Shown here: one piece after another, positions 1 through 64,000 of the stretch
Layout: each line of letters starts with the position of its first letter
How positions within the stretch are numbered: position 1 is the first letter of the stretch
From: Roseateles sp.
GTDB taxonomy: Bacteria; Pseudomonadota; Gammaproteobacteria; Burkholderiales; Burkholderiaceae_C
DNA length: 64,000 nucleotides
Assembly (NCBI GenBank): GCA_016790285.1
Contig: JAEUPJ010000033.1
Coordinates: 29,560 to 93,559 of the forward strand
Direction of reading: 5' to 3'
Position numbers and translations under genes: made by a program
Notes under the pieces: model-generated
Told to the model about the DNA's origin: nothing
Databases searched by the model: none
The model's input: only the letters and a program-made list of their open reading frames with translations

Positions 1-108
1 GAAATCGACGCACGCGCCCATCACCACATGGCTGCGGGACAGCGCGAGCGGCGCCTGCTCGCCAAAGGGGTCGGCCACCTGCCGGGTGTCAGCTTGCCAT
101 TCGGACAT
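1..108 (-). CDS. N-terminus of an unidentified protein (cut by window edge)
   Basis: Thirty-six codons on the minus strand run from an ATG at 108 off the window edge without a stop. The peptide begins MSEWQADTRQVADPFG. A good Shine-Dalgarno sequence, GGAGA, lies 8 nt upstream of the ATG. The start is only 13 nt from the divergent nucleotidyltransferase start, so the two ribosome-binding regions share one near-palindromic stretch (GGGGAGTCTCC). The fragment is too short for a firm family. Its position beside a PF14907-type nucleotidyltransferase would fit an HprK-like serine kinase, a pairing known from some peptide-modification loci, but that is inference only. Confidence 0.4.
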   Translation of the reverse strand, partial: MSEWQADTRQVADPFGEQAPLALSRSHVVMGACVDF

Positions 109-121
109 GCGGGGAGTCTCC

Positions 122-1351
122 ATGAAATCCATTGAATTGCCGCGCGGGCCTGCGTTGCAGGCGACGCTGCGGGTCACGACGCAGCGCCTGGCCGCCGAAC
201 TGGCCACGCCCACGGCGCAGGCACCGGCCTGGGACGACGTCACCTGGCGCGTGGCCATGGCGGTTGCGGTGATGCACGGCGTCAGCGGCCTGCTGGCGAC
301 GCGGCTGCAGTGGCGCGGCCCGCCCGCGTGGCAGGCCTTCCTCGCCGAGCAGGCCGAGCATGGCCGCCGGCGCGAGGCGCGCATCCGCGAGCGCCTGGCG
401 GTGCTGCACGGCGCAGCCACTGCCGCCGGCGTGCCGATGCTGGCGCTCAAGGGCGCGTCGCTGCTGCAGACTGGGCTCGTGCGCCCCGGCGAGCGGCCCA
501 TGAGCGACATCGACCTGCTGGTGGCGCCCGCCGACGTGGACGCCGCCGACCGGCTGATCCGCGCGGCCGGCCACGCGCCCGGCGTGCGCAAGCACCGTCA
601 CATCGCCTACGAGCCCCTGGCGCAGCCGGCCGCGCCGGCCTTCGGCGAGCACGAGGACAACCCGATCAAGATCGAGCTGCACACGGCAGTGGCCGAGCCG
701 CTGCCGCGCCGCGAGGTCGACATCACCGCCAGCCTGCCCCCGCACCGGCCACGCGCCGGGCTGCACGGCTACGCCAGCCCCGGCGCCTTGATGCGCCACC
801 TGTTGCTGCACACCACCGGCAACCTCTGCGTGCGTTGCGTGCGGCTCATCCAGCTGCACGACATCGCCCTGCTGGCCCAGCACCTGGACGACGCCGGCTG
901 GGCCGAAGCCCTCGCACCCGCCTCGGACGACCGCGCCGCCTGGTGGGCGGTGCCCACGCTGACCCTGGTGGCGCAGCTCTTCCCGGGGCGCCTGCCGGCC
1001 CTGCCGCCGAGCGCACTGCGCGCCTGCCCGCCGTGGCTGCTGCGCGCGAGCCGCGGCTGGGCGCTGACCGACGTGTCGCTGTCGCACCTTTGCATCCCGG
1101 TGCTGCCCGGGCTGGCCTGGGCGCGCGGCCCCGGTGACGCCCTGGGGCTGGCCTGGCAGCGGCTCTTCCCGGCCGAGCGGGCCGTCACCGCGCAGATCGT
1201 GCAACGCCAGCACTCCCTCGCCGGCTCGGCCTGGACGCGCCAGCCCCCGTGGCGCAAGGCGCTGAGCTTCCTGCGGGGCGCGCCGCCGCGGGCGCAGACG
1301 ATGTACTCCCTGCATCGCGCCCTCGCCTACCAACCGGCCAGCTCGGCATGA
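122..1351 (+). CDS. Nucleotidyltransferase family protein (PF14907-like)
   Basis: A 409-residue cytoplasmic protein with the layout of the 'uncharacterised nucleotidyltransferase' family. A helical N-terminus is followed by ALKGASLL at about 108-115 and then RPMSDIDLLV, whose two aspartates (about 129 and 131) are the expected metal ligands of a DNA-polymerase-beta-type fold. The transferred group and acceptor are unknown. Such proteins occur in polysaccharide and ribosomal-peptide modification loci. I chose ATG 122 because GGGGAG lies 5 nt upstream; two in-frame ATGs further upstream (86, 107) would run into the divergent gene. The 3' end overlaps the convergent glycosyltransferase by 25 bp. 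Family assignment is fairly safe, function unknown. Confidence 0.75.
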   Translation: MKSIELPRGPALQATLRVTTQRLAAELATPTAQAPAWDDVTWRVAMAVAVMHGVSGLLATRLQWRGPPAWQAFLAEQAEHGRRREARIRERLAVLHGAATAAGVPMLALKGASLLQTGLVRPGERPMSDIDLLVAPADVDAADRLIRAAGHAPGVRKHRHIAYEPLAQPAAPAFGEHEDNPIKIELHTAVAEPLPRREVDITASLPPHRPRAGLHGYASPGALMRHLLLHTTGNLCVRCVRLIQLHDIALLAQHLDDAGWAEALAPASDDRAAWWAVPTLTLVAQLFPGRLPALPPSALRACPPWLLRASRGWALTDVSLSHLCIPVLPGLAWARGPGDALGLAWQRLFPAERAVTAQIVQRQHSLAGSAWTRQPPWRKALSFLRGAPPRAQTMYSLHRALAYQPASSA

Positions 1352-2427
1352 AGCTGCGCAAACCGGTCATGGGTGAAATCGGCGTCCTCGGCCAGTGCGC
1401 GCCGCTGGGCGGCTTCGGCCAGGCGCAGGCGCAGGGGCTCGTCGCCATCCAGTTGCACGAGCAGCCGCGCCAGGCCGGCCACGTCGCCGGGCGCCACGAC
1501 CAGGGCCGCCCCCGGCGCCCACTCGGCCAGATGGCCGACCGCCGTGCCGATGCAGGGCACGCCGAGCACCGCGGCCTCCAGCGCCGCCAGCGGCCCGGCC
1601 TCGTGGCGCGACGCCACCACGCACAGGTGCGCGCGAGCGACCAGTGGCTGCGCCGCACGCTGCGTCATGAAGCCATGGAAGCGCACGCGCTCGGACACGC
1701 CGAGTTGCGCCGCCAGGGCCTGCATCTCGCCGTTGAGCGTGTCCTCGCCGATGAAGTCGGCCTGCACCTGCGGCACCACGCTCAGGGCTCGCAGGAGGCA
1801 GCCTGGGTCCTTCACGCGGTTGATGCTGGCCAGCTGCACCACGCGCAAGGGCTCGCCCCGCACACGCTGGCGCGGGGCCATGGGCGGCCAGCGGGCCAGG
1901 TCCACGCCCAGGGGCAGGCGTTGCCCCGTGTGGCCCAGGGCAGCGAGCTGTGCGAGTACCGGGGCACTGGCCGCGGTCAGTGCGTCGGCGCCATGCAGCA
2001 CCCAGGCCTCGCGCAGGCGGCCGCGCCAGGTCAGGCGACCGCCGTAGCCGATGTCGCCCAGCGCCACGAGCTCGCCACCGGCCACGTGCACGGCGCAAGG
2101 CCGCCCGAGCAGGCGCGCCGCCATGACGGCCACCAGCCCCGCACCGCCCGCCCAGATCGACTGCACCACGTCGAAGCGGCCACGGCGGTGCTCCCGCAGC
2201 AGCGCCAGCACGGCGCGCAACTGGCCCAGCGTCGAGCTGCGTCCGCCGATGTTGTGCACCTGCGCACCGCACAGCCGCCACTGCCCGGGCTGCACCTCCT
2301 GGCGCAGCGCGAACACATGCACCTCATGCCGCGCCGACAGCCGCTCCAGCAGCGCCAGCAGCGCCGGCACCACCTTCACCTCGCCGGAGCGGTCCACACC
2401 GCCGGGCACCACGATCGCGATCTTCAA
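1327..2427 (-). CDS. Family 4 glycosyltransferase
   Basis: A 366-residue GT-B-fold glycosyltransferase. The N-terminus MKIAIVVPGGVDRSGE is the usual first strand and glycine-rich loop of GT4 enzymes, and the region AVHVAGGELVALGDIG belongs to the acceptor domain. The C-terminal domain carries SRHEAGPLAALEAAVLGVP, the E-x7-E-type nucleotide-sugar site. No signal peptide or membrane helix is visible, so it should act at the cytoplasmic face of the membrane. It is divergent from a methyltransferase 14 nt away and convergent with the nucleotidyltransferase. With a second GT4 and a flippase nearby, it probably helps build a lipid-linked glycan. The donor sugar cannot be told from sequence. Confidence 0.85.
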   Translation of the reverse strand: MKIAIVVPGGVDRSGEVKVVPALLALLERLSARHEVHVFALRQEVQPGQWRLCGAQVHNIGGRSSTLGQLRAVLALLREHRRGRFDVVQSIWAGGAGLVAVMAARLLGRPCAVHVAGGELVALGDIGYGGRLTWRGRLREAWVLHGADALTAASAPVLAQLAALGHTGQRLPLGVDLARWPPMAPRQRVRGEPLRVVQLASINRVKDPGCLLRALSVVPQVQADFIGEDTLNGEMQALAAQLGVSERVRFHGFMTQRAAQPLVARAHLCVVASRHEAGPLAALEAAVLGVPCIGTAVGHLAEWAPGAALVVAPGDVAGLARLLVQLDGDEPLRLRLAEAAQRRALAEDADFTHDRFAQLHAELAGW

Positions 2428-2441
2428 ACCCCGACCTCCGC

Positions 2442-3266
2442 ATGAACACGCCCACCCAACTGCAATCCCGCCTGCAGGACACCCAGGCCGCCTTCGACAG
2501 CGTCGCCGCCGACTACGACGGCCCGCGCGGCAACAACATCGCCATCCAGGCCATGCGCGACGAGATGTGGCGTTGGCTGGACCACAGCTTCACGCCGGGC
2601 AGCCGCCTCATCGACCTGGGCTGCGGCACGGGGCTCGATGCCGTGCACCTCGCCGCCCAGGGCCACCACGTGACGGCGACGGACTGGTCCGAAGGCATGG
2701 TGGCCCGCACGCGGGACCGCGCCCGCGACGCGGGGCTGGCCGTCGACAGCCGCGTCATCGGCGCGCACGAACTGCACCGCCTGGAAGGCGATGCGGCTTT
2801 TGACGGCGCCTACTCCAACCTCGGGCCGCTGAACTGCGTGCCCGACCTGGACGACGTCGCCGCGCAGTGCGCGCGCCTGATCAAGCCAGGCGGCCGGCTG
2901 GTGTTCACCGTCATCGGCCGCTGGTGCCCGTGGGAGATCGCCCACTACACGCGCCAGCGCCGCTGGTCGCGCGTGGCGGTGCGCTTCGCGCGCGACACCG
3001 TCGCCGTGGGCATGAACGGCCGCACCATCTGGACGCGCTACTACACGCCCGCCGAGTTCTACGCCGCCTTCCGCCCGCACTTCGAGCTGGAAGTGCAGCG
3101 CGGGCTGTGCGTCTTCGTGCCGCCGCCCTACCTCACGTGGCTGGCTGAGCGCCACCCGCGCTGGCACGAGCGCCTGTGGGCGCTGGACCGGCGCGTGGCC
3201 GGCTGGCCGGGTCTGAACAGGCTGGGTGATCATTTCCTGCTCGTCATGCGGCGGCGGGTGAGCTGA
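2442..3266 (+). CDS. Class I SAM-dependent methyltransferase
   Basis: A 274-residue protein with a Rossmann-type methyltransferase core. Motif I is LIDLGCGTGLDAVHLA at about 56-71 and the acidic loop after strand 2 is TATDWSEGM. Motif IV lies around YSNLGPLNCV, followed by a post-motif segment, LIKPGGRLVFTVIG. The C-terminal third (WTRYYTPAEFYAAFRPHFELE) resembles ubiquinone/menaquinone-type and natural-product methyltransferases. The substrate is not identifiable. Its start is 14 nt from the divergent glycosyltransferase start and its end overlaps the convergent flippase by 37 bp, so it is wedged inside the glycan/radical SAM cluster. Confidence 0.85.
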   Translation: MNTPTQLQSRLQDTQAAFDSVAADYDGPRGNNIAIQAMRDEMWRWLDHSFTPGSRLIDLGCGTGLDAVHLAAQGHHVTATDWSEGMVARTRDRARDAGLAVDSRVIGAHELHRLEGDAAFDGAYSNLGPLNCVPDLDDVAAQCARLIKPGGRLVFTVIGRWCPWEIAHYTRQRRWSRVAVRFARDTVAVGMNGRTIWTRYYTPAEFYAAFRPHFELEVQRGLCVFVPPPYLTWLAERHPRWHERLWALDRRVAGWPGLNRLGDHFLLVMRRRVS

Positions 3267-4639
3267 GCGGCTTCTTCCAGCAGTGGGTGGCGGCTGGCCC
3301 GCAGAGCCGCCAGCCAGGCCAGCGGCACGAGCGACAGCGGCACCACCACCACCACGAGGGCCGCGAGCGCACTCCCCCCGAGGGCGGCCCCGACGGCACG
3401 CGGCGACAGGCCGAGGTGCTGCGCGCACAGCCGCAACTGCAGCGGCAGCGCGAGCGCCGCCGCCGCGGCCATGGCCCAGGCGAAGGACGCCACGCTGCCA
3501 TCGAAGAGCAACACCGCCAGGCCCACGCGTGCCGCAAGCGTCAGCGCCAGCGGTGACGCCGCCAAACCCGGCCGGCCCACGGCCGCCAGCCCGGCACCGA
3601 ACTGCTGGAACACGAGCCCGAGCGCCGCCACCAGCGCGAGCGGCGCCACGGCGGGCACGGCGTCCCGCCAGGCCGCGCCGTACAGGCCGACGATGAGCGG
3701 CTCGCGGTAGGCCACGGTCAGCGCCAGCAGCGGCCAGCCCAGGCCCGTGAGCAGGGCCATCGCCCGCTGCAGCGCCGGGCCGAGGGCCTGGGCCTGCGCG
3801 TGCCGCTGCGACAGCACCGGCAGGCTGCCAAAGCTCAGTGCCCGCCCGGCGAGCACCTGCAGCAGGCCCACGGCGGCCTGGCCGCGGCCGAACAGCCCCA
3901 GCAGATGCGCGCCGCCCAGCCGGGCCAGCAGCAGGTCGGGCACAAGCCCGTGCAGGCTCGCCAGCGCGCCCGGCAGCAACGACGCCAGGGCAAAGCGCAG
4001 CACCTCGCCCATGCCCCGCCACGCGGGCTGCCACGCCAGGCCGGGTGGCCGCATGCCGGCGTAGGCCAGGCCGCAGGCCAGTGCCGCCGCCAGCTGCGCC
4101 CAGGCCAGGCCCAGCGCGCCTGCGCCGTGGCTGCAAAGCACCACCGACACCAGCGCCTGCACACCCAGGCCCAGCAGCGAAACGCGGGCGATGCGCCCCG
4201 CCGCCAACGCCCGCAGCTGCAGCGCCGCCATCACGCTGCCGAAGGCCGACAGCGGCAGCATCGCCGCCAGCACCTGCAGCAGCGGCACGAGCGCGGGCTG
4301 CCCGAGCTGCGCCGCGAGCGGCTCCGCGCCCAGCAGCAAGGCAGCCGTCACGGCCGCGGTGGTGCAGCAGGTCAAGCCCAGGCAGGCCGAGAAACGGGCC
4401 GGCGTGAGTGCCGGCTCACGCTGCAGGTAGGCCGACAGGCCCGCGTCCCGCAGCAGCTGCGCGACGCCATACACCGCCATCGCCAGCGCGAAGAGACCCA
4501 TCTCCGCCGGCATCAGCAGCCGCGCGAGCACCAGGCCCAGCACGAAGCGCAAGCCCGTCTCGCCCACCGACGACACCAGGTTGCCCAGCACCGCACGGCG
4601 CAGCTCGACAGGCCCCAGGGCCAGCGGCAGCGTGCTCAT
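3230..4639 (-). CDS. Oligosaccharide flippase / MATE-like exporter (Wzx type)
   Basis: A 469-residue polytopic membrane protein with about 12-14 predicted helices. The first 150 residues have the arrangement of the polysaccharide biosynthesis/MATE superfamily (AVLGNLVSSVGETGLRFVLG, then LLMPAEMGLFALAMAVYGV). Members flip undecaprenyl-linked oligosaccharides across the inner membrane. The ATG at 4639 overlaps the stop of the upstream glycosyltransferase as ATGA, so the two are translationally coupled. It is the last gene of the long minus-strand unit that starts at about 11.5 kb. The cargo is unknown but should be whatever the neighbouring glycosyltransferases build. Confidence 0.85.
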   Translation of the reverse strand: MSTLPLALGPVELRRAVLGNLVSSVGETGLRFVLGLVLARLLMPAEMGLFALAMAVYGVAQLLRDAGLSAYLQREPALTPARFSACLGLTCCTTAAVTAALLLGAEPLAAQLGQPALVPLLQVLAAMLPLSAFGSVMAALQLRALAAGRIARVSLLGLGVQALVSVVLCSHGAGALGLAWAQLAAALACGLAYAGMRPPGLAWQPAWRGMGEVLRFALASLLPGALASLHGLVPDLLLARLGGAHLLGLFGRGQAAVGLLQVLAGRALSFGSLPVLSQRHAQAQALGPALQRAMALLTGLGWPLLALTVAYREPLIVGLYGAAWRDAVPAVAPLALVAALGLVFQQFGAGLAAVGRPGLAASPLALTLAARVGLAVLLFDGSVASFAWAMAAAAALALPLQLRLCAQHLGLSPRAVGAALGGSALAALVVVVVPLSLVPLAWLAALRASRHPLLEEAAQLTRRRMTSRK

Positions 4640-5754
4640 GGCAGCAACGCATCCGTGTAGCTCGCCAGCAGCCCGCGGCCGACGGCATCGATCGAGCAAT
4701 GGGCGTCGAAGCGCTCCCGCACCTGCTGGCGCCGCGCCGGCCCCGGCTGGCCCGCCACGCGCACAAGGGCCGCGGCCAGCGCCGAGGCGTCGCCCACCGG
4801 CCAGAGCGCCGCCGCCTGCGCCTGCGGCAGGCCACCCAGCAGGCTGCGAAACGACGGGATGTCCGTCACCACCGGGCTCAGCCCGCAGGCCAGGGCCTCG
4901 ATGACGCTGTAGCCCGAGCCCTCCCGGTGGCTGCCCTGCACGAGGATGTCCGCGGCGGACATCAACCACTCGACCTCGTCGTGCGGCACCCGCCCGAGCA
5001 GGTTCACGCGGCCGGCCAGGCGCGGGTCGCGCAGGCGCTCGCGCACCGCGCCGTCCAGCGGCGCCTGGCCGAAGCACATCCACAGCTGCAGGCCCGGCAG
5101 CTCGTGCGCGGCCAGCGCCACGCCGTCGAGCACCGTCAACGGGTCCTTGTTGGCGTCCAGGTGGCCCACCCACAGCAGCGCCGGTGAGCCGCACAGGCCG
5201 GTGCGCGCCCGCGCGGCCTCGCGCTCCCGCGGGAGGAAATCGCTGCTGGCCTCGGGCACCTCGTGGATGCGCGTGTGCGCCGCCACCAGGCGCCGGCGCA
5301 CGAAGAGCTGGGCCTGCTCCCGCGCGCAGAAGATCAGCCCGCGCGCCAGCGCCAGCGAGCGCCGCCACCGCCACCAGGTCCACGGGCGCACCGGCGGGCA
5401 TGCAGCGTGGTCCTGCAGCAGCAGCGGCCGCCCCGGCACCAGCGCCGACAGCCAATGCACCTCGCGCGTGAAGCCGATGCCGTGCAGGTGGACCACGTCG
5501 GGCTGCAAGCGGGCCAGCAGTGCAGCGAACCCCGCGTCCGGCCCGCCGTCGGCGCCGTGCATCGGCAGGCAGTGGCAGCTCACGCCGTCGTCGACAGCCT
5601 CGGAGCGCCGCGCGCTGGCCTGCACGACCGTCACGCGCGCGCCCGATCGCGCCGCCGCCTGCGCGCAGTGGCGCAGCGTCCACCAGTCGCCCAGCAGCTC
5701 GGCGGGCGCGCGCCCCTGGGCATCGACGAATGGGTTGATCTGCACGACGCGCAT
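4636..5754 (-). CDS. Family 4 glycosyltransferase
   Basis: A 372-residue GT-B glycosyltransferase. The N-terminus MRVVQINPFVDAQG leads into a Rossmann domain. PDVVHLHGIGFTREVHWLS is the typical acceptor-domain loop, LLWVGHLDANKDPLTVLDG is the GT4 hinge, and GSHREGSGYSVIEALACG carries the E-x7-E donor-site motif. ATG 5754 is the only start that leaves the upstream radical SAM stop (5768) outside the gene; the gap is 13 nt. The stop overlaps the flippase start. It probably adds a sugar to the lipid-linked product that the flippase exports. Confidence 0.85.
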   Translation of the reverse strand: MRVVQINPFVDAQGRAPAELLGDWWTLRHCAQAAARSGARVTVVQASARRSEAVDDGVSCHCLPMHGADGGPDAGFAALLARLQPDVVHLHGIGFTREVHWLSALVPGRPLLLQDHAACPPVRPWTWWRWRRSLALARGLIFCAREQAQLFVRRRLVAAHTRIHEVPEASSDFLPREREAARARTGLCGSPALLWVGHLDANKDPLTVLDGVALAAHELPGLQLWMCFGQAPLDGAVRERLRDPRLAGRVNLLGRVPHDEVEWLMSAADILVQGSHREGSGYSVIEALACGLSPVVTDIPSFRSLLGGLPQAQAAALWPVGDASALAAALVRVAGQPGPARRQQVRERFDAHCSIDAVGRGLLASYTDALLP

Positions 5755-5767
5755 CGCCCGTTGCCCG

Positions 5768-7246
5768 TCAGAGCGCGTGGCGCTGCGGGTCCCACAGCTT
5801 GACGGCCTGCGCCAGCCAGCGCAGCTCGCGCGGGCCGTCGTAGCGCGCCGCGTGCCAGCGCCACGCGGACGCCGCACGCAGCGCCGCCTTCTGCCAGGCC
5901 GGTGCGCGGATGTCCGTGGCCGTGGGAAACCGGCAGCCCAGCACGGTGCGGAAGTCGTGGATGCGCGCCCGCAGGGCGTCACTGAGCCAGGGGGCGTCCT
6001 TGTGGCACCAGTAATCCACCCATTCGCGGCGCGCCCAGCCATCGGCGGTGTCGGGGAAGCTGAAGCCGCGCGGCAGCGCCGGGTCGCGCGGTGTCCAGCG
6101 GCCTTCGCCCAGCCGGCGCGGCGGCAGCGGCGTGTGGACGTGCAGCATGATCTCCGCGCCAGGGTGCAGTCGCTTGACCTGGCGGATGAAGTCGAAAGTC
6201 CGCTCCGTCTCGCCTTCGGGGTCCTGCGGCGGGGCCAGCATGAACGACAGCTCGGGGATGACGCCATTGGCGCGGCAGGCCTCGACGACCGCCAACGTCT
6301 GGTCGGAGCGCGTGCCCTTGCGCATGTCGCGCAGCAGGCTGTCGTTGGGCGACTCCGCGCCGATGTAGGCCATGCGCAGCCGGCTGCGCCGCACCAGGGC
6401 CCAGGACGCGGCCGAGAGCCCGAGCAGCGCGTCCGCCCGGGCGTAGCACCACCAGGGCATCTGCTGCTGCGCGAGCACGCCCAGCAGCGGCTGCATGTCC
6501 ACTTCGCGGTCGAAGAAGTTGTGGTCGTAGAACTGCACGGAGTCCGCACCCAGGCGCGTGCGCAGCAGCGTGAGGTCGCGCGACAGCCGTTCGGCTTCCG
6601 GCAGCGCCGTCTTGCCGCGAAACAGCGCCGCGACGCCGCAGAAGCTGCACCGGTAGCGGCAACCCAGCGCCGCCTGGTAGCCCGCGGTGCGGCGGCCCAG
6701 GAAGCTCGGGCCCAGATAGCGTTCCGGCGCCGGCAGGTCCTCGAAGCCCACGTCCAGCTGCAGCGGCGCGGTGGAGAACGGCTGGTCGGCGTTGTGCACG
6801 ACCTGGCCGTCTCGGCGCCAGGACAGGCCCGCGACGTCCGCGAGCGCACGCCCGCCCGCCAGCGCCTCCAGCAGCCCCGCGAAGCCCTCCTCGCCCTGCC
6901 CGCGCAGCGCGTAGTCGACGCAGTCGCTGGCCAGTGCCGCGTCGGCGCACAGCGTAGGGAAGTAGCCACCCCACACGATGGGCACCTGCGGCGCCGCAGC
7001 GCGGATGGCGCGCGACACGGCCAGCGCGGCGACCAGCTGGGGCCCACCCATCACCGACAGGCCCACCGCCAGGGGCGGCGCCTCGCGCACCGCGGCGGCA
7101 GCCGTCTCGGGCAGGTGGCGGTCGAGGTTGCCGTCCAGGATGCGCGTGGACCAGCGCCCCTTGAGCGCCGCCGCCAGCTGCATCACCGCCAGCGGAAAGC
7201 GCGCGTTGGACGTGATGCGCGGGTTGATCAGCAGGACCTGGCTCAT
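5768..7246 (-). CDS. B12-binding-domain radical SAM protein
   Basis: A 492-residue protein with two recognisable parts. Residues 1-150 form a cobalamin-binding-like Rossmann domain (LLINPRITSNARFPLAV, GLSVMGGPQ, VWGGYFPT). Residues 180-400 are a radical SAM TIM barrel with the iron-sulfur ligands C196, C200 and C203 in GCRYRCSFCG. Members of this class perform methylations, ring contractions or C-C bond formation on unactivated carbons; the substrate here is unknown. Its ATG at 7246 overlaps the stop of the amidohydrolase as ATGA. A second radical SAM protein, two methyltransferases and an amidohydrolase in the same cluster suggest a tailoring pathway for a small molecule or peptide. Confidence 0.85.
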   Translation of the reverse strand: MSQVLLINPRITSNARFPLAVMQLAAALKGRWSTRILDGNLDRHLPETAAAAVREAPPLAVGLSVMGGPQLVAALAVSRAIRAAAPQVPIVWGGYFPTLCADAALASDCVDYALRGQGEEGFAGLLEALAGGRALADVAGLSWRRDGQVVHNADQPFSTAPLQLDVGFEDLPAPERYLGPSFLGRRTAGYQAALGCRYRCSFCGVAALFRGKTALPEAERLSRDLTLLRTRLGADSVQFYDHNFFDREVDMQPLLGVLAQQQMPWWCYARADALLGLSAASWALVRRSRLRMAYIGAESPNDSLLRDMRKGTRSDQTLAVVEACRANGVIPELSFMLAPPQDPEGETERTFDFIRQVKRLHPGAEIMLHVHTPLPPRRLGEGRWTPRDPALPRGFSFPDTADGWARREWVDYWCHKDAPWLSDALRARIHDFRTVLGCRFPTATDIRAPAWQKAALRAASAWRWHAARYDGPRELRWLAQAVKLWDPQRHAL

Positions 7247-8367
7247 GCCGGCACCTCCTCGCGACGCGCCGCCAGGCCCGGCTCGGCGGCCCCGGCCAGC
7301 AGGTGCGGCGCCAGCGCCTTGGCCCGCCCGTCCACCACCACAGGCACGAGGCCCAGCGCCTCGCCCAGGTCGGCATCGGCATACAGCGCGCGGCCGCCCA
7401 CCACCACCAGCCGCAGGTCGGCCCGCGTCGCGCCCGCCAGCGGCAGGCCGGGGGGCAGTGCGATCAGGTCGGCCCGCAGCCCCGGGGCGAGCCGGCCGCG
7501 GTCAGGCAGCCCGAGCACCGCCGCGGCATCGGCGGTGACCCAGGTTTCCAGGCGTTCGTCGCTCCATCCGGTCAGTGCCCGCACAAGCGCCAGCTCCTCG
7601 AGCAGGTCACGCCCGCCGCTGATGCGCGAATCGCTGCCGAGCACGAGGCGCCCCTGCGCCGCGAGCCAGGCCGGGTCCAGTGTGCGGCCGAACAGGTGCA
7701 GGTTGGAGCCCGGGCACCAGACCACGGCCCCTCCCGCGTCGACGAGCCGGCGCTGCTGCGCGGCGCTCAGGCCCAGGCCGTGCACGAGCAGGCTGCCGGG
7801 CTCGATGCAGCCCAGGGCGTCCAGCCGCTCGAACTCCAGGCCGGCCGCCGCATCGACGCCTTCGGCCGCATGCACGACCCACAGCCCGCCTGCCGCCGCT
7901 TGGCGCGACTCGCGCACGGCCTCCTCGCCATCGAGGGCCAGCGAATGCGACCAGCCGGCAGGCGCGGGCGCATCCACCGGGAAGGCCGGGTCGTCCAGCA
8001 CGGCGTCGCGCGGGTCGTGGTGCAGCACCGTCGTCACGCCGCTGAGCAGGTTCTTGAGCCCACCGGCGCGCAAGCGCTGCGCACGCGGCTGGGCGCGGTG
8101 GGCCAGCAGCAGGGGGTCGGTGCCCAGGCGCGGCGAGATGTCGGCGATCCACTCGCTCGCGTTGCGGTAGTGGTCGCGGTAGCCGAGGCGCGGCAAGGCG
8201 CCGTTCAGGTGCAGGTGGTCGTGCGCGTTGATGAGGCCGGGCAGCACCCGGGCGCCGCCGAGGTCCACGCGCGGCCCGTCGCCGTGCCCGGCCAGCCGGC
8301 CGTCAACGACGGCCAGGTCCAGGGCCTGGCCATCACGCCCCCGCGCGTTGACGAACTGCAGGTTCAT
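7243..8367 (-). CDS. Metal-dependent amidohydrolase (cytosine/guanine deaminase-like)
   Basis: A 374-residue amidohydrolase-superfamily enzyme. A short N-terminal beta sandwich is followed by LPGLINAHDHLHLN, in which H49 and H51 are the HxH metal ligands. Further ligands are likely in LLVHGLGLS and in VLGSDSRISGG, where the aspartate completes the site. The protein then ends with the returning sandwich (GLRADLIALPPGLPL). All metal ligands seem intact, so it is probably an active hydrolase or deaminase. The start at 8367 overlaps the methyltransferase stop (ATGA) and its own stop overlaps the B12 radical SAM start. Its setting argues against routine nucleobase salvage. Confidence 0.82.
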   Translation of the reverse strand: MNLQFVNARGRDGQALDLAVVDGRLAGHGDGPRVDLGGARVLPGLINAHDHLHLNGALPRLGYRDHYRNASEWIADISPRLGTDPLLLAHRAQPRAQRLRAGGLKNLLSGVTTVLHHDPRDAVLDDPAFPVDAPAPAGWSHSLALDGEEAVRESRQAAAGGLWVVHAAEGVDAAAGLEFERLDALGCIEPGSLLVHGLGLSAAQQRRLVDAGGAVVWCPGSNLHLFGRTLDPAWLAAQGRLVLGSDSRISGGRDLLEELALVRALTGWSDERLETWVTADAAAVLGLPDRGRLAPGLRADLIALPPGLPLAGATRADLRLVVVGGRALYADADLGEALGLVPVVVDGRAKALAPHLLAGAAEPGLAARREEVPA

Positions 8368-9008
8368 GGCTTGCCCCAGCGCAGCGCCAGCACCACGCGC
8401 AGGCCGTCCCAACGCGCCAGGTGGGGGGCCGTCAGGTCCTGGCCGATGCGCACCTCGCGCTGCCCCTGCAGCACGAGGCCGGCGGCGCAGGCAGCGCGCA
8501 GGTGGTCGTCGGGCTCGTGCAGGGCGTGGGCGAGTTCGTGGCGCTGGCCGCCGGCGTCGGTGAAGCTGCGCGTCATGCCCACGCGGGCGGCATCGGGGTG
8601 GAAGTCGGAGTACACCAGCACGCCGCCCGGCGCGAGCACGCGCGAGACCTCGGCCATCCAGGCCGCGAGGTCGGGCGCGTGGCCGACGGCCAGGCCGCAG
8701 GCGATGACGTCAAAGCTCTCAGCGGCGAAGGGCAGCTGCTGCATGTCGGCCCGCACGCGGCAGGCCAGCGGCGCACGCGCGAGCATGCCCGCCGAGCGGT
8801 CGCAGGCCACCACGCTGCGCGCGCCGCGCTGCTGCATCAACAGGCCATAGCGCCCGCTGCCGCAGGCCAGGTCCAGCGCGCGCCGGCCGGCCACGTCGGG
8901 CCAGAGCGCCAGCACGGCGGCCTGCTCGGCGGCCATCAGCGGGTTGTGCGGCAGCGGCGGGTAGTCGCCCGCCCAGAGGTCGTAGGCCGCTTCGTTGGCG
9001 AGATTCAT
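8364..9008 (-). CDS. Class I SAM-dependent methyltransferase
   Basis: A 214-residue methyltransferase of the Methyltransf_11 type. Motif I is ALDLACGSGRYGLLMQ, followed by VVACDRSAGML, then FDVIACGLAVGHAPDLAAW and VLAPGGVLVYSDFHP as the motif III region. The alternative upstream ATG is rejected because ATG 9008 overlaps the preceding stop as ATGA, as at most junctions in this unit. The LPFAAESFDVIACGL stretch is typical of small-molecule and quinone-like methyltransferases. Substrate unknown; the gene lies between a SPASM-like radical SAM gene and an amidohydrolase gene, so it is probably a tailoring step. Confidence 0.82.
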   Translation of the reverse strand: MNLANEAAYDLWAGDYPPLPHNPLMAAEQAAVLALWPDVAGRRALDLACGSGRYGLLMQQRGARSVVACDRSAGMLARAPLACRVRADMQQLPFAAESFDVIACGLAVGHAPDLAAWMAEVSRVLAPGGVLVYSDFHPDAARVGMTRSFTDAGGQRHELAHALHEPDDHLRAACAAGLVLQGQREVRIGQDLTAPHLARWDGLRVVLALRWGKP

Positions 9009-10012
9009 GTCGGGAACCATTTGGCGCACACGCAGCGCGCGCACTCGGGCCGCTGGCCCGCCTGGATGGCGGCGCGCAGCTGGCGCTGGGCCGGGGTGTT
9101 GAGCGCGGCGCCGAGGCCAGCTTCGCCCAGCCCGCCGGCACCGGCGATGAAGAAGCAGGGCCGCAGCCCCCCGTCGGCCTCGACGACGACCGAGTGCTGC
9201 GGCGCGTTGCAGCGCACCGCCGGCGGGTCGGCCAGGCCCAGGTGGGCGCGGTAGTGCGCCTCGATGCGCCCGAGCTTGGCCGGGCTCTCGGCAATGAAGC
9301 CGCTCGCGAAGTCGTCGGCATGCGCCTGCGCCAGCCGCGCCAGGCTGGCCGCCAGCACAGGCATGTCGTCTTCGCGCAGGGCCACCTGGTCATCAGGCTT
9401 GCCGTGGCGCCCGAACGCGGCCTCGTGGGCGACGTCGGCGGCCAGGAAAGAGATGCTGGCCACGCCAAGCTTGTGCGCCAGCGCGACAAGCTCGGGCAGC
9501 TCACCCGCATTGCCCCGCTGCACGGTCACGCGCAGGCTCACGGGCAGCCCCTCGCGCACGGCGGCCCGCACCCCGGCGCAGACGGCCTCGAAGGCGTCCA
9601 GCCCACGGATGCGCGCGTAGCTGGCGGCACTGGCGCCGTCCAGCGACACCGTCACCTGCTCGAAGTGACGCGCCACCTCGCCGGCCTGCTTGGCCAGCGC
9701 GAGCCCGGCGGTGAGCAGCCACAGCCGCAGGCCCTGGGCGCGCAGCCGGGCCGCGATGTCGCCCCACTGAGGGTGCAGCAGCGGCTCGCCGCCGGAGACG
9801 AGCACCGTCTCGACGCCGAGCGCCTGCAACCCCGGCAGCAACTGCTCGACGGTGGCGAGGTCGATGTCGCGCCGGCCATGCCGCCAGTAGTCGCAACTCA
9901 CACAGCGCGAGTTGCAGCGCTCGGTAAGGTACAGGGTCGCCAGGCGCAGCCGCGTGAGCGCCGGCGCGAGGGCGCCGGCCGCGGGCATGGCGATGACGCT
10001 AGAACATGGCAT
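9005..10012 (-). CDS. Radical SAM protein with SPASM-like C-terminal cysteines
   Basis: A protein of 335 residues (327 if the alternative ATG at 9988 is used). The cluster motif ERCNSRCVSCDYW supplies C33, C37 and C40, and VSGGEPLLHPQW is the SAM-binding GGE motif. The C-terminus has further cysteines (VRCNAPQHS, LRPCFFIAG, CARCVCAKWFPT) arranged like a short SPASM/twitch domain for auxiliary iron-sulfur clusters. Such proteins modify peptides or carry out oxidations. ATG 10012 has GAG 4 nt upstream and lies inside the last codons of the porin gene. ATG 9988 has no clear ribosome site. The stop overlaps the next methyltransferase start as ATGA. Confidence 0.8.
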   Translation of the reverse strand: MPCSSVIAMPAAGALAPALTRLRLATLYLTERCNSRCVSCDYWRHGRRDIDLATVEQLLPGLQALGVETVLVSGGEPLLHPQWGDIAARLRAQGLRLWLLTAGLALAKQAGEVARHFEQVTVSLDGASAASYARIRGLDAFEAVCAGVRAAVREGLPVSLRVTVQRGNAGELPELVALAHKLGVASISFLAADVAHEAAFGRHGKPDDQVALREDDMPVLAASLARLAQAHADDFASGFIAESPAKLGRIEAHYRAHLGLADPPAVRCNAPQHSVVVEADGGLRPCFFIAGAGGLGEAGLGAALNTPAQRQLRAAIQAGQRPECARCVCAKWFPT

Positions 10013-11081
10013 GCAGCTCGACGAAGGTCTGCCGCCGGTTGTCCACCGCGTTCTGCGGGATGCCGCCGAACTTGCGGCTGCCGGCGCGCAGCTGCACGAA
10101 GGCGATGGGCGTGTACTCGTAGACGAGGCTGTAGCGCACCTTGTTGTCGTTGGCCACGCGCCGGTCAGGGTCCAGGTATTCGCTGGTGAGCTTGAGGTTG
10201 TGGCCCTGCTGCACGAGCCAGTTGGCCTCCAGCAGCGTCGCAACCTGACGGCGCTTGCCCTCGGGGTAGCCCTCGTCGCTGACGAGGTCGATCTCGGCCA
10301 GCCAGGCCACCGGGCCGGTGGTGGTCCCGGCGAACAGGCCCCAGGCCTGGCGACCGCCTGCCGAGGACTTCACCTGCGCCGCCGCCGCACCGACACGGCC
10401 CCAGGGCTGCATCCAGATCGCCTGCGCGGTGGTCTGGTGGCCCGTCACGCTGCCCTTGTTGCCGGGCCCGTTGCTGCGCACGACCTGGATGGACCACTCG
10501 TCGCTCTCATGACCCAGCTCCAGGCCCTTGTCGGGCACCGTCATGCTGACGCCGCTGAGCTGGCGCACGAAGGCCAGGCTGTCCTGCAGCCGCCACCCGA
10601 ACGGCAGGTAGAACTGGCCAGCCTTGGCATACCAGCCCAGGCCCGGCGTGGACAGGCGCACGTAGGCTTCCTGCCGCTCCGACTTGCCCGGCGCCACCTG
10701 CTGGTCGAGGTAGGCACCGAGGTAGTCCTTGATGAGCTGCACGTCGGCATACAGCCGCGTCTGCTCGGTGCCGCCGACGCTGCGCGTGGGCTGGCCGGAG
10801 ACCGACGTGCGCGTCGTGGCGGTGCGCAGGTCGCCGCCCAGGCGCAGGCGGTCGTCGAACAGGGAGCCGTTCCAGCCCTGCAGCGCCTCCGGCAGCGAAT
10901 TGGCCGGAATGACGTTCTGCGTGAAGCTGTTGCCCACCGCATTGCGCAGGCCGCCGCCCGTGGGGTTGACGTGGCAGGCCACGCACTTGAGCCCGGCGCG
11001 GATGGCCAGGTAGGGCTCGGCGCGCGCCGCCTGGAAGCACAGGGCCAGGGCCAGGCCCAGCAGCAGTCGCACGGCCATCAT
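9999..11081 (-). CDS. Outer-membrane porin-like protein with N-terminal heme c motif
   Basis: A 360-residue protein. A signal peptide (residues 1-21, cut after ARA) is followed by LKCVACHVNPTGGGLRN, in which C33, C36 and H37 form a CxxCH heme-attachment site. The remaining 300 residues show alternating amphipathic strands and end in an aromatic residue (ELHAMF), as outer-membrane beta barrels do. A one-heme cytochrome fused to a porin is the architecture of Cyc2-type iron oxidases, but I cannot show homology to Cyc2. Its ATG overlaps the stop of the cytochrome-like lipoprotein gene (ATGATG). The heme motif could instead be structural. Confidence 0.72.
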   Translation of the reverse strand: MMAVRLLLGLALALCFQAARAEPYLAIRAGLKCVACHVNPTGGGLRNAVGNSFTQNVIPANSLPEALQGWNGSLFDDRLRLGGDLRTATTRTSVSGQPTRSVGGTEQTRLYADVQLIKDYLGAYLDQQVAPGKSERQEAYVRLSTPGLGWYAKAGQFYLPFGWRLQDSLAFVRQLSGVSMTVPDKGLELGHESDEWSIQVVRSNGPGNKGSVTGHQTTAQAIWMQPWGRVGAAAAQVKSSAGGRQAWGLFAGTTTGPVAWLAEIDLVSDEGYPEGKRRQVATLLEANWLVQQGHNLKLTSEYLDPDRRVANDNKVRYSLVYEYTPIAFVQLRAGSRKFGGIPQNAVDNRRQTFVELHAMF

Positions 11082-11527
11082 TTCTGGGCTCCGTTGTTGA
11101 TCCATTGGCGGATGAGGTTGATGCTCTGCGCGTCGAGGTAGGGGCCGCCCAGCGGCATGCGCGCGCCCACGGCCTGGTGGCCTTCGAGCTTGTGGATGAG
11201 GTAGCTGTTGGCTGCGTCGCCCGGGGCCACGCGCATCAGCGAAGGCACCTCGCTGCTCGCCGCGCCCACCAGCAGCGCGTAGCTGTTGGTGGCGTCCAGC
11301 CGCAGGCCGCGCGGCGCGGCGGCACCGGCATGGCAGGCCGTGCACATCGGGGTGAACACGTGCGACTGGATGGAAGCGAAGCTCGCCGTCATGGGCCCGC
11401 TCGGGTCGACACCTTCGCCAAGCGGTCGCCCGTTGGCGTCCAGCCCGTCGCCACTGCCGCCGCCGCATCCGGCCACCGTCAAGGCCACGAGGCCCAGCGC
11501 GGCCCAAAGCCTTCTCGAGTTCATCAT
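11078..11527 (-). CDS. Cytochrome c-like lipoprotein
   Basis: A 149-residue exported lipoprotein. The lipobox is LTVAGC with C21 acylated, followed by a Gly/Ser/Asp-rich linker. The domain carries MCTACHAGAA (C62, C65, H66; CxxCH) and ends with a region containing RMPLGG, whose methionine is the likely distal heme ligand, then LIRQWINNGAQ. This matches the small cytochrome domain seen in PSD1/planctomycete-type cytochromes. AAAGGA lies 2 nt before the first of two tandem ATGs (5 nt before the second), so the second may be used. It is the first gene of the long unit and is preceded by a putative ECF promoter at 11556-11589. It would hand electrons to or from the heme porin encoded next. Confidence 0.8.
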   Translation of the reverse strand: MMNSRRLWAALGLVALTVAGCGGGSGDGLDANGRPLGEGVDPSGPMTASFASIQSHVFTPMCTACHAGAAAPRGLRLDATNSYALLVGAASSEVPSLMRVAPGDAANSYLIHKLEGHQAVGARMPLGGPYLDAQSINLIRQWINNGAQK

Positions 11528-11555
11528 CGTCCGTCCTTTACCGGGTCTCACTCGG

Positions 11556-11589
11556 CCGTGAGTGCCACGAGAAGGCGGACAGGTTCAAA
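11556..11589 (-). promoter_or_regulatory. Putative ECF-sigma promoter of the cytochrome/porin/radical SAM unit
   Basis: Read on the minus strand, TTTGAACC (11589-11582) is followed by exactly 16 nt and then GCACTCACG (11565-11557). The same two blocks with the same spacing precede the sigma gene (14784-14752). The -35-like block overlaps the stop codon of the upstream porin gene. The -10-like block ends about 30 nt before the cytochrome-like lipoprotein start. GAAC-type -35 elements are usual for ECF sigma factors. Regulation by the adjacent sigma factor is inferred from the match alone. Confidence 0.55.
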
Positions 11590-12295
11590 AGGCGGTGGTC
11601 AAGCTCAACAAGCCGGTACGGCGGCGCGTCGCTTCGGTCCACACATAGGGCCCGCCGCGACCGGCGCCCACCCAGGCGAGCTGCACTTCCGTGCTGCCGC
11701 CCAGCTGCCACGACAGCCCCAGCTGCACGTCAGCGCGCCAGGCGCGGCGCGTGTCGCCATAGGCCGAGGCTCGCCCTCCCCAGCCGCGCAGCCAGCCCAC
11801 GTGGCTCACCGCAGCAACGCCGTCGCCCAGCGGCCAACGCGCGCCGAGTTCCACATAGAGCGTGCGTTGGCCGATGCCGTAGTAGTCGGGCGACGCGTAG
11901 GCACGCAGCGTCCAGCCGCTGCCCAGAAGGCCCACGTAGGCTTCCTGGTAGTCGTAGTGGGACACGTTCTCGTAGAAGCGCGCCGTGACGCCCATCTCGC
12001 CGTCCAGCCCTGTGGCCAGCGCCACCACGCGGCCGGCATAGGCCTGCAGCGTCGCGCCCTGGCGCTGCGTGAAGCGTGCATGGCCGAGCTGGGCGCCTGC
12101 GTACCAGCCCGCCTCGCCGTCCCAGGCCAGGCCGGCCTGTGCGCTGGGCCGGTTGTCGCTGTAGGACACGCCGCGCTCACGCGCGTCGGTCTGGGCCGAG
12201 ATCGTGCCGCCCACGTCGGCGCGCGCGAACGCCACACTGCCGAGCAGTGTGGCGAGCAGCAGGGTCCGTCGAGCCGGGCGCGCGGGGGGAGACAT
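11585..12295 (-). CDS. TorF-type putative outer-membrane porin
   Basis: A 236-residue exported protein. The Arg-rich signal peptide (PARPARRTLLLATLLGSVAFARA) precedes a domain rich in alternating strands with repeated GLAWDGEAGWYAGAQLG-like segments, ending in LTTAF with a terminal phenylalanine. The opening DVGGTISAQTDARERGVSYS resembles the TIGR02001 family (putative porins of about 220-250 residues). It should form a small barrel in the outer membrane. Its start overlaps the stop of the subtilisin-like protease gene (TGATG), making it the last gene of the sigma/anti-sigma/protease operon. The solute is unknown. Confidence 0.72.
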   Translation of the reverse strand: MSPPARPARRTLLLATLLGSVAFARADVGGTISAQTDARERGVSYSDNRPSAQAGLAWDGEAGWYAGAQLGHARFTQRQGATLQAYAGRVVALATGLDGEMGVTARFYENVSHYDYQEAYVGLLGSGWTLRAYASPDYYGIGQRTLYVELGARWPLGDGVAAVSHVGWLRGWGGRASAYGDTRRAWRADVQLGLSWQLGGSTEVQLAWVGAGRGGPYVWTEATRRRTGLLSLTTAF

Positions 12296-13506
12296 CAGTC
12301 GGGAGTCTGCCCCAGCGGTGTGCAACCCGGCGAGCGCCCCTGCAGATGACGGGCCAACGTGGCGCAACTGTCGATGCGGCCCTGGGCGGCAGTGACCAGC
12401 GCCGTCCTGAGCATGGTGGCGCCGCGGCTGCCGTCCAGCTCCCTCACCAGGGCCAGCAGCCCGGCTGCGTGGGCCGCCGCGAAGGACGAGCCCGACACGA
12501 GCGCGAAGCCGCCACCCACGGCCGTGCTCGGCACGTCGCGCCCCGGTGCGGTGACGGCGCCCAAGGGCAATGGCGGCGCGCTGCCCACGACGAGCACGCC
12601 GCGATGGTTGGCCGGGAAAGGCCCCCCGCTGCCGGGCAGTGCGGCCACCACCGTGGCCCCGCGCGCCAGGGCCTGATCCAGCAGCAGCGCCAGCAGCCGG
12701 TCGTCGGGCCCGCCCAGGCTCATGTTGATGATGTGCGCGCCCTGCTGGATGGCCGCATACAGGGCCTTGGCCAGGCCGAGGCTGGTGCACAGGGTCTGCT
12801 CCTGCGGGGCCTGCCAGCAGGCCCGCAGGGCCAGCAGCCGCGCCTGCGGCGCCACGCCGGCGATGCCCAGGCCGTTGTCGGCCCGCGCCGCGATGATGCC
12901 GGCTACCGCGGTGCCATGCCCCTCGGCGGGCGAGGCGCGGTCGTCGACGAAGTTCTCGTTGGCAACAACCTGCCCCGCCAGGTCGGGGTGGCGCACGTCG
13001 ACGCCGCTGTCCACCACCGCCACGCGCACGCCGCGGCCGGTGGCGAGCTTGTGCAACTCGGCCAGGTGCCACTGCTGGGCGGCAGGCTGCGCAGCGTAGA
13101 GCGGCTCCTGCTGGGCACCCTGCGCGCGGTACAGCCCGACCGGCTGGGCCCACGCGACGCGCCGGTCTTCCGAGACGGCGCGGGCGACGTCAGCCGAGGT
13201 CCGGTTGTCGCCATCGGCCAGCCGCATGACGAAGCAGTCCACGCCGGCCAGCGGCATCGCCCACTGGCTGCGCATCTCCAGCCGGTAGGCCTTGGCCAGG
13301 GACTCGGCCACCTGCTGGCGCGACTGGCGCCCCACGCCCTCGCCGTAGGTGCCGGCATAGCTGCCGTCGGGCCGGTAGTGGGCCTTGGGCAGCTGCAGCA
13401 TCACGAGCACCTGCCGCTCGGCCTCCTCGGCCTGGGCATGGGCGGTGTTGCCCGCCAGGCACAGCAGCAGCGCCAGCAGCGCCAGCAGCGTCCACAGCAG
13501 CTTCAT
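12295..13506 (-). CDS. S8 (subtilisin-like) serine peptidase
   Basis: A 403-residue exported protease. A hydrophobic signal peptide (residues 1-24, ending THAHA-like at TAHAQ) is followed by a prodomain-like region (about 30-130) and a subtilase domain. The catalytic triad is visible: D166 in VAVVDSGVD, H197 in EGHGTAVAG and S341 in SGSSFAAAHAAG. The oxyanion region lies near PGSGGPFPANH, where the usual Asn is replaced or shifted. The start overlaps the anti-sigma stop (ATGA). The co-operonic anti-sigma factor ends in a segment that resembles an S8 prodomain, so the protease may act on, or be restrained by, that protein. This is inference. Confidence 0.87.
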   Translation of the reverse strand: MKLLWTLLALLALLLCLAGNTAHAQAEEAERQVLVMLQLPKAHYRPDGSYAGTYGEGVGRQSRQQVAESLAKAYRLEMRSQWAMPLAGVDCFVMRLADGDNRTSADVARAVSEDRRVAWAQPVGLYRAQGAQQEPLYAAQPAAQQWHLAELHKLATGRGVRVAVVDSGVDVRHPDLAGQVVANENFVDDRASPAEGHGTAVAGIIAARADNGLGIAGVAPQARLLALRACWQAPQEQTLCTSLGLAKALYAAIQQGAHIINMSLGGPDDRLLALLLDQALARGATVVAALPGSGGPFPANHRGVLVVGSAPPLPLGAVTAPGRDVPSTAVGGGFALVSGSSFAAAHAAGLLALVRELDGSRGATMLRTALVTAAQGRIDSCATLARHLQGRSPGCTPLGQTPD

Positions 13507-14114
13507 CGGGCAGGCCCCGGCTGCAGCGGCTCGGCCATCGCCACGATGGGCGCGGCGCGCAGCGCGGCCAGCCCCCCGGCGTCGATGCGCAGCAGCCAGG
13601 CGCCCGTCTCGGTCGGCCCGGCGACGATGCCGGCCTTCTCGGCCTGAAGCAGCTCGCGCACCGCCTGCTCGCTGGTGCCCGGCTTGAACATCACGAGGGC
13701 GTCGGCCACCACGGGCGCCGTTCCGGCCGCGGAGAGGCCCTGGTAGGCGGGCTCGTCCTGGCGCGTGGTGAGCAGCACACCCAGCAGCACCGCCACCGCG
13801 GCGCCCTGCAGGCCCAGGGCCCAGGGCATCCACCGCGGGGCGGGGGCTCGCTTGGGGCGCGCGGGCGTCATCAGCGCATGCATGCGCGCCAGGCCCGCCT
13901 CGACGTCGCCAACCGGGGCCGGCGTGCCGGCCACATGCATCAGCGTCTGCATGGGCTGCTCGGCGGCCATCTCCTGGCGGCAGGCCGTGCATTGCATCAG
14001 GTGCTGCTGCACCTGGGCCATCTCGGCATCGTCCAGCTGGCCACGGGCATACCAGGGCAGCAGCGCCTGCACGGCGGCATGCTCGTCCTGCTCCATCGGG
14101 ATCACGGTACTCAT
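13503..14114 (-). CDS. Anti-sigma factor with zinc-finger domain
   Basis: A 203-residue single-pass membrane protein. The cytoplasmic N-terminus has the zf-HC2 zinc site (QHLMQCTACRQE: H, C, C near residues 38-46) typical of ZAS anti-sigma factors that bind region sigma-2/4. One transmembrane helix lies at about 96-116 (MPWALGLQGAAVAVLLGVLL). The periplasmic C-terminus (VMFKPGTSEQAVRELLQAEK, then GPTETGAWLLRI) looks like the first half of a subtilase prodomain. The gene overlaps the sigma gene and the protease gene (ATGA at both ends). It should hold the ECF sigma factor inactive at the membrane until a periplasmic signal releases it. Confidence 0.85.
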   Translation of the reverse strand: MSTVIPMEQDEHAAVQALLPWYARGQLDDAEMAQVQQHLMQCTACRQEMAAEQPMQTLMHVAGTPAPVGDVEAGLARMHALMTPARPKRAPAPRWMPWALGLQGAAVAVLLGVLLTTRQDEPAYQGLSAAGTAPVVADALVMFKPGTSEQAVRELLQAEKAGIVAGPTETGAWLLRIDAGGLAALRAAPIVAMAEPLQPGPAR

Positions 14115-14734
14115 CGCAGGTCTCCTTGATGACCGGCCAGGTCATCGAGCAGCTGGCGCAAGCGCCGCCGCGCATAAAACATCCGGGTCTTGACCGTCTC
14201 GGCCGGGCAGCCCACCACCTCGGCGATCTCGGCATAGGCCATGTCGTGGAAGTAGCACAGCTCCACCACCGCGCGGTGCTCGGGCGAGAGCTCGGCCATG
14301 GCGCCCCGCAACCGGCCGCGCAGCTGGGCCAGGCCCAGGGTCTGCTCGGGGCCAGGGCCTGTGTCCACAGGCTCCTCGGCCTCTTCGGCATCCACCGGCA
14401 GGTCCTGGCGGCTCAGGGCCTTGAGGGCCTTGCGGTAGGCAATGCCGAAGATCCAGGTGGAGAGCTTGCTGCGCCCGTCGAAGCTGTCGGCACGCTGCCA
14501 GACCACCAGCAGGGTGTCGTTGAGCACCTCTTCCAGCAGGTCGGCCTGGCGCAGCATGTGGGCCAGGAAACGCGACAGCCGCGGGTGGTAGAGCCGGTAC
14601 AGGGCGTCGAACTCGGCGCGCCGGCCGCGCCGGATGCCCTCCAGCAGGCCCAGCTCCAGGGCCTCGGACGCGGGCCCACGCCCGGTGTCGGGCGCGTCAT
14701 CGCGCTTTTTCTTGAGGTTGAGCCACTTCAACAT
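14111..14734 (-). CDS. ECF-family RNA polymerase sigma factor
   Basis: A 207-residue sigma-70-family factor of the extracytoplasmic-function type. Region 2 spans about 30-95 (EFDALYRLYHPRLSRFLAHM, then DTLLVVWQRADSFDG and STWIFGIAYRKAL). Region 4 spans about 140-195 with the helix-turn-helix YAEIAEVVGCPAETVKTRMF. An acidic linker (DAEEAEEPVDTGPGPEQ) joins them. ATG 14734 is preceded by AAGGA 6 nt upstream. A GAAC-type promoter copy at 14752-14784 suggests autoregulation. It heads an operon with its anti-sigma factor, an S8 protease and a porin. Confidence 0.92.
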   Translation of the reverse strand: MLKWLNLKKKRDDAPDTGRGPASEALELGLLEGIRRGRRAEFDALYRLYHPRLSRFLAHMLRQADLLEEVLNDTLLVVWQRADSFDGRSKLSTWIFGIAYRKALKALSRQDLPVDAEEAEEPVDTGPGPEQTLGLAQLRGRLRGAMAELSPEHRAVVELCYFHDMAYAEIAEVVGCPAETVKTRMFYARRRLRQLLDDLAGHQGDLR

Positions 14735-14751
14735 GGGGGTCCTTGGTTGCG

Positions 14752-14784
14752 CGTGTGTACCTGGGGGGCGCAAAAAGGTTCAAA
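14752..14784 (-). promoter_or_regulatory. Putative autoregulatory ECF promoter of the sigma operon
   Basis: On the minus strand TTTGAACC (14784-14777), 16 nt, then GTACACACG (14760-14752). The -10-like block lies about 18 nt from the sigma ATG. The identical layout occurs before the cytochrome-like lipoprotein gene. Two instances with the same spacing, both adjacent to a sigma factor gene, make a shared promoter class likely; there is no experimental support in the sequence. Confidence 0.55.
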
Positions 14785-14809
14785 GCCATCGTAAGGGCGG
14801 CCGAGGCGC

Positions 14810-14815
14810 TATCGT
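14810..14815 (+). promoter_or_regulatory. Possible -10 element for leaderless transcript (MlaE-like gene)
   Basis: TATCGT lies 7 nt before the ATG at 14823 and no Shine-Dalgarno sequence is visible. A start site 7-8 nt after the hexamer would fall on the ATG, giving a leaderless mRNA. There is no clear -35 hexamer. Confidence 0.3.
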
Positions 14816-14822
14816 TGCGCCC

Positions 14823-15995
14823 ATGAGCGACGCTGGCGCCTGGCCCCTGCAGAGTCCGCCCCTGGCCCCGGCCGGGGCAGGCGACGCGGGCGCCGACGCG
14901 CCGCCCCGGCTGGAGCCTGCGGGGCCGCGCGAATGGCGCGTGGCGGGCGACTGGACCGTGCTGGCCCTGCGCGAGCACTACGAGACCTTCCGCCAGCAGG
15001 TGGCCGCCGCCGTGGCCGGCGCCCCCGACGCGCTTTGGGACCTGCGCGGCCTGCAGCGCCTGGACACCGCCGGCGCGCTGCTGCTGTGGCAGGGCTGGGG
15101 CCTGAAGCCGCCCGGCCGGCTGCTGTGGCTGCCGGAGCACGTGACGCTGTTCTCGCAGTTCATGCAGCCCACGGCGCTACCCCGGCGCCGCCCGAGCCTG
15201 GGCCCCGGCCTGGCGCTCGCCAGCCAGAAGCTGATGGCTTTCGCCCAGCACGGGGTGGACCTCGTCGCGCTGGTGGGCCGGCTGCTGCTGGACCTGCTGC
15301 GCATGCTGCGCCACCCGGGGCTGATCGGCTGGCGCGAGATTTCAGCCAACGTCTACCGCACCGGTGCCCAGGCGCTGCCGATCACGGCGCTGGTGGGGTT
15401 CCTCGTCGGGCTGACGCTGTCCTACCTGATCTCCAAGCAGCTCAAGGCCTATGGCGCGGACATCTTCGTCATCAACATCCTGGGCCTGGCGGTGCTGCGG
15501 GAGCTGGGGCCGCTGCTGGCGGCCATCATCGTGGCGGGGCGCTCGGGCTCGGCCATGACGGCGCAGATCGGCGTCATGCGGGTCACGCAGGAGCTGGACG
15601 CGCTGTCGGTGATGGGCATTTCCCACACCGTTCGGCTGGTGGCGCCCAAGGTGCTGGCGCTGGCGGTGTCGCTGCCGCTCGTGGCGCTGTGGACGAGCGC
15701 CCTCATGCTGCTGGGCGGCATGACGGCCGCGCGCGCGCAGCTCGGCATCGACCCGGTGCAGTTCCTGCACACCCTGCCCAGCGTCGTGGAGCCCGCCAAC
15801 CTGTGGCTGGGCTGGAGCAAGTCGGTCATCTTCGGCGCGCTGATCGCGCTGCTGGCTTCTCACTTCGGGCTGCGCGTCAAGCCCAACACCGAGAGCCTCG
15901 GGCAGAGCGTGACGCAGTCGGTGGTGACGGCGATCACCCTCGTCATCGTCGTGGACGCGGTGTTCGCCGTGCTGTTCAGCAACGTGGGGATCTGA
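14823..15995 (+). CDS. MlaE-family ABC transporter permease with N-terminal STAS-like domain
   Basis: A 390-residue inner-membrane permease of the MlaE/YrbE family. Residues 1-115 are soluble and STAS-like (WRVAGDWTVLALREHYETF, then LWDLRGLQRLDTAGALLLW). This takes the place of a separate MlaB protein. The permease domain (about 150-390) holds the family signatures SANVYRTGAQALPITALVGF, LRELGPLLAAIIVAGRSGSA and MRVTQELDALSVMGI. It should form the membrane core of a phospholipid or hydrophobic-substrate transporter with the next three genes. The start at 14823 lacks a ribosome-binding site and may be leaderless. It is divergent from the sigma operon. Confidence 0.93.
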   Translation: MSDAGAWPLQSPPLAPAGAGDAGADAPPRLEPAGPREWRVAGDWTVLALREHYETFRQQVAAAVAGAPDALWDLRGLQRLDTAGALLLWQGWGLKPPGRLLWLPEHVTLFSQFMQPTALPRRRPSLGPGLALASQKLMAFAQHGVDLVALVGRLLLDLLRMLRHPGLIGWREISANVYRTGAQALPITALVGFLVGLTLSYLISKQLKAYGADIFVINILGLAVLRELGPLLAAIIVAGRSGSAMTAQIGVMRVTQELDALSVMGISHTVRLVAPKVLALAVSLPLVALWTSALMLLGGMTAARAQLGIDPVQFLHTLPSVVEPANLWLGWSKSVIFGALIALLASHFGLRVKPNTESLGQSVTQSVVTAITLVIVVDAVFAVLFSNVGI

Positions 15996-15999
15996 CGCC

Positions 16000-16842
16000 A
16001 TGGACGCCGTCATCGAAGTCGACAACGTGACCACGGCCTACGGCGGGCACGTCATCCACCGCCATCTCAACCTGACGGTGCACCGGGGCGAGGTCATGGC
16101 GCTCATCGGCGGCTCGGGCTCGGGCAAGACGACCCTGCTGCGCCTGCTGCTCGGCCTGGAGGTGCCGCAGGCGGGCAGCGTGAAGATCTTCGGCCACCCG
16201 CTCGGGCGCTGCGCCGCGCGCGACCTGGAGCGCGTGCGCTACCGCTGGGGCGTGCTGTTCCAGAGCGGCGCGCTGTTCTCGGCACTCAACGTGTTCGACA
16301 ACATCGCCCTGCCGCTGCGCGAGCTCGGCAGCGTGCCGCGCGACCTGATCAAGCCGCTGGTGATGCTCAAGCTCGCGCAGGTGGGCCTCAAGCCCGAAGA
16401 CGCGCTCAAGCGGCCGGCGGAGCTGTCGGGCGGCATGGTCAAGCGCGTGTCGCTGGCCCGCGCCCTCATCCTCGACCCGCAGCTGCTCTTCCTGGACGAG
16501 CCCACCGCCGGCCTGGACCCCGACAGCAGCAAGCAGTTCGTGAAGCTGCTGCGCCGGCTGCGCCAGGAGCTGGGCCTGACCGTCGTCATGGTCACGCACG
16601 ACGTCGACACGCTGTTCGCCGTCGTCGACCGCGTGGCCGTGCTGGCCGACCAGCACATCGTCGCCTGCGGCCCGCTGGCCGAGGTGGCGCGCCTGCCCCA
16701 CCCCTTCGTGCGCAACTTCTTCCTCGGCCATGTGGAGCGCTGCGCCGAGGACGACCTGCGCCGTTTCCGACTGAGCCTGGACGACACGTCCGACGACGGC
16801 GGCGTCCCGGCCGTCCTGCGCGGCGAAGAAGCCCTCCACTGA
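16000..16842 (+). CDS. ABC transporter ATP-binding protein (MlaF-like)
   Basis: A 280-residue ATPase. The Walker A motif is GGSGSGKTTLLR, the ABC signature is LSGGMVKRVSLARAL, the Walker B motif is LLFLDEPTAGLDP and the switch histidine is in VMVTHDVDT. The Q-loop segment VLFQSGALFSALNVFDNIAL is characteristic of MlaF-type ATPases. It begins 4 nt after the permease stop and should power lipid movement between the inner membrane and the periplasmic MlaD-like ring. The C-terminal 40 residues extend beyond the usual core and are acidic. Confidence 0.94.
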   Translation: MDAVIEVDNVTTAYGGHVIHRHLNLTVHRGEVMALIGGSGSGKTTLLRLLLGLEVPQAGSVKIFGHPLGRCAARDLERVRYRWGVLFQSGALFSALNVFDNIALPLRELGSVPRDLIKPLVMLKLAQVGLKPEDALKRPAELSGGMVKRVSLARALILDPQLLFLDEPTAGLDPDSSKQFVKLLRRLRQELGLTVVMVTHDVDTLFAVVDRVAVLADQHIVACGPLAEVARLPHPFVRNFFLGHVERCAEDDLRRFRLSLDDTSDDGGVPAVLRGEEALH

Positions 16843-16852
16843 CCCGACCTCC

Positions 16853-17827
16853 ATGGAAAACAAAGCCCACGCCCTCGCCGCCGGTCTCTTCCTGCTGCTG
16901 CTCGGCCTGGCCCTGGCCGCCAGCGTCGCCTGGTTCCAGGGCGACCGCACCGAGCGCGTGCACTACACGGTCGTCGCCCGCAGCGGCGTGCCGGGGCTCA
17001 ACCTCAAGGCGCCGGTCAAGCTGCGCGGCGTGGAGGTGGGGTATGTCGAGCGCATCGGCTTCGACCCGCAGGACCCGCGTCAGATCCTCGTGGACATCGC
17101 CGTGGACGCCGCCGCGCCCGTCTCGGCCGGCACGCACGCGCAACTCGGCCTGCAGGGCGTGACGGGCCTGTCCTTCGTGAGCCTGGAGGAGGCCGACGCG
17201 AGCGCGCCGCTGCGCCGCGCCCCGCCGGGGGCGCGCATTGCCTTGCGGCCCACGCTGCTGGACCGCCTGGCCGAGAGCGGGCCGGGGCTGGTCGCCGGCT
17301 TCGCAGAAACGGCCACGCGGCTCAATGCGCTGCTCAGCGAAGGCAACCGGGCGCAACTCGGCCGCACCCTGGCCGAGCTGGAGCAGGCAGCGACCGACAC
17401 CCGACGCCTCATGACGGCCCTGCAGCCCGGCGCGCGCGCCCTGCCCGGCCTGCTGCAGGACGCCGATGCCGCCACGCTGCGCGCCGACGCCGCGCTGCGC
17501 CGGCTGGAGGCCCTGGCCGCCGACGGCCAGCAACTGGCCCAGGACCTCAAGGCCCGCGTCGCCGTGCTGGACCGTCTGGACGCGGCCGCCGCGCAAGTGC
17601 AGGCAACGAGCCGCAACCTCGAAGTGGCCCTGGTGGGGGACACACCCCCACGCACGCGCCCGCTGCTGGCCGACATCGGTGCGGCCAGCCGCAGCGTGGA
17701 GCGCGCCGCGACCGAGCTGGGCGAGCAGCCGCAAAGCCTGCTCTTCGGCCGCAGCGGCCGCCCGCCCGGGCCCGGCGAACCCGGCTTTGCCGACCGGCTC
17801 AAGGCGACCCAGGGGGTGCAACGATGA
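16853..17827 (+). CDS. MlaD/Mce-domain protein
   Basis: A 324-residue protein anchored by one N-terminal helix (ALAAGLFLLLLGLALAASVAWF). It is followed by an Mce/MlaD beta-barrel domain (about 40-115: YTVVARSGVPGLNLKAPVKL, then VEVGYVERIGFDP, then GVTGLSFVSLEE). The C-terminal half is a long helical coiled-coil-like region (about 150-300) rich in Ala, Leu and Arg. Such proteins form hexameric rings in the periplasm that bind lipids. It starts 10 nt after the ATPase gene and overlaps the auxiliary lipoprotein gene by 4 nt (ATGA). Confidence 0.92.
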   Translation: MENKAHALAAGLFLLLLGLALAASVAWFQGDRTERVHYTVVARSGVPGLNLKAPVKLRGVEVGYVERIGFDPQDPRQILVDIAVDAAAPVSAGTHAQLGLQGVTGLSFVSLEEADASAPLRRAPPGARIALRPTLLDRLAESGPGLVAGFAETATRLNALLSEGNRAQLGRTLAELEQAATDTRRLMTALQPGARALPGLLQDADAATLRADAALRRLEALAADGQQLAQDLKARVAVLDRLDAAAAQVQATSRNLEVALVGDTPPRTRPLLADIGAASRSVERAATELGEQPQSLLFGRSGRPPGPGEPGFADRLKATQGVQR

Positions 17828-18399
17828 AGACGCTGCCCGCCCTGCTCGCCGCCAGCCTGCTGGCCGGTTGCGCCCTCACGCCCGCCGTGCCGGCCCGCAG
17901 CCTGTACGACCTGGGCCCGGCCGTGGACAACGCAGCGACAGCCGGCCCCCTGGCCTGGCGCATCGCCGACGTCACCGCTTCGCCCTCGGCGGCCGGCGAC
18001 GGCATTGCCTACCGGCTGGCCTTCCAGCAGGCGCAGCGCCTGGAGCACTACCGCGACAGCCTCTGGGCCGCGCCACCGGCCGAGCTGCTGACGCAACGCC
18101 TGCGCGAACAGCTCGCCAGCGCGCCCGGCTGCGCGGGCCGCCCGCCGGCCCTGCTGACGGTGCACCTGGACGCGTTCGAGCAGGTCTTCAGCAGCCCGAC
18201 CCAGAGCCAGGCCGTGCTGCGGGTGCACGCCACGCTCTGGCCCGCCGGCGCCAGCGCGCCGGCCCAGCAGCAGCATTGGCGGCTGGAGCGCCCGGCGGCC
18301 ACGGCCGACGCCGACGGCGCGGTGCGGGCGCTGTCGCAGGCGGTCGACGCCTGGCTGCCCCAGCTCGCCAGCTGGGCGGCCGGCGCCGCCTGCCGCTGA
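17824..18399 (+). CDS. ABC-type transport auxiliary lipoprotein (PqiC/PF03886-like)
   Basis: A 191-residue lipoprotein. The signal peptide ends in SLLAGC (C15 acylated), followed by RSLYDLGPA, the typical beginning of the ABC transport auxiliary domain. The middle contains YRLAFQQAQRLEHYRDSLW and LLTQRLREQLAS, matching the family's conserved '...Y....Wa..p...l...l...l' pattern. It should sit on the outer-membrane inner leaflet and complete a trans-envelope lipid transport path with the MlaD-like ring. Last gene of the operon; it ends 3 nt before the convergent metallopeptidase gene. Confidence 0.88.
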   Translation: MKTLPALLAASLLAGCALTPAVPARSLYDLGPAVDNAATAGPLAWRIADVTASPSAAGDGIAYRLAFQQAQRLEHYRDSLWAAPPAELLTQRLREQLASAPGCAGRPPALLTVHLDAFEQVFSSPTQSQAVLRVHATLWPAGASAPAQQQHWRLERPAATADADGAVRALSQAVDAWLPQLASWAAGAACR

Positions 18400-18402
18400 G
18401 CA

Positions 18403-19506
18403 TCAGGTCACCAGCAGCGACGTCACGCCCGTCTGCCCCGGGTGGTACAGGCGCAGCCGCACGTGGTAGCGCCGGCCGGCGAAGAGCTTGTAGGTGATGC
18501 TCGCGTTGCGGCTCTCGCCGCTGTCGTCGTCCGTGGCCAGATGGCGAGGCACGCCGTTGACCTCCTCGAACAGGCCGAGCAGCGTGTCCGACGCCCCTTT
18601 GGTGGCGATCGTGAACCTGCGCGACTCGGCAGGCTTGAAGAGGTAGTCCACCTGCTGGCCGGCCGCCAGCGTGAGCGACACGGCCTTGAAGGCCTCCAGC
18701 ACCGGCGTCTGCGCGGGCTGGCCCGGGTACCACTTCAGCACCCAGTCCTTGTCGGACTTGGACAACGTGCCGGGGGGCACGAGGCCATTGACGTCGTAGG
18801 GCTCGGGTTCGTCGATGAGGCCGGGCTCGAATTCGTACTCCATGATCGAGTCCGGGTCCCAGGAAGAGCCTTGCACGGCGCTGGTGTCGAGCTTCTGCAG
18901 GATGTTGCGGAAGGTCGTCTCGCGCGACCAGCTGTTGGGCGGCCTGCCGAGCGAGGCGTACACGGCCTCCTCGTGCCACTTGATGCCGGCGAACGGGTTC
19001 TGGTGCTCGTGCTCCATGCCCAGCACGTGGCCGAGTTCGTGCAGCGCGGTGCCGCGGCCGTAGGGCGTGGTGAGGTCCCAGCCGTAGACGGTGGTGGGCT
19101 CGTTGGTGGGCACGTTGAGCACGTCGCGCCCGACGGCGGACGCGGAGCTGCCGTCGGCCTCCGAGTAGCCGACGCGCACCTCGGCCTCGCTGAGCGCTGC
19201 GACCTCCTGGAACACGAGCCCGATGCCTACGGCCTTCCAGGCCGCGAAGGCGGCGCGCACCGCATCGGCCTGCTTCTTGGGCACGGCGTAGTGGCCGCTC
19301 TTGAAAAAGGCGTAATGCAGCACCGTGCCGTTGAGCCACTTGCCGCGCGTGCGCAGGATGGCATTGACGCGGCGCGGGTCGCTGGCGATGAGCCCCGGCA
19401 GCGAGGGCGGCACGCGTGGCGGCGTGCTGCACAGGGGCTTTTGCCCGGGGCGGGCCGCGGGCCTGACGGGTTTGGCGGGTTTGGCGGGTTTGCTGGGCTT
19501 GGCCAT
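18403..19506 (-). CDS. Astacin-like (M12) zinc metallopeptidase
   Basis: A 367-residue metallopeptidase. HELGHVLGMEHEH (residues 156-168) contains the zinc-binding HExxHxxGxxH of metzincins, and SIMEYEFEPG has the Met-turn-like segment. The N-terminal 20 residues are a Lys/Pro/Ala repeat (KPSKPAKPAKPVRPAARP) and no classical signal peptide is visible. The C-terminal 100 residues (LTLAAGQQVDYLFKPAESRR, then DDDSGESRNASITYKLFAGR) resemble a bacterial pre-peptidase C-terminal (PPC) domain, usually found on secreted enzymes. A strong GAGGAG ribosome site precedes ATG 19506. Either secretion by a non-Sec route or cytoplasmic action must be assumed; I cannot decide. Confidence 0.85.
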   Translation of the reverse strand: MAKPSKPAKPAKPVRPAARPGQKPLCSTPPRVPPSLPGLIASDPRRVNAILRTRGKWLNGTVLHYAFFKSGHYAVPKKQADAVRAAFAAWKAVGIGLVFQEVAALSEAEVRVGYSEADGSSASAVGRDVLNVPTNEPTTVYGWDLTTPYGRGTALHELGHVLGMEHEHQNPFAGIKWHEEAVYASLGRPPNSWSRETTFRNILQKLDTSAVQGSSWDPDSIMEYEFEPGLIDEPEPYDVNGLVPPGTLSKSDKDWVLKWYPGQPAQTPVLEAFKAVSLTLAAGQQVDYLFKPAESRRFTIATKGASDTLLGLFEEVNGVPRHLATDDDSGESRNASITYKLFAGRRYHVRLRLYHPGQTGVTSLLVT

Positions 19507-19612
19507 GCGGGTCTCCTCACAAGGCTGCAAAGGCAGCCATGCCGCAGCATGGAACCGCGGCGGCCGCAACCCAATAGCAGGATTGAGGAAGATCCCTAGC
19601 TTGTGCCCGCCG

Positions 19613-19999
19613 TCAGGCTGCGGCGATGCACTCGATCTCGACCCGCGCGCCCAGCGCCAGGCCGTTGCAGCCCAGCGCGCTGCGCGCGGGCAGCGGCGTG
19701 CTGCCGAAGAACTCGCGGTAGACCTCGTTGAAGGCGGGCCACTCCGCCATGTCCGCCAGCATCACGGTGCAGCGCACGAGGTGCTGCAGGTCCAGCCCCT
19801 GGCCGCGCAGGATGGTGCGGATGTTCTCCAGCGTCTGCCGCGCCTCGGCGCGCAGGCCGCCCTCCACCAGGCGCAGCTGCCCCGGCACGTTGCCGAGCTG
19901 CCCTGACAGGTAGAGCATGTTCCCCACGCGCACGCCCTCCGGAAACGGCACGCTCGCCGGCACGACCTGGCCGCTGTTGAATCGCTGGATCTCACTCAT
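19613..19999 (-). CDS. RidA family protein
   Basis: A 128-residue YjgF/YER057c/UK114-type protein. It has the usual YLSGQLGNVPG, an ENIRTILRGQGLDLQHLVRCTV segment, and a final segment in which R-S-A-L-G replaces the canonical P-A-R-x-x-V. RidA proteins deaminate reactive enamines and imines made by PLP enzymes. The ATG overlaps the stop of the upstream amidohydrolase (ATGA), so it is the last gene of a four-gene peptide-salvage operon. In that setting it probably clears imines formed during amino-acid breakdown. Confidence 0.88.
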   Translation of the reverse strand: MSEIQRFNSGQVVPASVPFPEGVRVGNMLYLSGQLGNVPGQLRLVEGGLRAEARQTLENIRTILRGQGLDLQHLVRCTVMLADMAEWPAFNEVYREFFGSTPLPARSALGCNGLALGARVEIECIAAA

Positions 20000-21945
20000 G
20001 GCGGGCTCATTCCCAGGGCTTGTTCGAGGGCGGCGGGCTCGTAGATACGCCCGCCCTTGATGGTGCGATGCACGCGTCGCACGTCGCTCATGCGCTGCAG
20101 CGGGTCGCCGTCGATCAGCACCATGTCGGCCAGCTTGCCCGGCGTGATGCTGCCGCGGTCCCGCTCCACGCCGAGCACGCGCGCCGGCACGAGCGTGGCC
20201 AGGCGCAGCACCTGCGCGGGCGCAATGCCCGCCTGCGCGTACAGCTCCAGCTCGCGATGCAGGCTGTAGCCGGCGAACCCGTCGCTGCCCGGCATGATCG
20301 TCACGCCGCCGTCGTGCAACGCCTTGAGCATGCGCAGCAGCCCGGGCAGGGCCTGGGCATACACGGCCTCCTTGCCCGCCGGCACGGCCACGGCGCCCGA
20401 GAGCTGGCGGCGCTTGACCACCGCCGGGAAGCGCTGCACCACAGGCCGCAGCGCCGGGGCGGCCCGCGCGGGCTCACCCGAGAACAGGCCCTCCAGCACC
20501 ACCATCGTCGGGTCCAGCACCGTGTGGTGCTCGCGCAGGAAGGTGACGAACTCGGCGAAGCGCCCGTCGCTGAAGTCGAACTGCGCGAGGCGGTCGGCCA
20601 GCACGGTGTAGCGGTCGCGCGTGCGCGTGTCCTTCACGTCGGGGAAGAAGTTCAGCAGGATGAAGTTCAGGTGCTGGATCTCGTCCGCCCCGGCCTCCAC
20701 GAAGGCGCGCGCGTACGTGAAGGCGGGCACGTGGCCGCTCACGCGCAGGCCGCGCTCGTGCGCGCGCTCGGCCACCGTCTCCACCAGTGCAGGGCTGAAC
20801 GAGGAGTAGATCTTGACCTGCGCATAGCCGCGGTCCGCGTACCAGTCGACCGCGGCGCGGGCCTTCTCGGCGTTGTCGACCTTCACGTCGGTGGGCCCGG
20901 CCAGCGGCCCGACGCCTTCGATGATGCCGGCCAGCAGCACGCGCGGGCCGAGCTCCGTGCCGGCGTCAAAGCGCTTCACGCGGGCCAGCATGGGCTCGTT
21001 GTCGTTGGCCATGTCGCGCGCGCTCGTCACGCCGGCGATGAGGTCGAACACGCCATCGACGTTGCTGAAATGCTGGTGCACGTCCCACAGGCCCGGCATC
21101 AGGAAGCGGCCGGCGGCGTCCAGCACCTCGGCGTCGGGCGGCGCGGCCACATCGGCGTCCGGGCCCACGCGCACGATGCGCTCGCCACGCACGAGCACGC
21201 TGGTGCCCTCGCGCACGGCAAGGTGCTCGGGGTCGAACAGGCGCGCGCCGCGGATCAGCAGCGCACCGCGTGGCGTGTGGGTGTGCTGACGGGCCAGCTG
21301 CGCATGCCAGGCCTGGGCGGCGGCCTGCTGCGCGGCCTGCAGTGGCGCGAGCTGTGGCGCCGCATCGGCGTCCAGCACCTCGAACCAGTCGTCGACGACT
21401 GCAGCCGTGTCGCCGTTCTCGTGCAGCCACACCGGCACGGGCGTGAACTCGATGCCCCGCACGCTCACCAGGCGCAGCGCCCCGTGGCGCGGCCCGGGCT
21501 CCAGCCGCGCCTCCCCGGCAGGCAGCAGCGGCAGGCGCTGGCCGGGCGCCTTCAGCAGCGCGCGGGCCAGCACGCCCAGGAACTCCGGCGGCGGGTTGGC
21601 CGGCAGGTAGAAGCCCGGCGCGCGTGTCTCGCCCGATTCGATGCGGTTGTGCCAGCGGGCCAGGCCGGCCGCGTCGCGCTCGAAGCGTTCGGTGAACTCG
21701 ACCTTCCAGTAGTCGTTGCCCCGGGCCTCGTAGGCCAGCGGCAGGCCGGCCGCATCGAGGCGCCAGCGCGCCTGGATGACGTCTCCCCGGCCGCGGTCGT
21801 TGAAGCGGTAGTCGGCCACCGTCGTGCCGTCCGGCGCCAGCGTGACGACCTGCGTGCCGGCCAGGTTGCCGTGGATCTGCACGCGGTCCTCCCGGGCGCA
21901 GGCCGCGCCCGCGACGAACGCCAGGGCGAGCAGCAGCCGCCTCAT
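19996..21945 (-). CDS. Exported M38-type amidohydrolase
   Basis: A 649-residue protein with a signal peptide (MRRLLLALAFVAGAACA). An N-terminal region of about 210 residues (VQIHGNLAGTQVVTLAPDG onward) is of unknown function. The amidohydrolase domain begins at about 225: GRFLMPGLWDVHQHF supplies the HxH metal pair, VSGHVPAFTYA a further His, and TIMPGSDGFAGYS the catalytic Asp. The ending ITPGKLADMVLIDGDPL is typical of imidazolonepropionase-like and Xaa-Pro-type hydrolases of the M38 family. ATGA overlaps exist with the dipeptidase gene before and the RidA gene after. Likely role: hydrolysis of peptides or cyclic amides in the periplasm. Confidence 0.83.
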   Translation of the reverse strand: MRRLLLALAFVAGAACAREDRVQIHGNLAGTQVVTLAPDGTTVADYRFNDRGRGDVIQARWRLDAAGLPLAYEARGNDYWKVEFTERFERDAAGLARWHNRIESGETRAPGFYLPANPPPEFLGVLARALLKAPGQRLPLLPAGEARLEPGPRHGALRLVSVRGIEFTPVPVWLHENGDTAAVVDDWFEVLDADAAPQLAPLQAAQQAAAQAWHAQLARQHTHTPRGALLIRGARLFDPEHLAVREGTSVLVRGERIVRVGPDADVAAPPDAEVLDAAGRFLMPGLWDVHQHFSNVDGVFDLIAGVTSARDMANDNEPMLARVKRFDAGTELGPRVLLAGIIEGVGPLAGPTDVKVDNAEKARAAVDWYADRGYAQVKIYSSFSPALVETVAERAHERGLRVSGHVPAFTYARAFVEAGADEIQHLNFILLNFFPDVKDTRTRDRYTVLADRLAQFDFSDGRFAEFVTFLREHHTVLDPTMVVLEGLFSGEPARAAPALRPVVQRFPAVVKRRQLSGAVAVPAGKEAVYAQALPGLLRMLKALHDGGVTIMPGSDGFAGYSLHRELELYAQAGIAPAQVLRLATLVPARVLGVERDRGSITPGKLADMVLIDGDPLQRMSDVRRVHRTIKGGRIYEPAALEQALGMSPP

Positions 21946-23003
21946 GCCCAGGCGTCCTGCATCAGGCGGCGGAAGTTGCCGCCCAGGATCTTGTCGATGC
22001 GCGCGCCGCTGTGCCCGCGCAGGGCGAGCCGCTCGGCCAGCTCCACGAACTGCGTGGGGCCGCACAGGTCGGGCAGGAACAGGCTCACGTCGGCCGACTC
22101 GCCCGGCGCACCGATGCCCATGCGGCGCCTCAACTCGGTCTCGGCAGCCAGCATGGCGCGGTAGGCGGCCAGGTCGTCGATGGCGGTGGTGCCGCCATCG
22201 GTGCCGATGCCGACGTGGTCTTCACCGCACGCGTCCAGCGCATGCTCCAGGTGCGCGATCAGGTCGGCCGACATCGGCTGGCCGGCCAGCCGCAGATAGG
22301 GCATGAAGTACAGCCCCACCACGCCGCCGCGCTCGGCCAGCAGGCGCAGCTCCACGTCGCTCTTGTTGCGAGGGTGGTCGGCCACCGCGCGACAGCCGGT
22401 GTGCGTGATGGCCAGCGGCCGGCGCGCCTCGCGCAGGGCGTCCAGGCAGGTGCGCTCGCTGCTGTGGCTCAGGTCCACGAGCACGCGCTCGGCTTGCAGC
22501 CGCGCGACGACCTCGGCGCCGAAGGGCGTGAGCCCGGTGTCATCGGGCACCGTCGCGCCGCAGCCCACGGCGTTGCGGCCGTTGTAGGTGAGCTGGATCA
22601 CGCGCACGCCAAGGCCGGCGAACAGCGCGATGCGCTCGGCGCTGTGGCCCAGCATCTCGGTGTTCTGGAAGCCGTAGATGACGCCGATCTGGCCCGCCGC
22701 GCGGGCGGCGTCGATGTCGGCCACGGTGTGCACCTTGCGCAACTGCTGCGGCCGCGCGCGGATGAAGGCGTCCCAGCCGGCGATGTCGGCCACCGTGGCC
22801 TCGAAGGGCTCGGCGCTGCCGGCCACGTGGCCGAGCGTGATGTTGACGGCAGTCAGCCCCGCGGCGTGTGCATCAGCCAGCGAGCGCTCGTCCACGCCCT
22901 GGCCGGTGCTCGTGTAGGCCATGGCCTGGCGGTCGCCAGCGCTGGGCTGGATGCTGAGGTTGGGGTTGTCGAGCACGCCCAGGGCGTTGATGACGATGTT
23001 CAT
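21942..23003 (-). CDS. Membrane dipeptidase (M19, renal dipeptidase-like)
   Basis: A 353-residue zinc dipeptidase. Family signatures include GQIGVIYGFQNTEML, GVRVIQLTYNGRNAVGCG, VLVDLSHSSERTCLDAL, LAITHTGCRAVADHPRN and DHVGIGTDGG. The HxD ligands expected near the N-terminus are replaced by NIVINALGVLDN, so metal site 1 may be altered: the usual D-x-H-x-D is not visible. No signal peptide is present, suggesting cytoplasmic location. The start overlaps the permease stop (ATGA). It would cleave dipeptides, possibly with D-residues, imported by the AmpG-like permease. Confidence 0.85.
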   Translation of the reverse strand: MNIVINALGVLDNPNLSIQPSAGDRQAMAYTSTGQGVDERSLADAHAAGLTAVNITLGHVAGSAEPFEATVADIAGWDAFIRARPQQLRKVHTVADIDAARAAGQIGVIYGFQNTEMLGHSAERIALFAGLGVRVIQLTYNGRNAVGCGATVPDDTGLTPFGAEVVARLQAERVLVDLSHSSERTCLDALREARRPLAITHTGCRAVADHPRNKSDVELRLLAERGGVVGLYFMPYLRLAGQPMSADLIAHLEHALDACGEDHVGIGTDGGTTAIDDLAAYRAMLAAETELRRRMGIGAPGESADVSLFLPDLCGPTQFVELAERLALRGHSGARIDKILGGNFRRLMQDAWA

Positions 23004-24274
23004 GGTTTGGGTCGCAGGAAAGGGAGCACCACGAGGCAGCTCAGGCCGACGAGGGCGTCCAGGCCGAGTGTCGCGGCATAACCCCAATGCTGCACGGCAT
23101 AGCCCTGCCAGACGAGGCTGTAGCTGATGGACAGGTTGGTGAGTGCCATGTAGGCGGCGAACTGCGTGGCCGCGACCGCCGGCTGCGTGATGCCCATGAA
23201 CACCGCCACGCGCGCGCCGTAGATGAAGCCGAACAGCCCGTTGTAGGCCAGCACCGCCGCCATGAAGGCCGTGACGAGCGCCGCGGGCGCCGCCTGCCCC
23301 GGCGCCCAGCCGTGCTGCTGCAAGGCCAGCATCAGCGCGAGCCCCGGCAGGCTCAGCAGCACGACATAGCTCGCCAGCGCCCGGCGCAGCGGCAGCCGGT
23401 CGGACAGCCAGCCGCCAAGCACGCAGGTCACGGCCGTGGCCGCCTGCGACGCGGCGGCCAGCCCGCCGATCTGGTCGTTGCTCAGGCCGAGGTCCACGGC
23501 CAGGTTGGCCTGCAGCCCCCGCGCCAGCGCCATCGCCGAGATGGGCAGCACGCCGAAGAGCAGCCCCGCAAAGGCCAGCCGCGAGCCGAACAGCGCGCGC
23601 AGCGCCTCGCGCACGAACCCGCCCACCTCGCCGGCCACGGCGCCGAGGCCCCCTTGCACCCGCGGCGGCACGGCCTCGACGTTCTCCCGCATCGGCAGCA
23701 CGACGAACGTCATCACCGCCAGGATCAGCACCGCGATCACCCCGATGCTGCCCGGCAGCCCGATGCGCCCGACCAGCAGCAGCGCCCCGCCGCCACCCAT
23801 CAGCACGCCCAGCGACTGCCCGCCGAACATCATGCCGCTGGCAAAGGCCCGCTCGTCTTCGTGCACGGTGGTGACGGCCAGCGCGTCCACCGCCACGTCC
23901 TGCACCGCGCCAAACAGGTTGTGCACGAACAGCAGTGCGGTGAAGACGCCGAGCTGCGTGGCGAGATCGAACTGGGCCAAGGGCAGCAGCGTCAGCACCA
24001 TCATCGACTGCGCCGCCAGGATCCAGCCGCGGCGCGGGCCGAGCCGGCGCGAGGCGATGAGGTCCACGAAGGGGCCATAGACCCACTTGAAGGCCCAGGG
24101 CAGCAAGGTCAGCGCGAGGAAGCCGCCGATCTCCGCCGTGCCCACGCCCTGCCGGCGCAGCAGCGTGGCCACCGTCGTCATCGCGAAGCCGACGGGCAGG
24201 CCCTCGGTCAGGTACATCAGGAAGAAGGCCGCGATACGCCCCTTGCGGGTCGCCAGCAGGTTCGGCAGTCGCAT
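23000..24274 (-). CDS. AmpG-like major facilitator permease
   Basis: A 424-residue MFS transporter with 12 predicted helices. The first segment, FFLMYLTEGLPVGFAMTTVATLLR, and the following FKWVYGPFVDLIASRRLGPRRGWI are typical of AmpG/RhtX-type permeases. NLFGAVQDVAVDALAV is the AmpG signature. AmpG imports muropeptides; the operon with M19 dipeptidase, amidohydrolase and RidA genes suggests import of peptides or wall fragments. ATG 24274 is chosen over 24298 because GGAGGGG lies 9 nt upstream. It is divergent from kdgK across 202 bp. Confidence 0.87.
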   Translation of the reverse strand: MRLPNLLATRKGRIAAFFLMYLTEGLPVGFAMTTVATLLRRQGVGTAEIGGFLALTLLPWAFKWVYGPFVDLIASRRLGPRRGWILAAQSMMVLTLLPLAQFDLATQLGVFTALLFVHNLFGAVQDVAVDALAVTTVHEDERAFASGMMFGGQSLGVLMGGGGALLLVGRIGLPGSIGVIAVLILAVMTFVVLPMRENVEAVPPRVQGGLGAVAGEVGGFVREALRALFGSRLAFAGLLFGVLPISAMALARGLQANLAVDLGLSNDQIGGLAAASQAATAVTCVLGGWLSDRLPLRRALASYVVLLSLPGLALMLALQQHGWAPGQAAPAALVTAFMAAVLAYNGLFGFIYGARVAVFMGITQPAVAATQFAAYMALTNLSISYSLVWQGYAVQHWGYAATLGLDALVGLSCLVVLPFLRPKP

Positions 24275-24476
24275 CGCCCGGATCCCCTCCACACGCATTG
24301 CGGTCGGGCGATTCTGGGAGGCGCCGGGGGCACGCGAGCCCCGAGGTTCCACCAGCGCGCAACGCGCAACCCGCGGCGCGCTCACGCGCTGGCACCCCGA
24401 GGCCGGGGTAAACCATGTGAAGAGAATGGACCGGCTGCGCTATCTTTATTGAACCGCTGTTTCATTTTCGATTTCC
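24275..24476. other. Divergent promoter region between AmpG-like operon and kdgK operon
   Basis: This 202-bp non-coding stretch is GC-rich except for an AT-rich patch at 24441-24476. That patch contains TATCTT (24441-24446), a plausible -10 for kdgK, and a KdgR-box-like palindrome immediately after it. Nothing recognisable was found on the AmpG side. Confidence 0.5.
24450..24464 (+). promoter_or_regulatory. Putative KdgR operator (kdgK operon)
   Basis: TGAACCGCTGTTTCA matches the enterobacterial KdgR core TGAAAC-N3-GTTTCA at 11 of 12 specified positions. It lies 3 nt downstream of the likely -10 (TATCTT) and 12 nt before the kdgK start, where bound repressor would block transcription. A KdgR homologue is encoded at 48890-49693. 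Confidence 0.6.
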
Positions 24477-25439
24477 GTGAACCTTTCTCCTGGGGCCAAT
24501 CACCGGCCCGTGTCGATTGCCGCCCTGGGCGAATGCATGCTCGAACTCCAGGGCCAAGCCTTCGGGCAGCTGCGCCAGAGCTTCGGCGGCGACACGCTGA
24601 ACACCGCCGTCTACCTCGCCCGCTGCGGCGGCGGCCAGCTGCGCGTGCACTACGCCACGGCCCTGGGCGACGACAGCCTGAGCGCCGGCCTGCTGGAGCG
24701 CTGGGCGGCCGAGGGCGTGCACACCGGCCTCGTGCAGCGCCTGCCCGGGCGGCTGCCGGGCCTGTATCTCATCGAACTGGACGACGGCGGCGAGCGGCGC
24801 TTTCACTACTGGCGCGGCCAGGCGGCGGCGCGCGCCTACTTCGACACCGCCACCACGGCGCTGGAGGAGCAGGCCGATGCGCTGGACGCGCTCTACCTGT
24901 CGGGCATCAGCCTGGCCATCCTGCCGCCCTCGGGCCGCGAGCGCGTGCTCGCGCTGATGGCGCACATGCGGGCCGCCGGCAAGGTGGTGGCCTTCGACAA
25001 CAACTACCGCCCGCGGCTGTGGGAGTCGGTCGCCGACGCGCGCTACTGGTACGGCCGCGCCTTCGCCACGGCGAGCATCGCCCTCATCACCGCCGACGAC
25101 CACCAGGCCCTGCACGGCCTGCCGAGCCTCGAAGCCGCGGTCAGCGCCGCGCAGGCCCTGCCGGTGGAAGAAGTGGCCATCAAGCGCGGGTCGCTGCCGA
25201 CCGTGATCGGCGGCGACGGCACCTGGCAGGAGGTGGCGACCGAAGCCGTGGCCCGCGTGGTGGACACCACCGCCGCAGGCGACTCCTTCGCCGCCGGCTA
25301 CCTCAGCCAGCGCCTGCGCGGCGCCGCGCCGGCCGAAGCGGCCGCCTTCGGCAACCGGCTGGCCGCACGCGTCATCCAGCACCCCGGCGCGCTCATCCCG
25401 CGGGACGCCATGCAAGACCTCCTCGCCCCCGTCGGATAA
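24477..25439 (+). CDS. kdgK: 2-dehydro-3-deoxygluconokinase (PfkB family)
   Basis: A 320-residue sugar kinase. The opening SIAALGECMLELQGQ, the substrate-binding LYLIELDDGGERRFHYWRGQAAAR and the catalytic DTTAAGDSFAAGYLSQRL at the C-terminus match KdgK. The enzyme phosphorylates 2-keto-3-deoxygluconate, the cytoplasmic end product of pectin breakdown, to KDPG. It starts with GTG at 24477; a second in-frame GTG at 24510 would also preserve the domain, and neither has a strong ribosome site. It heads an operon with a pectate lyase, a GH43 enzyme and a TRAP transporter, behind a putative KdgR box. Confidence 0.9.
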   Translation: MNLSPGANHRPVSIAALGECMLELQGQAFGQLRQSFGGDTLNTAVYLARCGGGQLRVHYATALGDDSLSAGLLERWAAEGVHTGLVQRLPGRLPGLYLIELDDGGERRFHYWRGQAAARAYFDTATTALEEQADALDALYLSGISLAILPPSGRERVLALMAHMRAAGKVVAFDNNYRPRLWESVADARYWYGRAFATASIALITADDHQALHGLPSLEAAVSAAQALPVEEVAIKRGSLPTVIGGDGTWQEVATEAVARVVDTTAAGDSFAAGYLSQRLRGAAPAEAAAFGNRLAARVIQHPGALIPRDAMQDLLAPVG

Positions 25440-25443
25440 ACCC

Positions 25444-26760
25444 ATGCGCCTGCTCTGGACCCTGGCCCTCTTCACGGGCCTGTGCCATGCCCAAGGCAGC
25501 AGCCCGCTGCACCCCGCCACCTATGTGCACAGCGGCTGGGCGCAGACGACGGGCGGCCAGGGCGGCAAGGTCATCCGCGTGACGACGCTCGCCGCCGAAG
25601 GACCCGGCAGCCTCAAGGCCGCACTGGACACCCCCGGGCCGCGCATCGTCGTGTTCGAGGTGGGCGGCGTCATCGACCTGGGTGGCAAGAGCTGGCCCCT
25701 GCGCGAAGGCCGCATCACCATCGCCGGCCAGACGGCCCCCGACCCCGGCATCACCCTGGTCAAGGGCGAGCTGGAGGTGGCCGCCAAGGACGTGATCGTC
25801 CAGCACATCAGCATCCGCCCGGGCGCCTACGGCCGCCCCAAGCGCAGCGGCAACGACCACGACGGCCTGTCCACCGCCACGGGGGCCGCGCGCGTGATCG
25901 TCGACCACTGCAGCTTCTCGTGGGCGACCGACGAGAACCTCTCCACCAGCGGCAAGCGCTTCGAGGGCGCCACGCCCGACGACTGGCGCGAAGCCACCTC
26001 GCACGCCATCACCTACAGCCACAACCTCATCTACGAGGGCCTGGGCGAGGCGGTGCACCTCAAGGGCGAGCACAGCAAGGGCAGCCTGATCCACGACAAC
26101 GTCACGCAGGTCCTGCTGCTGGGCAACATCTACGCGTCCAACCGCGAGCGCAATGCGCTCTTCAAGGGCGGCGCGTGGGGCGCCATGGTCAACAACCTGA
26201 TCTACAACCCCGGCTGGCGCGCCGTCCACTACAACCTCATCGCCCACGAGTGGGTGGGCCGCGCCTACCAGACCGGCAAGATCACGCTGGCCGGCAACGT
26301 CTACCGCGCCGGGCCTGGCACCGAGCGCAACCTGCCGCTCTTCACGCTCGGCGGCGTGGGCGACGTGCAGCTCTTCGAGCAGGACAACCTCGCGCTGGAC
26401 CGCCAGGGCCAGCCGCTGCCGCTGACCGGCCGCTACACCAGCAGCAGCGCGCAGATCATCCCGGCGCGCGAGCCCTACCTGCCCGCGGGCCTGACCTGGG
26501 TCGCCCCGCGCGAGCTGGAGAAGCTGCTGCCGCTGTACGTCGGCGCCCGCCCCTGGGCGCGTGACCCGCTGGACTTCAAGCAACTCTCCGACATCGCCGA
26601 GGACCGCGGCCAGCTCGTCAACGACGAGACCGACAACAACCCCGACGGCCTGCCGCGTCGCAAGGCCACGCAGCGCCCGTTCGTGGAGGCCGACTGGAAC
26701 CTGGCCGACATGAGCCCGAAGGCGGGCTGGGCGTCGCTGTTCACGCAAGTGTCGAAATGA
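25444..26760 (+). CDS. Exported pectate lyase (PL1 family)
   Basis: A 438-residue parallel beta-helix enzyme with a Sec signal peptide (residues 1-16, TGLCHA). Conserved features are the start GGQGGKVIRVTTLAAEGPGS, the helix rungs VIVQHISIRPGAYG and NDHDGLSTATGAARVIVDHCSFSW with the calcium-site aspartates, and EHSKGSLIHDN. It cleaves polygalacturonate or rhamnogalacturonan backbone by beta-elimination in the periplasm or outside. It is close in sequence to the lyase at 34208-35554; the two form a paralogous pair in opposite operons. It starts 4 nt after kdgK and overlaps the GH43 gene by ATGA. I cannot assign the exact substrate. Confidence 0.87.
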   Translation: MRLLWTLALFTGLCHAQGSSPLHPATYVHSGWAQTTGGQGGKVIRVTTLAAEGPGSLKAALDTPGPRIVVFEVGGVIDLGGKSWPLREGRITIAGQTAPDPGITLVKGELEVAAKDVIVQHISIRPGAYGRPKRSGNDHDGLSTATGAARVIVDHCSFSWATDENLSTSGKRFEGATPDDWREATSHAITYSHNLIYEGLGEAVHLKGEHSKGSLIHDNVTQVLLLGNIYASNRERNALFKGGAWGAMVNNLIYNPGWRAVHYNLIAHEWVGRAYQTGKITLAGNVYRAGPGTERNLPLFTLGGVGDVQLFEQDNLALDRQGQPLPLTGRYTSSSAQIIPAREPYLPAGLTWVAPRELEKLLPLYVGARPWARDPLDFKQLSDIAEDRGQLVNDETDNNPDGLPRRKATQRPFVEADWNLADMSPKAGWASLFTQVSK

Positions 26761-28358
26761 CGGTGCTGCGCCGTGAGCTGCTGGCCCTGCTCGCCGCGCC
26801 GCCCGCCTGGGCCGCGGGCGATTGCGCCAACGCCCCCGGCCAGCCCTACCTGCCCCCCTGCCAGCCCTGGCCGCAGGGCGTCGAGGGCCAGCGGCGGGCC
26901 GATCTGGGCGATGGCCGCTACGTCAACCCCGTGCTGTCCGGCGACCGGCCCGACCCCACGGTGCTGAAGGACGGCGACGACTACTACCTCACCCACTCCA
27001 GCTTCGAGGCCGTGCCGGGCCTGCTCATCTGGCACTCGCGCGACCTCGTCAACTGGCAGCCGCTCACCCATGCCCTGCGCGAGGCCGTGGGCAGCGTCTG
27101 GGCGCCGGACCTGTGCAGGCACGGCGGCCGCTACTTCCTCTACCTGCCGGTCAAGGCCAGCCCCAACGACATCCTCGTGACCTGGGCCGACCGCATCGAG
27201 GGCCCCTGGTCCAAGCCCGAGCCGCTGGGCCTGCATCGCCACATCGACCCGACGCATGTGGCCGACGGGCAGGGCCAGCGCTGGCTGTTCCTGTCCGGCG
27301 GTGACCGCGTGCGGCTGAGCGACGACGGGCTGCGCGTGGTGGGCCCGGTCGAGCATGTCTACGACCCCTGGCGCTACCCCGAGGACTGGGACGTCGAGAG
27401 CTTCTCGCCCGAGGGCCCCAAGATGCTGCGCCACGGCGGCTGGTGGCACATGCTGCTGGCCGTGGGCGGCACCGCCGGGCCGCCCACGGGCCACATGGTG
27501 ATTGCCGCGCGCAGCCGCACGCTCGACGGCCCCTGGGAGCAGGCCCCCCACAACCCGCTGATGCGCACGCGCTCGCCGCGCGAGCGCTGGTGGTCGCGCG
27601 GGCATGGCAGCCTCGTGCAGGGCCCCGCGGGCGACTGGTGGATGCTCTACCACGGCTACGAGAACAGTTTTCACACGCTGGGCCGGCAGATGCTGCTGGC
27701 CCCGGCACGCTTCAGCGCGGATGGCTGGTTCCACGTCGATGCCGACGATGGCGCGCCGCTTCTCAAGCCCCAGGGCGGCCGCGCGGTGCCGCACGGCCAG
27801 CCGCTCTCCGACGCCTTTGCCGGCACCACGCTCAAGCCCCACTGGCAGTTCCTCTCCGGGCGCGACCAGATGGGCCGCGTGCGCGTGGCAGGCGGCCGGC
27901 TGCACCTGCGCGCCAGCGGCAGCAAGGGCCCGGGGGACAGCCCGCCGCTGGGGTTCATCCAGGGCGACCCGGCCTTCGAGATCGAGCTCGACCTTGACCT
28001 CGACGACGGCGTGCAGGCCGGCCTTGTCATGTTCTACAGCCCGCGCCTGTACGCCGGCATGGGGGTCAACGCCCGGAGCTTTCAGCTGCACCGCTACGGG
28101 CAGGACATCCGCCCGGTCCCCAAGCCCGCCGGCATCGGCACCCGGATGCAGCTCAAGCTGCGCTGCGTGCGGCACGTGCTCACCCTCTTCAGCCGCGCCG
28201 ACGCGAGCCAGCCCTGGGCCAAGTTCCCGGTGCAGATGGACATCAGCGGCTACCACCACAACACCGCGGGCGGCTTTGCCAGCCTGCGCCCGGCGCTCTA
28301 CGCGGCCGGCAGCGGGGAAGCCCGCCTCTCGAACCTGCGCTACCGCGCCCTCGACTAG
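26757..28358 (+). CDS. Exported GH43-family glycoside hydrolase
   Basis: A 533-residue enzyme with a short signal peptide (ending PPAWAAG). The five-bladed propeller starts at [20 protein letters not shown], where the DRPDP aspartate is the general base. Further family segments are [37 protein letters not shown] with the catalytic Glu, and [25 protein letters not shown]-terminal beta-sandwich (about 345-533) follows. GH43 enzymes remove arabinose, xylose or galactose side chains. Between a pectate lyase gene and a TRAP transporter gene it most likely trims pectin side chains. The start overlaps the lyase stop (ATGA). Confidence 0.87.
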
Positions 28359-28368
28359 GAGACATCGC

Positions 28369-29325
28369 ATGAAACACCTGACCACCCTGGCCGCCTTGCT
28401 GGCACTGCCCGCCGCCCACGCGCTGGAGCTGAAATCCGCCGACGTGCACAACAGCGACGACTACCCCACCGTGGTCGCCGTCAGGCACCTGGGCCAGGTG
28501 CTGGCCAAGAGCAGCGGCGGCGCGCTCACCGTCAAGGTCTTCAACAAGGGCGCGCTGGGCAGCGAGAAGGAGACGGTCGACCAGGTCAAGCTCGGCGCGT
28601 TGGCGATGACGCGCGTCAACCTCGGCCAGCTCACCGCCATGTGCCCGAAGACGCTGGTGCCGGCCCTTCCCTTCCTGTTCCGCGACACCGGCCACATGCG
28701 CCGCGCCTACGACGGCGCGCCTGGCGCCGAGATCCTCAAGGCCTGCGAGCACCAGGGCATGGTGGGCCTGGCGCTGTACGACTCGGGCGCGCGCTCCATT
28801 TATGCGCGCAAGCCCGTCAAGACGCTGGCCGACGTGAAGGGCCTGAAGATCCGCGTGCAGCAGACCGAACTCTGGGTGGCGGCCATGACGGCGCTGGGTG
28901 CCAACCCCTCGCCCATGCCCATCGGCGAGGTCTACACCGGCCTCAAGACCAGCCTCATCGACGCCGCCGAGAACAACGTGCCCAGCTACGAGGGCTTCCG
29001 CCACTTCGAGGCGGCCAAGTTCTACAGCCGCACCGAGCACGCCATGACGCCGGACGCGCTGTTCATCAGCAAGAAGGTCTGGGACAAGCTCAAGCCCGAG
29101 CAGCAGGCGCAACTGCGCGAAGCGGCCAAGGCTTCGGTCACCGTCCAGCGCGAGCGCTGGGACGCGCAGGAGGCCAAGGCGCTGGCGACCGTGAAGGCCG
29201 CCGGTGCCGAGATCATCGAACCCGACCGCGAAGCCTTCCGCAAGGCGGTGCAGCCGGTCGTCGCGAAGTTCGTCAGCACGCCCGAGCTGCAGGCCCTGGT
29301 GAAGTCCATCCAGGACACGAAATGA
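28369..29325 (+). CDS. TRAP transporter solute-binding protein (DctP family)
   Basis: A 318-residue periplasmic binding protein with a signal peptide (LLALPAAHA). [20 protein letters not shown] contains the invariant arginine (IRV) that binds a substrate carboxylate, followed by the DctP-type [26 protein letters not shown] lies 6 nt before the ATG. The ligand is probably a uronic acid or unsaturated oligogalacturonide product, since the operon starts with kdgK and a pectate lyase. It overlaps the small permease gene by ATGA. Confidence 0.92.
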
Positions 29326-29816
29326 GCGCCTACACCCGCCTTTGCGCGGCCCTGTCACGCTGGTCGCTGCGCGCGGCCGTGCTCGGCCTGGTCGTGCTCG
29401 TCATCTGCGTGCAGTGGCAGGTGCTGGGCCGCTACGTGCTCAACGACTCGCCCACCTGGACCGAGCCCTTCGCACTGCTGCTGGTGCTCTACATCACGGG
29501 GCTCGCCGTGGCCGTCGGCGTGCGCGATGCCGGCCACCTGGGCATGGAATCCATCGTGGCGCTGCTGCCCCGCGCGGCGCAGCGCGTGGCCGAGGGCCTC
29601 ATCCACCTGTGCGTGATGGCCTTCGCCGTGTTGCTGGGCGTGGCCGGCTGGGAGTGGCTCACGCTGAAGTGGGACGAACCCAAGCCCATGCTCGGCGTGC
29701 CCGAGGGGCTGGACTACCTGCCGCTGGTGATTGCCGGCGTGCTCATCGTGCTGTTCTGCATCGAGCACCTCATCGCGCTGTGGCGCGGTGACACCGTCCA
29801 GGAAGCGGGGGTCTGA
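29322..29816 (+). CDS. TRAP transporter small permease (DctQ family)
   Basis: A 164-residue inner-membrane protein with four predicted helices. [27 protein letters not shown] is the characteristic DctQ segment (W-x-E on helix 2), followed by [20 protein letters not shown]. DctQ joins the binding protein and the large permease. Start and end are tightly packed: ATGA overlap with DctP and 1 nt before the DctM start. Confidence 0.92.
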
Positions 29817-29817
29817 C

Positions 29818-31122
29818 GTGGAAGGCATGGAACTCTGGGTCATGTGCGGCAGCTTCGTGCTGCTGCTCCTGCTGGGCGTGCCGGTGGCCTTCGCCATCGG
29901 GCTGTCCTGCGTCGCCACGGCCTTCGCGGCCGACCTGCCCATGGCCATCGTCTTCCAGAAGATGGTGGGCGGCATGCAGGTGTTCTCCTTCCTCGCGATC
30001 CCGTTCTTCATCTTCGCGGGTGAGCTGATGCTGCATGGCGGCATCGCCGAGCGCATCGTCGTGTTCGCCAACCGCCTGGTGGGCCATGTGCGCGGCGGCC
30101 TGGGCATGAGCAACGTGCTGGGCTGCACGCTCTTCGGCGGTGTGGCCGGCTCGCCGCTGGCCGATGTGTCCGCCATGGGCTCGGTCATGATCCCGCTCAT
30201 GAAGCGCGAGGGCTACGACGCCGACTACGCCGTCAACGTGACCACGCACGCAGCGCTCGTGGGCGCGCTGATGCCCACTTCGCACAACCTCATCATCTAC
30301 GTGCTGGCCACGGCGGGCATCGCGGCGGTGAGCGTGTTCAACCTCATCCTGGCCGCGCTGCTGCCCGCGGTGCTGCTGACCCTCGCCAACCTCGTGGCGG
30401 CCTACGGCGTGGCCGTCAAGCGCGGCTACCCCACCCACGGCGCCTTCCCCGGCTGGGGGGCGGTGTTCTCGGCCTTCGTCGCAGCCCTGCCGGGGTTGTT
30501 GGTCATCGCCATCATCCTGGGCGGCATCCTGAGCGGCGTGTTCACCGCCACCGAGTCGGCCGCCACGGCCGTGTGCTGGGCGCTGCTGGTCACGGGCGTG
30601 GCCTACAAGTCGCTGTCCTGGCAGGGCTTCCTGGCGGCCTGCGCCAAGGCGTGCAAGACAACGGGTGTCGTGCTGCTGCTGATCGGCATCTCGTCGGCTT
30701 TCGGCTACTTCCTGGCGCTCTACGAAGTGCCCCAGAAGACGGGCGACTGGCTGGCGCAGATGAGCGGCAACCAGGCGTGGCTCATCTTCCTGTGGGTGAA
30801 CGTGCTGCTGTTCGTGCTGGGCACCTTCCTGGACATGGCGGCCACCATCCTGATCTGCACGCCCATCTTCCTGCCCATCTGCATGAAGGCCGGCATGGAC
30901 CCGACGCAGTTCGGCATCGTCATGCTGCTGAACTGCGCGCTGGGCCTGAACACGCCGCCCGTGGGCAGCACGCAGTTCGTCGGCTGCGCGATCGGGGGCG
31001 TTAGCGTCGGGCAGGTCATGCGCTCGATTGCGCCGTTCTATGGCGCGCTGCTCGTCACGCTGCTGGCCGTGACCTACATCCCGGCGCTGTCGCTGGCGTT
31101 GCCGCGGTGGATCGGCAGCTGA
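29818..31122 (+). CDS. TRAP transporter large permease (DctM family)
   Basis: A 434-residue permease with about 12 helices. Family signatures are VPVAFAIGLSCVAT, FLAIPFFIFAGELML, GLGMSNVLGCTLFGGVAGSP and LNCALGLNTPPVGSTQF. It drives sodium-coupled uptake of the ligand captured by the DctP protein. I chose GTG 29818 because a GGGGG stretch lies 6 nt upstream; ATG 29827 has the purine run too close. The gene ends the kdgK operon 11 nt before a convergent solute-binding gene. Confidence 0.92.
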   Translation: MEGMELWVMCGSFVLLLLLGVPVAFAIGLSCVATAFAADLPMAIVFQKMVGGMQVFSFLAIPFFIFAGELMLHGGIAERIVVFANRLVGHVRGGLGMSNVLGCTLFGGVAGSPLADVSAMGSVMIPLMKREGYDADYAVNVTTHAALVGALMPTSHNLIIYVLATAGIAAVSVFNLILAALLPAVLLTLANLVAAYGVAVKRGYPTHGAFPGWGAVFSAFVAALPGLLVIAIILGGILSGVFTATESAATAVCWALLVTGVAYKSLSWQGFLAACAKACKTTGVVLLLIGISSAFGYFLALYEVPQKTGDWLAQMSGNQAWLIFLWVNVLLFVLGTFLDMAATILICTPIFLPICMKAGMDPTQFGIVMLLNCALGLNTPPVGSTQFVGCAIGGVSVGQVMRSIAPFYGALLVTLLAVTYIPALSLALPRWIGS

Positions 31123-31133
31123 ATCGCGCCGCC

Positions 31134-31901
31134 TCAGGCGCCCGGGTAGCGGGCCAGCACCTGCTGCCACTGCGGCCGCTGGCGCGCCCGCTGCACGCCC
31201 TGGTTGAGCCGCTTGAGCAGCTCGGGGCGCTGCTGCAGCACATGGCGGCTCACGAAAATGTGCACCGGGCTCACCGCCAGCTCCAGCACCACCTTCAGCG
31301 GCTCGCCGGGATGGCGCTCGGCACGGTGCAGCAGGGTCACGGGGTCGTCGATGACGTACTCGACCCGGCGCCCGCGCAGTGCGGAGAGCGTCAGGTCATT
31401 CGCGTACAGCGGCACGAGCAACGCCGCCAATTCGGGGTCCTCGAGCGCCTGCCGCACGGCAGCGGGAAACGTCACGCCACGGATGAAACCCACCCGCACG
31501 CCGCGGCCCTTGAGGTCGGCCAGGCGGCGTACGGGCGGCGCCTCGGGCCCCAGCGCCATCAGGGCGACACGCTCCTGGCGGTACGCCTGCGTGAACTCGC
31601 CGAACGCCTGCCGCTCCGGGGACGGCGTGGCCGAGCCCATCAAGTCGAGCTCGCCCTGGGCGATGTCGGGCACCTGCCGGGCCCAGGGGCGCCGCGACCA
31701 CACGAGCGTCTCGCCCGCCTCCTGGGCGATCAACTCCAGCAGCTCCACATCCAGCCCCTGCGGCTGGCCGTTCTCGCCACGGCCCTGGAACGGCGGGTAG
31801 TCGCTCCACGCGATGCGCAGCGGCGCATGCCCCTCGCCCAGCGCCCTGGCGGCAGGCAGCGTCAGCGCAAACAGGCAGGCATGGCGGCGATGAAGCTTCA
31901 C
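31134..31901 (-). CDS. Orphan solute-binding protein (SBP_bac_3 type)
   Basis: A 255-residue exported protein with the type-3 periplasmic-binding fold. LRIAWSDYPPFQGRGENG and GLDVELLELIAQEAGE are the N-terminal lobe, YRQERVALMALGPEA the hinge region and LADLKGRGVRVGFIRGVTF the second lobe. No permease or ATPase gene is adjacent, so it may be a sensor or an enzyme-like relative rather than a transport component. It starts with GTG at 31901 and is divergent from an esterase-like hydrolase gene 47 nt away. Confidence 0.78.
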   Translation of the reverse strand: MKLHRRHACLFALTLPAARALGEGHAPLRIAWSDYPPFQGRGENGQPQGLDVELLELIAQEAGETLVWSRRPWARQVPDIAQGELDLMGSATPSPERQAFGEFTQAYRQERVALMALGPEAPPVRRLADLKGRGVRVGFIRGVTFPAAVRQALEDPELAALLVPLYANDLTLSALRGRRVEYVIDDPVTLLHRAERHPGEPLKVVLELAVSPVHIFVSRHVLQQRPELLKRLNQGVQRARQRPQWQQVLARYPGA

Positions 31902-31948
31902 CCCCGGACTCTCTCACAGCGCCACGGTTTCGGCCGTCCTGACAGACC

Positions 31949-33052
31949 ATGAGTGCCCTGCGCCGCCGCGAACTGCTCACCGCGTTGACGGCATCCAGCG
32001 CATGGCCGCTGCTCGCCACCGCGCAGCCGCTGGACGAGACGCTGGCGCTGCTGCAGCGCCGCTGGCAGCCCCGCCAGGTCTGGCGCGCCGACCCGGCCTG
32101 GCGGGCTGCTGCCGCCGCCACGGCGCGCGGGCTGATGCTGCGCCCGGGCGACGACGGCAGCCCCTTCGAGACGCAGCTGCGCGCCGAGCAGGACCGCGGC
32201 AGCCACACGGCCCGGCTGCTGACCCTGCGCGGCGCCCTCGGCGACCGCGTGCCCGCCCTCTTCCTGCAGCCCCACGGGCCGGGCCCACACCCCGCGGTGC
32301 TGGTGCTGCACGACCACGGCGCGCGCTTTGACATCGGCAAGGAAAAGCTCGTCCGACCGATCGGTCCGAACGCCGCGGCCGACGCCTGGGCGCAGCGCTA
32401 CTTCGACGGCCGCTTCGTGGGCGACACGCTGGTGCAAGCCGGCTTTGCGGTGCTGGCCATCGACGCGCTCGGCTGGGGTGAGCGCAGCCGGCCCGGTTTC
32501 GCGCGCGATGACCAGCAGGCGCTGGCCAACCATTTGATGCAGCTCGGCCACAGCTGGGCGGGCGTCATCGCCAGCGACGACCTGCGCGCCCACCGCTGGC
32601 TGCGCGAGCAGGACGGCATCGACCCGCGCCGCGTGGCCGTGCTGGGCTTCTCGATGGGCGCCCTGCGCGCCTGGCAGCTCGCTGCCGTGTGCGAGCCCGT
32701 GTCGGCCTGCGTGGCCGCGCACTGGATGTGCACGCGTGAAGGCCTGCTGCGGCCGGGCGAACACACCCTCGTCGGCCAGTCCGCGTTCAGCATGCTGCAC
32801 CCGGGCCTGGCGGCCGAGCTCGACCACCCCGACGTGGCCGCCCTCATCGCGCCCCGGCCGCTGCTGCTGTTCGGCTCGCCCGAGGACAAGCTCTTCCCCT
32901 GGGACGCCGTCCAGCAAGCCTGGGCCCGGCTGCGCCCGGCCTGGGGCGACGGCGCCGGCCTGCGCACCGTCACCACGCCGGGCGGGCATCGCTTCGGGGT
33001 CGAGCAGCAGCAGGCCGCCGTCACCTGGCTGGCCCAAAGGTTCCCCGGCTGA
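31949..33052 (+). CDS. Exported alpha/beta hydrolase (acetyl-esterase/dienelactone-hydrolase-like)
   Basis: A 367-residue alpha/beta hydrolase with a twin-arginine-like leader (RRRELLTALTASSAWPLLATA). The nucleophile elbow is GFSMGALRA, the acid is likely in FGSPEDKLFPWD and the catalytic His is in GGHRFGVEQQ. PAVLVLHDHGARFDIGKEKL precedes a long insertion as in the Abhydrolase_7-type family, which includes carbohydrate esterases. Located among pectin genes, deacetylation or removal of ester groups from pectin is a reasonable guess, but not shown. It is divergent from the binding-protein gene at 31134. Confidence 0.78.
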   Translation: MSALRRRELLTALTASSAWPLLATAQPLDETLALLQRRWQPRQVWRADPAWRAAAAATARGLMLRPGDDGSPFETQLRAEQDRGSHTARLLTLRGALGDRVPALFLQPHGPGPHPAVLVLHDHGARFDIGKEKLVRPIGPNAAADAWAQRYFDGRFVGDTLVQAGFAVLAIDALGWGERSRPGFARDDQQALANHLMQLGHSWAGVIASDDLRAHRWLREQDGIDPRRVAVLGFSMGALRAWQLAAVCEPVSACVAAHWMCTREGLLRPGEHTLVGQSAFSMLHPGLAAELDHPDVAALIAPRPLLLFGSPEDKLFPWDAVQQAWARLRPAWGDGAGLRTVTTPGGHRFGVEQQQAAVTWLAQRFPG

Positions 33053-33125
33053 GATCCTCACAAGCGCGATGGCGCGCCGGCGCGGTCGGCGCCACACTCG
33101 GCGCATCACCCGAACGTGTCCCGCC

Positions 33126-33440
33126 ATGAACGAGCTGCTTGCCGCCTACCGCTACACCACGAACAACCACGCCCAGATCGCCGGGAGCAAGGTCTGCGGT
33201 TGCTGCCACTGCGTGCAGCTCTTCAAGCCCGACGACATCGTCGGCTGGACGGGCCTCACGGTGGAGAACATCGACGACCCCAAGGCCATCGCCGCGCAGA
33301 CGGCCATGTGCCCGCACTGCGGCAGCGAGGCCGTGCTGGGCGATGGCTGCGGCTTCCCGATCAACGCGCACTTCCTGGCGCGCATGAACGAGGCGTGGTT
33401 TCAGCGCACCATGATCCACCGGCCCAAGTCCAAGGCCTGA
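33126..33440 (+). CDS. Small cytoplasmic zinc-ribbon protein
   Basis: A 104-residue soluble protein. SKVCGCCHCVQLFKPDD and AAQTAMCPHCGSEAVLGDG provide two cysteine pairs that look like a zinc ribbon. No signal peptide or membrane helix is visible. Relatives are usually annotated 'cytoplasmic protein' and have no known role. The gene is on its own, 73 bp after the hydrolase and 9 nt before the convergent acetylesterase gene; it seems an insertion of a housekeeping-type gene in the pectin island. Confidence 0.75.
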   Translation: MNELLAAYRYTTNNHAQIAGSKVCGCCHCVQLFKPDDIVGWTGLTVENIDDPKAIAAQTAMCPHCGSEAVLGDGCGFPINAHFLARMNEAWFQRTMIHRPKSKA

Positions 33441-33449
33441 TCGGCGGCC

Positions 33450-34211
33450 TCAGGGCGTGAGCGTGCGGGCCGCGGCAAGCTCGGGCTTGAGCTTCACGAG
33501 CCCGTCCAGCACCTGCTCCGAGAAGAACGCCGCGCCCTTGGGGCCCAGGTGGGTGCGGTCAAAACGCGGCGGCGCCTCGGCCAGCGTGTCGGCCGCCGCC
33601 TGGCCCATGGCGGCGACGCTGGCGTGGCTCACGGCATTGAGGTCCAGCACCGGCACCCCCTGTTCGGCGCCGACCTGCAAGATGGCCTCGGCCCACGGCC
33701 GCAGGTCGTTGGGCAGCTCGCCGCCCTTGAACGTGCGCCGCGTGAGCGGTGTGAGCAGCACCACCTCGGCGCCGGCGGCTTTCACGTCCTTCACGTAGCC
33801 GGCCATGTTGGGGCCGAACTCGGTGGCCAGGTCGGTCGAGCGGCCGGGCTTGCCGGGCTGGTCGTTGTGGCCGAACTGGATCAGCACGAGCGTCTTCTGC
33901 CGGCTCGTGCCCTCGTTGAGCAGGGCCATCACCGTCGCCCACAGGCCCTCGGCGCGAAAGCTCATGCTGGAGCGGCCGCCGCGCGCGAGGTTGATGCAGG
34001 CCACCTGCTGCAGCCGCGCGCACAGCGCGTTGCCGTAGCCGCTGCGCGGCGCCATGGTGGAGTCGCCCACGAGGATGAGGCGCGGGCCGGTGGCCACGTT
34101 GGCAGTGGTCTCGCCGCGCGGGGCGGAGGCCGCGGGAGCCGGCGGCGGCGTCTGTGCAAGGGCCGAAGCGGCGCACAGGGTGGTGAGGGCCAGGAGGCGC
34201 TTCATCTTCAT
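33450..34211 (-). CDS. Rhamnogalacturonan acetylesterase (SGNH/GDSL, CE12)
   Basis: A 253-residue exported esterase (signal peptide ending CAASALAQ). The SGNH blocks are all present: LILVGDSTMAPRSGYGNAL (block I serine), INLARGGRSSMSF (block II), IQFGHNDQPGKPGRST (block III Asn) and FDRTHLGPKGAAFF (block V Asp and His). This matches RhgT/RGAE enzymes, which remove acetyl groups from the rhamnogalacturonan I backbone so that lyases can cut it. The start overlaps the stop of the upstream pectate lyase gene (ATGA). Last gene of the receptor/lyase operon. Confidence 0.9.
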   Translation of the reverse strand: MKMKRLLALTTLCAASALAQTPPPAPAASAPRGETTANVATGPRLILVGDSTMAPRSGYGNALCARLQQVACINLARGGRSSMSFRAEGLWATVMALLNEGTSRQKTLVLIQFGHNDQPGKPGRSTDLATEFGPNMAGYVKDVKAAGAEVVLLTPLTRRTFKGGELPNDLRPWAEAILQVGAEQGVPVLDLNAVSHASVAAMGQAAADTLAEAPPRFDRTHLGPKGAAFFSEQVLDGLVKLKPELAAARTLTP

Positions 34212-35554
34212 GTCGTGGGCAGTGCCGGCCAGCCGGCCTTGGGGGTCATGTCGTCCAGGTTCCAGGCGTCGGCCTGAAAGGCCCGCTGCGTAGCGGCGTG
34301 GCGCGGGTAGCCCAGCGCATTCTCGACCTCGGAGTCGATGATGCGGCCCACGCCGCGCGCCATGTCGGCCAGCAGCCGGGCGTCCAGCAGGTCGCGAGCC
34401 CAGGGCCGGGCGCCGACGAAGGCCGGCAGATCGCGCGCCAGCGTGCCGGCCGCGCGCAGCGGCGGCAGGTTCCGGGGCAGGTAGGGCTCGGTCGCGACGA
34501 CGAGCCTGGCGGTTGCCGTCGCGCTGCGGCCGAGCAGCGGCGCGGCACCGCCTTGCACGTCGTGGGCGATGTTGTCGGCCATGTAGAGCTCCAGGTCGCC
34601 CTGGCCGAGCAGCATGAAGAAGGGCGTGCCCGCCACGGTGCTCGGCCCGTGCCGCAGCGCGTTGCCCACCAGGGTGAGCTTGCCGGTCTGGTGGGGCTGG
34701 CCCTCCCACTCGTTGGCCAGCAGGTTGTAGTGCACGGCCCGGTCCCCGGGGTTGAAGACGTAGTTGTTGACCATGGCGCCATGCGCCCCGCCCTTGAAGA
34801 GCGCATTGCGCTGGCGGTTGGACACGTAGACGTTGGCGTGGATGAGCACGCCCGTGGTGTTGTCGTGGATCAGGCTGCCCTTGCTGTGCTCGCCCTTCAC
34901 GTGCACCGAGTTGCTCAGCCCCTCGTAGAGGAGGTTGTGGCTGTAGGTGATGCGGTGGGACGTGGCCTCGCGCCACTGCTCGACGGTCTTGCCCTCGAAG
35001 CGCGGGCCGCTGGCCGAGAGGTTTTCGTCGGTCGCCCAGGAGAAGCTGCAGTGGTCGACGATGACGTCGTGCGCGCCGCCCACCGTGGAGATGCCGTCCT
35101 GGTCGTCGCCCCCCTTCTTGGGCCGGCCGAACTCACCGGGGCGAAAGGACAGGTGCTGAATGACCACGTCGTGCGTGGAGATGGTCGTCTCGGCCTTGAT
35201 GACCGTGATGCCCGGGTCGGGCGCGGTCTGGCCCGCGACGGTGACGAAGGGCTCGCTGATCTTGAGCGGCCTGCCGCCCATGTCGATGACGCCGCCCACC
35301 TCGAACACGACGATGCGCGGACCACTCGCCTCCAGCGCCGCCTTGAGGCTGCCGGGCCCCGAGGCAGCCAGCGTCGTGACCTTGAGGATGCGCCCGCCCC
35401 GCCCACCCTGGGTGGACGTCCAGCCACGCGTGGTGATGCCCAGCGGCTGGGCCATGGCCTGAGTCTGGGCCTGGGCGGGCAGCCAGGCGGCCAGGCTGGC
35501 GGCGCCCCCCGCGGCGAGCAGGCCGCGGCGGCGCAGGGCGTGCAAGGTTTGCAT
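34208..35554 (-). CDS. Exported pectate lyase (PL1 family)
   Basis: A 448-residue beta-helix enzyme with a Tat-like leader (ALRRRGLLAAGGAASLAAWLPAQA). Key rungs are RGGRILKVTTLAASGPGS, VVIQHLSFRPGEFG, DDQDGISTVGGAHDVIVDHC, EHSKGSLIHDN and ALFKGGAHGAMVNNYVFNPG. Most of these are shared almost word for word with the lyase at 25444-26760, but the leader and the C-terminal third differ. It should act in the periplasm on polygalacturonate or rhamnogalacturonan. It starts 2 nt after the TonB receptor stop, so uptake and cleavage are co-expressed. Confidence 0.87.
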   Translation of the reverse strand: MQTLHALRRRGLLAAGGAASLAAWLPAQAQTQAMAQPLGITTRGWTSTQGGRGGRILKVTTLAASGPGSLKAALEASGPRIVVFEVGGVIDMGGRPLKISEPFVTVAGQTAPDPGITVIKAETTISTHDVVIQHLSFRPGEFGRPKKGGDDQDGISTVGGAHDVIVDHCSFSWATDENLSASGPRFEGKTVEQWREATSHRITYSHNLLYEGLSNSVHVKGEHSKGSLIHDNTTGVLIHANVYVSNRQRNALFKGGAHGAMVNNYVFNPGDRAVHYNLLANEWEGQPHQTGKLTLVGNALRHGPSTVAGTPFFMLLGQGDLELYMADNIAHDVQGGAAPLLGRSATATARLVVATEPYLPRNLPPLRAAGTLARDLPAFVGARPWARDLLDARLLADMARGVGRIIDSEVENALGYPRHAATQRAFQADAWNLDDMTPKAGWPALPTT

Positions 35555-35556
35555 GA

Positions 35557-38454
35557 TCAGAAGGTGTAGTCCGCGGTCAGCTTGTAGGCACGCCCCAGCA
35601 CGTCTGCCAGGCTCGTGATGTAGCCCGTGTAGATGGTGTTGGACGTGATCGGCGGGTTCACGTTGGTCAGGTTGTTGACCGCGAGGCTGAGCTTCAGGCC
35701 CTTGAAGCCGCTGTAGGCCACGCTGGCGCCGTACTGGCTGTAGGGGCTCACGCGGTTGAACGTGGAGCCGGCGCGCGGCGTGATGTCAGTAAGCGCGGTG
35801 TTGTAGCGCACCGAGAGCAGGCCCGACCACGGCCCGTTGCGCAGGCCGACCGAGGCGGTGTGCTTCCAGCGCGGGTTGATCTGCGGCATGCCTGCGAGGC
35901 CCGAGTTCACGCCCGCGCCGCCATAGCGGGCATCGTTGGTGATGATGCCGACGTTGCTCAGCATCTGGCCGCCCTTCTCGGCGCTGAAGCGGTAGCTCTC
36001 GTAGTAGGTGCCGTCGAGCTGGAAGCTCGCCTGGCCGATGGGCGTCGCCACGCGGTAGGCCACCGACAGGTCCAGGCCCCGGATGCTGGTGTCGCCCCGG
36101 TTGGCCTGGCTGGCCACGATGTAGTCGATGGTGCCGTCAGCCTTGCGGACGATGTTCTGCGCGTACTTGGCCGGCTGCTGCTGCACCTCGGCAATCGCCA
36201 CGGCGCCGAGCATGTCGGTCAGCTTGATGCCCCAGTAGTCGGCCGTCATCAGCAGGCCCTTGGTGGGCTCCAGCGCCAGGCCCAGGGTCCAGCCCTTGGA
36301 CTTCTCGGGCTTGAGGAAGCTGTTGTCGGGCGACTTGGTCCAGTAGTTGGTCTGCACGTTGCAGACCTGGTCGCGCGTGTAGCCGGTGACGGGCGTGCCC
36401 GTGTTGGCGATGGTGGGCGTGGGGCCGGGGCACAGCACCGGGTCGTCCATCAACTGGGTGCGCACTTCGGGCGTGGGGTTCTGGATGTCCATGATCGACG
36501 GCGCACGGAAGCCCGTGTTCGCCGAGCCACGCAGCACGAGCTGGTCCAGCGCCTGGTAGCGCACCGAGAGCTTGGGGTTGACCGTGGTGGTCTTGAGGTC
36601 GCTGTAGGTGTCGGAGCGCACGGCAGCGTTGAAGCTCAACCGGCGCGTGACGGGCGCGTCCACTTCGATGACGGCCGACTTGATGTTGCGGCTCAGGTCG
36701 CGCGCCACGCCGGTGGGCGTCTCGCCGACGAGATCGTGCTTGGTCACGTTGCCGAAGGCGTCGATGAGGTACTTGCCGTTGGCGTCCTTGGCCACGTAGT
36801 CCAGCGGCGCGGGGTCGACGGTCGCCGAGTCGCGGCGCAGCTCGCCCGTGACGGCGACCACCAGCGGGCCGCCGGAGAGCTCCATCAGCGTGCGCGTGAG
36901 GGTGGCGTCGACGCTGCGGTTGTAGGCGTGGTTGACGCGGTAGCTGTAGTCGCTCGCCTCGATGCTGCGCAGGTACTCCAGGCCCTCGGCGTCTTGCAGG
37001 CCGAAGGGATTGAGGATGCCCTTGGTGAAGCCTTCCTGAGCCTTGGAGTACAGGATGTAGCCCCCACCGGCGCGGGTGTCGCGCAGGGACTTGCCGTAGT
37101 TCAGCCCCACCCGGTAGTCGAAGCCGGCCACCGTGCCCTCGGCGCTCAGCACGAGGCGGTCGTTGGTCTGCTCGTCGTTGCGGTAGGCCGAGCCGAGTTC
37201 GGCGGGGCCCCAGACGAAGTAGATCGTCCGGTTGTTCATGTTCAGGTCGGTGACCGTGCCGGGCGTCTTGGCCGTGTCGATGAACATGGCCGGCGAATTC
37301 GCGCCGGTGTTGCTGCCCACCACCTTGACCGCAGGCGTGATGCCCTTGCCCGGGTAGTACTTGCTGGTGGCCGGCATGCTGTAGGTCGTGGCCGGCGCGG
37401 TGCTGCCGGGCGTCTGCATGCCGCGGTACTTCTGCACGTTGAACCTGGAGTGCAGGCCCTCCAGGCTCAGGGAGTGGTCGTTGTTGATCCTCCAGCTCAG
37501 CTTGGCGAAGACGTTGGTGATCTCGCTGCCGTCGGTGACCGCGTCATAGAAGTTCGGGTTGCGGTAGCAGCCGGCGTTGCCGTAGGTGGCCGGCGTGGCG
37601 ACGCTGCCCGCACCCAGCGTGGGCAGCGAGTACGGGGCCGCGCAGCCCGTCGCGAACGCCGGGTTGTAGTTGGAGTTGGCGCTGGTGCTGAAGCCGAAGT
37701 TGGCGGTCGGGCTGGGGTTCTTGTTGTCGGGCAGCAGGCCGATGCCCATGGCCGAGAGCACCGAGTAGTCGTACAGCTCGGGCCGGTCGATCTTGAACAG
37801 GGCCGACTTGCGCTGGTGGTCCAGCGAGATGTAGGCGTTCCAGCCATCGGCCGCCAGGTCGCCCACGCCCACGATGGCGCCCAGGGCCTTGGTCTCGCCG
37901 CCGCCGGAATGCTCGGGCTGGTTCCACTCGGCCTTCACGCGCGCGCCCTTGTAGCTGCCGTAGGTCCAGAAGTTCTGCACGCCGCCGATGGCGTCGGAGC
38001 CGTAGATGGACGAAGCCCCGTCGCGCAGCGTCTCGGCGCGGTCCAGCGCCATGCGCGGGATGACGTTGACCGAGACGTACTGGTCCTGCAGCGGTTCGTT
38101 GGCCATGCGCCGGCCGTTGAGCAGCGTCAGCGTGCGCATGGCCCCGAGGCCTCGCAGGTTGAGCATGGGGCCCGCCGCGCCGCTGTTCGTGCCCAGGGAC
38201 AGCGACTGCGGCATCTCCAGCACCAGGTCCTTGAGCTCGGTGTGGCCGCGGGCCTCCAGCTCCTCGGACTTGATGACCGACACCGGCAGCGCCGTCTCGC
38301 CCGCCAGGCGCTTGATGGACGAGCCCGTGATCTGGATGCGCTCCAGCGCCACCGGCGCCTCGCTGGACTGAGCCTGCGCGGCACCGATGACGCTCAGCAC
38401 CGCACTGGCACACAGGGTCAGGCGGAGGGTGGAAGGCAGGGTCTTGATGCTCAT
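35557..38454 (-). CDS. TonB-dependent receptor (likely oligogalacturonide uptake)
   Basis: A 965-residue outer-membrane receptor. A signal peptide (ending IGAAQAQ) is followed by a plug domain (LERIQITGSSIKRLAGET, PVSVIKSEELEARGHTELKD, GAAGPMLNLRGLGAMRTLTL, TLRDGASSIYGSDAIGGVQNF). The long beta barrel ends in AYKLTADYTF with the required C-terminal phenylalanine. ATG 38454 has AGGAGA 5 nt upstream. It lies between a pectate lyase-methylesterase gene and a pectate lyase gene on the same strand, so pectin oligomers are the natural cargo guess. The cargo cannot be read from sequence. Confidence 0.88.
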   Translation of the reverse strand: MSIKTLPSTLRLTLCASAVLSVIGAAQAQSSEAPVALERIQITGSSIKRLAGETALPVSVIKSEELEARGHTELKDLVLEMPQSLSLGTNSGAAGPMLNLRGLGAMRTLTLLNGRRMANEPLQDQYVSVNVIPRMALDRAETLRDGASSIYGSDAIGGVQNFWTYGSYKGARVKAEWNQPEHSGGGETKALGAIVGVGDLAADGWNAYISLDHQRKSALFKIDRPELYDYSVLSAMGIGLLPDNKNPSPTANFGFSTSANSNYNPAFATGCAAPYSLPTLGAGSVATPATYGNAGCYRNPNFYDAVTDGSEITNVFAKLSWRINNDHSLSLEGLHSRFNVQKYRGMQTPGSTAPATTYSMPATSKYYPGKGITPAVKVVGSNTGANSPAMFIDTAKTPGTVTDLNMNNRTIYFVWGPAELGSAYRNDEQTNDRLVLSAEGTVAGFDYRVGLNYGKSLRDTRAGGGYILYSKAQEGFTKGILNPFGLQDAEGLEYLRSIEASDYSYRVNHAYNRSVDATLTRTLMELSGGPLVVAVTGELRRDSATVDPAPLDYVAKDANGKYLIDAFGNVTKHDLVGETPTGVARDLSRNIKSAVIEVDAPVTRRLSFNAAVRSDTYSDLKTTTVNPKLSVRYQALDQLVLRGSANTGFRAPSIMDIQNPTPEVRTQLMDDPVLCPGPTPTIANTGTPVTGYTRDQVCNVQTNYWTKSPDNSFLKPEKSKGWTLGLALEPTKGLLMTADYWGIKLTDMLGAVAIAEVQQQPAKYAQNIVRKADGTIDYIVASQANRGDTSIRGLDLSVAYRVATPIGQASFQLDGTYYESYRFSAEKGGQMLSNVGIITNDARYGGAGVNSGLAGMPQINPRWKHTASVGLRNGPWSGLLSVRYNTALTDITPRAGSTFNRVSPYSQYGASVAYSGFKGLKLSLAVNNLTNVNPPITSNTIYTGYITSLADVLGRAYKLTADYTF

Positions 38455-38497
38455 GGGGTCTCCTGGTTTCTTGTGGTTCAAAGCGGTGCCGCTGCCA

Positions 38498-41305
38498 TCA
38501 GGGCGCGGGGACCCAGCCGCCGGGCGCGCCGGTGGCGATGGTCGAGTTCTGGAAGATGTCGGCGCGGCTCGTGAGGCCGGCGGCGCTGCCGAGCTGGCGG
38601 GCGAGCGACAGGTTCGTGGCCACGCCGCTCACCTTGACCGAGGCCACGCCCAGCCGGGCGCTCACGTCCAGCGGGTTGCCGGCGATGTCGGTGCTGCCGA
38701 ACTCGCGCCAGCCAACGGCGTCGGTCGCCGCGCCGTCGGCCGTGCCGGCCCAGGGCGGCGGGTTGCTGCCGCAGCTGCCCGTGCCCACGCCGGTCTTGCT
38801 GGTGCCCGTGCCCACGCACCAGCCCACGGGCAGGATGTGCGAGCCCATCTTCGTGTTCACGAAGGCGATGTGGTCGATGTAGTTGGTGGCGGTGGTGCCG
38901 CCGCTGCGCGCCAGGTAGGCCTGCGTCACGCCCGGCTCGGCGGTGAGCGTGCTGTTCAGGAAGATGAAGCCCTTGTCACCCGCGGTCGCGCGCGACTGCA
39001 GGATGTAGCCGGGCGAGCTGCTGCCGGTGTCCACGACCGAGCGGATCTCGCACTCTTCGAAGAGGCTGGCCATGACGCTGCCCCAGATGAAGTCCACGTT
39101 GCCCGCGACCAGCGACTGGTAGATCCAGTTGTAGCCCTTGAGCTGCAGGGTGTCCTGCTGGCTCAGGAAGTTCATCTGCCGGGCCACGAAGCGCGCGGCG
39201 GCCGCGGTGGTGCTGGTGTTGAAGTAGATCGCCTCGGCCTGGTTGTCCCAGCTCGTGCTGCGCACGTGGGGGTTGTGCAGCGTGAAGTTGCGCAGCGTGA
39301 GCAGGTCGGACGTCTCCACCAGGAACGACGAACGCCCGCCGCCGAGCACGCGGTGGCCTAGCGTCTTGCCCGAGGTGCTCAGCGCCGTGCCGGCCGACGC
39401 CGTGCTGGCGCCGCTGCCCGCGTTGAGCGACTCGAAGTTGACGTCGCCCACCACCACGCCGTCGCGGCTTTCGCCGACGATGCTGAGGTTGGACACCTTG
39501 CGCAGCACGTTGAGCTCCGGGTAGCTGCCGTTGCCCAGCGTGATGGTCTTGGCCGTGGCCACCGTGTTGCAGCCATTGGCGGCCGGGCTGTTGGTGGAGC
39601 AGTTCTTCATGACCCAGTTCAGCGCGCCCTGCAGCGTGCGGAAGTCGGCCGCGGTGCCGGAGTCGTCCACGCTGACGGTCGTGAAGCTGGCGGGTGCGGC
39701 GCGGGTGGTGAACTTCCAGCCGTCGGCCTTGGTGACACCGGCGAACGCTGCCCCCTTGATGGTGCCCACGAGCACGGTCGGGTCCATCGTCACGTAGTAG
39801 GCCGTGCCGAAGTCCAGCTTGTTGTTGTGCAGCTTGACCGAGGCCGTGCTGCCCTTGACGCTCACGGGGCGGTACCAGACGTAGCGCGCGAACGTGGCGC
39901 CATCGGGCATGGCGCCCAGGCCCAGCGCGTCGATCTCGAGGTTGGTGCGCGACAGCACGACCTGCGTGTCTGTCGAGGACGGCGCGGTGCTCAGGTCGAT
40001 GCTGTCCACCAGCACGTCGTCGCTCACGCGGTACACATTGATCTTGCCGCTGGTGCCGATGGTGGGCGCCGCGTCGAAGGACAGCGACAGCCGCGTGTCG
40101 CTGGGCACGCCCGCCTCGTTGGCGGCCGGCGACTTGGTGCCGGCCACGTCGGCCACGTTGCCGTTGCCGCTGATCTGCGTCGTCAGCTTGCCGGCCCCGG
40201 CCAGCGCCAGGTTGTTGGCCTTGACGAGCGCCGTGGGCCGGGGCTTGTAGGCATAGCCCGGCGTGAAGGGCGTGCCGGCTGCCACCGTGCAGCTGCCCAG
40301 GGCCGCGCCGTTGAGCTGGGAGCCGCTGTCCTGGAAGACGCCGGTGCGGTCGCTGCTGGAGTAGACGACCAGGCTGTCGCAGCCGCTGGCGCCATCGATG
40401 GCAAACACGTTGTTGTGCGACAGGATGTTGGCCTGCTTGCCCGCGCCAAAGCTGTAGCTGTGCGGGTAGGGGTTGGCCGTCTTGCTGCCCACGAAGTAGT
40501 TGTTGAACACGTGCACCTGGCCGAAACGCACGCGCGGCACGCGCTGCGTAGTGCCCTTGAACACGTTGTTGGCGATGGTGATGCGCAGCTTGCCGGCGTC
40601 GCTGGTCTGGCTGTCGGAGCCGCCGATCAGCATGGTCTTGTCGTGCAGCGTGACGACGTTGTAGGAGACGGTGATGAGGTCGGCACCCTTGGTGATGTCG
40701 ATGGCACCGTCATGGCACTGCTTGGTCTTGCCGTTCTCGATGGGCAGCGTGTCGTCGGTGACGGGCGCGTCGGTGATGGTGTTGCGGTCGATCCAGACCT
40801 GGGTGGCGGTCACGATGCCGATCGCGTCGTAGGCCGAGTTCCAGTTGCCCAGGGCGCCGTCGGTCGGGTCCCAGATGGGGCCCACGTCGCAGGGCGCGAC
40901 AAGGTGCAGGTTGCGCACGATGACCTGGCTGACGCTGGTGATGTCGATCCAGGCGTTCACGAAGCCGGCGCCGGGGCCCTCGCCGATCAGCGTGGTGTTG
41001 CTGGTGAGCTTGACGCGGGCGCGCACCTTCTGGTCGGCGGTGTTGGCGAACGGCGTGCCCTCGGTCATGTCGATGGTGCCGGCCACCTTGATGATCTTGG
41101 GCGCATTGCCGCCATTGGCCAGCGCGTTGAGCAGCTCGGCGCGGTTGCGCACGGTGTAGATGTGCTCCGGCGTGGCGGCGCTGCCGCCGACGGTGCCGGC
41201 GCCCCAGCCATCGGCGGGAGCGGTCTGCAGGGCGGCGTCCAGTGCGTGGGCGTTGAGGCCCAGGGCCAGCAGCACGAGGCCGGCCAGGCGTTGCAGCGGC
41301 TTCAT
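38498..41305 (-). CDS. Bifunctional PL1 pectate lyase - CE8 pectin methylesterase
   Basis: A 935-residue exported fusion. Residues 1-21 are a signal peptide. Residues 30-350 form a PL1 lyase: VWIDRNTITD, KQCHDGAIDITKGADLITVS, HDKTMLIGGSD and QRVPRVRFGQVHVFNNYF, with the catalytic Arg in PRVR near 258-260. Residues 395-535 look like an immunoglobulin-like (Big_5-type) linker. Residues 540-935 are a pectin methylesterase with FLSQQDTLQ (D718) and AGNVDFIWGS (D738) as the two catalytic aspartates. It would remove methyl esters and cut the exposed polygalacturonate in one molecule. The start overlaps the PEP-CTERM gene (ATGA). Confidence 0.92.
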   Translation of the reverse strand: MKPLQRLAGLVLLALGLNAHALDAALQTAPADGWGAGTVGGSAATPEHIYTVRNRAELLNALANGGNAPKIIKVAGTIDMTEGTPFANTADQKVRARVKLTSNTTLIGEGPGAGFVNAWIDITSVSQVIVRNLHLVAPCDVGPIWDPTDGALGNWNSAYDAIGIVTATQVWIDRNTITDAPVTDDTLPIENGKTKQCHDGAIDITKGADLITVSYNVVTLHDKTMLIGGSDSQTSDAGKLRITIANNVFKGTTQRVPRVRFGQVHVFNNYFVGSKTANPYPHSYSFGAGKQANILSHNNVFAIDGASGCDSLVVYSSSDRTGVFQDSGSQLNGAALGSCTVAAGTPFTPGYAYKPRPTALVKANNLALAGAGKLTTQISGNGNVADVAGTKSPAANEAGVPSDTRLSLSFDAAPTIGTSGKINVYRVSDDVLVDSIDLSTAPSSTDTQVVLSRTNLEIDALGLGAMPDGATFARYVWYRPVSVKGSTASVKLHNNKLDFGTAYYVTMDPTVLVGTIKGAAFAGVTKADGWKFTTRAAPASFTTVSVDDSGTAADFRTLQGALNWVMKNCSTNSPAANGCNTVATAKTITLGNGSYPELNVLRKVSNLSIVGESRDGVVVGDVNFESLNAGSGASTASAGTALSTSGKTLGHRVLGGGRSSFLVETSDLLTLRNFTLHNPHVRSTSWDNQAEAIYFNTSTTAAAARFVARQMNFLSQQDTLQLKGYNWIYQSLVAGNVDFIWGSVMASLFEECEIRSVVDTGSSSPGYILQSRATAGDKGFIFLNSTLTAEPGVTQAYLARSGGTTATNYIDHIAFVNTKMGSHILPVGWCVGTGTSKTGVGTGSCGSNPPPWAGTADGAATDAVGWREFGSTDIAGNPLDVSARLGVASVKVSGVATNLSLARQLGSAAGLTSRADIFQNSTIATGAPGGWVPAP

Positions 41306-41865
41306 GCGGACCTCCGTGCGCGGCGCAGGGCCACGAGGCCGAGGCCCGCTGCCATCAGCGCGAGGCTGGTGGGTTCCGGCACGGCGCTGGCCACCTGCGC
41401 GGTGAAGCTGCCGAACTCGCCGGTGAAGCTCAGGTTGCTCAGCGTCAGAGAGACGGTGCTCGGCCCGACGAGCTGCAGGCTGAAGCTGCCGCCGCTGATC
41501 TGGCTGACGTCCAGCGGCGCGAAGGCGGTGAGCGGCTGGCCGAGTCCTGCGAAGCTGAACGTGAACGTGTAGCTGCCGGCGAGCGCGGCGTTGCCGGTGT
41601 TGTTCCAGACCTGCAGGCGTCCGTCGGCGAAGAAGTCCAGGCCGACGGCGGCGTCGGCGGTGATGAACTCCAGCTCACCCGCGGACAGCGCGGTCGTGTT
41701 GCTGCCCGGTTCGTCCGCAAAGAGGTGGTCCAGGCCGAGCAGCGCCGTCGCGGCGCCACTGACCTGACCGGTGATGAGGGTGCCTGCAGGCAGGCTGTCG
41801 GCGCCATGGGCCGCGGTGGCCAGGCATGCGGCGGCGGCAACCGCCAGGGTCGGAAAGGTCTTCAC
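41302..41865 (-). CDS. PEP-CTERM sorting-domain protein
   Basis: A 187-residue exported protein. A signal peptide (ending ATAAHGA) is followed by a beta-rich domain without recognised family. The classic PEP-CTERM tail follows: VPEPTSLALMAAGLGLVAL and then a short basic cluster (RRARR). Exosortase recognises this signal and anchors or releases the protein at the surface, usually in exopolysaccharide-producing biofilm bacteria. GTG start at 41865 with GGAG 7 nt upstream. First gene of the receptor/lyase operon and translationally coupled to the lyase-methylesterase fusion, so it may be a surface adhesin or scaffold for pectin; that is a guess. Confidence 0.85.
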   Translation of the reverse strand: MKTFPTLAVAAAACLATAAHGADSLPAGTLITGQVSGAATALLGLDHLFADEPGSNTTALSAGELEFITADAAVGLDFFADGRLQVWNNTGNAALAGSYTFTFSFAGLGQPLTAFAPLDVSQISGGSFSLQLVGPSTVSLTLSNLSFTGEFGSFTAQVASAVPEPTSLALMAAGLGLVALRRARRSA

Positions 41866-41959
41866 GTGTTGTCTCCATCGAGGTCGGTCTCACCCGGCGG
41901 GCGGCCAACTCTTCTTGGGTTTGCTGCGGAAGACCTGCAGGGTCTTGGATGAAACGAGG

Positions 41960-41986
41960 AAGGGCGCGGACGCAGGCCGCACCCTT
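41960..41986 (-). terminator. Putative rho-independent terminator after the TonB receptor
   Basis: On the minus strand the arms AAGGGTGCGG and CCGCGCCCTT pair over 10 positions with one G-U wobble around a 7-nt loop, followed by a pyrimidine-rich stretch (TCCTCGTTTC). On the plus strand the wobble becomes an A-C mismatch, so the structure favours the minus-strand transcript, that is, the receptor gene ending at 42010. Confidence 0.5.
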
Positions 41987-42009
41987 CTCAGTCCTGGGCC
42001 GGTAGCGGC

Positions 42010-44961
42010 TTAGAACTTGTAGCGGCCGCCGATGATGAACTCACGGCCGGTGTAGTTGTTGACCACGACGTTGTTCATCGCGCGGGAGATGAACTGCTCG
42101 TTGGGCTGGTTGGTCAGGTTGGTCGCCTCGAAGGTCAGCTGCAGCTGCTTGTTGAGCTGGTAGCCCATCGAGAGGTCAACGTTGAGGGTCTTGTTCTTGC
42201 CCTGTTCCAGCTGGTTGTTGGTCAGCAGCACCGTGGTCAGGAAGGCCGAGCGCGCCGAGGTCGAGATGCGGCCGCTGAGCGTGCCGTCGTCGTAGTAGAA
42301 CGACAGGTTCCAGGAGCGCGGCGACAGGTTGATCAGGTCCTCGGTGATGTAGGTCGTCGTCGTGGCCGTGGCCGACGCGGGGTACTTCATCTTGGACTTG
42401 ACCTGCGTGTAGTTCGCCAGCAGACCAAAGTTCTTGCCCCAGCCCGGCAGGAAGGTGAAGGGCTGCTGCACGTTGATCTCGAAGCCGGTCAGCTTGCCGC
42501 CTTCGGTGTTCACCGGCGCGCTCACGGTGAAGATCTCATCGCCCGTGAAGTTGGCCGGCAGCAGGGACATCGGCAGGCCGGTGTCCTTGTAGGCCACGTT
42601 GCGGCCGTTGGTCACGACGAAGCTCTTGATGCTCTTCTGGAACAGGCCCAGGCCGATGAAGCCGTTCTTGGAGTGATACCACTCGCCGCTGAGGTCGAAG
42701 GTGGTGGCGCGGTACGGGTCCAGCCCGGGGTTGCCACCGGTGTAGCTCAGCGTGCCCACGGTGCTCAGCGTGCCACCCGGGTTGAGGTTGGGCAGCGGCG
42801 GCCGCGACATGACCTTGGCCGCCGCGGCGCGCACGATGAGGTCCTTGGTGAGGTTGACGCCGACATTGAGCGAAGGCAGCCAATCGTTGTACTGGCGGGT
42901 GGCGGTGACGGCGCTGCCGCCGCCGGTGGCCAGGTAGCCGGTGGCCGACAGGGCCGTCTTCACGTGGCGCACGCCGAGGTTGCCGCGCACGGGCATGCCG
43001 CCCAGACGGGTCTCGACATCGGCCTGCAGCCACGTGCCGGTGTCGGTTTCCGTGATGGCGCGGTTGTTGCCGCGGGCATTGCCGTTGGTGATGGAGGTGA
43101 GCGTGTAGTCGCCGGAGCCGCCGGCCTGGCCGGTCTTGAGGCAGTTGCAATAGATGTCGTAGGCCTTGGCGATGGCGTTCAGGTCGGGAATGAGCCACGA
43201 CGTGATGGAGCCCGCGGGCAGGTTCTGCCCCTTGCCGAAGCCCGACAGCGACGTCACCAACGTGGACGCGTCCACACCGGCAGGCAGCGTGTTCATCGTC
43301 TCGACCGTGCGGCGCGACTCATAGCTGACAAAGCTGAACTTCTTGTAGCTGACGCCGGCCTTCAGGGTCAGGGCGTCGGGAATCAATTCCCAGGCGACGT
43401 CGGCGGTGGCCACGTCCTGGCGGTTCGTGGCTCCGTTGGGACGGATGCGAACCTCGCTGGGCGTGAAGTTGGAGATGCCCGTCGCGCCCACCGGCACGCC
43501 GTAGATCTTCAGGCCGCCGTTCGGGTCGCTGGGGTTGAGGTTGCCGTAGCCGAGCAGCGGCGCGCGGTCATCGCCGCGGGCGTCGTAGACGTAGCCGTTG
43601 ACGTTGGGCGCATCCAGCGTGGTGGTGGTCTGGATGGGGTTGCGGAAGCGCGAGGTCGCGCGGGCGCCCTTGACCGTCACCTTGAGGGTGTCGGTCAGTT
43701 CCTGTTCGATCGTCAGCGTGGGCTGGGTGAACTCGGTGCTGAGCTTGTCAAAGCGCGACTCGGAGCGGATGTCCACGCCGTTGAACTTGCCGTAGACCAT
43801 CTGGCCACTGGCGGCGTACTGCGCTTCGACGACGCTGGTCTGCGGCTTGCCGCCCTGAGCCAGGGTGCGGCTGAAGGAGATGGCCTCCAGGAAGTCCTCC
43901 TGGCGCGTGGCTTCGAGCTTGGAGTACAGCATGTCGAAGGTGATCAGCATGCTGTCCGCCGGGCGGACCTGGATGGAGCCCGTCAGGCCCAGGCGGTCCT
44001 GGTCGTGGGTGAGACGGCCGTAGCGCGGCAGGCGCGGGTGGAAGTTGGAGGCGCTGCTCGCCAGGTTGTAGGCGGCCACGCTGTCGGCGGTGTTGGCCGG
44101 GCGGGTGGGGACGGCGGTGACGGGCACCGTAGCACCCGAGGTGCCGCAGGTGGTGGCAGGCGTCGTCGGGTTCAGCGGGCTGGTACCCGCCGGCGAGCAC
44201 CAGCCGCCGCTGGACGTGCCGTTGTCCCAGCGCACGGTGCTGAAACCTTCTTCATACACCTGCCGCTTGGAATAGGCGCCCGACAGCAGGACACCGATCT
44301 TCTTGTCGGCGAAGGTGTTGGAGATGAGGAAGGACGCCTTGGGCGTGGTCTTGCCGCGGATGTCGTTGTAGGTGCCCTTGACCGAGACGGCGGCCACGAA
44401 GTTCTTCATGTCGAAGGGGCGGGCCGTCTGCAGGTCGACGGTGGCGCCCAGCGAGCCTTCGTCGACGTCGGCCGAGCTGCTCTTGCGCACGGTCAGCGAG
44501 CTGAAGAGGTCGGCGGCAAAGACGTTGAAGTCAAAGGCCCGGGTGCGGTTGGCACCGCCGGAGCTGTCGGTGCCGCCGGTGGTGGCCAGCGCCTCGACGC
44601 CATTGATGCGGGTGCGGGTGAAGTCGCCACCCAGGCCCCGCACGGAGATGTTGCGGCCTTCGCCGGCGTCACGGTCGATCACCACGCCTGGCACGCGCTG
44701 CAGCGACTCGGCCAGGTTGGTGTCCGGGAACTTGCCCATGTCCTCGGCCTTGATGACATCAACGATGCCCTTGTCCTGGCGCTTGGCGTTGAGCGCGCTT
44801 TCCAGCGAGGCGCGGATGCCGGTGATGGTCACCGTCTCCAGTTGTGCCGAAGCAGCCGGCGTCGTCTGGGCCCACGCGGGTGCGGCAGACAACGTCGCGA
44901 GAGTGGCGGCCAGGGCCACCGGGCGGAGGGCCAGACGGTGGGACGGACGGAATGCGGACAT
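42010..44961 (-). CDS. TonB-dependent receptor (TIGR01782 / CirA-like)
   Basis: A 983-residue outer-membrane receptor of the Xanthomonas/Caulobacter type, typical of carbohydrate uptake. A signal peptide (ending SAAPAWAQ) is followed by ASLESALNAKRQDKGIVDVI, DMGKFPDTNLAESLQRVPGV, RGLGGDFTRTRINGVEAL and SADVDEGSLGATVDLQ, the hallmarks of the family. The barrel ends in EFIIGGRYKF. ATG 44961 has AGGAG 6 nt upstream. It is divergent from kduD, and three KdgR-box-like palindromes lie between the two, so import of pectin oligomers under KdgR control is likely. Confidence 0.9.
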   Translation of the reverse strand: MSAFRPSHRLALRPVALAATLATLSAAPAWAQTTPAASAQLETVTITGIRASLESALNAKRQDKGIVDVIKAEDMGKFPDTNLAESLQRVPGVVIDRDAGEGRNISVRGLGGDFTRTRINGVEALATTGGTDSSGGANRTRAFDFNVFAADLFSSLTVRKSSSADVDEGSLGATVDLQTARPFDMKNFVAAVSVKGTYNDIRGKTTPKASFLISNTFADKKIGVLLSGAYSKRQVYEEGFSTVRWDNGTSSGGWCSPAGTSPLNPTTPATTCGTSGATVPVTAVPTRPANTADSVAAYNLASSASNFHPRLPRYGRLTHDQDRLGLTGSIQVRPADSMLITFDMLYSKLEATRQEDFLEAISFSRTLAQGGKPQTSVVEAQYAASGQMVYGKFNGVDIRSESRFDKLSTEFTQPTLTIEQELTDTLKVTVKGARATSRFRNPIQTTTTLDAPNVNGYVYDARGDDRAPLLGYGNLNPSDPNGGLKIYGVPVGATGISNFTPSEVRIRPNGATNRQDVATADVAWELIPDALTLKAGVSYKKFSFVSYESRRTVETMNTLPAGVDASTLVTSLSGFGKGQNLPAGSITSWLIPDLNAIAKAYDIYCNCLKTGQAGGSGDYTLTSITNGNARGNNRAITETDTGTWLQADVETRLGGMPVRGNLGVRHVKTALSATGYLATGGGSAVTATRQYNDWLPSLNVGVNLTKDLIVRAAAAKVMSRPPLPNLNPGGTLSTVGTLSYTGGNPGLDPYRATTFDLSGEWYHSKNGFIGLGLFQKSIKSFVVTNGRNVAYKDTGLPMSLLPANFTGDEIFTVSAPVNTEGGKLTGFEINVQQPFTFLPGWGKNFGLLANYTQVKSKMKYPASATATTTTYITEDLINLSPRSWNLSFYYDDGTLSGRISTSARSAFLTTVLLTNNQLEQGKNKTLNVDLSMGYQLNKQLQLTFEATNLTNQPNEQFISRAMNNVVVNNYTGREFIIGGRYKF

Positions 44962-45244
44962 GGAGGTCTCCTGGTGCAAGGCCACGTCGACGCTGCATCG
45001 CGCCGGTGGCTCTCGGGTTATGCAAGGCTGTCGAACCCGGGCACGCGCAGGGCACCCGTCTTTTCTACTTAGCCAGCGACGCTGCAGTGCGAGCGCCGGC
45101 GCGTGTCGTCATGACGACCGGAACACGGAATCACGCCAGGCCCGCGAGCACCGCCCACCGGGGTGGACAGGCCGGGTGCGACCGCTCACAAAGCTGCGCT
45201 CTTGGGCTGGCTTGTAGACGATGATAGGGGGAAGATGCAAAATT

Positions 45245-45259
45245 CGGAACATCGGTTCA
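45245..45259 (+). promoter_or_regulatory. KdgR-box-like palindrome (site A)
   Basis: CGGAACATCGGTTCA matches TGAAAC-N3-GTTTCA at 9 of 12 specified positions. It is two helical turns (21 bp) from site B, so repressor dimers would lie on the same DNA face. Confidence 0.45.
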
Positions 45260-45265
45260 CTAATT

Positions 45266-45280
45266 AGAAACCATGATTCC
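45266..45280 (+). promoter_or_regulatory. KdgR-box-like palindrome (site B)
   Basis: AGAAACCATGATTCC matches TGAAAC-N3-GTTTCA at 9 of 12 specified positions. It lies 21 bp after site A and 57 bp before site C. Confidence 0.4.
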
Positions 45281-45322
45281 GTGACTCTTGCGCGATGACT
45301 AAAGTCGTGGCGTCGGAAAAAG

Positions 45323-45337
45323 TGGAACTGCGTTTCA
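45323..45337 (+). promoter_or_regulatory. KdgR-box-like palindrome (site C, nearest kduD)
   Basis: TGGAACTGCGTTTCA matches TGAAAC-N3-GTTTCA at 11 of 12 specified positions and is the best of the three sites in this region. It ends 69 bp before the kduD ATG. Confidence 0.6.
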
Positions 45338-45406
45338 ACCACTTCCCCACCCTCGCGGCCGACCGAATGCCGCGCAACCGGTGCTCTGGCACCTTGGACA
45401 ACAGAC

Positions 45407-46168
45407 ATGGTTCTTCAGAACTTCAACCTGGCCGGCAAGACGGCCATCGTGACCGGCTGCAACACGGGCCTCGGCCAGGGCATGGCCGTGGCACTCGCCC
45501 AGGCGGGCGCGGACATCGTGGGCGTGAACGTGTCCGAGCCGGACGAGACCAAGGCGGCTGTCGAGGCCCTGGGCCGGCGCTTCCTGGACCTGCGGGCCAA
45601 CCTGGGCGACGTCAGCTGCATCCCCGACCTGGTGGCCCAGGCCAAGGCGCTCAACGGCAGCGTGCACGTGCTCGTGAACAACGCCGGCATCATCCGCCGC
45701 GAAGATGCCATCAAGTTCACCGAGGCCGACTGGGACGACGTGATGGACCTGAACCTGAAGTCGGTGTTCTTCCTGTCGCAGGCCGTGGCCAAGGTCTTCA
45801 TGGCCCAGGGCAGCGGCGGCAAGATCATCAACATCGCCTCGATGCTGAGCTTCCAGGGCGGCATCCGCGTGCCCTCCTACACGGCGAGCAAGAGCGGCGT
45901 CATGGGCATCACACGCCTGATGGCCAACGAGTGGGCCTCGCACGGCATCAATGTGAACGCCATCGCCCCGGGCTACATGGCCACCAACAACACGGCACAG
46001 CTGCGCGCGGACGAGCAGCGCAACAGCGCGATCCTCGAACGCATCCCGGCGGGCCGCTGGGGCAAGCCCGAGGACCTGGCCGGGCCGGTGGTGTTCCTGG
46101 CGTCGCCGGCGTCGGACTATGTCAACGGCTACACGATCGCGGTGGACGGCGGCTGGCTGGCGCGGTAA
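45407..46168 (+). CDS. kduD: 2-dehydro-3-deoxy-D-gluconate 5-dehydrogenase
   Basis: A 253-residue short-chain dehydrogenase, the same length as E. coli KduD. The cofactor loop is TGCNTGLGQGMAVALAQAGA, the structural motif is NNAGI, and the active site is S-x12-YTASKSG. The KduD-like ending INVNAIAPGYMATNNTAQLR and GYTIAVDGGWLAR supports the assignment. It reduces 2,5-diketo-3-deoxygluconate to KDG, which KdgK then phosphorylates. The usual partner kduI is not in this window. The ribosome site is weak (GGACAA). Three KdgR-box-like sequences precede it. Confidence 0.92.
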   Translation: MVLQNFNLAGKTAIVTGCNTGLGQGMAVALAQAGADIVGVNVSEPDETKAAVEALGRRFLDLRANLGDVSCIPDLVAQAKALNGSVHVLVNNAGIIRREDAIKFTEADWDDVMDLNLKSVFFLSQAVAKVFMAQGSGGKIINIASMLSFQGGIRVPSYTASKSGVMGITRLMANEWASHGINVNAIAPGYMATNNTAQLRADEQRNSAILERIPAGRWGKPEDLAGPVVFLASPASDYVNGYTIAVDGGWLAR

Positions 46169-46205
46169 GGCACGAACAACTCGTCCAGGGCATCGAGCCG
46201 GATGG

Positions 46206-46303
46206 GCGAGCGAGCGCGGGCAGGCCTGATGCTCCATGTCCCCCGGCCCGCTGCGCGGTCCTCCTCCTTTACTTGCGCATCAGGCCTGCCCACACTCGCT
46301 CGC
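46206..46303 (-). repeat. Inverted-arm element, copy 1
   Basis: Outer arms GGGCAGGCCTGATGC (46218-46232) and GCATCAGGCCTGCCC (46277-46291) are perfectly complementary over 15 bp. They extend to 27 bp (46206-46232 with 46277-46303) with two C-A mismatches that become G-U pairs on the minus strand. The 44-nt interior holds a 36-bp core (46237-46272) that recurs inverted in copy 2 with one mismatch. The core itself contains a small GC hairpin and, on the minus strand, an AAAGGAGGAGG purine run. The arms are unrelated to those of copy 2. Confidence 0.75.
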
Positions 46304-46352
46304 TGTGCACCGCTGGCTTCGTGCACAAAGGCACTGCGGCGCACGCCAGGAT

Positions 46353-46432
46353 GTGGCTGTGCGCCATTGCGAAGGTAAAGGAGGAGGCCCGCGCAGCGGG
46401 CCGGGGGACACGAAGCAATGGCGCACAGCCGC
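46353..46432 (+). repeat. Inverted-arm element, copy 2
   Basis: Outer arms GCTGTGCGCCATTGC (46356-46370) and GCAATGGCGCACAGC (46415-46429) pair perfectly over 15 bp, extending to 18 bp with one mismatch. The interior is again exactly 44 nt, and its 36-bp core (46375-46410) is the reverse complement of the copy 1 core with one difference. The core includes GGCCCGC-GCA-GCGGGCC, a perfect 7-bp hairpin. Conserved loop plus element-specific arms is the striking feature. Confidence 0.75.
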
Positions 46433-46501
46433 AGCCCGGCGCCACGCACCCGTCGAACAAGCCTTGGCCGCCAACCCACACCTCAGCAAGTTGGACCCAC
46501 G

Positions 46502-47671
46502 ATGAAATCCACCGAACGCAAGTTCCAGTTCCTCACCCGCGAGGACCCCGACACCGGTGCCCGCGTCACGCGCCTCACACCGCCGGACGTCACCTGCCAC
46601 CGCAACTACTTCTACCAAAAGTGCTTCACCAACGACGGCACGAAGCTGATGTTCGGCGGCGAGTTCGGGCCTGAGCCCAGCCCCAACTGGAACCTGCACC
46701 TGCTGGACCTGCCCACGCAGACCGCCATCCAGCTCACCCAAGGCCCGGGGGAGAACACCTTCGGCGCCTTCATGAGCCCGGACGACCGCTTCGTGTACTT
46801 CGTGCGCGGCGAGCGCCAGCTCATCCGCCTGGAGCTGGCCACGCTCAAGGAAGAAGTCGCCTACGTGGTGCCCGATGGCTGGGTGGGTTATGGCACCTGG
46901 GTGGCCAACAGCGCGTGCACGAAGATGGTCGGCATCGAGATCGCCGCGGCCGACTGGTTCCCGCTGAACACCTGGCAGAAGTTCAACGAGATGTTCCACA
47001 AGAAGCCGCTGTGCCGGCTCTTCAGCGTGGACCTCGCCACCGGCGAGCGCCGCGTCATCCTGGAGCAGCGCGGCTGGCTCGGCCACCCGCAGTACCGGCC
47101 GTTCGAGGACAACACCGTCGCCTACTGCCACGAAGGCCCGCACGACCTCATCGATGCGCGCATGTGGTTCATCAACGAGGACGGCACGAACCGCCGCTGC
47201 GGCAAGGAACACACCGACGGCGAAAGCTGCACGCACGAGTTCTGGGTGCCCGACGGCAGCGCCATGATCTACGTGAGCTACAACACCAAGTCACCGGAGC
47301 GCTGGATCTACAGCCTCGACCCCGTCACGCTCGAGAACAAGCTGCTGACCGCCATGCCGCAGTGCTCGCACCTGATGAGCAACCACGACGGCACCCTCAT
47401 CGTCGGCGACGGCTGCGGCACCGTGAGCCACGACAGCACGGCCAGCAACGCCATGCTCGTGGGCGACCCCTACCTGCACCTCTTCGACCTGAAGGCCGGC
47501 GCCACACGCCCCATCGCCCGCCACGACAGCGGCTGGGACGTCTACAAGGACAACCGCCAGGTCACCCACCCGCACCCGAGCTTCACGCCCGACGAGAAGC
47601 AGGTGCTGTTCAGCTGCGACAAGGAACGCGCGAACGGCGTGGAACCCGCGCTCTACCTGGCCGACCTGTGA
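46502..47671 (+). CDS. ogl: Oligogalacturonate lyase (PL22)
   Basis: A 389-residue cytoplasmic seven-bladed-propeller enzyme, the length of Dickeya/Yersinia Ogl (388). It has no signal peptide. The manganese ligands known from the Yersinia PL22 structure are conserved with a constant offset: H290 in QCSHLMSNH, and Q353, H356 and H358 in NRQVTHPHPS. FTNDGTKLMFGGEF and WVGYGTWVANSACTKMVG also match. It splits short (unsaturated) galacturonides into 5-keto-4-deoxyuronate and galacturonate. The ribosome site is poor. Its stop overlaps the GTG start of the next gene (GTGA), coupling it to a methylesterase. Confidence 0.95.
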   Translation: MKSTERKFQFLTREDPDTGARVTRLTPPDVTCHRNYFYQKCFTNDGTKLMFGGEFGPEPSPNWNLHLLDLPTQTAIQLTQGPGENTFGAFMSPDDRFVYFVRGERQLIRLELATLKEEVAYVVPDGWVGYGTWVANSACTKMVGIEIAAADWFPLNTWQKFNEMFHKKPLCRLFSVDLATGERRVILEQRGWLGHPQYRPFEDNTVAYCHEGPHDLIDARMWFINEDGTNRRCGKEHTDGESCTHEFWVPDGSAMIYVSYNTKSPERWIYSLDPVTLENKLLTAMPQCSHLMSNHDGTLIVGDGCGTVSHDSTASNAMLVGDPYLHLFDLKAGATRPIARHDSGWDVYKDNRQVTHPHPSFTPDEKQVLFSCDKERANGVEPALYLADL

Positions 47672-48756
47672 AGCCCGCGCTCGCCCTGCTCGCCTGCCTC
47701 GCCCTGGGCACCGCCCACGGCCAGGCCCGGCCGCAACTGACGGCAGAGCAGGCTGCGCGCCACACCACGGCCACGTACCTCGGCGACTGGCAGCCGGCGC
47801 CGCTGGCCGACCTCGCCGCCACGCCGCCGGACCTCATCGTCAGGCCCGGCGAGTCGATCCAGGCGGCCATCGACCGCGTGCCGGGCAAGGATGCCAAGCG
47901 CTGGGTCATCCAGATCCTGCCCGGTACCTACCGCGGCCCGCTGTGCATCAAGGACAAGGCGCCACTGGCGCTCATCGGCTCGCTGCTGGATGCCGCGGCC
48001 GTCGTCATCGTGGACAACCGCTACTCCGGCAAGCCCAAGGCCGACAACGAGCCCGCCCACCCCTGCTGGCCGGAACTGGGCAAGACCACCATCGGCACCA
48101 GCGGCAGCACCACCGCCCTCGTGCAGAGCGACGACGTGCAGCTGCTGCACCTCACCATCGCCAATGACGCGATGGACGGTGTGCGCCGCGGCGAGGCCTA
48201 CCCGGCCGGCGTGGGCGAGAGCGGCGGCGCGCAGGCCGTGGCCCTCACGCTCGCGGGCGACCGCATCCAGCTCGAAGGTGTGCGCCTGCTCGGCCACCAG
48301 GACACCTTCTACGCCAAGCGCCGCGCGCCCGACGCGCCGGCCCGACAGCTCGTGCGCCACAGCCTCATCGCCGGCGACGTCGACTTCATCTTCGGCAACG
48401 CGGTGCTCGTCATCGAGGAGAGCACCATCCTCGCCCGCGCCCACCGCCGCACGCCGGGGCAAGGCGGCATCGTGCTCGCCCCCAGCACCGCGGCCGACGT
48501 GGCGCAGGGCTTCCTCGTCACGCGCAGCCGCCTCGTGGGCGAACCGGGCCTGGCCGCAGGCAGCGCCGCCATCGGCCGGGCATGGGATGCCGGCGTGAAG
48601 GCCGGCACCTGGGTGGCCGGCAGCAGCCCCAACGGCGTGGCCGTGGTGCGCGACAGCGAGATCGGCGCGGCCATCGGCCCCTGGCAGGCCAGCACCTCGC
48701 GGCGCCCGTTCGATGCGGCCACGAACCGCCTGGCCGAGTTCAACAACCGGCCCTGA
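47668..48756 (+). CDS. Exported pectin methylesterase (CE8, PemB-like)
   Basis: A 362-residue beta-helix esterase. The N-terminus (KPALALLACLALGTAHGQA) is either a normal signal peptide or a lipoprotein signal with C10 in LLAC; Dickeya PemB is an outer-membrane lipoprotein. Catalytic residues are D212 in GHQDTFYA and D239 in GDVDFIFGNA, with the arginine in IGRAWDAG. PemB-type enzymes act on short methylated oligogalacturonides, which suits its coupling to ogl. It starts with GTG at 47668 inside the ogl stop. CE8 is also present in the large fusion at 38498. Confidence 0.9.
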   Translation: MKPALALLACLALGTAHGQARPQLTAEQAARHTTATYLGDWQPAPLADLAATPPDLIVRPGESIQAAIDRVPGKDAKRWVIQILPGTYRGPLCIKDKAPLALIGSLLDAAAVVIVDNRYSGKPKADNEPAHPCWPELGKTTIGTSGSTTALVQSDDVQLLHLTIANDAMDGVRRGEAYPAGVGESGGAQAVALTLAGDRIQLEGVRLLGHQDTFYAKRRAPDAPARQLVRHSLIAGDVDFIFGNAVLVIEESTILARAHRRTPGQGGIVLAPSTAADVAQGFLVTRSRLVGEPGLAAGSAAIGRAWDAGVKAGTWVAGSSPNGVAVVRDSEIGAAIGPWQASTSRRPFDAATNRLAEFNNRP

Positions 48757-48860
48757 ACCATGCTCACGGCCGCAGCCACCCGCGCAATCGTTTTCCTGAG
48801 TGAATGGGGGCCCGTGTCGGCTCCTTCCTTGGCTGATGGACAATCCAGCCTTCCATATCC

Positions 48861-48875
48861 TGGAACAAGCGTCCG
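48861..48875 (+). promoter_or_regulatory. Weak KdgR half-site before kdgR
   Basis: TGGAACAAGCGTCCG has a good left half (TGGAAC, 5 of 6) but a poor right half (2 of 6). It lies 14 nt before the kdgR ATG, so weak autoregulation is possible. Confidence 0.2.
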
Positions 48876-48889
48876 AAAGATTCAGAACG

Positions 48890-49693
48890 ATGGATGAAGA
48901 CATTGGCGATTCAAAACAGCCGGAATCGGTTGCCGCGGTGCTCAAGGTGTTCGCCATCCTGAACGCCCTCGGCGAGCGCAGTGACATCGGTATCACCGAC
49001 CTGTCCGTGCGGCTGGCCATGCCCAAGGCCACGGTCTACCGCTTCCTGCAGACCATGAAAAGCCTGGGCTACGTGCGCCAGGAGGCCGACAGCGAACGCT
49101 ACGGCCTGGCCATGCGCATGTTCGAGATCGGCGCCAAGGCCCTGCCCTCGCCCGACCTCGTCGACCTCGCCAAGCACCCCATGCAGATGCTGGCCGACGC
49201 CACCGGCGAGACCGTCCACCTGGGCAGCCTCATCGACAGCGAGATCATCTACATCCACAAGGTCGACTCGCGCCACATGCTGGGCATGTACTCGCGCGTG
49301 GGCCGCCGCGCGCCGCTGCACTGCACCGCCATCGGCAAGGTGCTGATGGCCTGGGAACACCCCGAGCGCCGCGACCGCATCCTGGACGGCGCGGAGTTCA
49401 AGCGCTTTCGCGACAAGACCATCACCGACCGCACGGCCTTCCTGGCCGAGCTCGCGCAGGTCAAGTCGCAAGGCTTCGGCGAAGACCGCGAAGAGTTCGA
49501 CGACCACATCCGATGCCTCGGCGTTCCCATCTTCGACCGCCTGGGCCAGCCCATCGCGGGCATGAGCGTGTCCTTCCCGACCTTCCGCTTCGACGAGGCC
49601 AAGGCACCCGACGTCGTCAAGATGCTGCAGGCGGCCAGCCGCGACATCTCCGAGAAGCTCGGCTGCACCAAGTTCCCGCTCGGCGCGCCCTGA
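48890..49693 (+). CDS. kdgR: IclR-family transcriptional repressor KdgR
   Basis: A 267-residue IclR-type regulator that follows E. coli KdgR nearly segment by segment: KQPESVAAVLKVFAILNALGE, IGITDLSVRLAMPKATVYRF (winged helix-turn-helix, about 30-60), MKSLGYVRQEADSERYGL, YIHKVDSRHMLGMYSRVGRR and CTAIGKVLMAW, then GMSVSFPTFRFDEAK in the effector domain. KdgR represses pectin genes and is released by KDG. ATG 48890 is chosen to match the E. coli N-terminus; an upstream in-frame ATG at 48836 would add 18 residues. Its probable targets are the boxes at 24450, 45245-45337 and 52328. Confidence 0.93.
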   Translation: MDEDIGDSKQPESVAAVLKVFAILNALGERSDIGITDLSVRLAMPKATVYRFLQTMKSLGYVRQEADSERYGLAMRMFEIGAKALPSPDLVDLAKHPMQMLADATGETVHLGSLIDSEIIYIHKVDSRHMLGMYSRVGRRAPLHCTAIGKVLMAWEHPERRDRILDGAEFKRFRDKTITDRTAFLAELAQVKSQGFGEDREEFDDHIRCLGVPIFDRLGQPIAGMSVSFPTFRFDEAKAPDVVKMLQAASRDISEKLGCTKFPLGAP

Positions 49694-49780
49694 AGCCCTG
49701 AAGCGGCCTGTCGCCCCTGGGACGCAGGGGCTGCGGGCGAGGTGCTTCAATGCCGGCTGTTGTTTTCATCAGCCGCCGCC

Positions 49781-50800
49781 ATGAGCACCCTCAATCACCA
49801 GATCGTCCTCGCCTCCCGCCCCAAGGGCGAAGTCACGCCCGACAACTTCCGCCTCGTCGAGGCCGAACTCCCGCCGCTGGCCGACGGCCAGGTGCGCGTG
49901 CGCAACCACTTCCTGAGCCTGGACCCGTACATGCGCGGCCGCATGAACGACAGCAAGAGCTATGCGGCCTCGCAGGCGATCGACGAGGTCATGATCGGCG
50001 GCACGGTCGGCGAAGTCGTCGAGTCGAAGAACGCGAACTTCGCGGTCGGCGACAAGGTCGTCGGCATGGGCGGCTGGCAGGAGTACGTGACCGTCGACGC
50101 CAGCCAGCGCGGCGTGCTCAACAAGGTCGACACCACCCACATCCCGCTCTCCGCCTACCTGGGCGCCGTGGGCATGCCGGGCGTGACGGCCTGGTACGGC
50201 CTCGTGAAGATCATCAACCCCAAGGCCGGCGAGACGGTGGTCGTGAGCGCGGCCAGCGGTGCGGTCGGCTCGGCGGTGGGCCAGCTCGCCAAGGCACGCG
50301 GCGCGCGCGCGGTGGGCATTGCCGGCGGCGCTGACAAGTGCCGTTATGTCGTCGAGGAGCTGGGCTTCGACGCCTGCATCGACTACAAGCAGCATGCCGA
50401 CGTGAAGTCGCTCTCCGCCGCCCTGAAGGCCGAGTGCCCGAACGGCATCGACGGCTACTTCGAGAACGTCGGCGGCTACATCCTGGACGCCGTGCTGCTG
50501 CGCGCCAACGCCTTCAGCCGCGTGGCCATGTGCGGCATGATCTCCGGCTACGACGGCCAGCCCATCCCCATGGCGGCGCCGCAGCTCATCCTCGTGAACC
50601 GCATGAAGGTCGAAGGCTTCATCGTCTCCGAACACATGGAGGTCTGGCCCGAGGCGCTGAAGGAGCTCGGCGGCCTGGTGGCCACCGGCAAGCTGAAGTA
50701 CCGCGAGAGCGTGGCCCAGGGCCTGGCCGCCGCACCCGAGGCCTTCATGGGCCTGCTCAAGGGCAGGAACTTCGGCAAGCAGCTCGTCAAGCTGGTCTGA
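49781..50800 (+). CDS. NADP-dependent oxidoreductase (CurA / medium-chain reductase type)
   Basis: A 339-residue zinc-independent medium-chain dehydrogenase/reductase. SLDPYMRGRMNDSKSYAASQ is the family's substrate-loop signature. AVGMPGVTAWYGLVKIINP and VVSAASGAVGSAVGQLAKARG form the cofactor fold, and GIDGYFENVGGYILDAVL follows. Related enzymes reduce double bonds of enones (curcumin, prostaglandin or leukotriene type). No Shine-Dalgarno sequence is seen before ATG 49781. It begins a three-gene operon with a GNAT acetyltransferase gene (TGATG overlap) and an SDR gene; the physiological substrate is unknown. Confidence 0.9.
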   Translation: MSTLNHQIVLASRPKGEVTPDNFRLVEAELPPLADGQVRVRNHFLSLDPYMRGRMNDSKSYAASQAIDEVMIGGTVGEVVESKNANFAVGDKVVGMGGWQEYVTVDASQRGVLNKVDTTHIPLSAYLGAVGMPGVTAWYGLVKIINPKAGETVVVSAASGAVGSAVGQLAKARGARAVGIAGGADKCRYVVEELGFDACIDYKQHADVKSLSAALKAECPNGIDGYFENVGGYILDAVLLRANAFSRVAMCGMISGYDGQPIPMAAPQLILVNRMKVEGFIVSEHMEVWPEALKELGGLVATGKLKYRESVAQGLAAAPEAFMGLLKGRNFGKQLVKLV

Positions 50801-51258
50801 TGCACTGGCACTGCCTGCCCTTCGCCGAGCTCGGCGTGCAGCGTCTGTACGGCGCGCTCGCCCTGCGCTCGGAGGTCTTCGTCGTCGAGCAGCACTGCGT
50901 GTTCCTCGACATCGACGGCCTTGACCCGCACACCTGGCACCTGCTGGGCGAGGGTGACGACGGGCGGCTGCTGGCGTACGCGCGACTCATCCCGCCGGGG
51001 CTCGAGGGCGCCGACGCCCTCATCGGTCGCGTCGTCACCTCACCGGCCGCGCGCGGCAGCGGGACCGGCCGCGCACTGATGGCCGAAGCCCTCGCGCAGT
51101 GCCGGCGGCTCTGGCCCGCGCAGGGCATCACGCTGCACGCCCAGGCCCACCTCGAACGTTTCTACGCCAGCTTCGGCTTCCTGCCGGTCGGCGAACCCTA
51201 CATCGAAGACGGCATCCCGCACATCGAGATGCGGCTGCCCCAAGGAGACAAGACATGA
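50800..51258 (+). CDS. GNAT-family N-acetyltransferase (ElaA-like)
   Basis: A 152-residue acetyltransferase. ALRSEVFVVEQHCVFLDIDG and DPHTWHLLGEGDDGRLLAYARL are ElaA signatures. The acetyl-CoA loop lies in GRVVTSPAARGSGTGRALM, and AHLERFYASFGFLPVGEPY closes the fold. The substrate is unknown. The ATG shares one base with the preceding stop (TGATG) and its own stop overlaps the SDR start (ATGA). Confidence 0.88.
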   Translation: MHWHCLPFAELGVQRLYGALALRSEVFVVEQHCVFLDIDGLDPHTWHLLGEGDDGRLLAYARLIPPGLEGADALIGRVVTSPAARGSGTGRALMAEALAQCRRLWPAQGITLHAQAHLERFYASFGFLPVGEPYIEDGIPHIEMRLPQGDKT

Positions 51259-52148
51259 CCTCTGCTGCCAAGACCGCCGTCATCACCGGCGCCGGCTCCG
51301 GCTTCGGCCTGGAAACCGCCCGCATCGCCGCCCGGCGCGGCATGAACCTCGTGCTCGTGGACGTGCAGGCCGATGCGCTGGAGAAGGCTGCGGCCGAGTT
51401 CACGCAGGTGCAGGTGCTCGCCCGCGTCGTCGACGTGGCCAAGGCCGATCAGATGCAGGCCCTCGCCGACGCCGTGCAGGAGCGCTTCGGCGCCCCGCAC
51501 TTCGTCTTCAACAACGCCGGCGTCGGCTCCGGCGGCCTGATCTGGGAAAACGCGCTGAGCGACTGGGAATGGGTGCTGGGCGTCAACCTGATGGGCGTGG
51601 TGCATGGCGTGCGCCTGTTCACCCCGATGATGCTGGCCGCCGCCAAGGCCGACCCGAACTACCACGGCCACATCGTCAACACAGCCTCGATGGCCGGCAT
51701 GCTCAACCCGCCGAACATGGGCGTCTACAACGTCTCCAAGCACGCGGTCGTGTCGCTTTCCGAGACGCTCTACCAGGACCTGTCCCTCGTCACCGACCAG
51801 GTCCACGCCTCGGTGCTGTGCCCGTTCTTCGTGCCCACCGGCATCAGCCAGAGCCACCGCAACCGGCCGGCCGACATGCCCATGGCCAAGGCCACCAAGA
51901 GCCAGCTCATCTCCCAGGCGCAGACCGACAAGGCCGTGTCCTCCGGCAAGCTCACCGCCGCCGACGTGGCCGCGATGGTGTTCGACGCCATCGACCATCA
52001 CAAGTTCTACATCTTCAGCCACCCGCAGGCCCTGGCCGGCGTGCAGACGCGCCTGGAAGACGTGATGCTTCTGCGCAACCCGACCGACCCCTTCGCTGAC
52101 AAGCCGGAGATCGGTGCGGCGCTGCGCGCCAAGCTGCGCGCGGACTGA
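51255..52148 (+). CDS. Short-chain dehydrogenase/reductase
   Basis: A 297-residue classical SDR. The cofactor motif is TGAGSGFGLETARIAARRGM with VLVDVQA (Asp suggests NAD preference), then NNAGVG, and the active site S-M-A-G-M...YNVSKHAV. The C-terminal 70 residues (SGKLTAADVAAMVFDAIDHH, then FYIFSHPQALAGVQTRLEDV) are typical of 'SDR family NAD(P)-dependent oxidoreductase' proteins related to alcohol dehydrogenases of unknown substrate. AAGGAG lies 8 nt upstream of the ATG. It is followed by a strong terminator. Confidence 0.88.
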   Translation: MTSAAKTAVITGAGSGFGLETARIAARRGMNLVLVDVQADALEKAAAEFTQVQVLARVVDVAKADQMQALADAVQERFGAPHFVFNNAGVGSGGLIWENALSDWEWVLGVNLMGVVHGVRLFTPMMLAAAKADPNYHGHIVNTASMAGMLNPPNMGVYNVSKHAVVSLSETLYQDLSLVTDQVHASVLCPFFVPTGISQSHRNRPADMPMAKATKSQLISQAQTDKAVSSGKLTAADVAAMVFDAIDHHKFYIFSHPQALAGVQTRLEDVMLLRNPTDPFADKPEIGAALRAKLRAD

Positions 52149-52191
52149 TCGCGCGCTGCACGACCCGGCCACGCGTCGGGCTCTGGCACCC

Positions 52192-52219
52192 AAGGGCAGC
52201 GTGATCGCTGCCCTTTTTT
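52192..52219 (+). terminator. Rho-independent terminator after the SDR gene
   Basis: AAGGGCAGCG (52192-52201), loop TGAT, and CGCTGCCCTT (52206-52215) form a perfect 10-bp stem followed by a run of six T. It is the clearest terminator in the window and closes the reductase/GNAT/SDR operon. Confidence 0.9.
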
Positions 52220-52327
52220 CATGGCGACGCGGACGCCACACCGGCCCTCCCAGGGTTCACGGCAGGCCCCCAAACGGTTGGAAATGGGATACTCGCCCCA
52301 CTTCACGGAACGACAGGCCACAAAAAA

Positions 52328-52342
52328 TGAAACTGTCTTCCA
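52328..52342 (+). promoter_or_regulatory. Putative KdgR operator before the TogT-like transporter
   Basis: TGAAACTGTCTTCCA matches TGAAAC-N3-GTTTCA at 10 of 12 specified positions, with a perfect left half. It ends 22 nt before the transporter ATG. It overlaps the left arm of a separate inverted repeat (ACTGTCT 52332-52338, AGACAGT 52353-52359). Confidence 0.55.
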
Positions 52343-52364
52343 CTCAGACGAGAGACAGTCGACC

Positions 52365-53876
52365 ATGAGCAGAACGATCTCGATGCGGCACACGCTGAGC
52401 TACGGCAGTGCCAACCTGCTGGGCAGCGGCGCCCTGGCCATTGCGGCAGCCTGGCTGCTGTACTTCTACACGACGTTCTGCGGGCTGACCGTCGTCGAGG
52501 CCGCGGCCATCTTCTCGCTGGCCAGCATCCTGGACGCCATCAGCAACCCCATCATGGGGTACATCAGCGACAACTTCTACAACACCCGGCTGGGACGCAA
52601 ATTCGGCCGGCGGCGGTTCTTCATCCTGATCGGCATTCCGCTGGTGCTGCTGTACCCGCTGATGTGGATCGAGGGTTTCGGGTTCTGGTATTACCTGACG
52701 ATGTATGCGCTCTTCGAGCTCGTCTATACCTCGATCATGGTGCCGTATGAAACCCTCGCCACCGAGATGACCGACGATTTCGCGGTGCGCTCCAAACTCA
52801 CCGGCTCCAAGGCGATGTTCGGCAAGGTGGCCAATTTCCTGGCCGCCTTCATCCCGGCGCAGCTGTTCCTCATCTACAGCAAGGAGTCGCCGACGCCCTT
52901 CCTGCTGACCGGCATCATCTACGCCCTCATCATGTGCGCTGCCATGGCGGCACTGTATTTCTCGTCGTGGGAACGCCCCGCGCACGAGGTGGTGCAGGAG
53001 CGGGCGGGCAGCTTGATGCAGGCGCTCAGGAAACTCGGGGCGGACATGCTGTCCACCTTTCACCTGAAGATCTTCCGCAAGCACCTGGGCATGTATCTGC
53101 TGGGGTTTGGCGCGGAATGGCTGTTCGCCTCGATATTCACCTACCTGATCGTGTTCTGCCTCGGGCAGGACAAGGCGGTCGTCGGGTACCTGAACAGTTT
53201 CAGCTCGGTGATGCAGCTCATCTCGACGATGGCCTTCATCGGCCTGTGCATCAAGTTCGGCTTTGCCCGCCCCTACCGCATGGCCCTGCTCGTCGTCTGC
53301 GCCAGCGTGCTGGCCTACACGGCGCTCTTCTACCTGGGCTGGGACAAGCAGACCACCGTCATCGCCCTGTTCGCCATCACGGCCGTGTTCGGCCTGGGCA
53401 CCGGGGGCGTCTACTACATCCCCTGGACGGTCTACACCTTCCTGGCCGACGTCGACGAGGTGCTGACCGGGCGGCGCCGGGAAGGCATCTATGCCGGCGC
53501 CATGACCTTCGCCGGCAAGATCACGCGCTCGGCGGTGGTCTTCGCCATGGGCTGGATCCTGGGCCAGTACGGCTTCGTCTCCGGGCAGGCCACCCAGCCG
53601 GACACGGCCGTCAACGCCATCGTCGGGATCTTCACGCTGGGCGTCATCGGCCTCGCGCTGGGCGGCGTCTACTACACCTACCAGATGAAGCTGGACCGCA
53701 AGAACCACGCGATCCTGCTGCAGGAGATCGCCCGCATCAAGGCCGGTGGCCGCATTGCGGACGCGCCGCCCGAGGCGCGCGCTGTGGCCGAGGAACTCAC
53801 CGGCTGGAAGTACGAGCAGTGCTGGGGCAACAACCCCCTGGCGCCCGCAGGCACCCAGGCGACCGTGCGCGCCTGA
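52365..53876 (+). CDS. togT: GPH-family oligogalacturonide/hexuronate symporter (TogT-like)
   Basis: A 503-residue inner-membrane transporter of the glycoside-pentoside-hexuronide:cation symporter family with 12 predicted helices. HTLSYGSANLLGSGALAIAA, SILDAISNPIMGYISDNFYN, TRLGRKFGRRRFFILIGIPL and PYETLATEMTDDFAVRSKLT are GPH signatures. The sequence resembles Dickeya TogT. It should import unsaturated oligogalacturonides for Ogl, in parallel with the TRAP system at 28-31 kb. A KdgR box lies in its leader. I chose ATG 52365 (GAGAGA about 8 nt upstream) rather than a long N-terminal extension. Confidence 0.9.
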   Translation: MSRTISMRHTLSYGSANLLGSGALAIAAAWLLYFYTTFCGLTVVEAAAIFSLASILDAISNPIMGYISDNFYNTRLGRKFGRRRFFILIGIPLVLLYPLMWIEGFGFWYYLTMYALFELVYTSIMVPYETLATEMTDDFAVRSKLTGSKAMFGKVANFLAAFIPAQLFLIYSKESPTPFLLTGIIYALIMCAAMAALYFSSWERPAHEVVQERAGSLMQALRKLGADMLSTFHLKIFRKHLGMYLLGFGAEWLFASIFTYLIVFCLGQDKAVVGYLNSFSSVMQLISTMAFIGLCIKFGFARPYRMALLVVCASVLAYTALFYLGWDKQTTVIALFAITAVFGLGTGGVYYIPWTVYTFLADVDEVLTGRRREGIYAGAMTFAGKITRSAVVFAMGWILGQYGFVSGQATQPDTAVNAIVGIFTLGVIGLALGGVYYTYQMKLDRKNHAILLQEIARIKAGGRIADAPPEARAVAEELTGWKYEQCWGNNPLAPAGTQATVRA

Positions 53877-53885
53877 CCGTCAACG

Positions 53886-53904
53886 AGGGGTGCCGGGCCC
53901 CTTC
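53886..53904 (+). terminator. Possible weak terminator after togT
   Basis: AGGGG and CCCCT can pair around a 7-nt loop, followed by only two to three pyrimidines. It is short and could be chance in GC-rich DNA. Confidence 0.25.
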
Positions 53905-53905
53905 C

Positions 53906-53911
53906 TAGAAT
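53906..53911 (+). promoter_or_regulatory. Possible -10 element for leaderless transcript (BaiN-like gene)
   Basis: TAGAAT lies 5 nt before ATG 53917; transcription would start at or next to the ATG. No Shine-Dalgarno sequence is present. Confidence 0.35.
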
Positions 53912-53916
53912 CGGGC

Positions 53917-55206
53917 ATGCATCCCCCAGAAGTTCTCACGCCCGACGTCGCCCTCATCGGCGGAGGCCCCGCCGGCCTGATGGCCGCCGAAGTGCTGGCC
54001 GCCGCGGGCCATGCCGTCACCGTCTTCGACGCCAAGCCCAGCGTCGGCCGCAAGTTCCTGCTGGCCGGCAAGGGCGGCCTCAACCTCACCCACTCCGAGC
54101 CTTTCGAGCCCTTTGTCGGCCGCTTCGGCGACCGCGCACCTCAGATCGAATCCCTGCTGCGCGGCTTCGACGCCGACGCACTGCGCGCCTGGGCCGCAGG
54201 CCTGGGCGTCGAGACCTTTGTTGGCACCTCGGGCCGCGTGTTTCCCACCGACCTGAAGGCCGCCCCGCTGCTGCGCGCCTGGCTGCACCGCCTGCGCGTG
54301 GCGGGCGTCAAGTTCGCGATGCGCCACCGCTGGGCGGGCTGGTCCGACACCGGCGCGCTGCGCTTCCAGACGCCGGAGGGTGAGCGCCTCGTCACGCCGC
54401 GTGCCACGCTGCTGGCGCTGGGCGGGGCGTCATGGCCGCAACTCGGCTCGGACGGCGCCTGGGTGCCCTGGCTCGCCGAGCGCGGCGTGGACGTCGCCCC
54501 GCTGCAGCCCGCCAACTGCGGCTTTGATGTCGGCCCCACCACCGCCCACCCGGGCAGCCCTGGCTGGAGCGAGCGCTTTGCCACCGAGTTCGCCGGCCAA
54601 CCGGTCAAGCCCGTGGCACTCGCCACCGAGGGCTTCGCAGCCCGCCCAGGCGAGTTCGTCATCACCGCCACGGGCATCGAGGGCTCGCTCGTCTACGCCG
54701 CCAGCCGCGCACTGCGCGACGCCATCGCCACGACGGGCTCGGCCACGCTGCACCTGGACCTGCTGCCGCAGCTCACGCCCGAGCGCGTGCTCGCCGAGGT
54801 GAAGCACCCGCGCGGCAGCCGCTCGCTGTCGTCCCACCTCAAGAGCCGGCTGCACCTGGGCCCGCTCAAGTTCGGCCTGTTGCACGAGCTGCTCACGCGC
54901 GAGCAGATGCTCGACGCGCCCACGCTGGCCGCCGCGCTCAAGCACCTGCCCCTCACGCTGCACGCACCGCGCCCGGTGGCCGAGGCCATCAGCACGGCCG
55001 GCGGCGTGCGCTTCGAGGCACTGACCGATGGCCTGATGCTGCAGGCCGCGCCCGGCGTGTTCGTGGCCGGCGAGATGCTCGACTGGGAGGCGCCGACCGG
55101 CGGCTACCTGCTCACCGCCAGCATGGCCAGCGGGCGCGCTGCGGCCCATGGCATGGCGGCCTGGCTGGCCCGGTCCAACGCGCCCCTGCCCGCGACCCTC
55201 GGCTGA
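53917..55206 (+). CDS. BaiN/RdsA-like NAD(P)/FAD-dependent flavoprotein (TIGR03862 type)
   Basis: A 429-residue flavoprotein. DVALIGGGPAGLMAAEVLAA is the FAD dinucleotide-binding motif, VGRKFLLAGKGGLNLTHSEP is the HI0933-family signature, ATLLALGGASWPQLGSDG is the second flavin motif, and VFVAGEMLDWEAPTGGYLL closes the FAD site. Members are poorly characterised oxidoreductases. The gene stands alone behind togT and appears to start without a leader. Function in metabolism is unknown. Confidence 0.9.
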   Translation: MHPPEVLTPDVALIGGGPAGLMAAEVLAAAGHAVTVFDAKPSVGRKFLLAGKGGLNLTHSEPFEPFVGRFGDRAPQIESLLRGFDADALRAWAAGLGVETFVGTSGRVFPTDLKAAPLLRAWLHRLRVAGVKFAMRHRWAGWSDTGALRFQTPEGERLVTPRATLLALGGASWPQLGSDGAWVPWLAERGVDVAPLQPANCGFDVGPTTAHPGSPGWSERFATEFAGQPVKPVALATEGFAARPGEFVITATGIEGSLVYAASRALRDAIATTGSATLHLDLLPQLTPERVLAEVKHPRGSRSLSSHLKSRLHLGPLKFGLLHELLTREQMLDAPTLAAALKHLPLTLHAPRPVAEAISTAGGVRFEALTDGLMLQAAPGVFVAGEMLDWEAPTGGYLLTASMASGRAAAHGMAAWLARSNAPLPATLG

Positions 55207-55346
55207 GGCCTGGCGCGCCAGGGCCAGCGGCCCACGCCGAGAAGCCCCAGCGGTGGGCTGGGAATCGAGTCTGACCCTGCCCCGCGCGACACCGGGCCGG
55301 CCCTAGACTGCGCCACCCTCACGACGCGGAAGAGCGACCCCAAGCA

Positions 55347-56114
55347 ATGCGCCGGCGCGACCTGCTGCTGCTCCCCGGCCTGGCATTGCCAGCAGGCGCC
55401 GCCATGGCGCAGGCACGCACCGTCGTCATCGGCGCCGAGGACGACTGGTACCCGTACTCCGCCGAGCTGCATGGTCGCCCCGAGGGCATCACGGTCGAAC
55501 TGGTGACCGCCGCCTTCCGCGCCGTCGGTGTGCAGGCGCGGATGGAGTCAGTGCCCTACGTGCGCTGCATGGCCCAGACCAAGGCCGGCACCATGGTCGC
55601 CTGCTTCAACACGACCCGCACGGTGCAGATCGAGAACGACTACGCCTGGCCCGCCCGCCCCATGTTCGAGGAGCGCTTCCTGATCTGGGCGCTCGCCGAC
55701 GCCCCCAGCCCCCGCACAGGCGGCCTGCAGGTGCGCGACCTGGAGGGCCAGCAGGTCGCCGTGACCCGCGGCTACGAGTACGGCAGCGAGTTCGACGGCA
55801 ACCCGCGCATCGTGCGCGTCGTCACCGGCCACGACGAGAAGAACTTCCGCCTGCTGCTCAAGGGCCGCGCCACCTACACGCTGGCGCCCGACATCAACAC
55901 GCGGCTGCTGTTCAAGCGCCAACCCGACCTCGCCGGCAAGTTCAAGGTGGTGGGGCAACTCAACGCCTATGGCCTCTACACCGCCTTCTCGCGCCGCCAC
56001 CCGCAGGCCGCCGAGATGCTGGCGGCGTTCGACGAGGGCATGAAGATCATCCAGGCCAACGGCGTGGCCCGCGCCATCCACGAGCGCTGGCGCCAGCGCG
56101 CGGCCGCGCCCTGA
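55347..56114 (+). CDS. Orphan solute-binding protein (SBP_bac_3 type)
   Basis: A 255-residue exported protein with a leader containing [21 protein letters not shown] (Tat-like RRRD). The N-terminal lobe is [20 protein letters not shown] and [39 protein letters not shown] belongs to the second lobe. No transport partners flank it. The same length and layout as the protein at 31134 suggest two members of a stand-alone binding-protein group. The 140-bp gap before it contains a perfect 14-bp palindrome (55209-55222) but no clear promoter. Confidence 0.78.
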
Positions 56115-56160
56115 GGCCACCCGCGCGCCTTTGGCAGAATGCGGGATTCCCTTGTTACCC

Positions 56161-56185
56161 AGGGCGCCTTTTGCAGGCGCCCTTT
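56161..56185 (+). terminator. Hairpin with short T-tract at the beginning of tex
   Basis: AGGGCGCC (56161-56168) pairs perfectly with GGCGCCCT (56176-56183) around the 7-nt loop TTTTGCA and is followed by TTGTGTT. It could end the solute-binding gene or act as an attenuator or translation hairpin for tex, whose likely GTG starts lie only a few nucleotides further on. Confidence 0.5.
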
Positions 56186-56191
56186 GTGTTC

Positions 56192-58507
<2,316 letters not shown>

Positions 58508-58706
58508 CCAACCGGACTGCGCTGGAGGGTCTCCGGGGCTGACCTTCGTCATTGCAACAAAACTTTGCCACCATCGCGCCTCGCCGACATCCCGTCTGGC
58601 CGGGGCGTTGATTGACACCCCGGAATCTGCCACCGGTCGCAGCGCCGCTGCACCGCGACAACGCTGCCGCTACCGTGCGCGCCGCCTCGAACCCTCGGAG
58701 ACCTGC
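58508..58706. other. 199-bp gap between tex and TonB receptor
   Basis: A perfect TTGACA lies at 58612-58617 but has no recognisable -10 at the usual distance. No hairpin terminator for tex is evident. Nothing else is recognisable. Confidence 0.4.
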
Positions 58707-60977
58707 TTGAAAACCCCCGCCCTCGCCTCGCTGCTCCTGCTTTGCCCGGCCCTGGTCCTGGCCCAGCAGGAGGTCGATCGCGCCCAGACCTCCACGCCCG
58801 CGCCCAACAGCCAGCAGCTCGAACGCGTGTCGATCACGCGCCAGCAGACCGACACCGACCTGCGCCGCCGCGAGCCCGTGGCCAAGCAGCTCTACGGCCG
58901 CGACGAACTCGACAAGTACGGTGACACGCAGCTCTCCGACGTGCTCAAGCGCCTGCCCGGCATCAACGTCTCCGGCGGCCAGTTGCGCATGCGGGGCCTG
59001 GGTGGCGCCTACACGCAGATCCTCGTCAACGGCGAACCGGCGCCCCCGGGGTTCAGCCTGGACAACCTCAACCCGGCCCAGGTCGAGCGCCTGGAGGTGA
59101 CGAAGGCCCCGACCGCGGACCAGAGCGCCCAGGCCATCGCCGGCACGCTCAACATCATCCTGAAGGACGCGCCACGCGTCGTGCAGAAGGATCTGCGGCT
59201 GGGGCTGGCCTATGCATCCGAAAAGCCCGTCATCAATGCCGGCTTCACCTATGGCGACCGCGCACTGGGCGGCATGGGCTTCGTCATTCCGATCTCGGTC
59301 TACCAGTGGAACTTCGTCAACGAGACAGAAAGCGAGCGGCTGCGCGACGCTGGCCTGACACGCCTGTCCAGCGCGGGCCAGGACCGCGCCCATGGCCGCG
59401 GCTTCAACGTGTCACCGCGCCTGAACTGGAAGCTCGGCGAGGATGAAACGCTGACGGTGCAGGGCTTCTTCGTGCAGAACCGCTTCCGCAATGAAGGCGA
59501 GAACACGACCCAGGAGCTCTTCTTCGACCCGGTCAAGAGCGTGCGGCCGGTCAGCCTGCTCGACACGACCCGCAACCGCGGCACCTTCTCGGCCAACCGC
59601 GTCAACCTGCAGTACAACAACCGCTTTGGCGAGGACCGCCGCATCGAACTGCGTGCCGGCACGGGCAGCGGCGGCGCCGACTTCAACTTCAACTTCTTCG
59701 GCCGCAACGCGGCGGGCACGCCCGTCATCGAGCGCATCACGACGGGCGACAACCGCAACCGCAACACGACGCTGTCCGGCAAGTACAGCCAGTACGCCGG
59801 CGAAGCGCACACGGTGACGGTCGGCAGCGAAATCGAGCGCCGCACCCGCGACGAAGTTCGCAGCACCATCGAGCGCGATCCTGTCACGCTGGTGGTCAAG
59901 GACCTGCTGCCGGGCGTCGAGGGCCAGCCCTTCAACGCGACGATCACCCGCACGGCCGTCTACGGCCAGGATGAATGGGAGATCAACAAGCAATGGTCGG
60001 CCTATTTCGGCGTGCGCCACGAGCAGATCAAGACGGTCAGCGCCGGCGTGGGCAGTGACTTCAACAGCACCAGCAAGGTGACAACGCCGCTGCTGCATCT
60101 GAACTTCAAGCCAGACCCCAAGGGCCGCGACATGGTGCGCGCCAGCCTGACGCGAAGCTACAAGGCCGCAGACGTTCAGCAGCTGATCGCGCGCCCCACC
60201 ATCAACACCGACTACCCGGCCCGCAACCTCGCGGCCACCGACCCGGGCGGCCCTCGCGACGCGATCGAGAACACCCAGTCTGCACCCGACCGGGTCGGCA
60301 ACCCGAATCTCAAGCCTGAACTTGCAACCGGCCTGGACGTCGCCTGGGAAAGCTATCTGCCCGCAGGCGGCATGGTGTCCATCGGCGTGTTCCACCGCCG
60401 CATCACCGGCTTGGTGCGCAATTCGCTAGTCAAGGAACAAAGCGTGTACTGGGCAGACACGCCTCGCTGGGTCGCCAAGCCCGTCAATCTGAGCAAAGCC
60501 ACGACGCAGGGCCTGGAGCTCGAAGTGAAGGGGCGGGCGGGCGAACTCTTCCCAAGCCTGTTCGACCCGGCGACCGCGCTGAGCCTGCGCGCATCGCTGA
60601 ACCTGTACCGATCCAAGGTCTACGACATCGTGGGCCCGGACAACCGCCTGGAGGGTCAACAGCCCTGGCAGTTCAACTTCGGCGCGGACTACCGCATGAA
60701 GTCGCTGCCCATCAGCATGGGCTTCAGCGCCCAGATCGCGCCCAAGTTCGATGTCCAGCAGACCAATCTCCAAAGCCAGCAGACCCTGGCCGCCCGTTCG
60801 CTGGATGCGTTCGCCATGATGCAGGTGAGCAAGCAGGACAGCGTCCGCGTCAGCGTCAACGGCCTGTTCCAACCCAAGCAAGGCACCTACGTGACCTACG
60901 CCGGGCTGCCCGACTTCTCGCTGAACGAGCGCAAGCCTGTCGCCTGGTACGCCGTGAACTGGGAACACAAGTTCTGA
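58707..60977 (+). CDS. TonB-dependent receptor
   Basis: A 756-residue outer-membrane receptor with a signal peptide (ending CPALVLAQ). The plug contains QLYGRDELDKYGDTQLSDVL, RLPGINVSGGQLRMRGLGGA, YTQILVNGEPAPPGF and VERLEVTKAPTADQSAQAIA. The barrel ends in AWYAVNWEHKF. It starts with TTG at 58707; GGAG lies 7 nt upstream and no ATG fits the signal peptide. It stands outside the pectin operons, with tex before and a lipase gene after, so the cargo (siderophore, cofactor or sugar) is open. Confidence 0.88.
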   Translation: MKTPALASLLLLCPALVLAQQEVDRAQTSTPAPNSQQLERVSITRQQTDTDLRRREPVAKQLYGRDELDKYGDTQLSDVLKRLPGINVSGGQLRMRGLGGAYTQILVNGEPAPPGFSLDNLNPAQVERLEVTKAPTADQSAQAIAGTLNIILKDAPRVVQKDLRLGLAYASEKPVINAGFTYGDRALGGMGFVIPISVYQWNFVNETESERLRDAGLTRLSSAGQDRAHGRGFNVSPRLNWKLGEDETLTVQGFFVQNRFRNEGENTTQELFFDPVKSVRPVSLLDTTRNRGTFSANRVNLQYNNRFGEDRRIELRAGTGSGGADFNFNFFGRNAAGTPVIERITTGDNRNRNTTLSGKYSQYAGEAHTVTVGSEIERRTRDEVRSTIERDPVTLVVKDLLPGVEGQPFNATITRTAVYGQDEWEINKQWSAYFGVRHEQIKTVSAGVGSDFNSTSKVTTPLLHLNFKPDPKGRDMVRASLTRSYKAADVQQLIARPTINTDYPARNLAATDPGGPRDAIENTQSAPDRVGNPNLKPELATGLDVAWESYLPAGGMVSIGVFHRRITGLVRNSLVKEQSVYWADTPRWVAKPVNLSKATTQGLELEVKGRAGELFPSLFDPATALSLRASLNLYRSKVYDIVGPDNRLEGQQPWQFNFGADYRMKSLPISMGFSAQIAPKFDVQQTNLQSQQTLAARSLDAFAMMQVSKQDSVRVSVNGLFQPKQGTYVTYAGLPDFSLNERKPVAWYAVNWEHKF

Positions 60978-61024
60978 GGTCCGGCGCCGTCCCGGTCGCG
61001 GCACCCGGCGCGGCCGGCGTCGGC

Positions 61025-61030
61025 TATCTT
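61025..61030 (+). promoter_or_regulatory. Possible -10 element for leaderless transcript (patatin-like gene)
   Basis: TATCTT lies 8 nt before ATG 61039 and no ribosome-binding sequence is visible, so the mRNA may start at the ATG. Confidence 0.35.
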
Positions 61031-61038
61031 GTCGCGCG

Positions 61039-62124
61039 ATGAGCTCTCCCGCCCTCCACATCCTCGCCGGCCCTGCTGCCCGGGCGCGCCTGGCCGAACG
61101 CGGCCTGCGCGCGGAGGACATCGGGCTCATCCCGGCAGCGGCCGGCGGCCCCAAGGGGCTGATCCTCAACGGCCTGGACCGCCACATCTTCGGCGACTGG
61201 CTGGCACGCAGCCGCCACACCGTGCACCTCGTGGGCGCCAGCATCGGCGCCTGGCGCATGGCGACTGCCGCGCTGGCCCACCGCGGCGTGGCCCACGCCT
61301 TCGAGGTGATGGCCGAGGCGTACGTGACGCAGGAGTACGACGTGCTGCCCGGCGAGAAGCGCCCGCGCCCCGAGGGCGTGAGCCGGCGCTTCGGCGAGAT
61401 CCTGGCCGAGATCTTCCAGGGCCGTGAGGCCGAGGTGCTGGCCCACCCGCGGCTGCGGCTGCACATCGTGACCTCGCGCGGCCGCGCCGGGCTGCTGGCG
61501 CGAGAGGGCAGGCTGCGCACGCCACTGGGCTATCTCGGCGCCTTCGCCGCCAATGCGGTGTCGCGCCCGCTGCTGGGACGGTTCCTGGAGCGCGTCGTGT
61601 TCTCGGACCCGCGCGACCGCCTGCCCCTGGCCCTCGGCGACTTCAGCACGCGCGAGGTGCACCTCTCCCGCGCCAACCTGCGCGGCGCGCTGCTGGCGAG
61701 TTGCTCCATCCCCTTCTGGCTGCAGGCCCAGCACGACCTGCCCGGTGCGCCCCGCGGCGCCTACTGGGACGGCGGCATCACCGACTACCACCTGCACCTG
61801 GACTATGCGGCGATGGCCGACGGCCTGGTGCTGTATCCGCACTTCCAGCGCACGCTGGTGCCCGGCTGGCTCGACAAGGGCCTGAAGCGCCGCCACGCTG
61901 CCACCGCCCGGCTCGACAACGTGGTGGTCATGGCGCCGCACCCCGATTGGGTGAGGACGCTGCCGGGCGCCAAGCTGCCCGACCGGCAGGACTTCGCGAC
62001 CTACCGCCACGCCAACGCCGAACGCCTGCGGGCCTGGCAGGCCGCACTCGATGCGGCGCAGCAGCTCGCCGACGAGGCAGCCGCCTGGCTGGCGCAGCCG
62101 GCGCAGGACGCGCTGCCGCTCTAG
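61039..62124 (+). CDS. Patatin-like phospholipase family protein
   Basis: A 361-residue protein with a serine-aspartate dyad. AAGGPKGLILNGLD is the oxyanion loop, HLVGASIGAWRMA contains the G-x-S-x-G nucleophile, and YWDGGITDYH the aspartate of the DG-G/A motif. There is no signal peptide, so it is probably cytoplasmic or membrane-associated. It may hydrolyse phospholipids or other acyl esters; a specific substrate cannot be named. It seems to be a monocistronic, possibly leaderless gene. Confidence 0.85.
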   Translation: MSSPALHILAGPAARARLAERGLRAEDIGLIPAAAGGPKGLILNGLDRHIFGDWLARSRHTVHLVGASIGAWRMATAALAHRGVAHAFEVMAEAYVTQEYDVLPGEKRPRPEGVSRRFGEILAEIFQGREAEVLAHPRLRLHIVTSRGRAGLLAREGRLRTPLGYLGAFAANAVSRPLLGRFLERVVFSDPRDRLPLALGDFSTREVHLSRANLRGALLASCSIPFWLQAQHDLPGAPRGAYWDGGITDYHLHLDYAAMADGLVLYPHFQRTLVPGWLDKGLKRRHAATARLDNVVVMAPHPDWVRTLPGAKLPDRQDFATYRHANAERLRAWQAALDAAQQLADEAAAWLAQPAQDALPL

Positions 62125-62245
62125 GAGCGTGGGCGGCCCGCGGCACGCGGCGCCGCATCCAGTTCGGCGGCGGCCGCGTATCAGTGGCTCAGACGGCCTG
62201 CCGATCCCCGTGCGGCCGCTGCCAGCCACTCACCGAGGAGCCCCC

Positions 62246-63763
62246 ATGACCCGATCCGTGCGCACCCCCTTGTTGCCAGTTGCCGCCGCGGTGCTGGCCG
62301 CCGCGGTCGCGATGCCCGGCGCCCATGCCTCCAGCCACCGCGAGGCGCCGTTCATCGCCACCCAACCCAAGGTCGACGCGACCGATTTCTACATGTTCGC
62401 CAGCTACGAGCCCGACCGAAGCGGCTACGTCACGCTGATCGCCAACTACCAGCCGCTGCAGGATGCCTACGGCGGCCCGAACTACTTCTCGCTCGACCCC
62501 AATGCGCTGTACGAGATCCACATCGACAACAACGGCGATGCGAAGGAGGACCTGACCTTCCAGTTCCGCTTCAGGAACACGCTGAAGGGCGTCACGCTGC
62601 CGATCGGCGGCAAGAACGTCGCGATCCCGCTGGTCCAGGCCGGTGCGGTATCGGGGCTGGCCTCGGCCAACCTGAACCTGGCCGAGACCTACACGATCGA
62701 CCTGGTGCGCGGCGACCGCCGCAGCGGCAGCCGCAGCGCGATCACCGCCGCCGGCAACGGCAGCGCCACGTTCGACAAGCCGGTCGACAACATCGGCACC
62801 AAGACGATCGCCGACTATGCGGCCTATGCCGCGCAGCACGTCCATGCCGTCGCCATCCCCGGCTGCAGCCAGCCGGCGCGGGTGTTCGTCGGCCAGCGCA
62901 AGGATCCGTTCGCGGTCAACCTGGGCGCGATCTTCGATCTGGTCAACGCCCCGGTCGCGGTGATCACCGACCCGGCGCTGATCAACGCTGCGCCGAACAC
63001 GATCGACGACAAGAACGTCACGACGCTGGCGCTCGAGGTGCACAAGAGCTGCCTGACCCAGGGCAGCGAGACGGTGATCGGCGGCTGGACCAGCGCCAGC
63101 CTGCGCCAGGGCCAGTTGCTGAACCCGCTGCCGGCCAAGGGCCACCAGACCAGCGCCAAGGCCGGCGGCGCCTGGGTGCAGGTGTCGCGGCTGGGCATGC
63201 CGCTGGTCAACGAGGTGGTGATCGGCCTGCCCGACAAGGACCGCTTCAACGCCGGCAAGCCCAAGGACGACGCCCAGTTCGCCGACTACGTGACCCACCC
63301 GACGCTGCCGGCCTTGCTCGAACTGGCGCTCGGCCTGCCCAACACCGCGCCGACCAACCTGCCGCGCACCGACCTGGTCACCACCTTCCTGACCGGCATC
63401 GCCGGCGTCAACCAGCCCGCCGGCGTGGTCGCCTCCGAGATGCTGCGGCTGAACACCGCGACCGCGCCGACGCCCGCCGCCGCGCAGAACCGGCTGGGTC
63501 TGGTCGGCGGCGACGGCGCCGGGTTCCCGAACGGCCGCCGGCCGAAGGACGACGTGGTCGACATCTCGCTGGTCGCGGTGATGGGCGGCCTGTGCATTGC
63601 CAACGGCGACGCCAACGCGCTGGGCCTGGGCGCAACCTGCAAGCCTTCGGCGGTGCCGCTGGGCGACACCGCGCTGAAGCTGCACGACGCGGTCGATCAG
63701 GCGGTGGTGCCGCTGCTGCCCGGCTTCCCGTACCTGGCCACGCCGCTGCCCGGCGCGAAGTGA
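62246..63763 (+). CDS. DUF4331 family exported protein
   Basis: A 505-residue secreted protein. A signal peptide ending AMPGAHA is followed by the DUF4331 hallmark SSHREAPFIATQPKVDATDF and then YMFASYEPDRSGYVTLIANY, FQFRFRNTLKGVTLP and GGAWVQVSRLGMPLVNEVVI. The domain's function is unknown. GAGGAG lies 5 nt before the ATG. It is followed 9 nt later by a lipoprotein gene. Such pairs occur together in other bacteria, but I cannot name a pathway. Confidence 0.9.
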   Translation: MTRSVRTPLLPVAAAVLAAAVAMPGAHASSHREAPFIATQPKVDATDFYMFASYEPDRSGYVTLIANYQPLQDAYGGPNYFSLDPNALYEIHIDNNGDAKEDLTFQFRFRNTLKGVTLPIGGKNVAIPLVQAGAVSGLASANLNLAETYTIDLVRGDRRSGSRSAITAAGNGSATFDKPVDNIGTKTIADYAAYAAQHVHAVAIPGCSQPARVFVGQRKDPFAVNLGAIFDLVNAPVAVITDPALINAAPNTIDDKNVTTLALEVHKSCLTQGSETVIGGWTSASLRQGQLLNPLPAKGHQTSAKAGGAWVQVSRLGMPLVNEVVIGLPDKDRFNAGKPKDDAQFADYVTHPTLPALLELALGLPNTAPTNLPRTDLVTTFLTGIAGVNQPAGVVASEMLRLNTATAPTPAAAQNRLGLVGGDGAGFPNGRRPKDDVVDISLVAVMGGLCIANGDANALGLGATCKPSAVPLGDTALKLHDAVDQAVVPLLPGFPYLATPLPGAK

Positions 63764-63772
63764 GGAGCGACC

Positions 63773-64000
63773 ATGAACGCCACCCGACGCGTCTGCCTGA
63801 CCCTGGTGCTGTCCGCCGCCGCGGCGCTGAGCGGCTGCTTCGGCGGCGGCGGCGACGACACGCCGCCTCCGCCGCCGCCGATGACCACGGCCGATCCGCT
63901 CGATGCCGTGCCCGCCAGCGCCACCGCGACGGTCAACGGGGCGCTGGACTACCTGGCGGCGCTGACCGACAAGCCCAGCGAGACCCGCGAGCCGCTGGAC
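63773..64000 (+). CDS. Lipoprotein of unknown function (3' end beyond window)
   Basis: Seventy-six codons reach the window edge without a stop. The signal peptide ends in AALSGC (lipidated Cys), followed by GGGGDD and a run of six prolines, a flexible tether, and then DYLAALTDKPSETREPLD. GAGGAG lies 5 nt before the ATG. Coupled to the DUF4331 gene and probably working with it at the outer membrane. The family cannot be named from this fragment. Confidence 0.8.
   Translation, partial: MNATRRVCLTLVLSAAAALSGCFGGGGDDTPPPPPPMTTADPLDAVPASATATVNGALDYLAALTDKPSETREPLD

Follow-up and report, generated by a model that had tools for sequence, protein, structure and literature searches.

The window analysed here, a stretch of 64,000 nucleotides of Roseateles sp. 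DNA, carries two hairpin units, A and B, which lie head-to-head between the genes kduD and ogl. The features of the locus, in which each unit has a sense strand defined by its purine-rich loop, are the following.

45407..46168, plus strand: kduD, 2-dehydro-3-deoxy-D-gluconate 5-dehydrogenase (TIGR01832), upstream flanking gene, outside the element
46206..46303, minus strand: unit A, with type A arms (..GGCCTGATGC), a 27-bp outer stem and a 44-nt interior; the sense (purine-loop) strand is minus
46211-46298: match of unit A to covariance model R2, 92.4 bits
46206..46232, minus strand: unit A, 3' arm (read in sense)
46233..46244, minus strand: unit A, 3' strand of the conserved internal loop, GGGGGACA-UGGA
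46245..46261, minus strand: unit A, inner hairpin, GGACCGCGCAGCGGGCC
46262..46276, minus strand: unit A, 5' strand of the conserved internal loop, GCAAG-UAAAGGAGGA
46277..46303, minus strand: unit A, 5' arm (read in sense)
46304..46343, no strand: spacer between units A and B
46344..46441, plus strand: unit B, with type B arms (..GCGCCATTGC), a 27-bp outer stem and a 44-nt interior; the sense strand is plus
46349-46436: match of unit B to covariance model R2, 96.4 bits
46344..46370, plus strand: unit B, 5' arm
46371..46385, plus strand: unit B, 5' strand of the conserved internal loop, GAAGG-UAAAGGAGGA
46386..46402, plus strand: unit B, inner hairpin, GGCCCGCGCAGCGGGCC
46403..46414, plus strand: unit B, 3' strand of the conserved internal loop, GGGGGACA-CGAA
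46415..46441, plus strand: unit B, 3' arm
46502..47671, plus strand: ogl, oligogalacturonate lyase (PF14583), downstream flanking gene, outside the element

In each unit an asymmetric internal loop rich in purines, with UAAAGGAGGA as its 5' strand, GGGGGACA as its 3' strand and short variable ends, lies between the outer stem and an inner hairpin of the form GGNCCGC-GCA-GCGGNCC. An inverted-repeat search returned arms of 27 nt that are 44 nt apart and are 93% complementary in unit A and 89% complementary in unit B, as well as an inverted 50-nt core common to both units (46230-46279 and 46368-46417, 90%). The initial annotation had described two inverted units with complementary arms and a common core, and these results bear it out: the 36-bp cores that it delimited (46237-46272 and 46375-46410) are identical but for one base, the arm pairs of the two units are, judged visually, unrelated, and the two non-Watson-Crick positions in the 27-bp stem of unit A are G-U on the minus strand and C-A on the plus strand. 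The interior of 44 nt also stands, but the arms, given as 15 bp, are 27 nt long, and unit B ends at 46441 instead of 46432. Moreover, it had been overlooked that units A and B constitute one head-to-head pair, which recurs as such.

Folding of both units on both strands gave z-scores of -7.2 to -9.5, with none of 200 shuffled sequences being equally stable, and a loop pattern derived from the family matched twice in the window and not once in 100 shuffles. At the gathering score, Rfam gave no matches in the window, and the locus itself yielded only sub-threshold miRNA and snoRNA models, and a known RNA family was rejected on these grounds.

A fixed internal loop, variable stems and paired hairpins

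In an alignment of 26 units, 96.4% of the stem cells are paired, 21 of the 29 stem pairs show two-sided changes, and the covariation is 0.592, compared with a mean of 0.145 for shuffled sequences and at most 0.103 when the partners were slid. We also collected loops by string alone, making no use of pairing. This resulted in 187 distinct loops with flanks, taken from all the loci collected (125 of them in covariance-model or other late fetches); the string pattern requires GGGGGACA, so that units with a nested module (see below) are excluded from this set. The flanks of 183 loops show Watson-Crick matches at 12-16 of 16 positions and those of the other four at 11, whereas when 3' flanks were swapped between units, 47 of 561 combinations reached at least 12 of 16 and 42 of 561 reached 11. 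When G.U pairs are included, the stems are at least 16 bp long for 183 of the 187 loops and 23-33 bp long for 158, the weakest being 3, 10, 11 and 13 bp. A search for the core in the host and its relatives had been set in advance as the test of the initial annotation, and the core does recur elsewhere, flanked by such stems; the dispersed copies and the complementary flanks of the string-collected loops rule out a chance local duplication.

The inner hairpin also varies in length and sequence, and the internal loop is therefore the conserved part of the unit; it is common to several genera. Thus, the first reading offered by the initial annotation, that of a conserved loop with a covarying stem, is strongly supported by the covariation and by the occurrence of the loop across genera, while the structured-RNA role attached to it is a less likely rival explanation (see below). 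Because the fixed part, a small internal loop, can be separated from the free part, the stems, the recognised part is directly testable.

Two variations on the loop were observed. At five loci (L021, L022 and L023 of the own genome, L183 and L251), a nested module of about 75 nt with hairpins of its own (..TGAGCCCGGACAC..CTGGCGAA..) is located directly after GGGGGA(C), at the same loop position in two genera. In addition, a variant loop, GGTAAAGGA..GGGACACGGAG, with a quite different inner hairpin is present in three species beside similar genes (L024, 600-700; L183, 1660-1759; L184, 1779-1878).

Canonically, members of the family consist of two unlike hairpins, A and B, arranged head-to-head; single hairpins also occur. 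Among 82 distinct pairs of neighbours located within 60-330 bp, which are not independent since some of the sites are common to related species, 80 are arranged (-,+), one (+,+), one (-,-) and none (+,-), and for 39 of the 80 (-,+) pairs the start-to-start distance is 140-145 bp. An independent tally in six genomes gave 38 (-,+) pairs out of 39. The A and B patterns left at least one arm untyped in 56 of the 80 (-,+) pairs; all 24 pairs for which both arms could be typed consist of one type A and one type B unit. The arms of partners are hardly more alike than random ones (0.486 versus 0.438), and are at least 70% alike in only three of the 80 pairs. In six genomes, 51 of 129 units have no neighbour within 400 bp; some of these may have sub-threshold partners, and others are true singles. 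At seven loci (L062, L063, L065, L074, L079, L080 and L082), Roseateles pairs form part of a longer repeat, about 300-450 bp in length (..GGCCAGGAGCGGTCGGC..), which was not seen around the window copy.

Distribution of the family and its sites

A pattern search detected 12 cores in the own genome, and the same pattern matched in eight of 40 genomes of relatives, the own genome counted, all of which belong to the own genus. With a covariance model of 26 units, matches were obtained in 11 of 20 genomes of the genus and in 17 of 399 genomes of the order, the own genome included in both cases. A broader covariance model matched at least 139 of 299 genomes of the family, in at least 78 of 141 genera, and at least four of 369 genomes of the class, two of which belong to a family outside the order; these counts again include the own genome, and come from scans in which at most 14 and at most 11 candidates per genome, respectively, were scored. 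Model R2 was built partly on hits of model R1, which makes its E-values circular, and the string-only counts serve as a check. Six genomes that were searched more fully contain 5 to 33 units each. Hydrogenophaga, Variovorax and Aquariibacter are among the named carriers, and the units of the first two have arms that are quite different yet still complementary.

Three contigs of the own draft genome (C79, C3 and C30) end inside or at units, and its copy number is therefore probably underestimated. A 3.8-kb contig titled Nostoc sp. CMAA1605 (L065) bears a typical Roseateles pair and is probably contamination. As to a plasmid or phage origin, which we rejected, the window copy gave no blastn matches among plasmids (72,556 records) or phages (50,697 records), a search that copies with other arms could escape; two stretches of viral contigs match by the loop pattern.

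According to a rough context call based on codon usage, the copies are mostly intergenic, with one of 52 being called in-gene; the call covered 60 loci, eight of which had no pattern-matching unit, and it missed the copy in mpl. In-frame copies, a minority, were found in hrpA and mpl. Of the 38 genomes that gave an hrpA match, 28 were read at site 1 in the hrpA linker. In these 28 genes of genus g275 the linker contains the unit in ten cases, a second palindrome of the GGGGTC(A/G)G type in four and a third palindrome in three, and is short and empty in 11. Site 2, analysed in ten genomes, is empty in four, contains the unit in five and has a degenerate 75-nt insert in one (G1094). The site 2 inserts range from 75 to 138 nt, every length being a multiple of three. 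Their core is oriented forward in G1074, G1091 and G1069, and is inverted between similar arms, antisense within hrpA, in G1099 and G1080. Likewise, the mpl copies, present at the same place, are sense in G622 and antisense in G317. Palindromic elements of at least three different kinds occur in frame in the hrpA linker (L263-L286 and L318-L327) of different species, which makes this linker a hotspot.

The second reading of the initial annotation was that of a small mobile sequence whose insertion sites would be the centres of palindromes, terminators for example. Its mobile part is upheld by the dispersed copies, the presence or absence of the element between species and the in-frame gene copies. 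Insertion into pre-existing palindromes is not: the unoccupied sites, namely 11 of 28 at hrpA site 1, four of ten at site 2 and the kduD-ogl spacer of genome G018, which is 37 nt long, show no long palindrome by eye, and the element therefore brings its own arms. The flanks of occupied and unoccupied sites have diverged, so that neither a target-site duplication nor the exact insertion boundary could be established.

The element beside ogl is common to the own genome and two others (G000, G006 and G009), which have different genes on its other flank. Taken together, the two units have 50 stem pairs, of which 14 vary between the three genomes: eight are compensated by two-sided changes, five are single-sided changes giving G.U, and one, in the window copy, is A.C. 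If these copies descend from one insertion, this suggests that stem pairing has been kept after insertion by selection or correction; the pairing retained in three species points to constraint or correction in place, beyond the mobile phase alone. In other Roseateles species (L296, L297, L299 and L301), the region upstream of ogl contains a different segment that looks structured (..GGTCGGTCCCCCG.GGGGACGG.. and similar sequences).

Strand bias of the stems and explanations of the family

When the stems of 121 non-redundant units were read on each unit's own sense strand, the departures from Watson-Crick pairing amounted to 166 G.U, 12 A.C and 88 others. The G.U:A.C ratio is 49:1 for the left members of pairs, 36:2 for the right members and 81:9 for the remaining units, and a separate per-position table gave 164:11. 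The same bias is seen in loci retrieved by sequence only (31:3) and in those retrieved by hrpA homology (23:2), and hence it is not produced by the covariance model. For the REPs of E. coli K-12, a small yardstick (32 REPs in 250 kb, with nine wobble cells), the ratio is 5:4, which differs from that of all units (Fisher p = 0.0035) and from that of the sequence-only loci (p = 0.026). It seems, therefore, that selection or the mobile form "sees" the folded sense strand of each unit separately. The E. coli REPs, which are handled as ssDNA by TnpA-REP, have no G.U excess, so that this mechanism does not generally leave such a strand bias; the bias does provide a sequence-only route to asking whether hairpins are seen as ssDNA or as RNA.

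We favour, with a probability of about 0.6, the reading that the feature in the window is one copy of a non-autonomous, mobile, REP/BIME-like palindromic repeat family that is read via its conserved internal loop. The mobility of the family is well supported, for the reasons given above. A trans-acting factor would recognise the internal loop of each hairpin when its sense strand is single-stranded and folded; if it is the loop that is recognised, the stems would need only to pair. By analogy with TnpA-REP and REP hairpins, this factor may mobilise the hairpins singly or as a pair. Set against this reading are the lack of a recognised transposase in the neighbouring ORF clusters and of units at the Y1 loci examined (see below), the six of 30 unit-rich genomes with no Y1_Tnp match, the diverged flanks, which yielded neither a target-site duplication nor an exact insertion boundary, the pairing kept in place beside ogl and the absence of a G.U excess in the E. 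coli REPs.

Alternatively, the units may be structured RNA elements acting in place, the internal loop of which would be recognised by a protein or the ribosome, for instance in the protection or processing of mRNA 3' ends; from the sequence comparisons we regard this as possible, if unlikely. Read-through from either side would place the 3'-most hairpin of a (-,+) pair in sense form, and such a role agrees with the covariation of the stems, with the tolerance of G.U that both members of a pair show in their sense strands, which has no counterpart in the E. coli REPs, with the mostly intergenic position of the copies (a rough call) and with the eight compensated and five G.U changes among the 14 altered pairs beside ogl. 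Orientation speaks against it, since the seven clear single units between tandem genes in G622 comprise three sense and four antisense to the genes, and the core is antisense inside hrpA and mpl in the three genomes mentioned; in addition, nine of 20 genomes of the genus have no match.

Spread by way of a folded RNA intermediate, which would make the hairpins a bacterial analogue of a SINE, is improbable; the RNA would then be reverse-transcribed in trans after recognition of the internal loop. If this were true, the G.U bias of the sense strand, whatever the genomic strand, would record selection on RNA.

Another reading, that template switching at replication (quasipalindrome correction) keeps a DNA palindrome perfect, with no recognition of a folded strand and a loop conserved for a reason at the DNA level such as protein binding, appears quite improbable. 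The core inversion seen between similar arms at one hrpA site is what recombination, or template switching, between inverted arms would yield, and correction would also account for the two-sided changes in the shared element beside ogl. However, correction by itself should leave A.C and G.U departures in roughly equal numbers on a given strand, and 12 versus 166 were observed.

Likewise quite improbable is mobilisation by a Y1 transposase of the TIRYT type (TnpA-REP subclass 2.1). The published TIRYT motif is GGGGWSAS (PMC3733652), which fits where the loop reads GGGGACAC, as in type B and g275 units, but not type A units (GGGGACAT) or those of Hydrogenophaga. Y1_Tnp matches are present in all 20 genomes of the genus and in 24 of 30 unit-rich genomes, leaving six of the latter without a match, and at two Y1 loci (L340 and L345) GGGGACAC is located near the gene, with the rest of the loop absent. 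Against this, no unit was found within about 1.5 kb of 60 Y1 loci (30 of 40 matches in the genus and 30 of 36 further matches; the search for units there gave one match, with E = 0.78), and most of the motifs that flank Y1 genes are of the GGGGTCAG type, which belongs to a different palindrome, the second one of the hrpA linker. Moreover, no transposase was recognised by eye in the 25 largest clusters of neighbouring ORFs from 249 loci, clusters that resemble shared sites by eye. A TIRYT or RAYT gene adjoining the element was therefore rejected, as was an autonomous version with a gene between the units: its sole candidate, a 704-aa ORF between units 2.6 kb apart in genome G295, was set aside when a nearer partner unit was found.

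Relation to known repeats

In architecture and habit the family resembles BIMEs and REPINs, and in its presence inside genes the Rickettsia palindromic elements (PMC3733652, PMC8266576, PMC6006769, PMC10969869, PMC2817692). PMC3733652 presents REP, BIME and REPIN sequences as palindromes in many copies that are mostly intergenic and arranged head-to-head, with hetero-pairs of unlike hairpins and some copies in genes, and PMC8266576 describes strand-specific recognition of the irregular REP hairpin by TnpA-REP. The present family shares the inverted palindromes with a short spacer that recur as a unit (80 of 82 pairs (-,+)). Unlike REPs, it has stems that are mostly 23-33 bp long and, except close to the loop, show little fixed sequence, an asymmetric internal loop that is fixed, one loop common to many genera and a strong G.U bias of the sense strand. 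No REP tag, GTAG or CGTC, is fixed in the 45-nt flanks of the 187 units (anywhere in the 5' and 3' flanks, GTAG occurs in 23 and 20 units, and CGTC in 20 and 56), and an association with RAYT/TnpA-REP genes is absent at the 60 Y1_Tnp loci examined. Since it failed these tag and transposase tests, we have not filed the family as REP.

Concerning the inverted repeats of TIRtrons and TIRYTs, the likeness is that some loops read GGGGACAC, and the second hrpA-linker palindrome carries GGGGTC(A/G)G; the difference is that the present units do not flank the Y1 genes examined. With bacterial MITEs the units have in common that they are small, dispersed, mostly intergenic and structured, while neither terminal inverted repeats of a known IS nor, the flanks having diverged, a target-site duplication was established here.

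Rickettsia palindromic elements are, according to PMC10969869, about 150 bp long and inserted in frame within protein genes. The hrpA and mpl copies are likewise in frame, a likeness by description only; the present units differ in being mostly intergenic (by the rough call), in forming A and B pairs and in residing in Burkholderiales, to which their in-frame copies extend the theme of palindromes inside proteins. In the literature searched, mostly that outside subscription journals, no description of the loop or the family was found. An apparently undescribed repeat family thereby has matches in nearly half of the sampled genomes (at least 139 of 299) of a large bacterial family.
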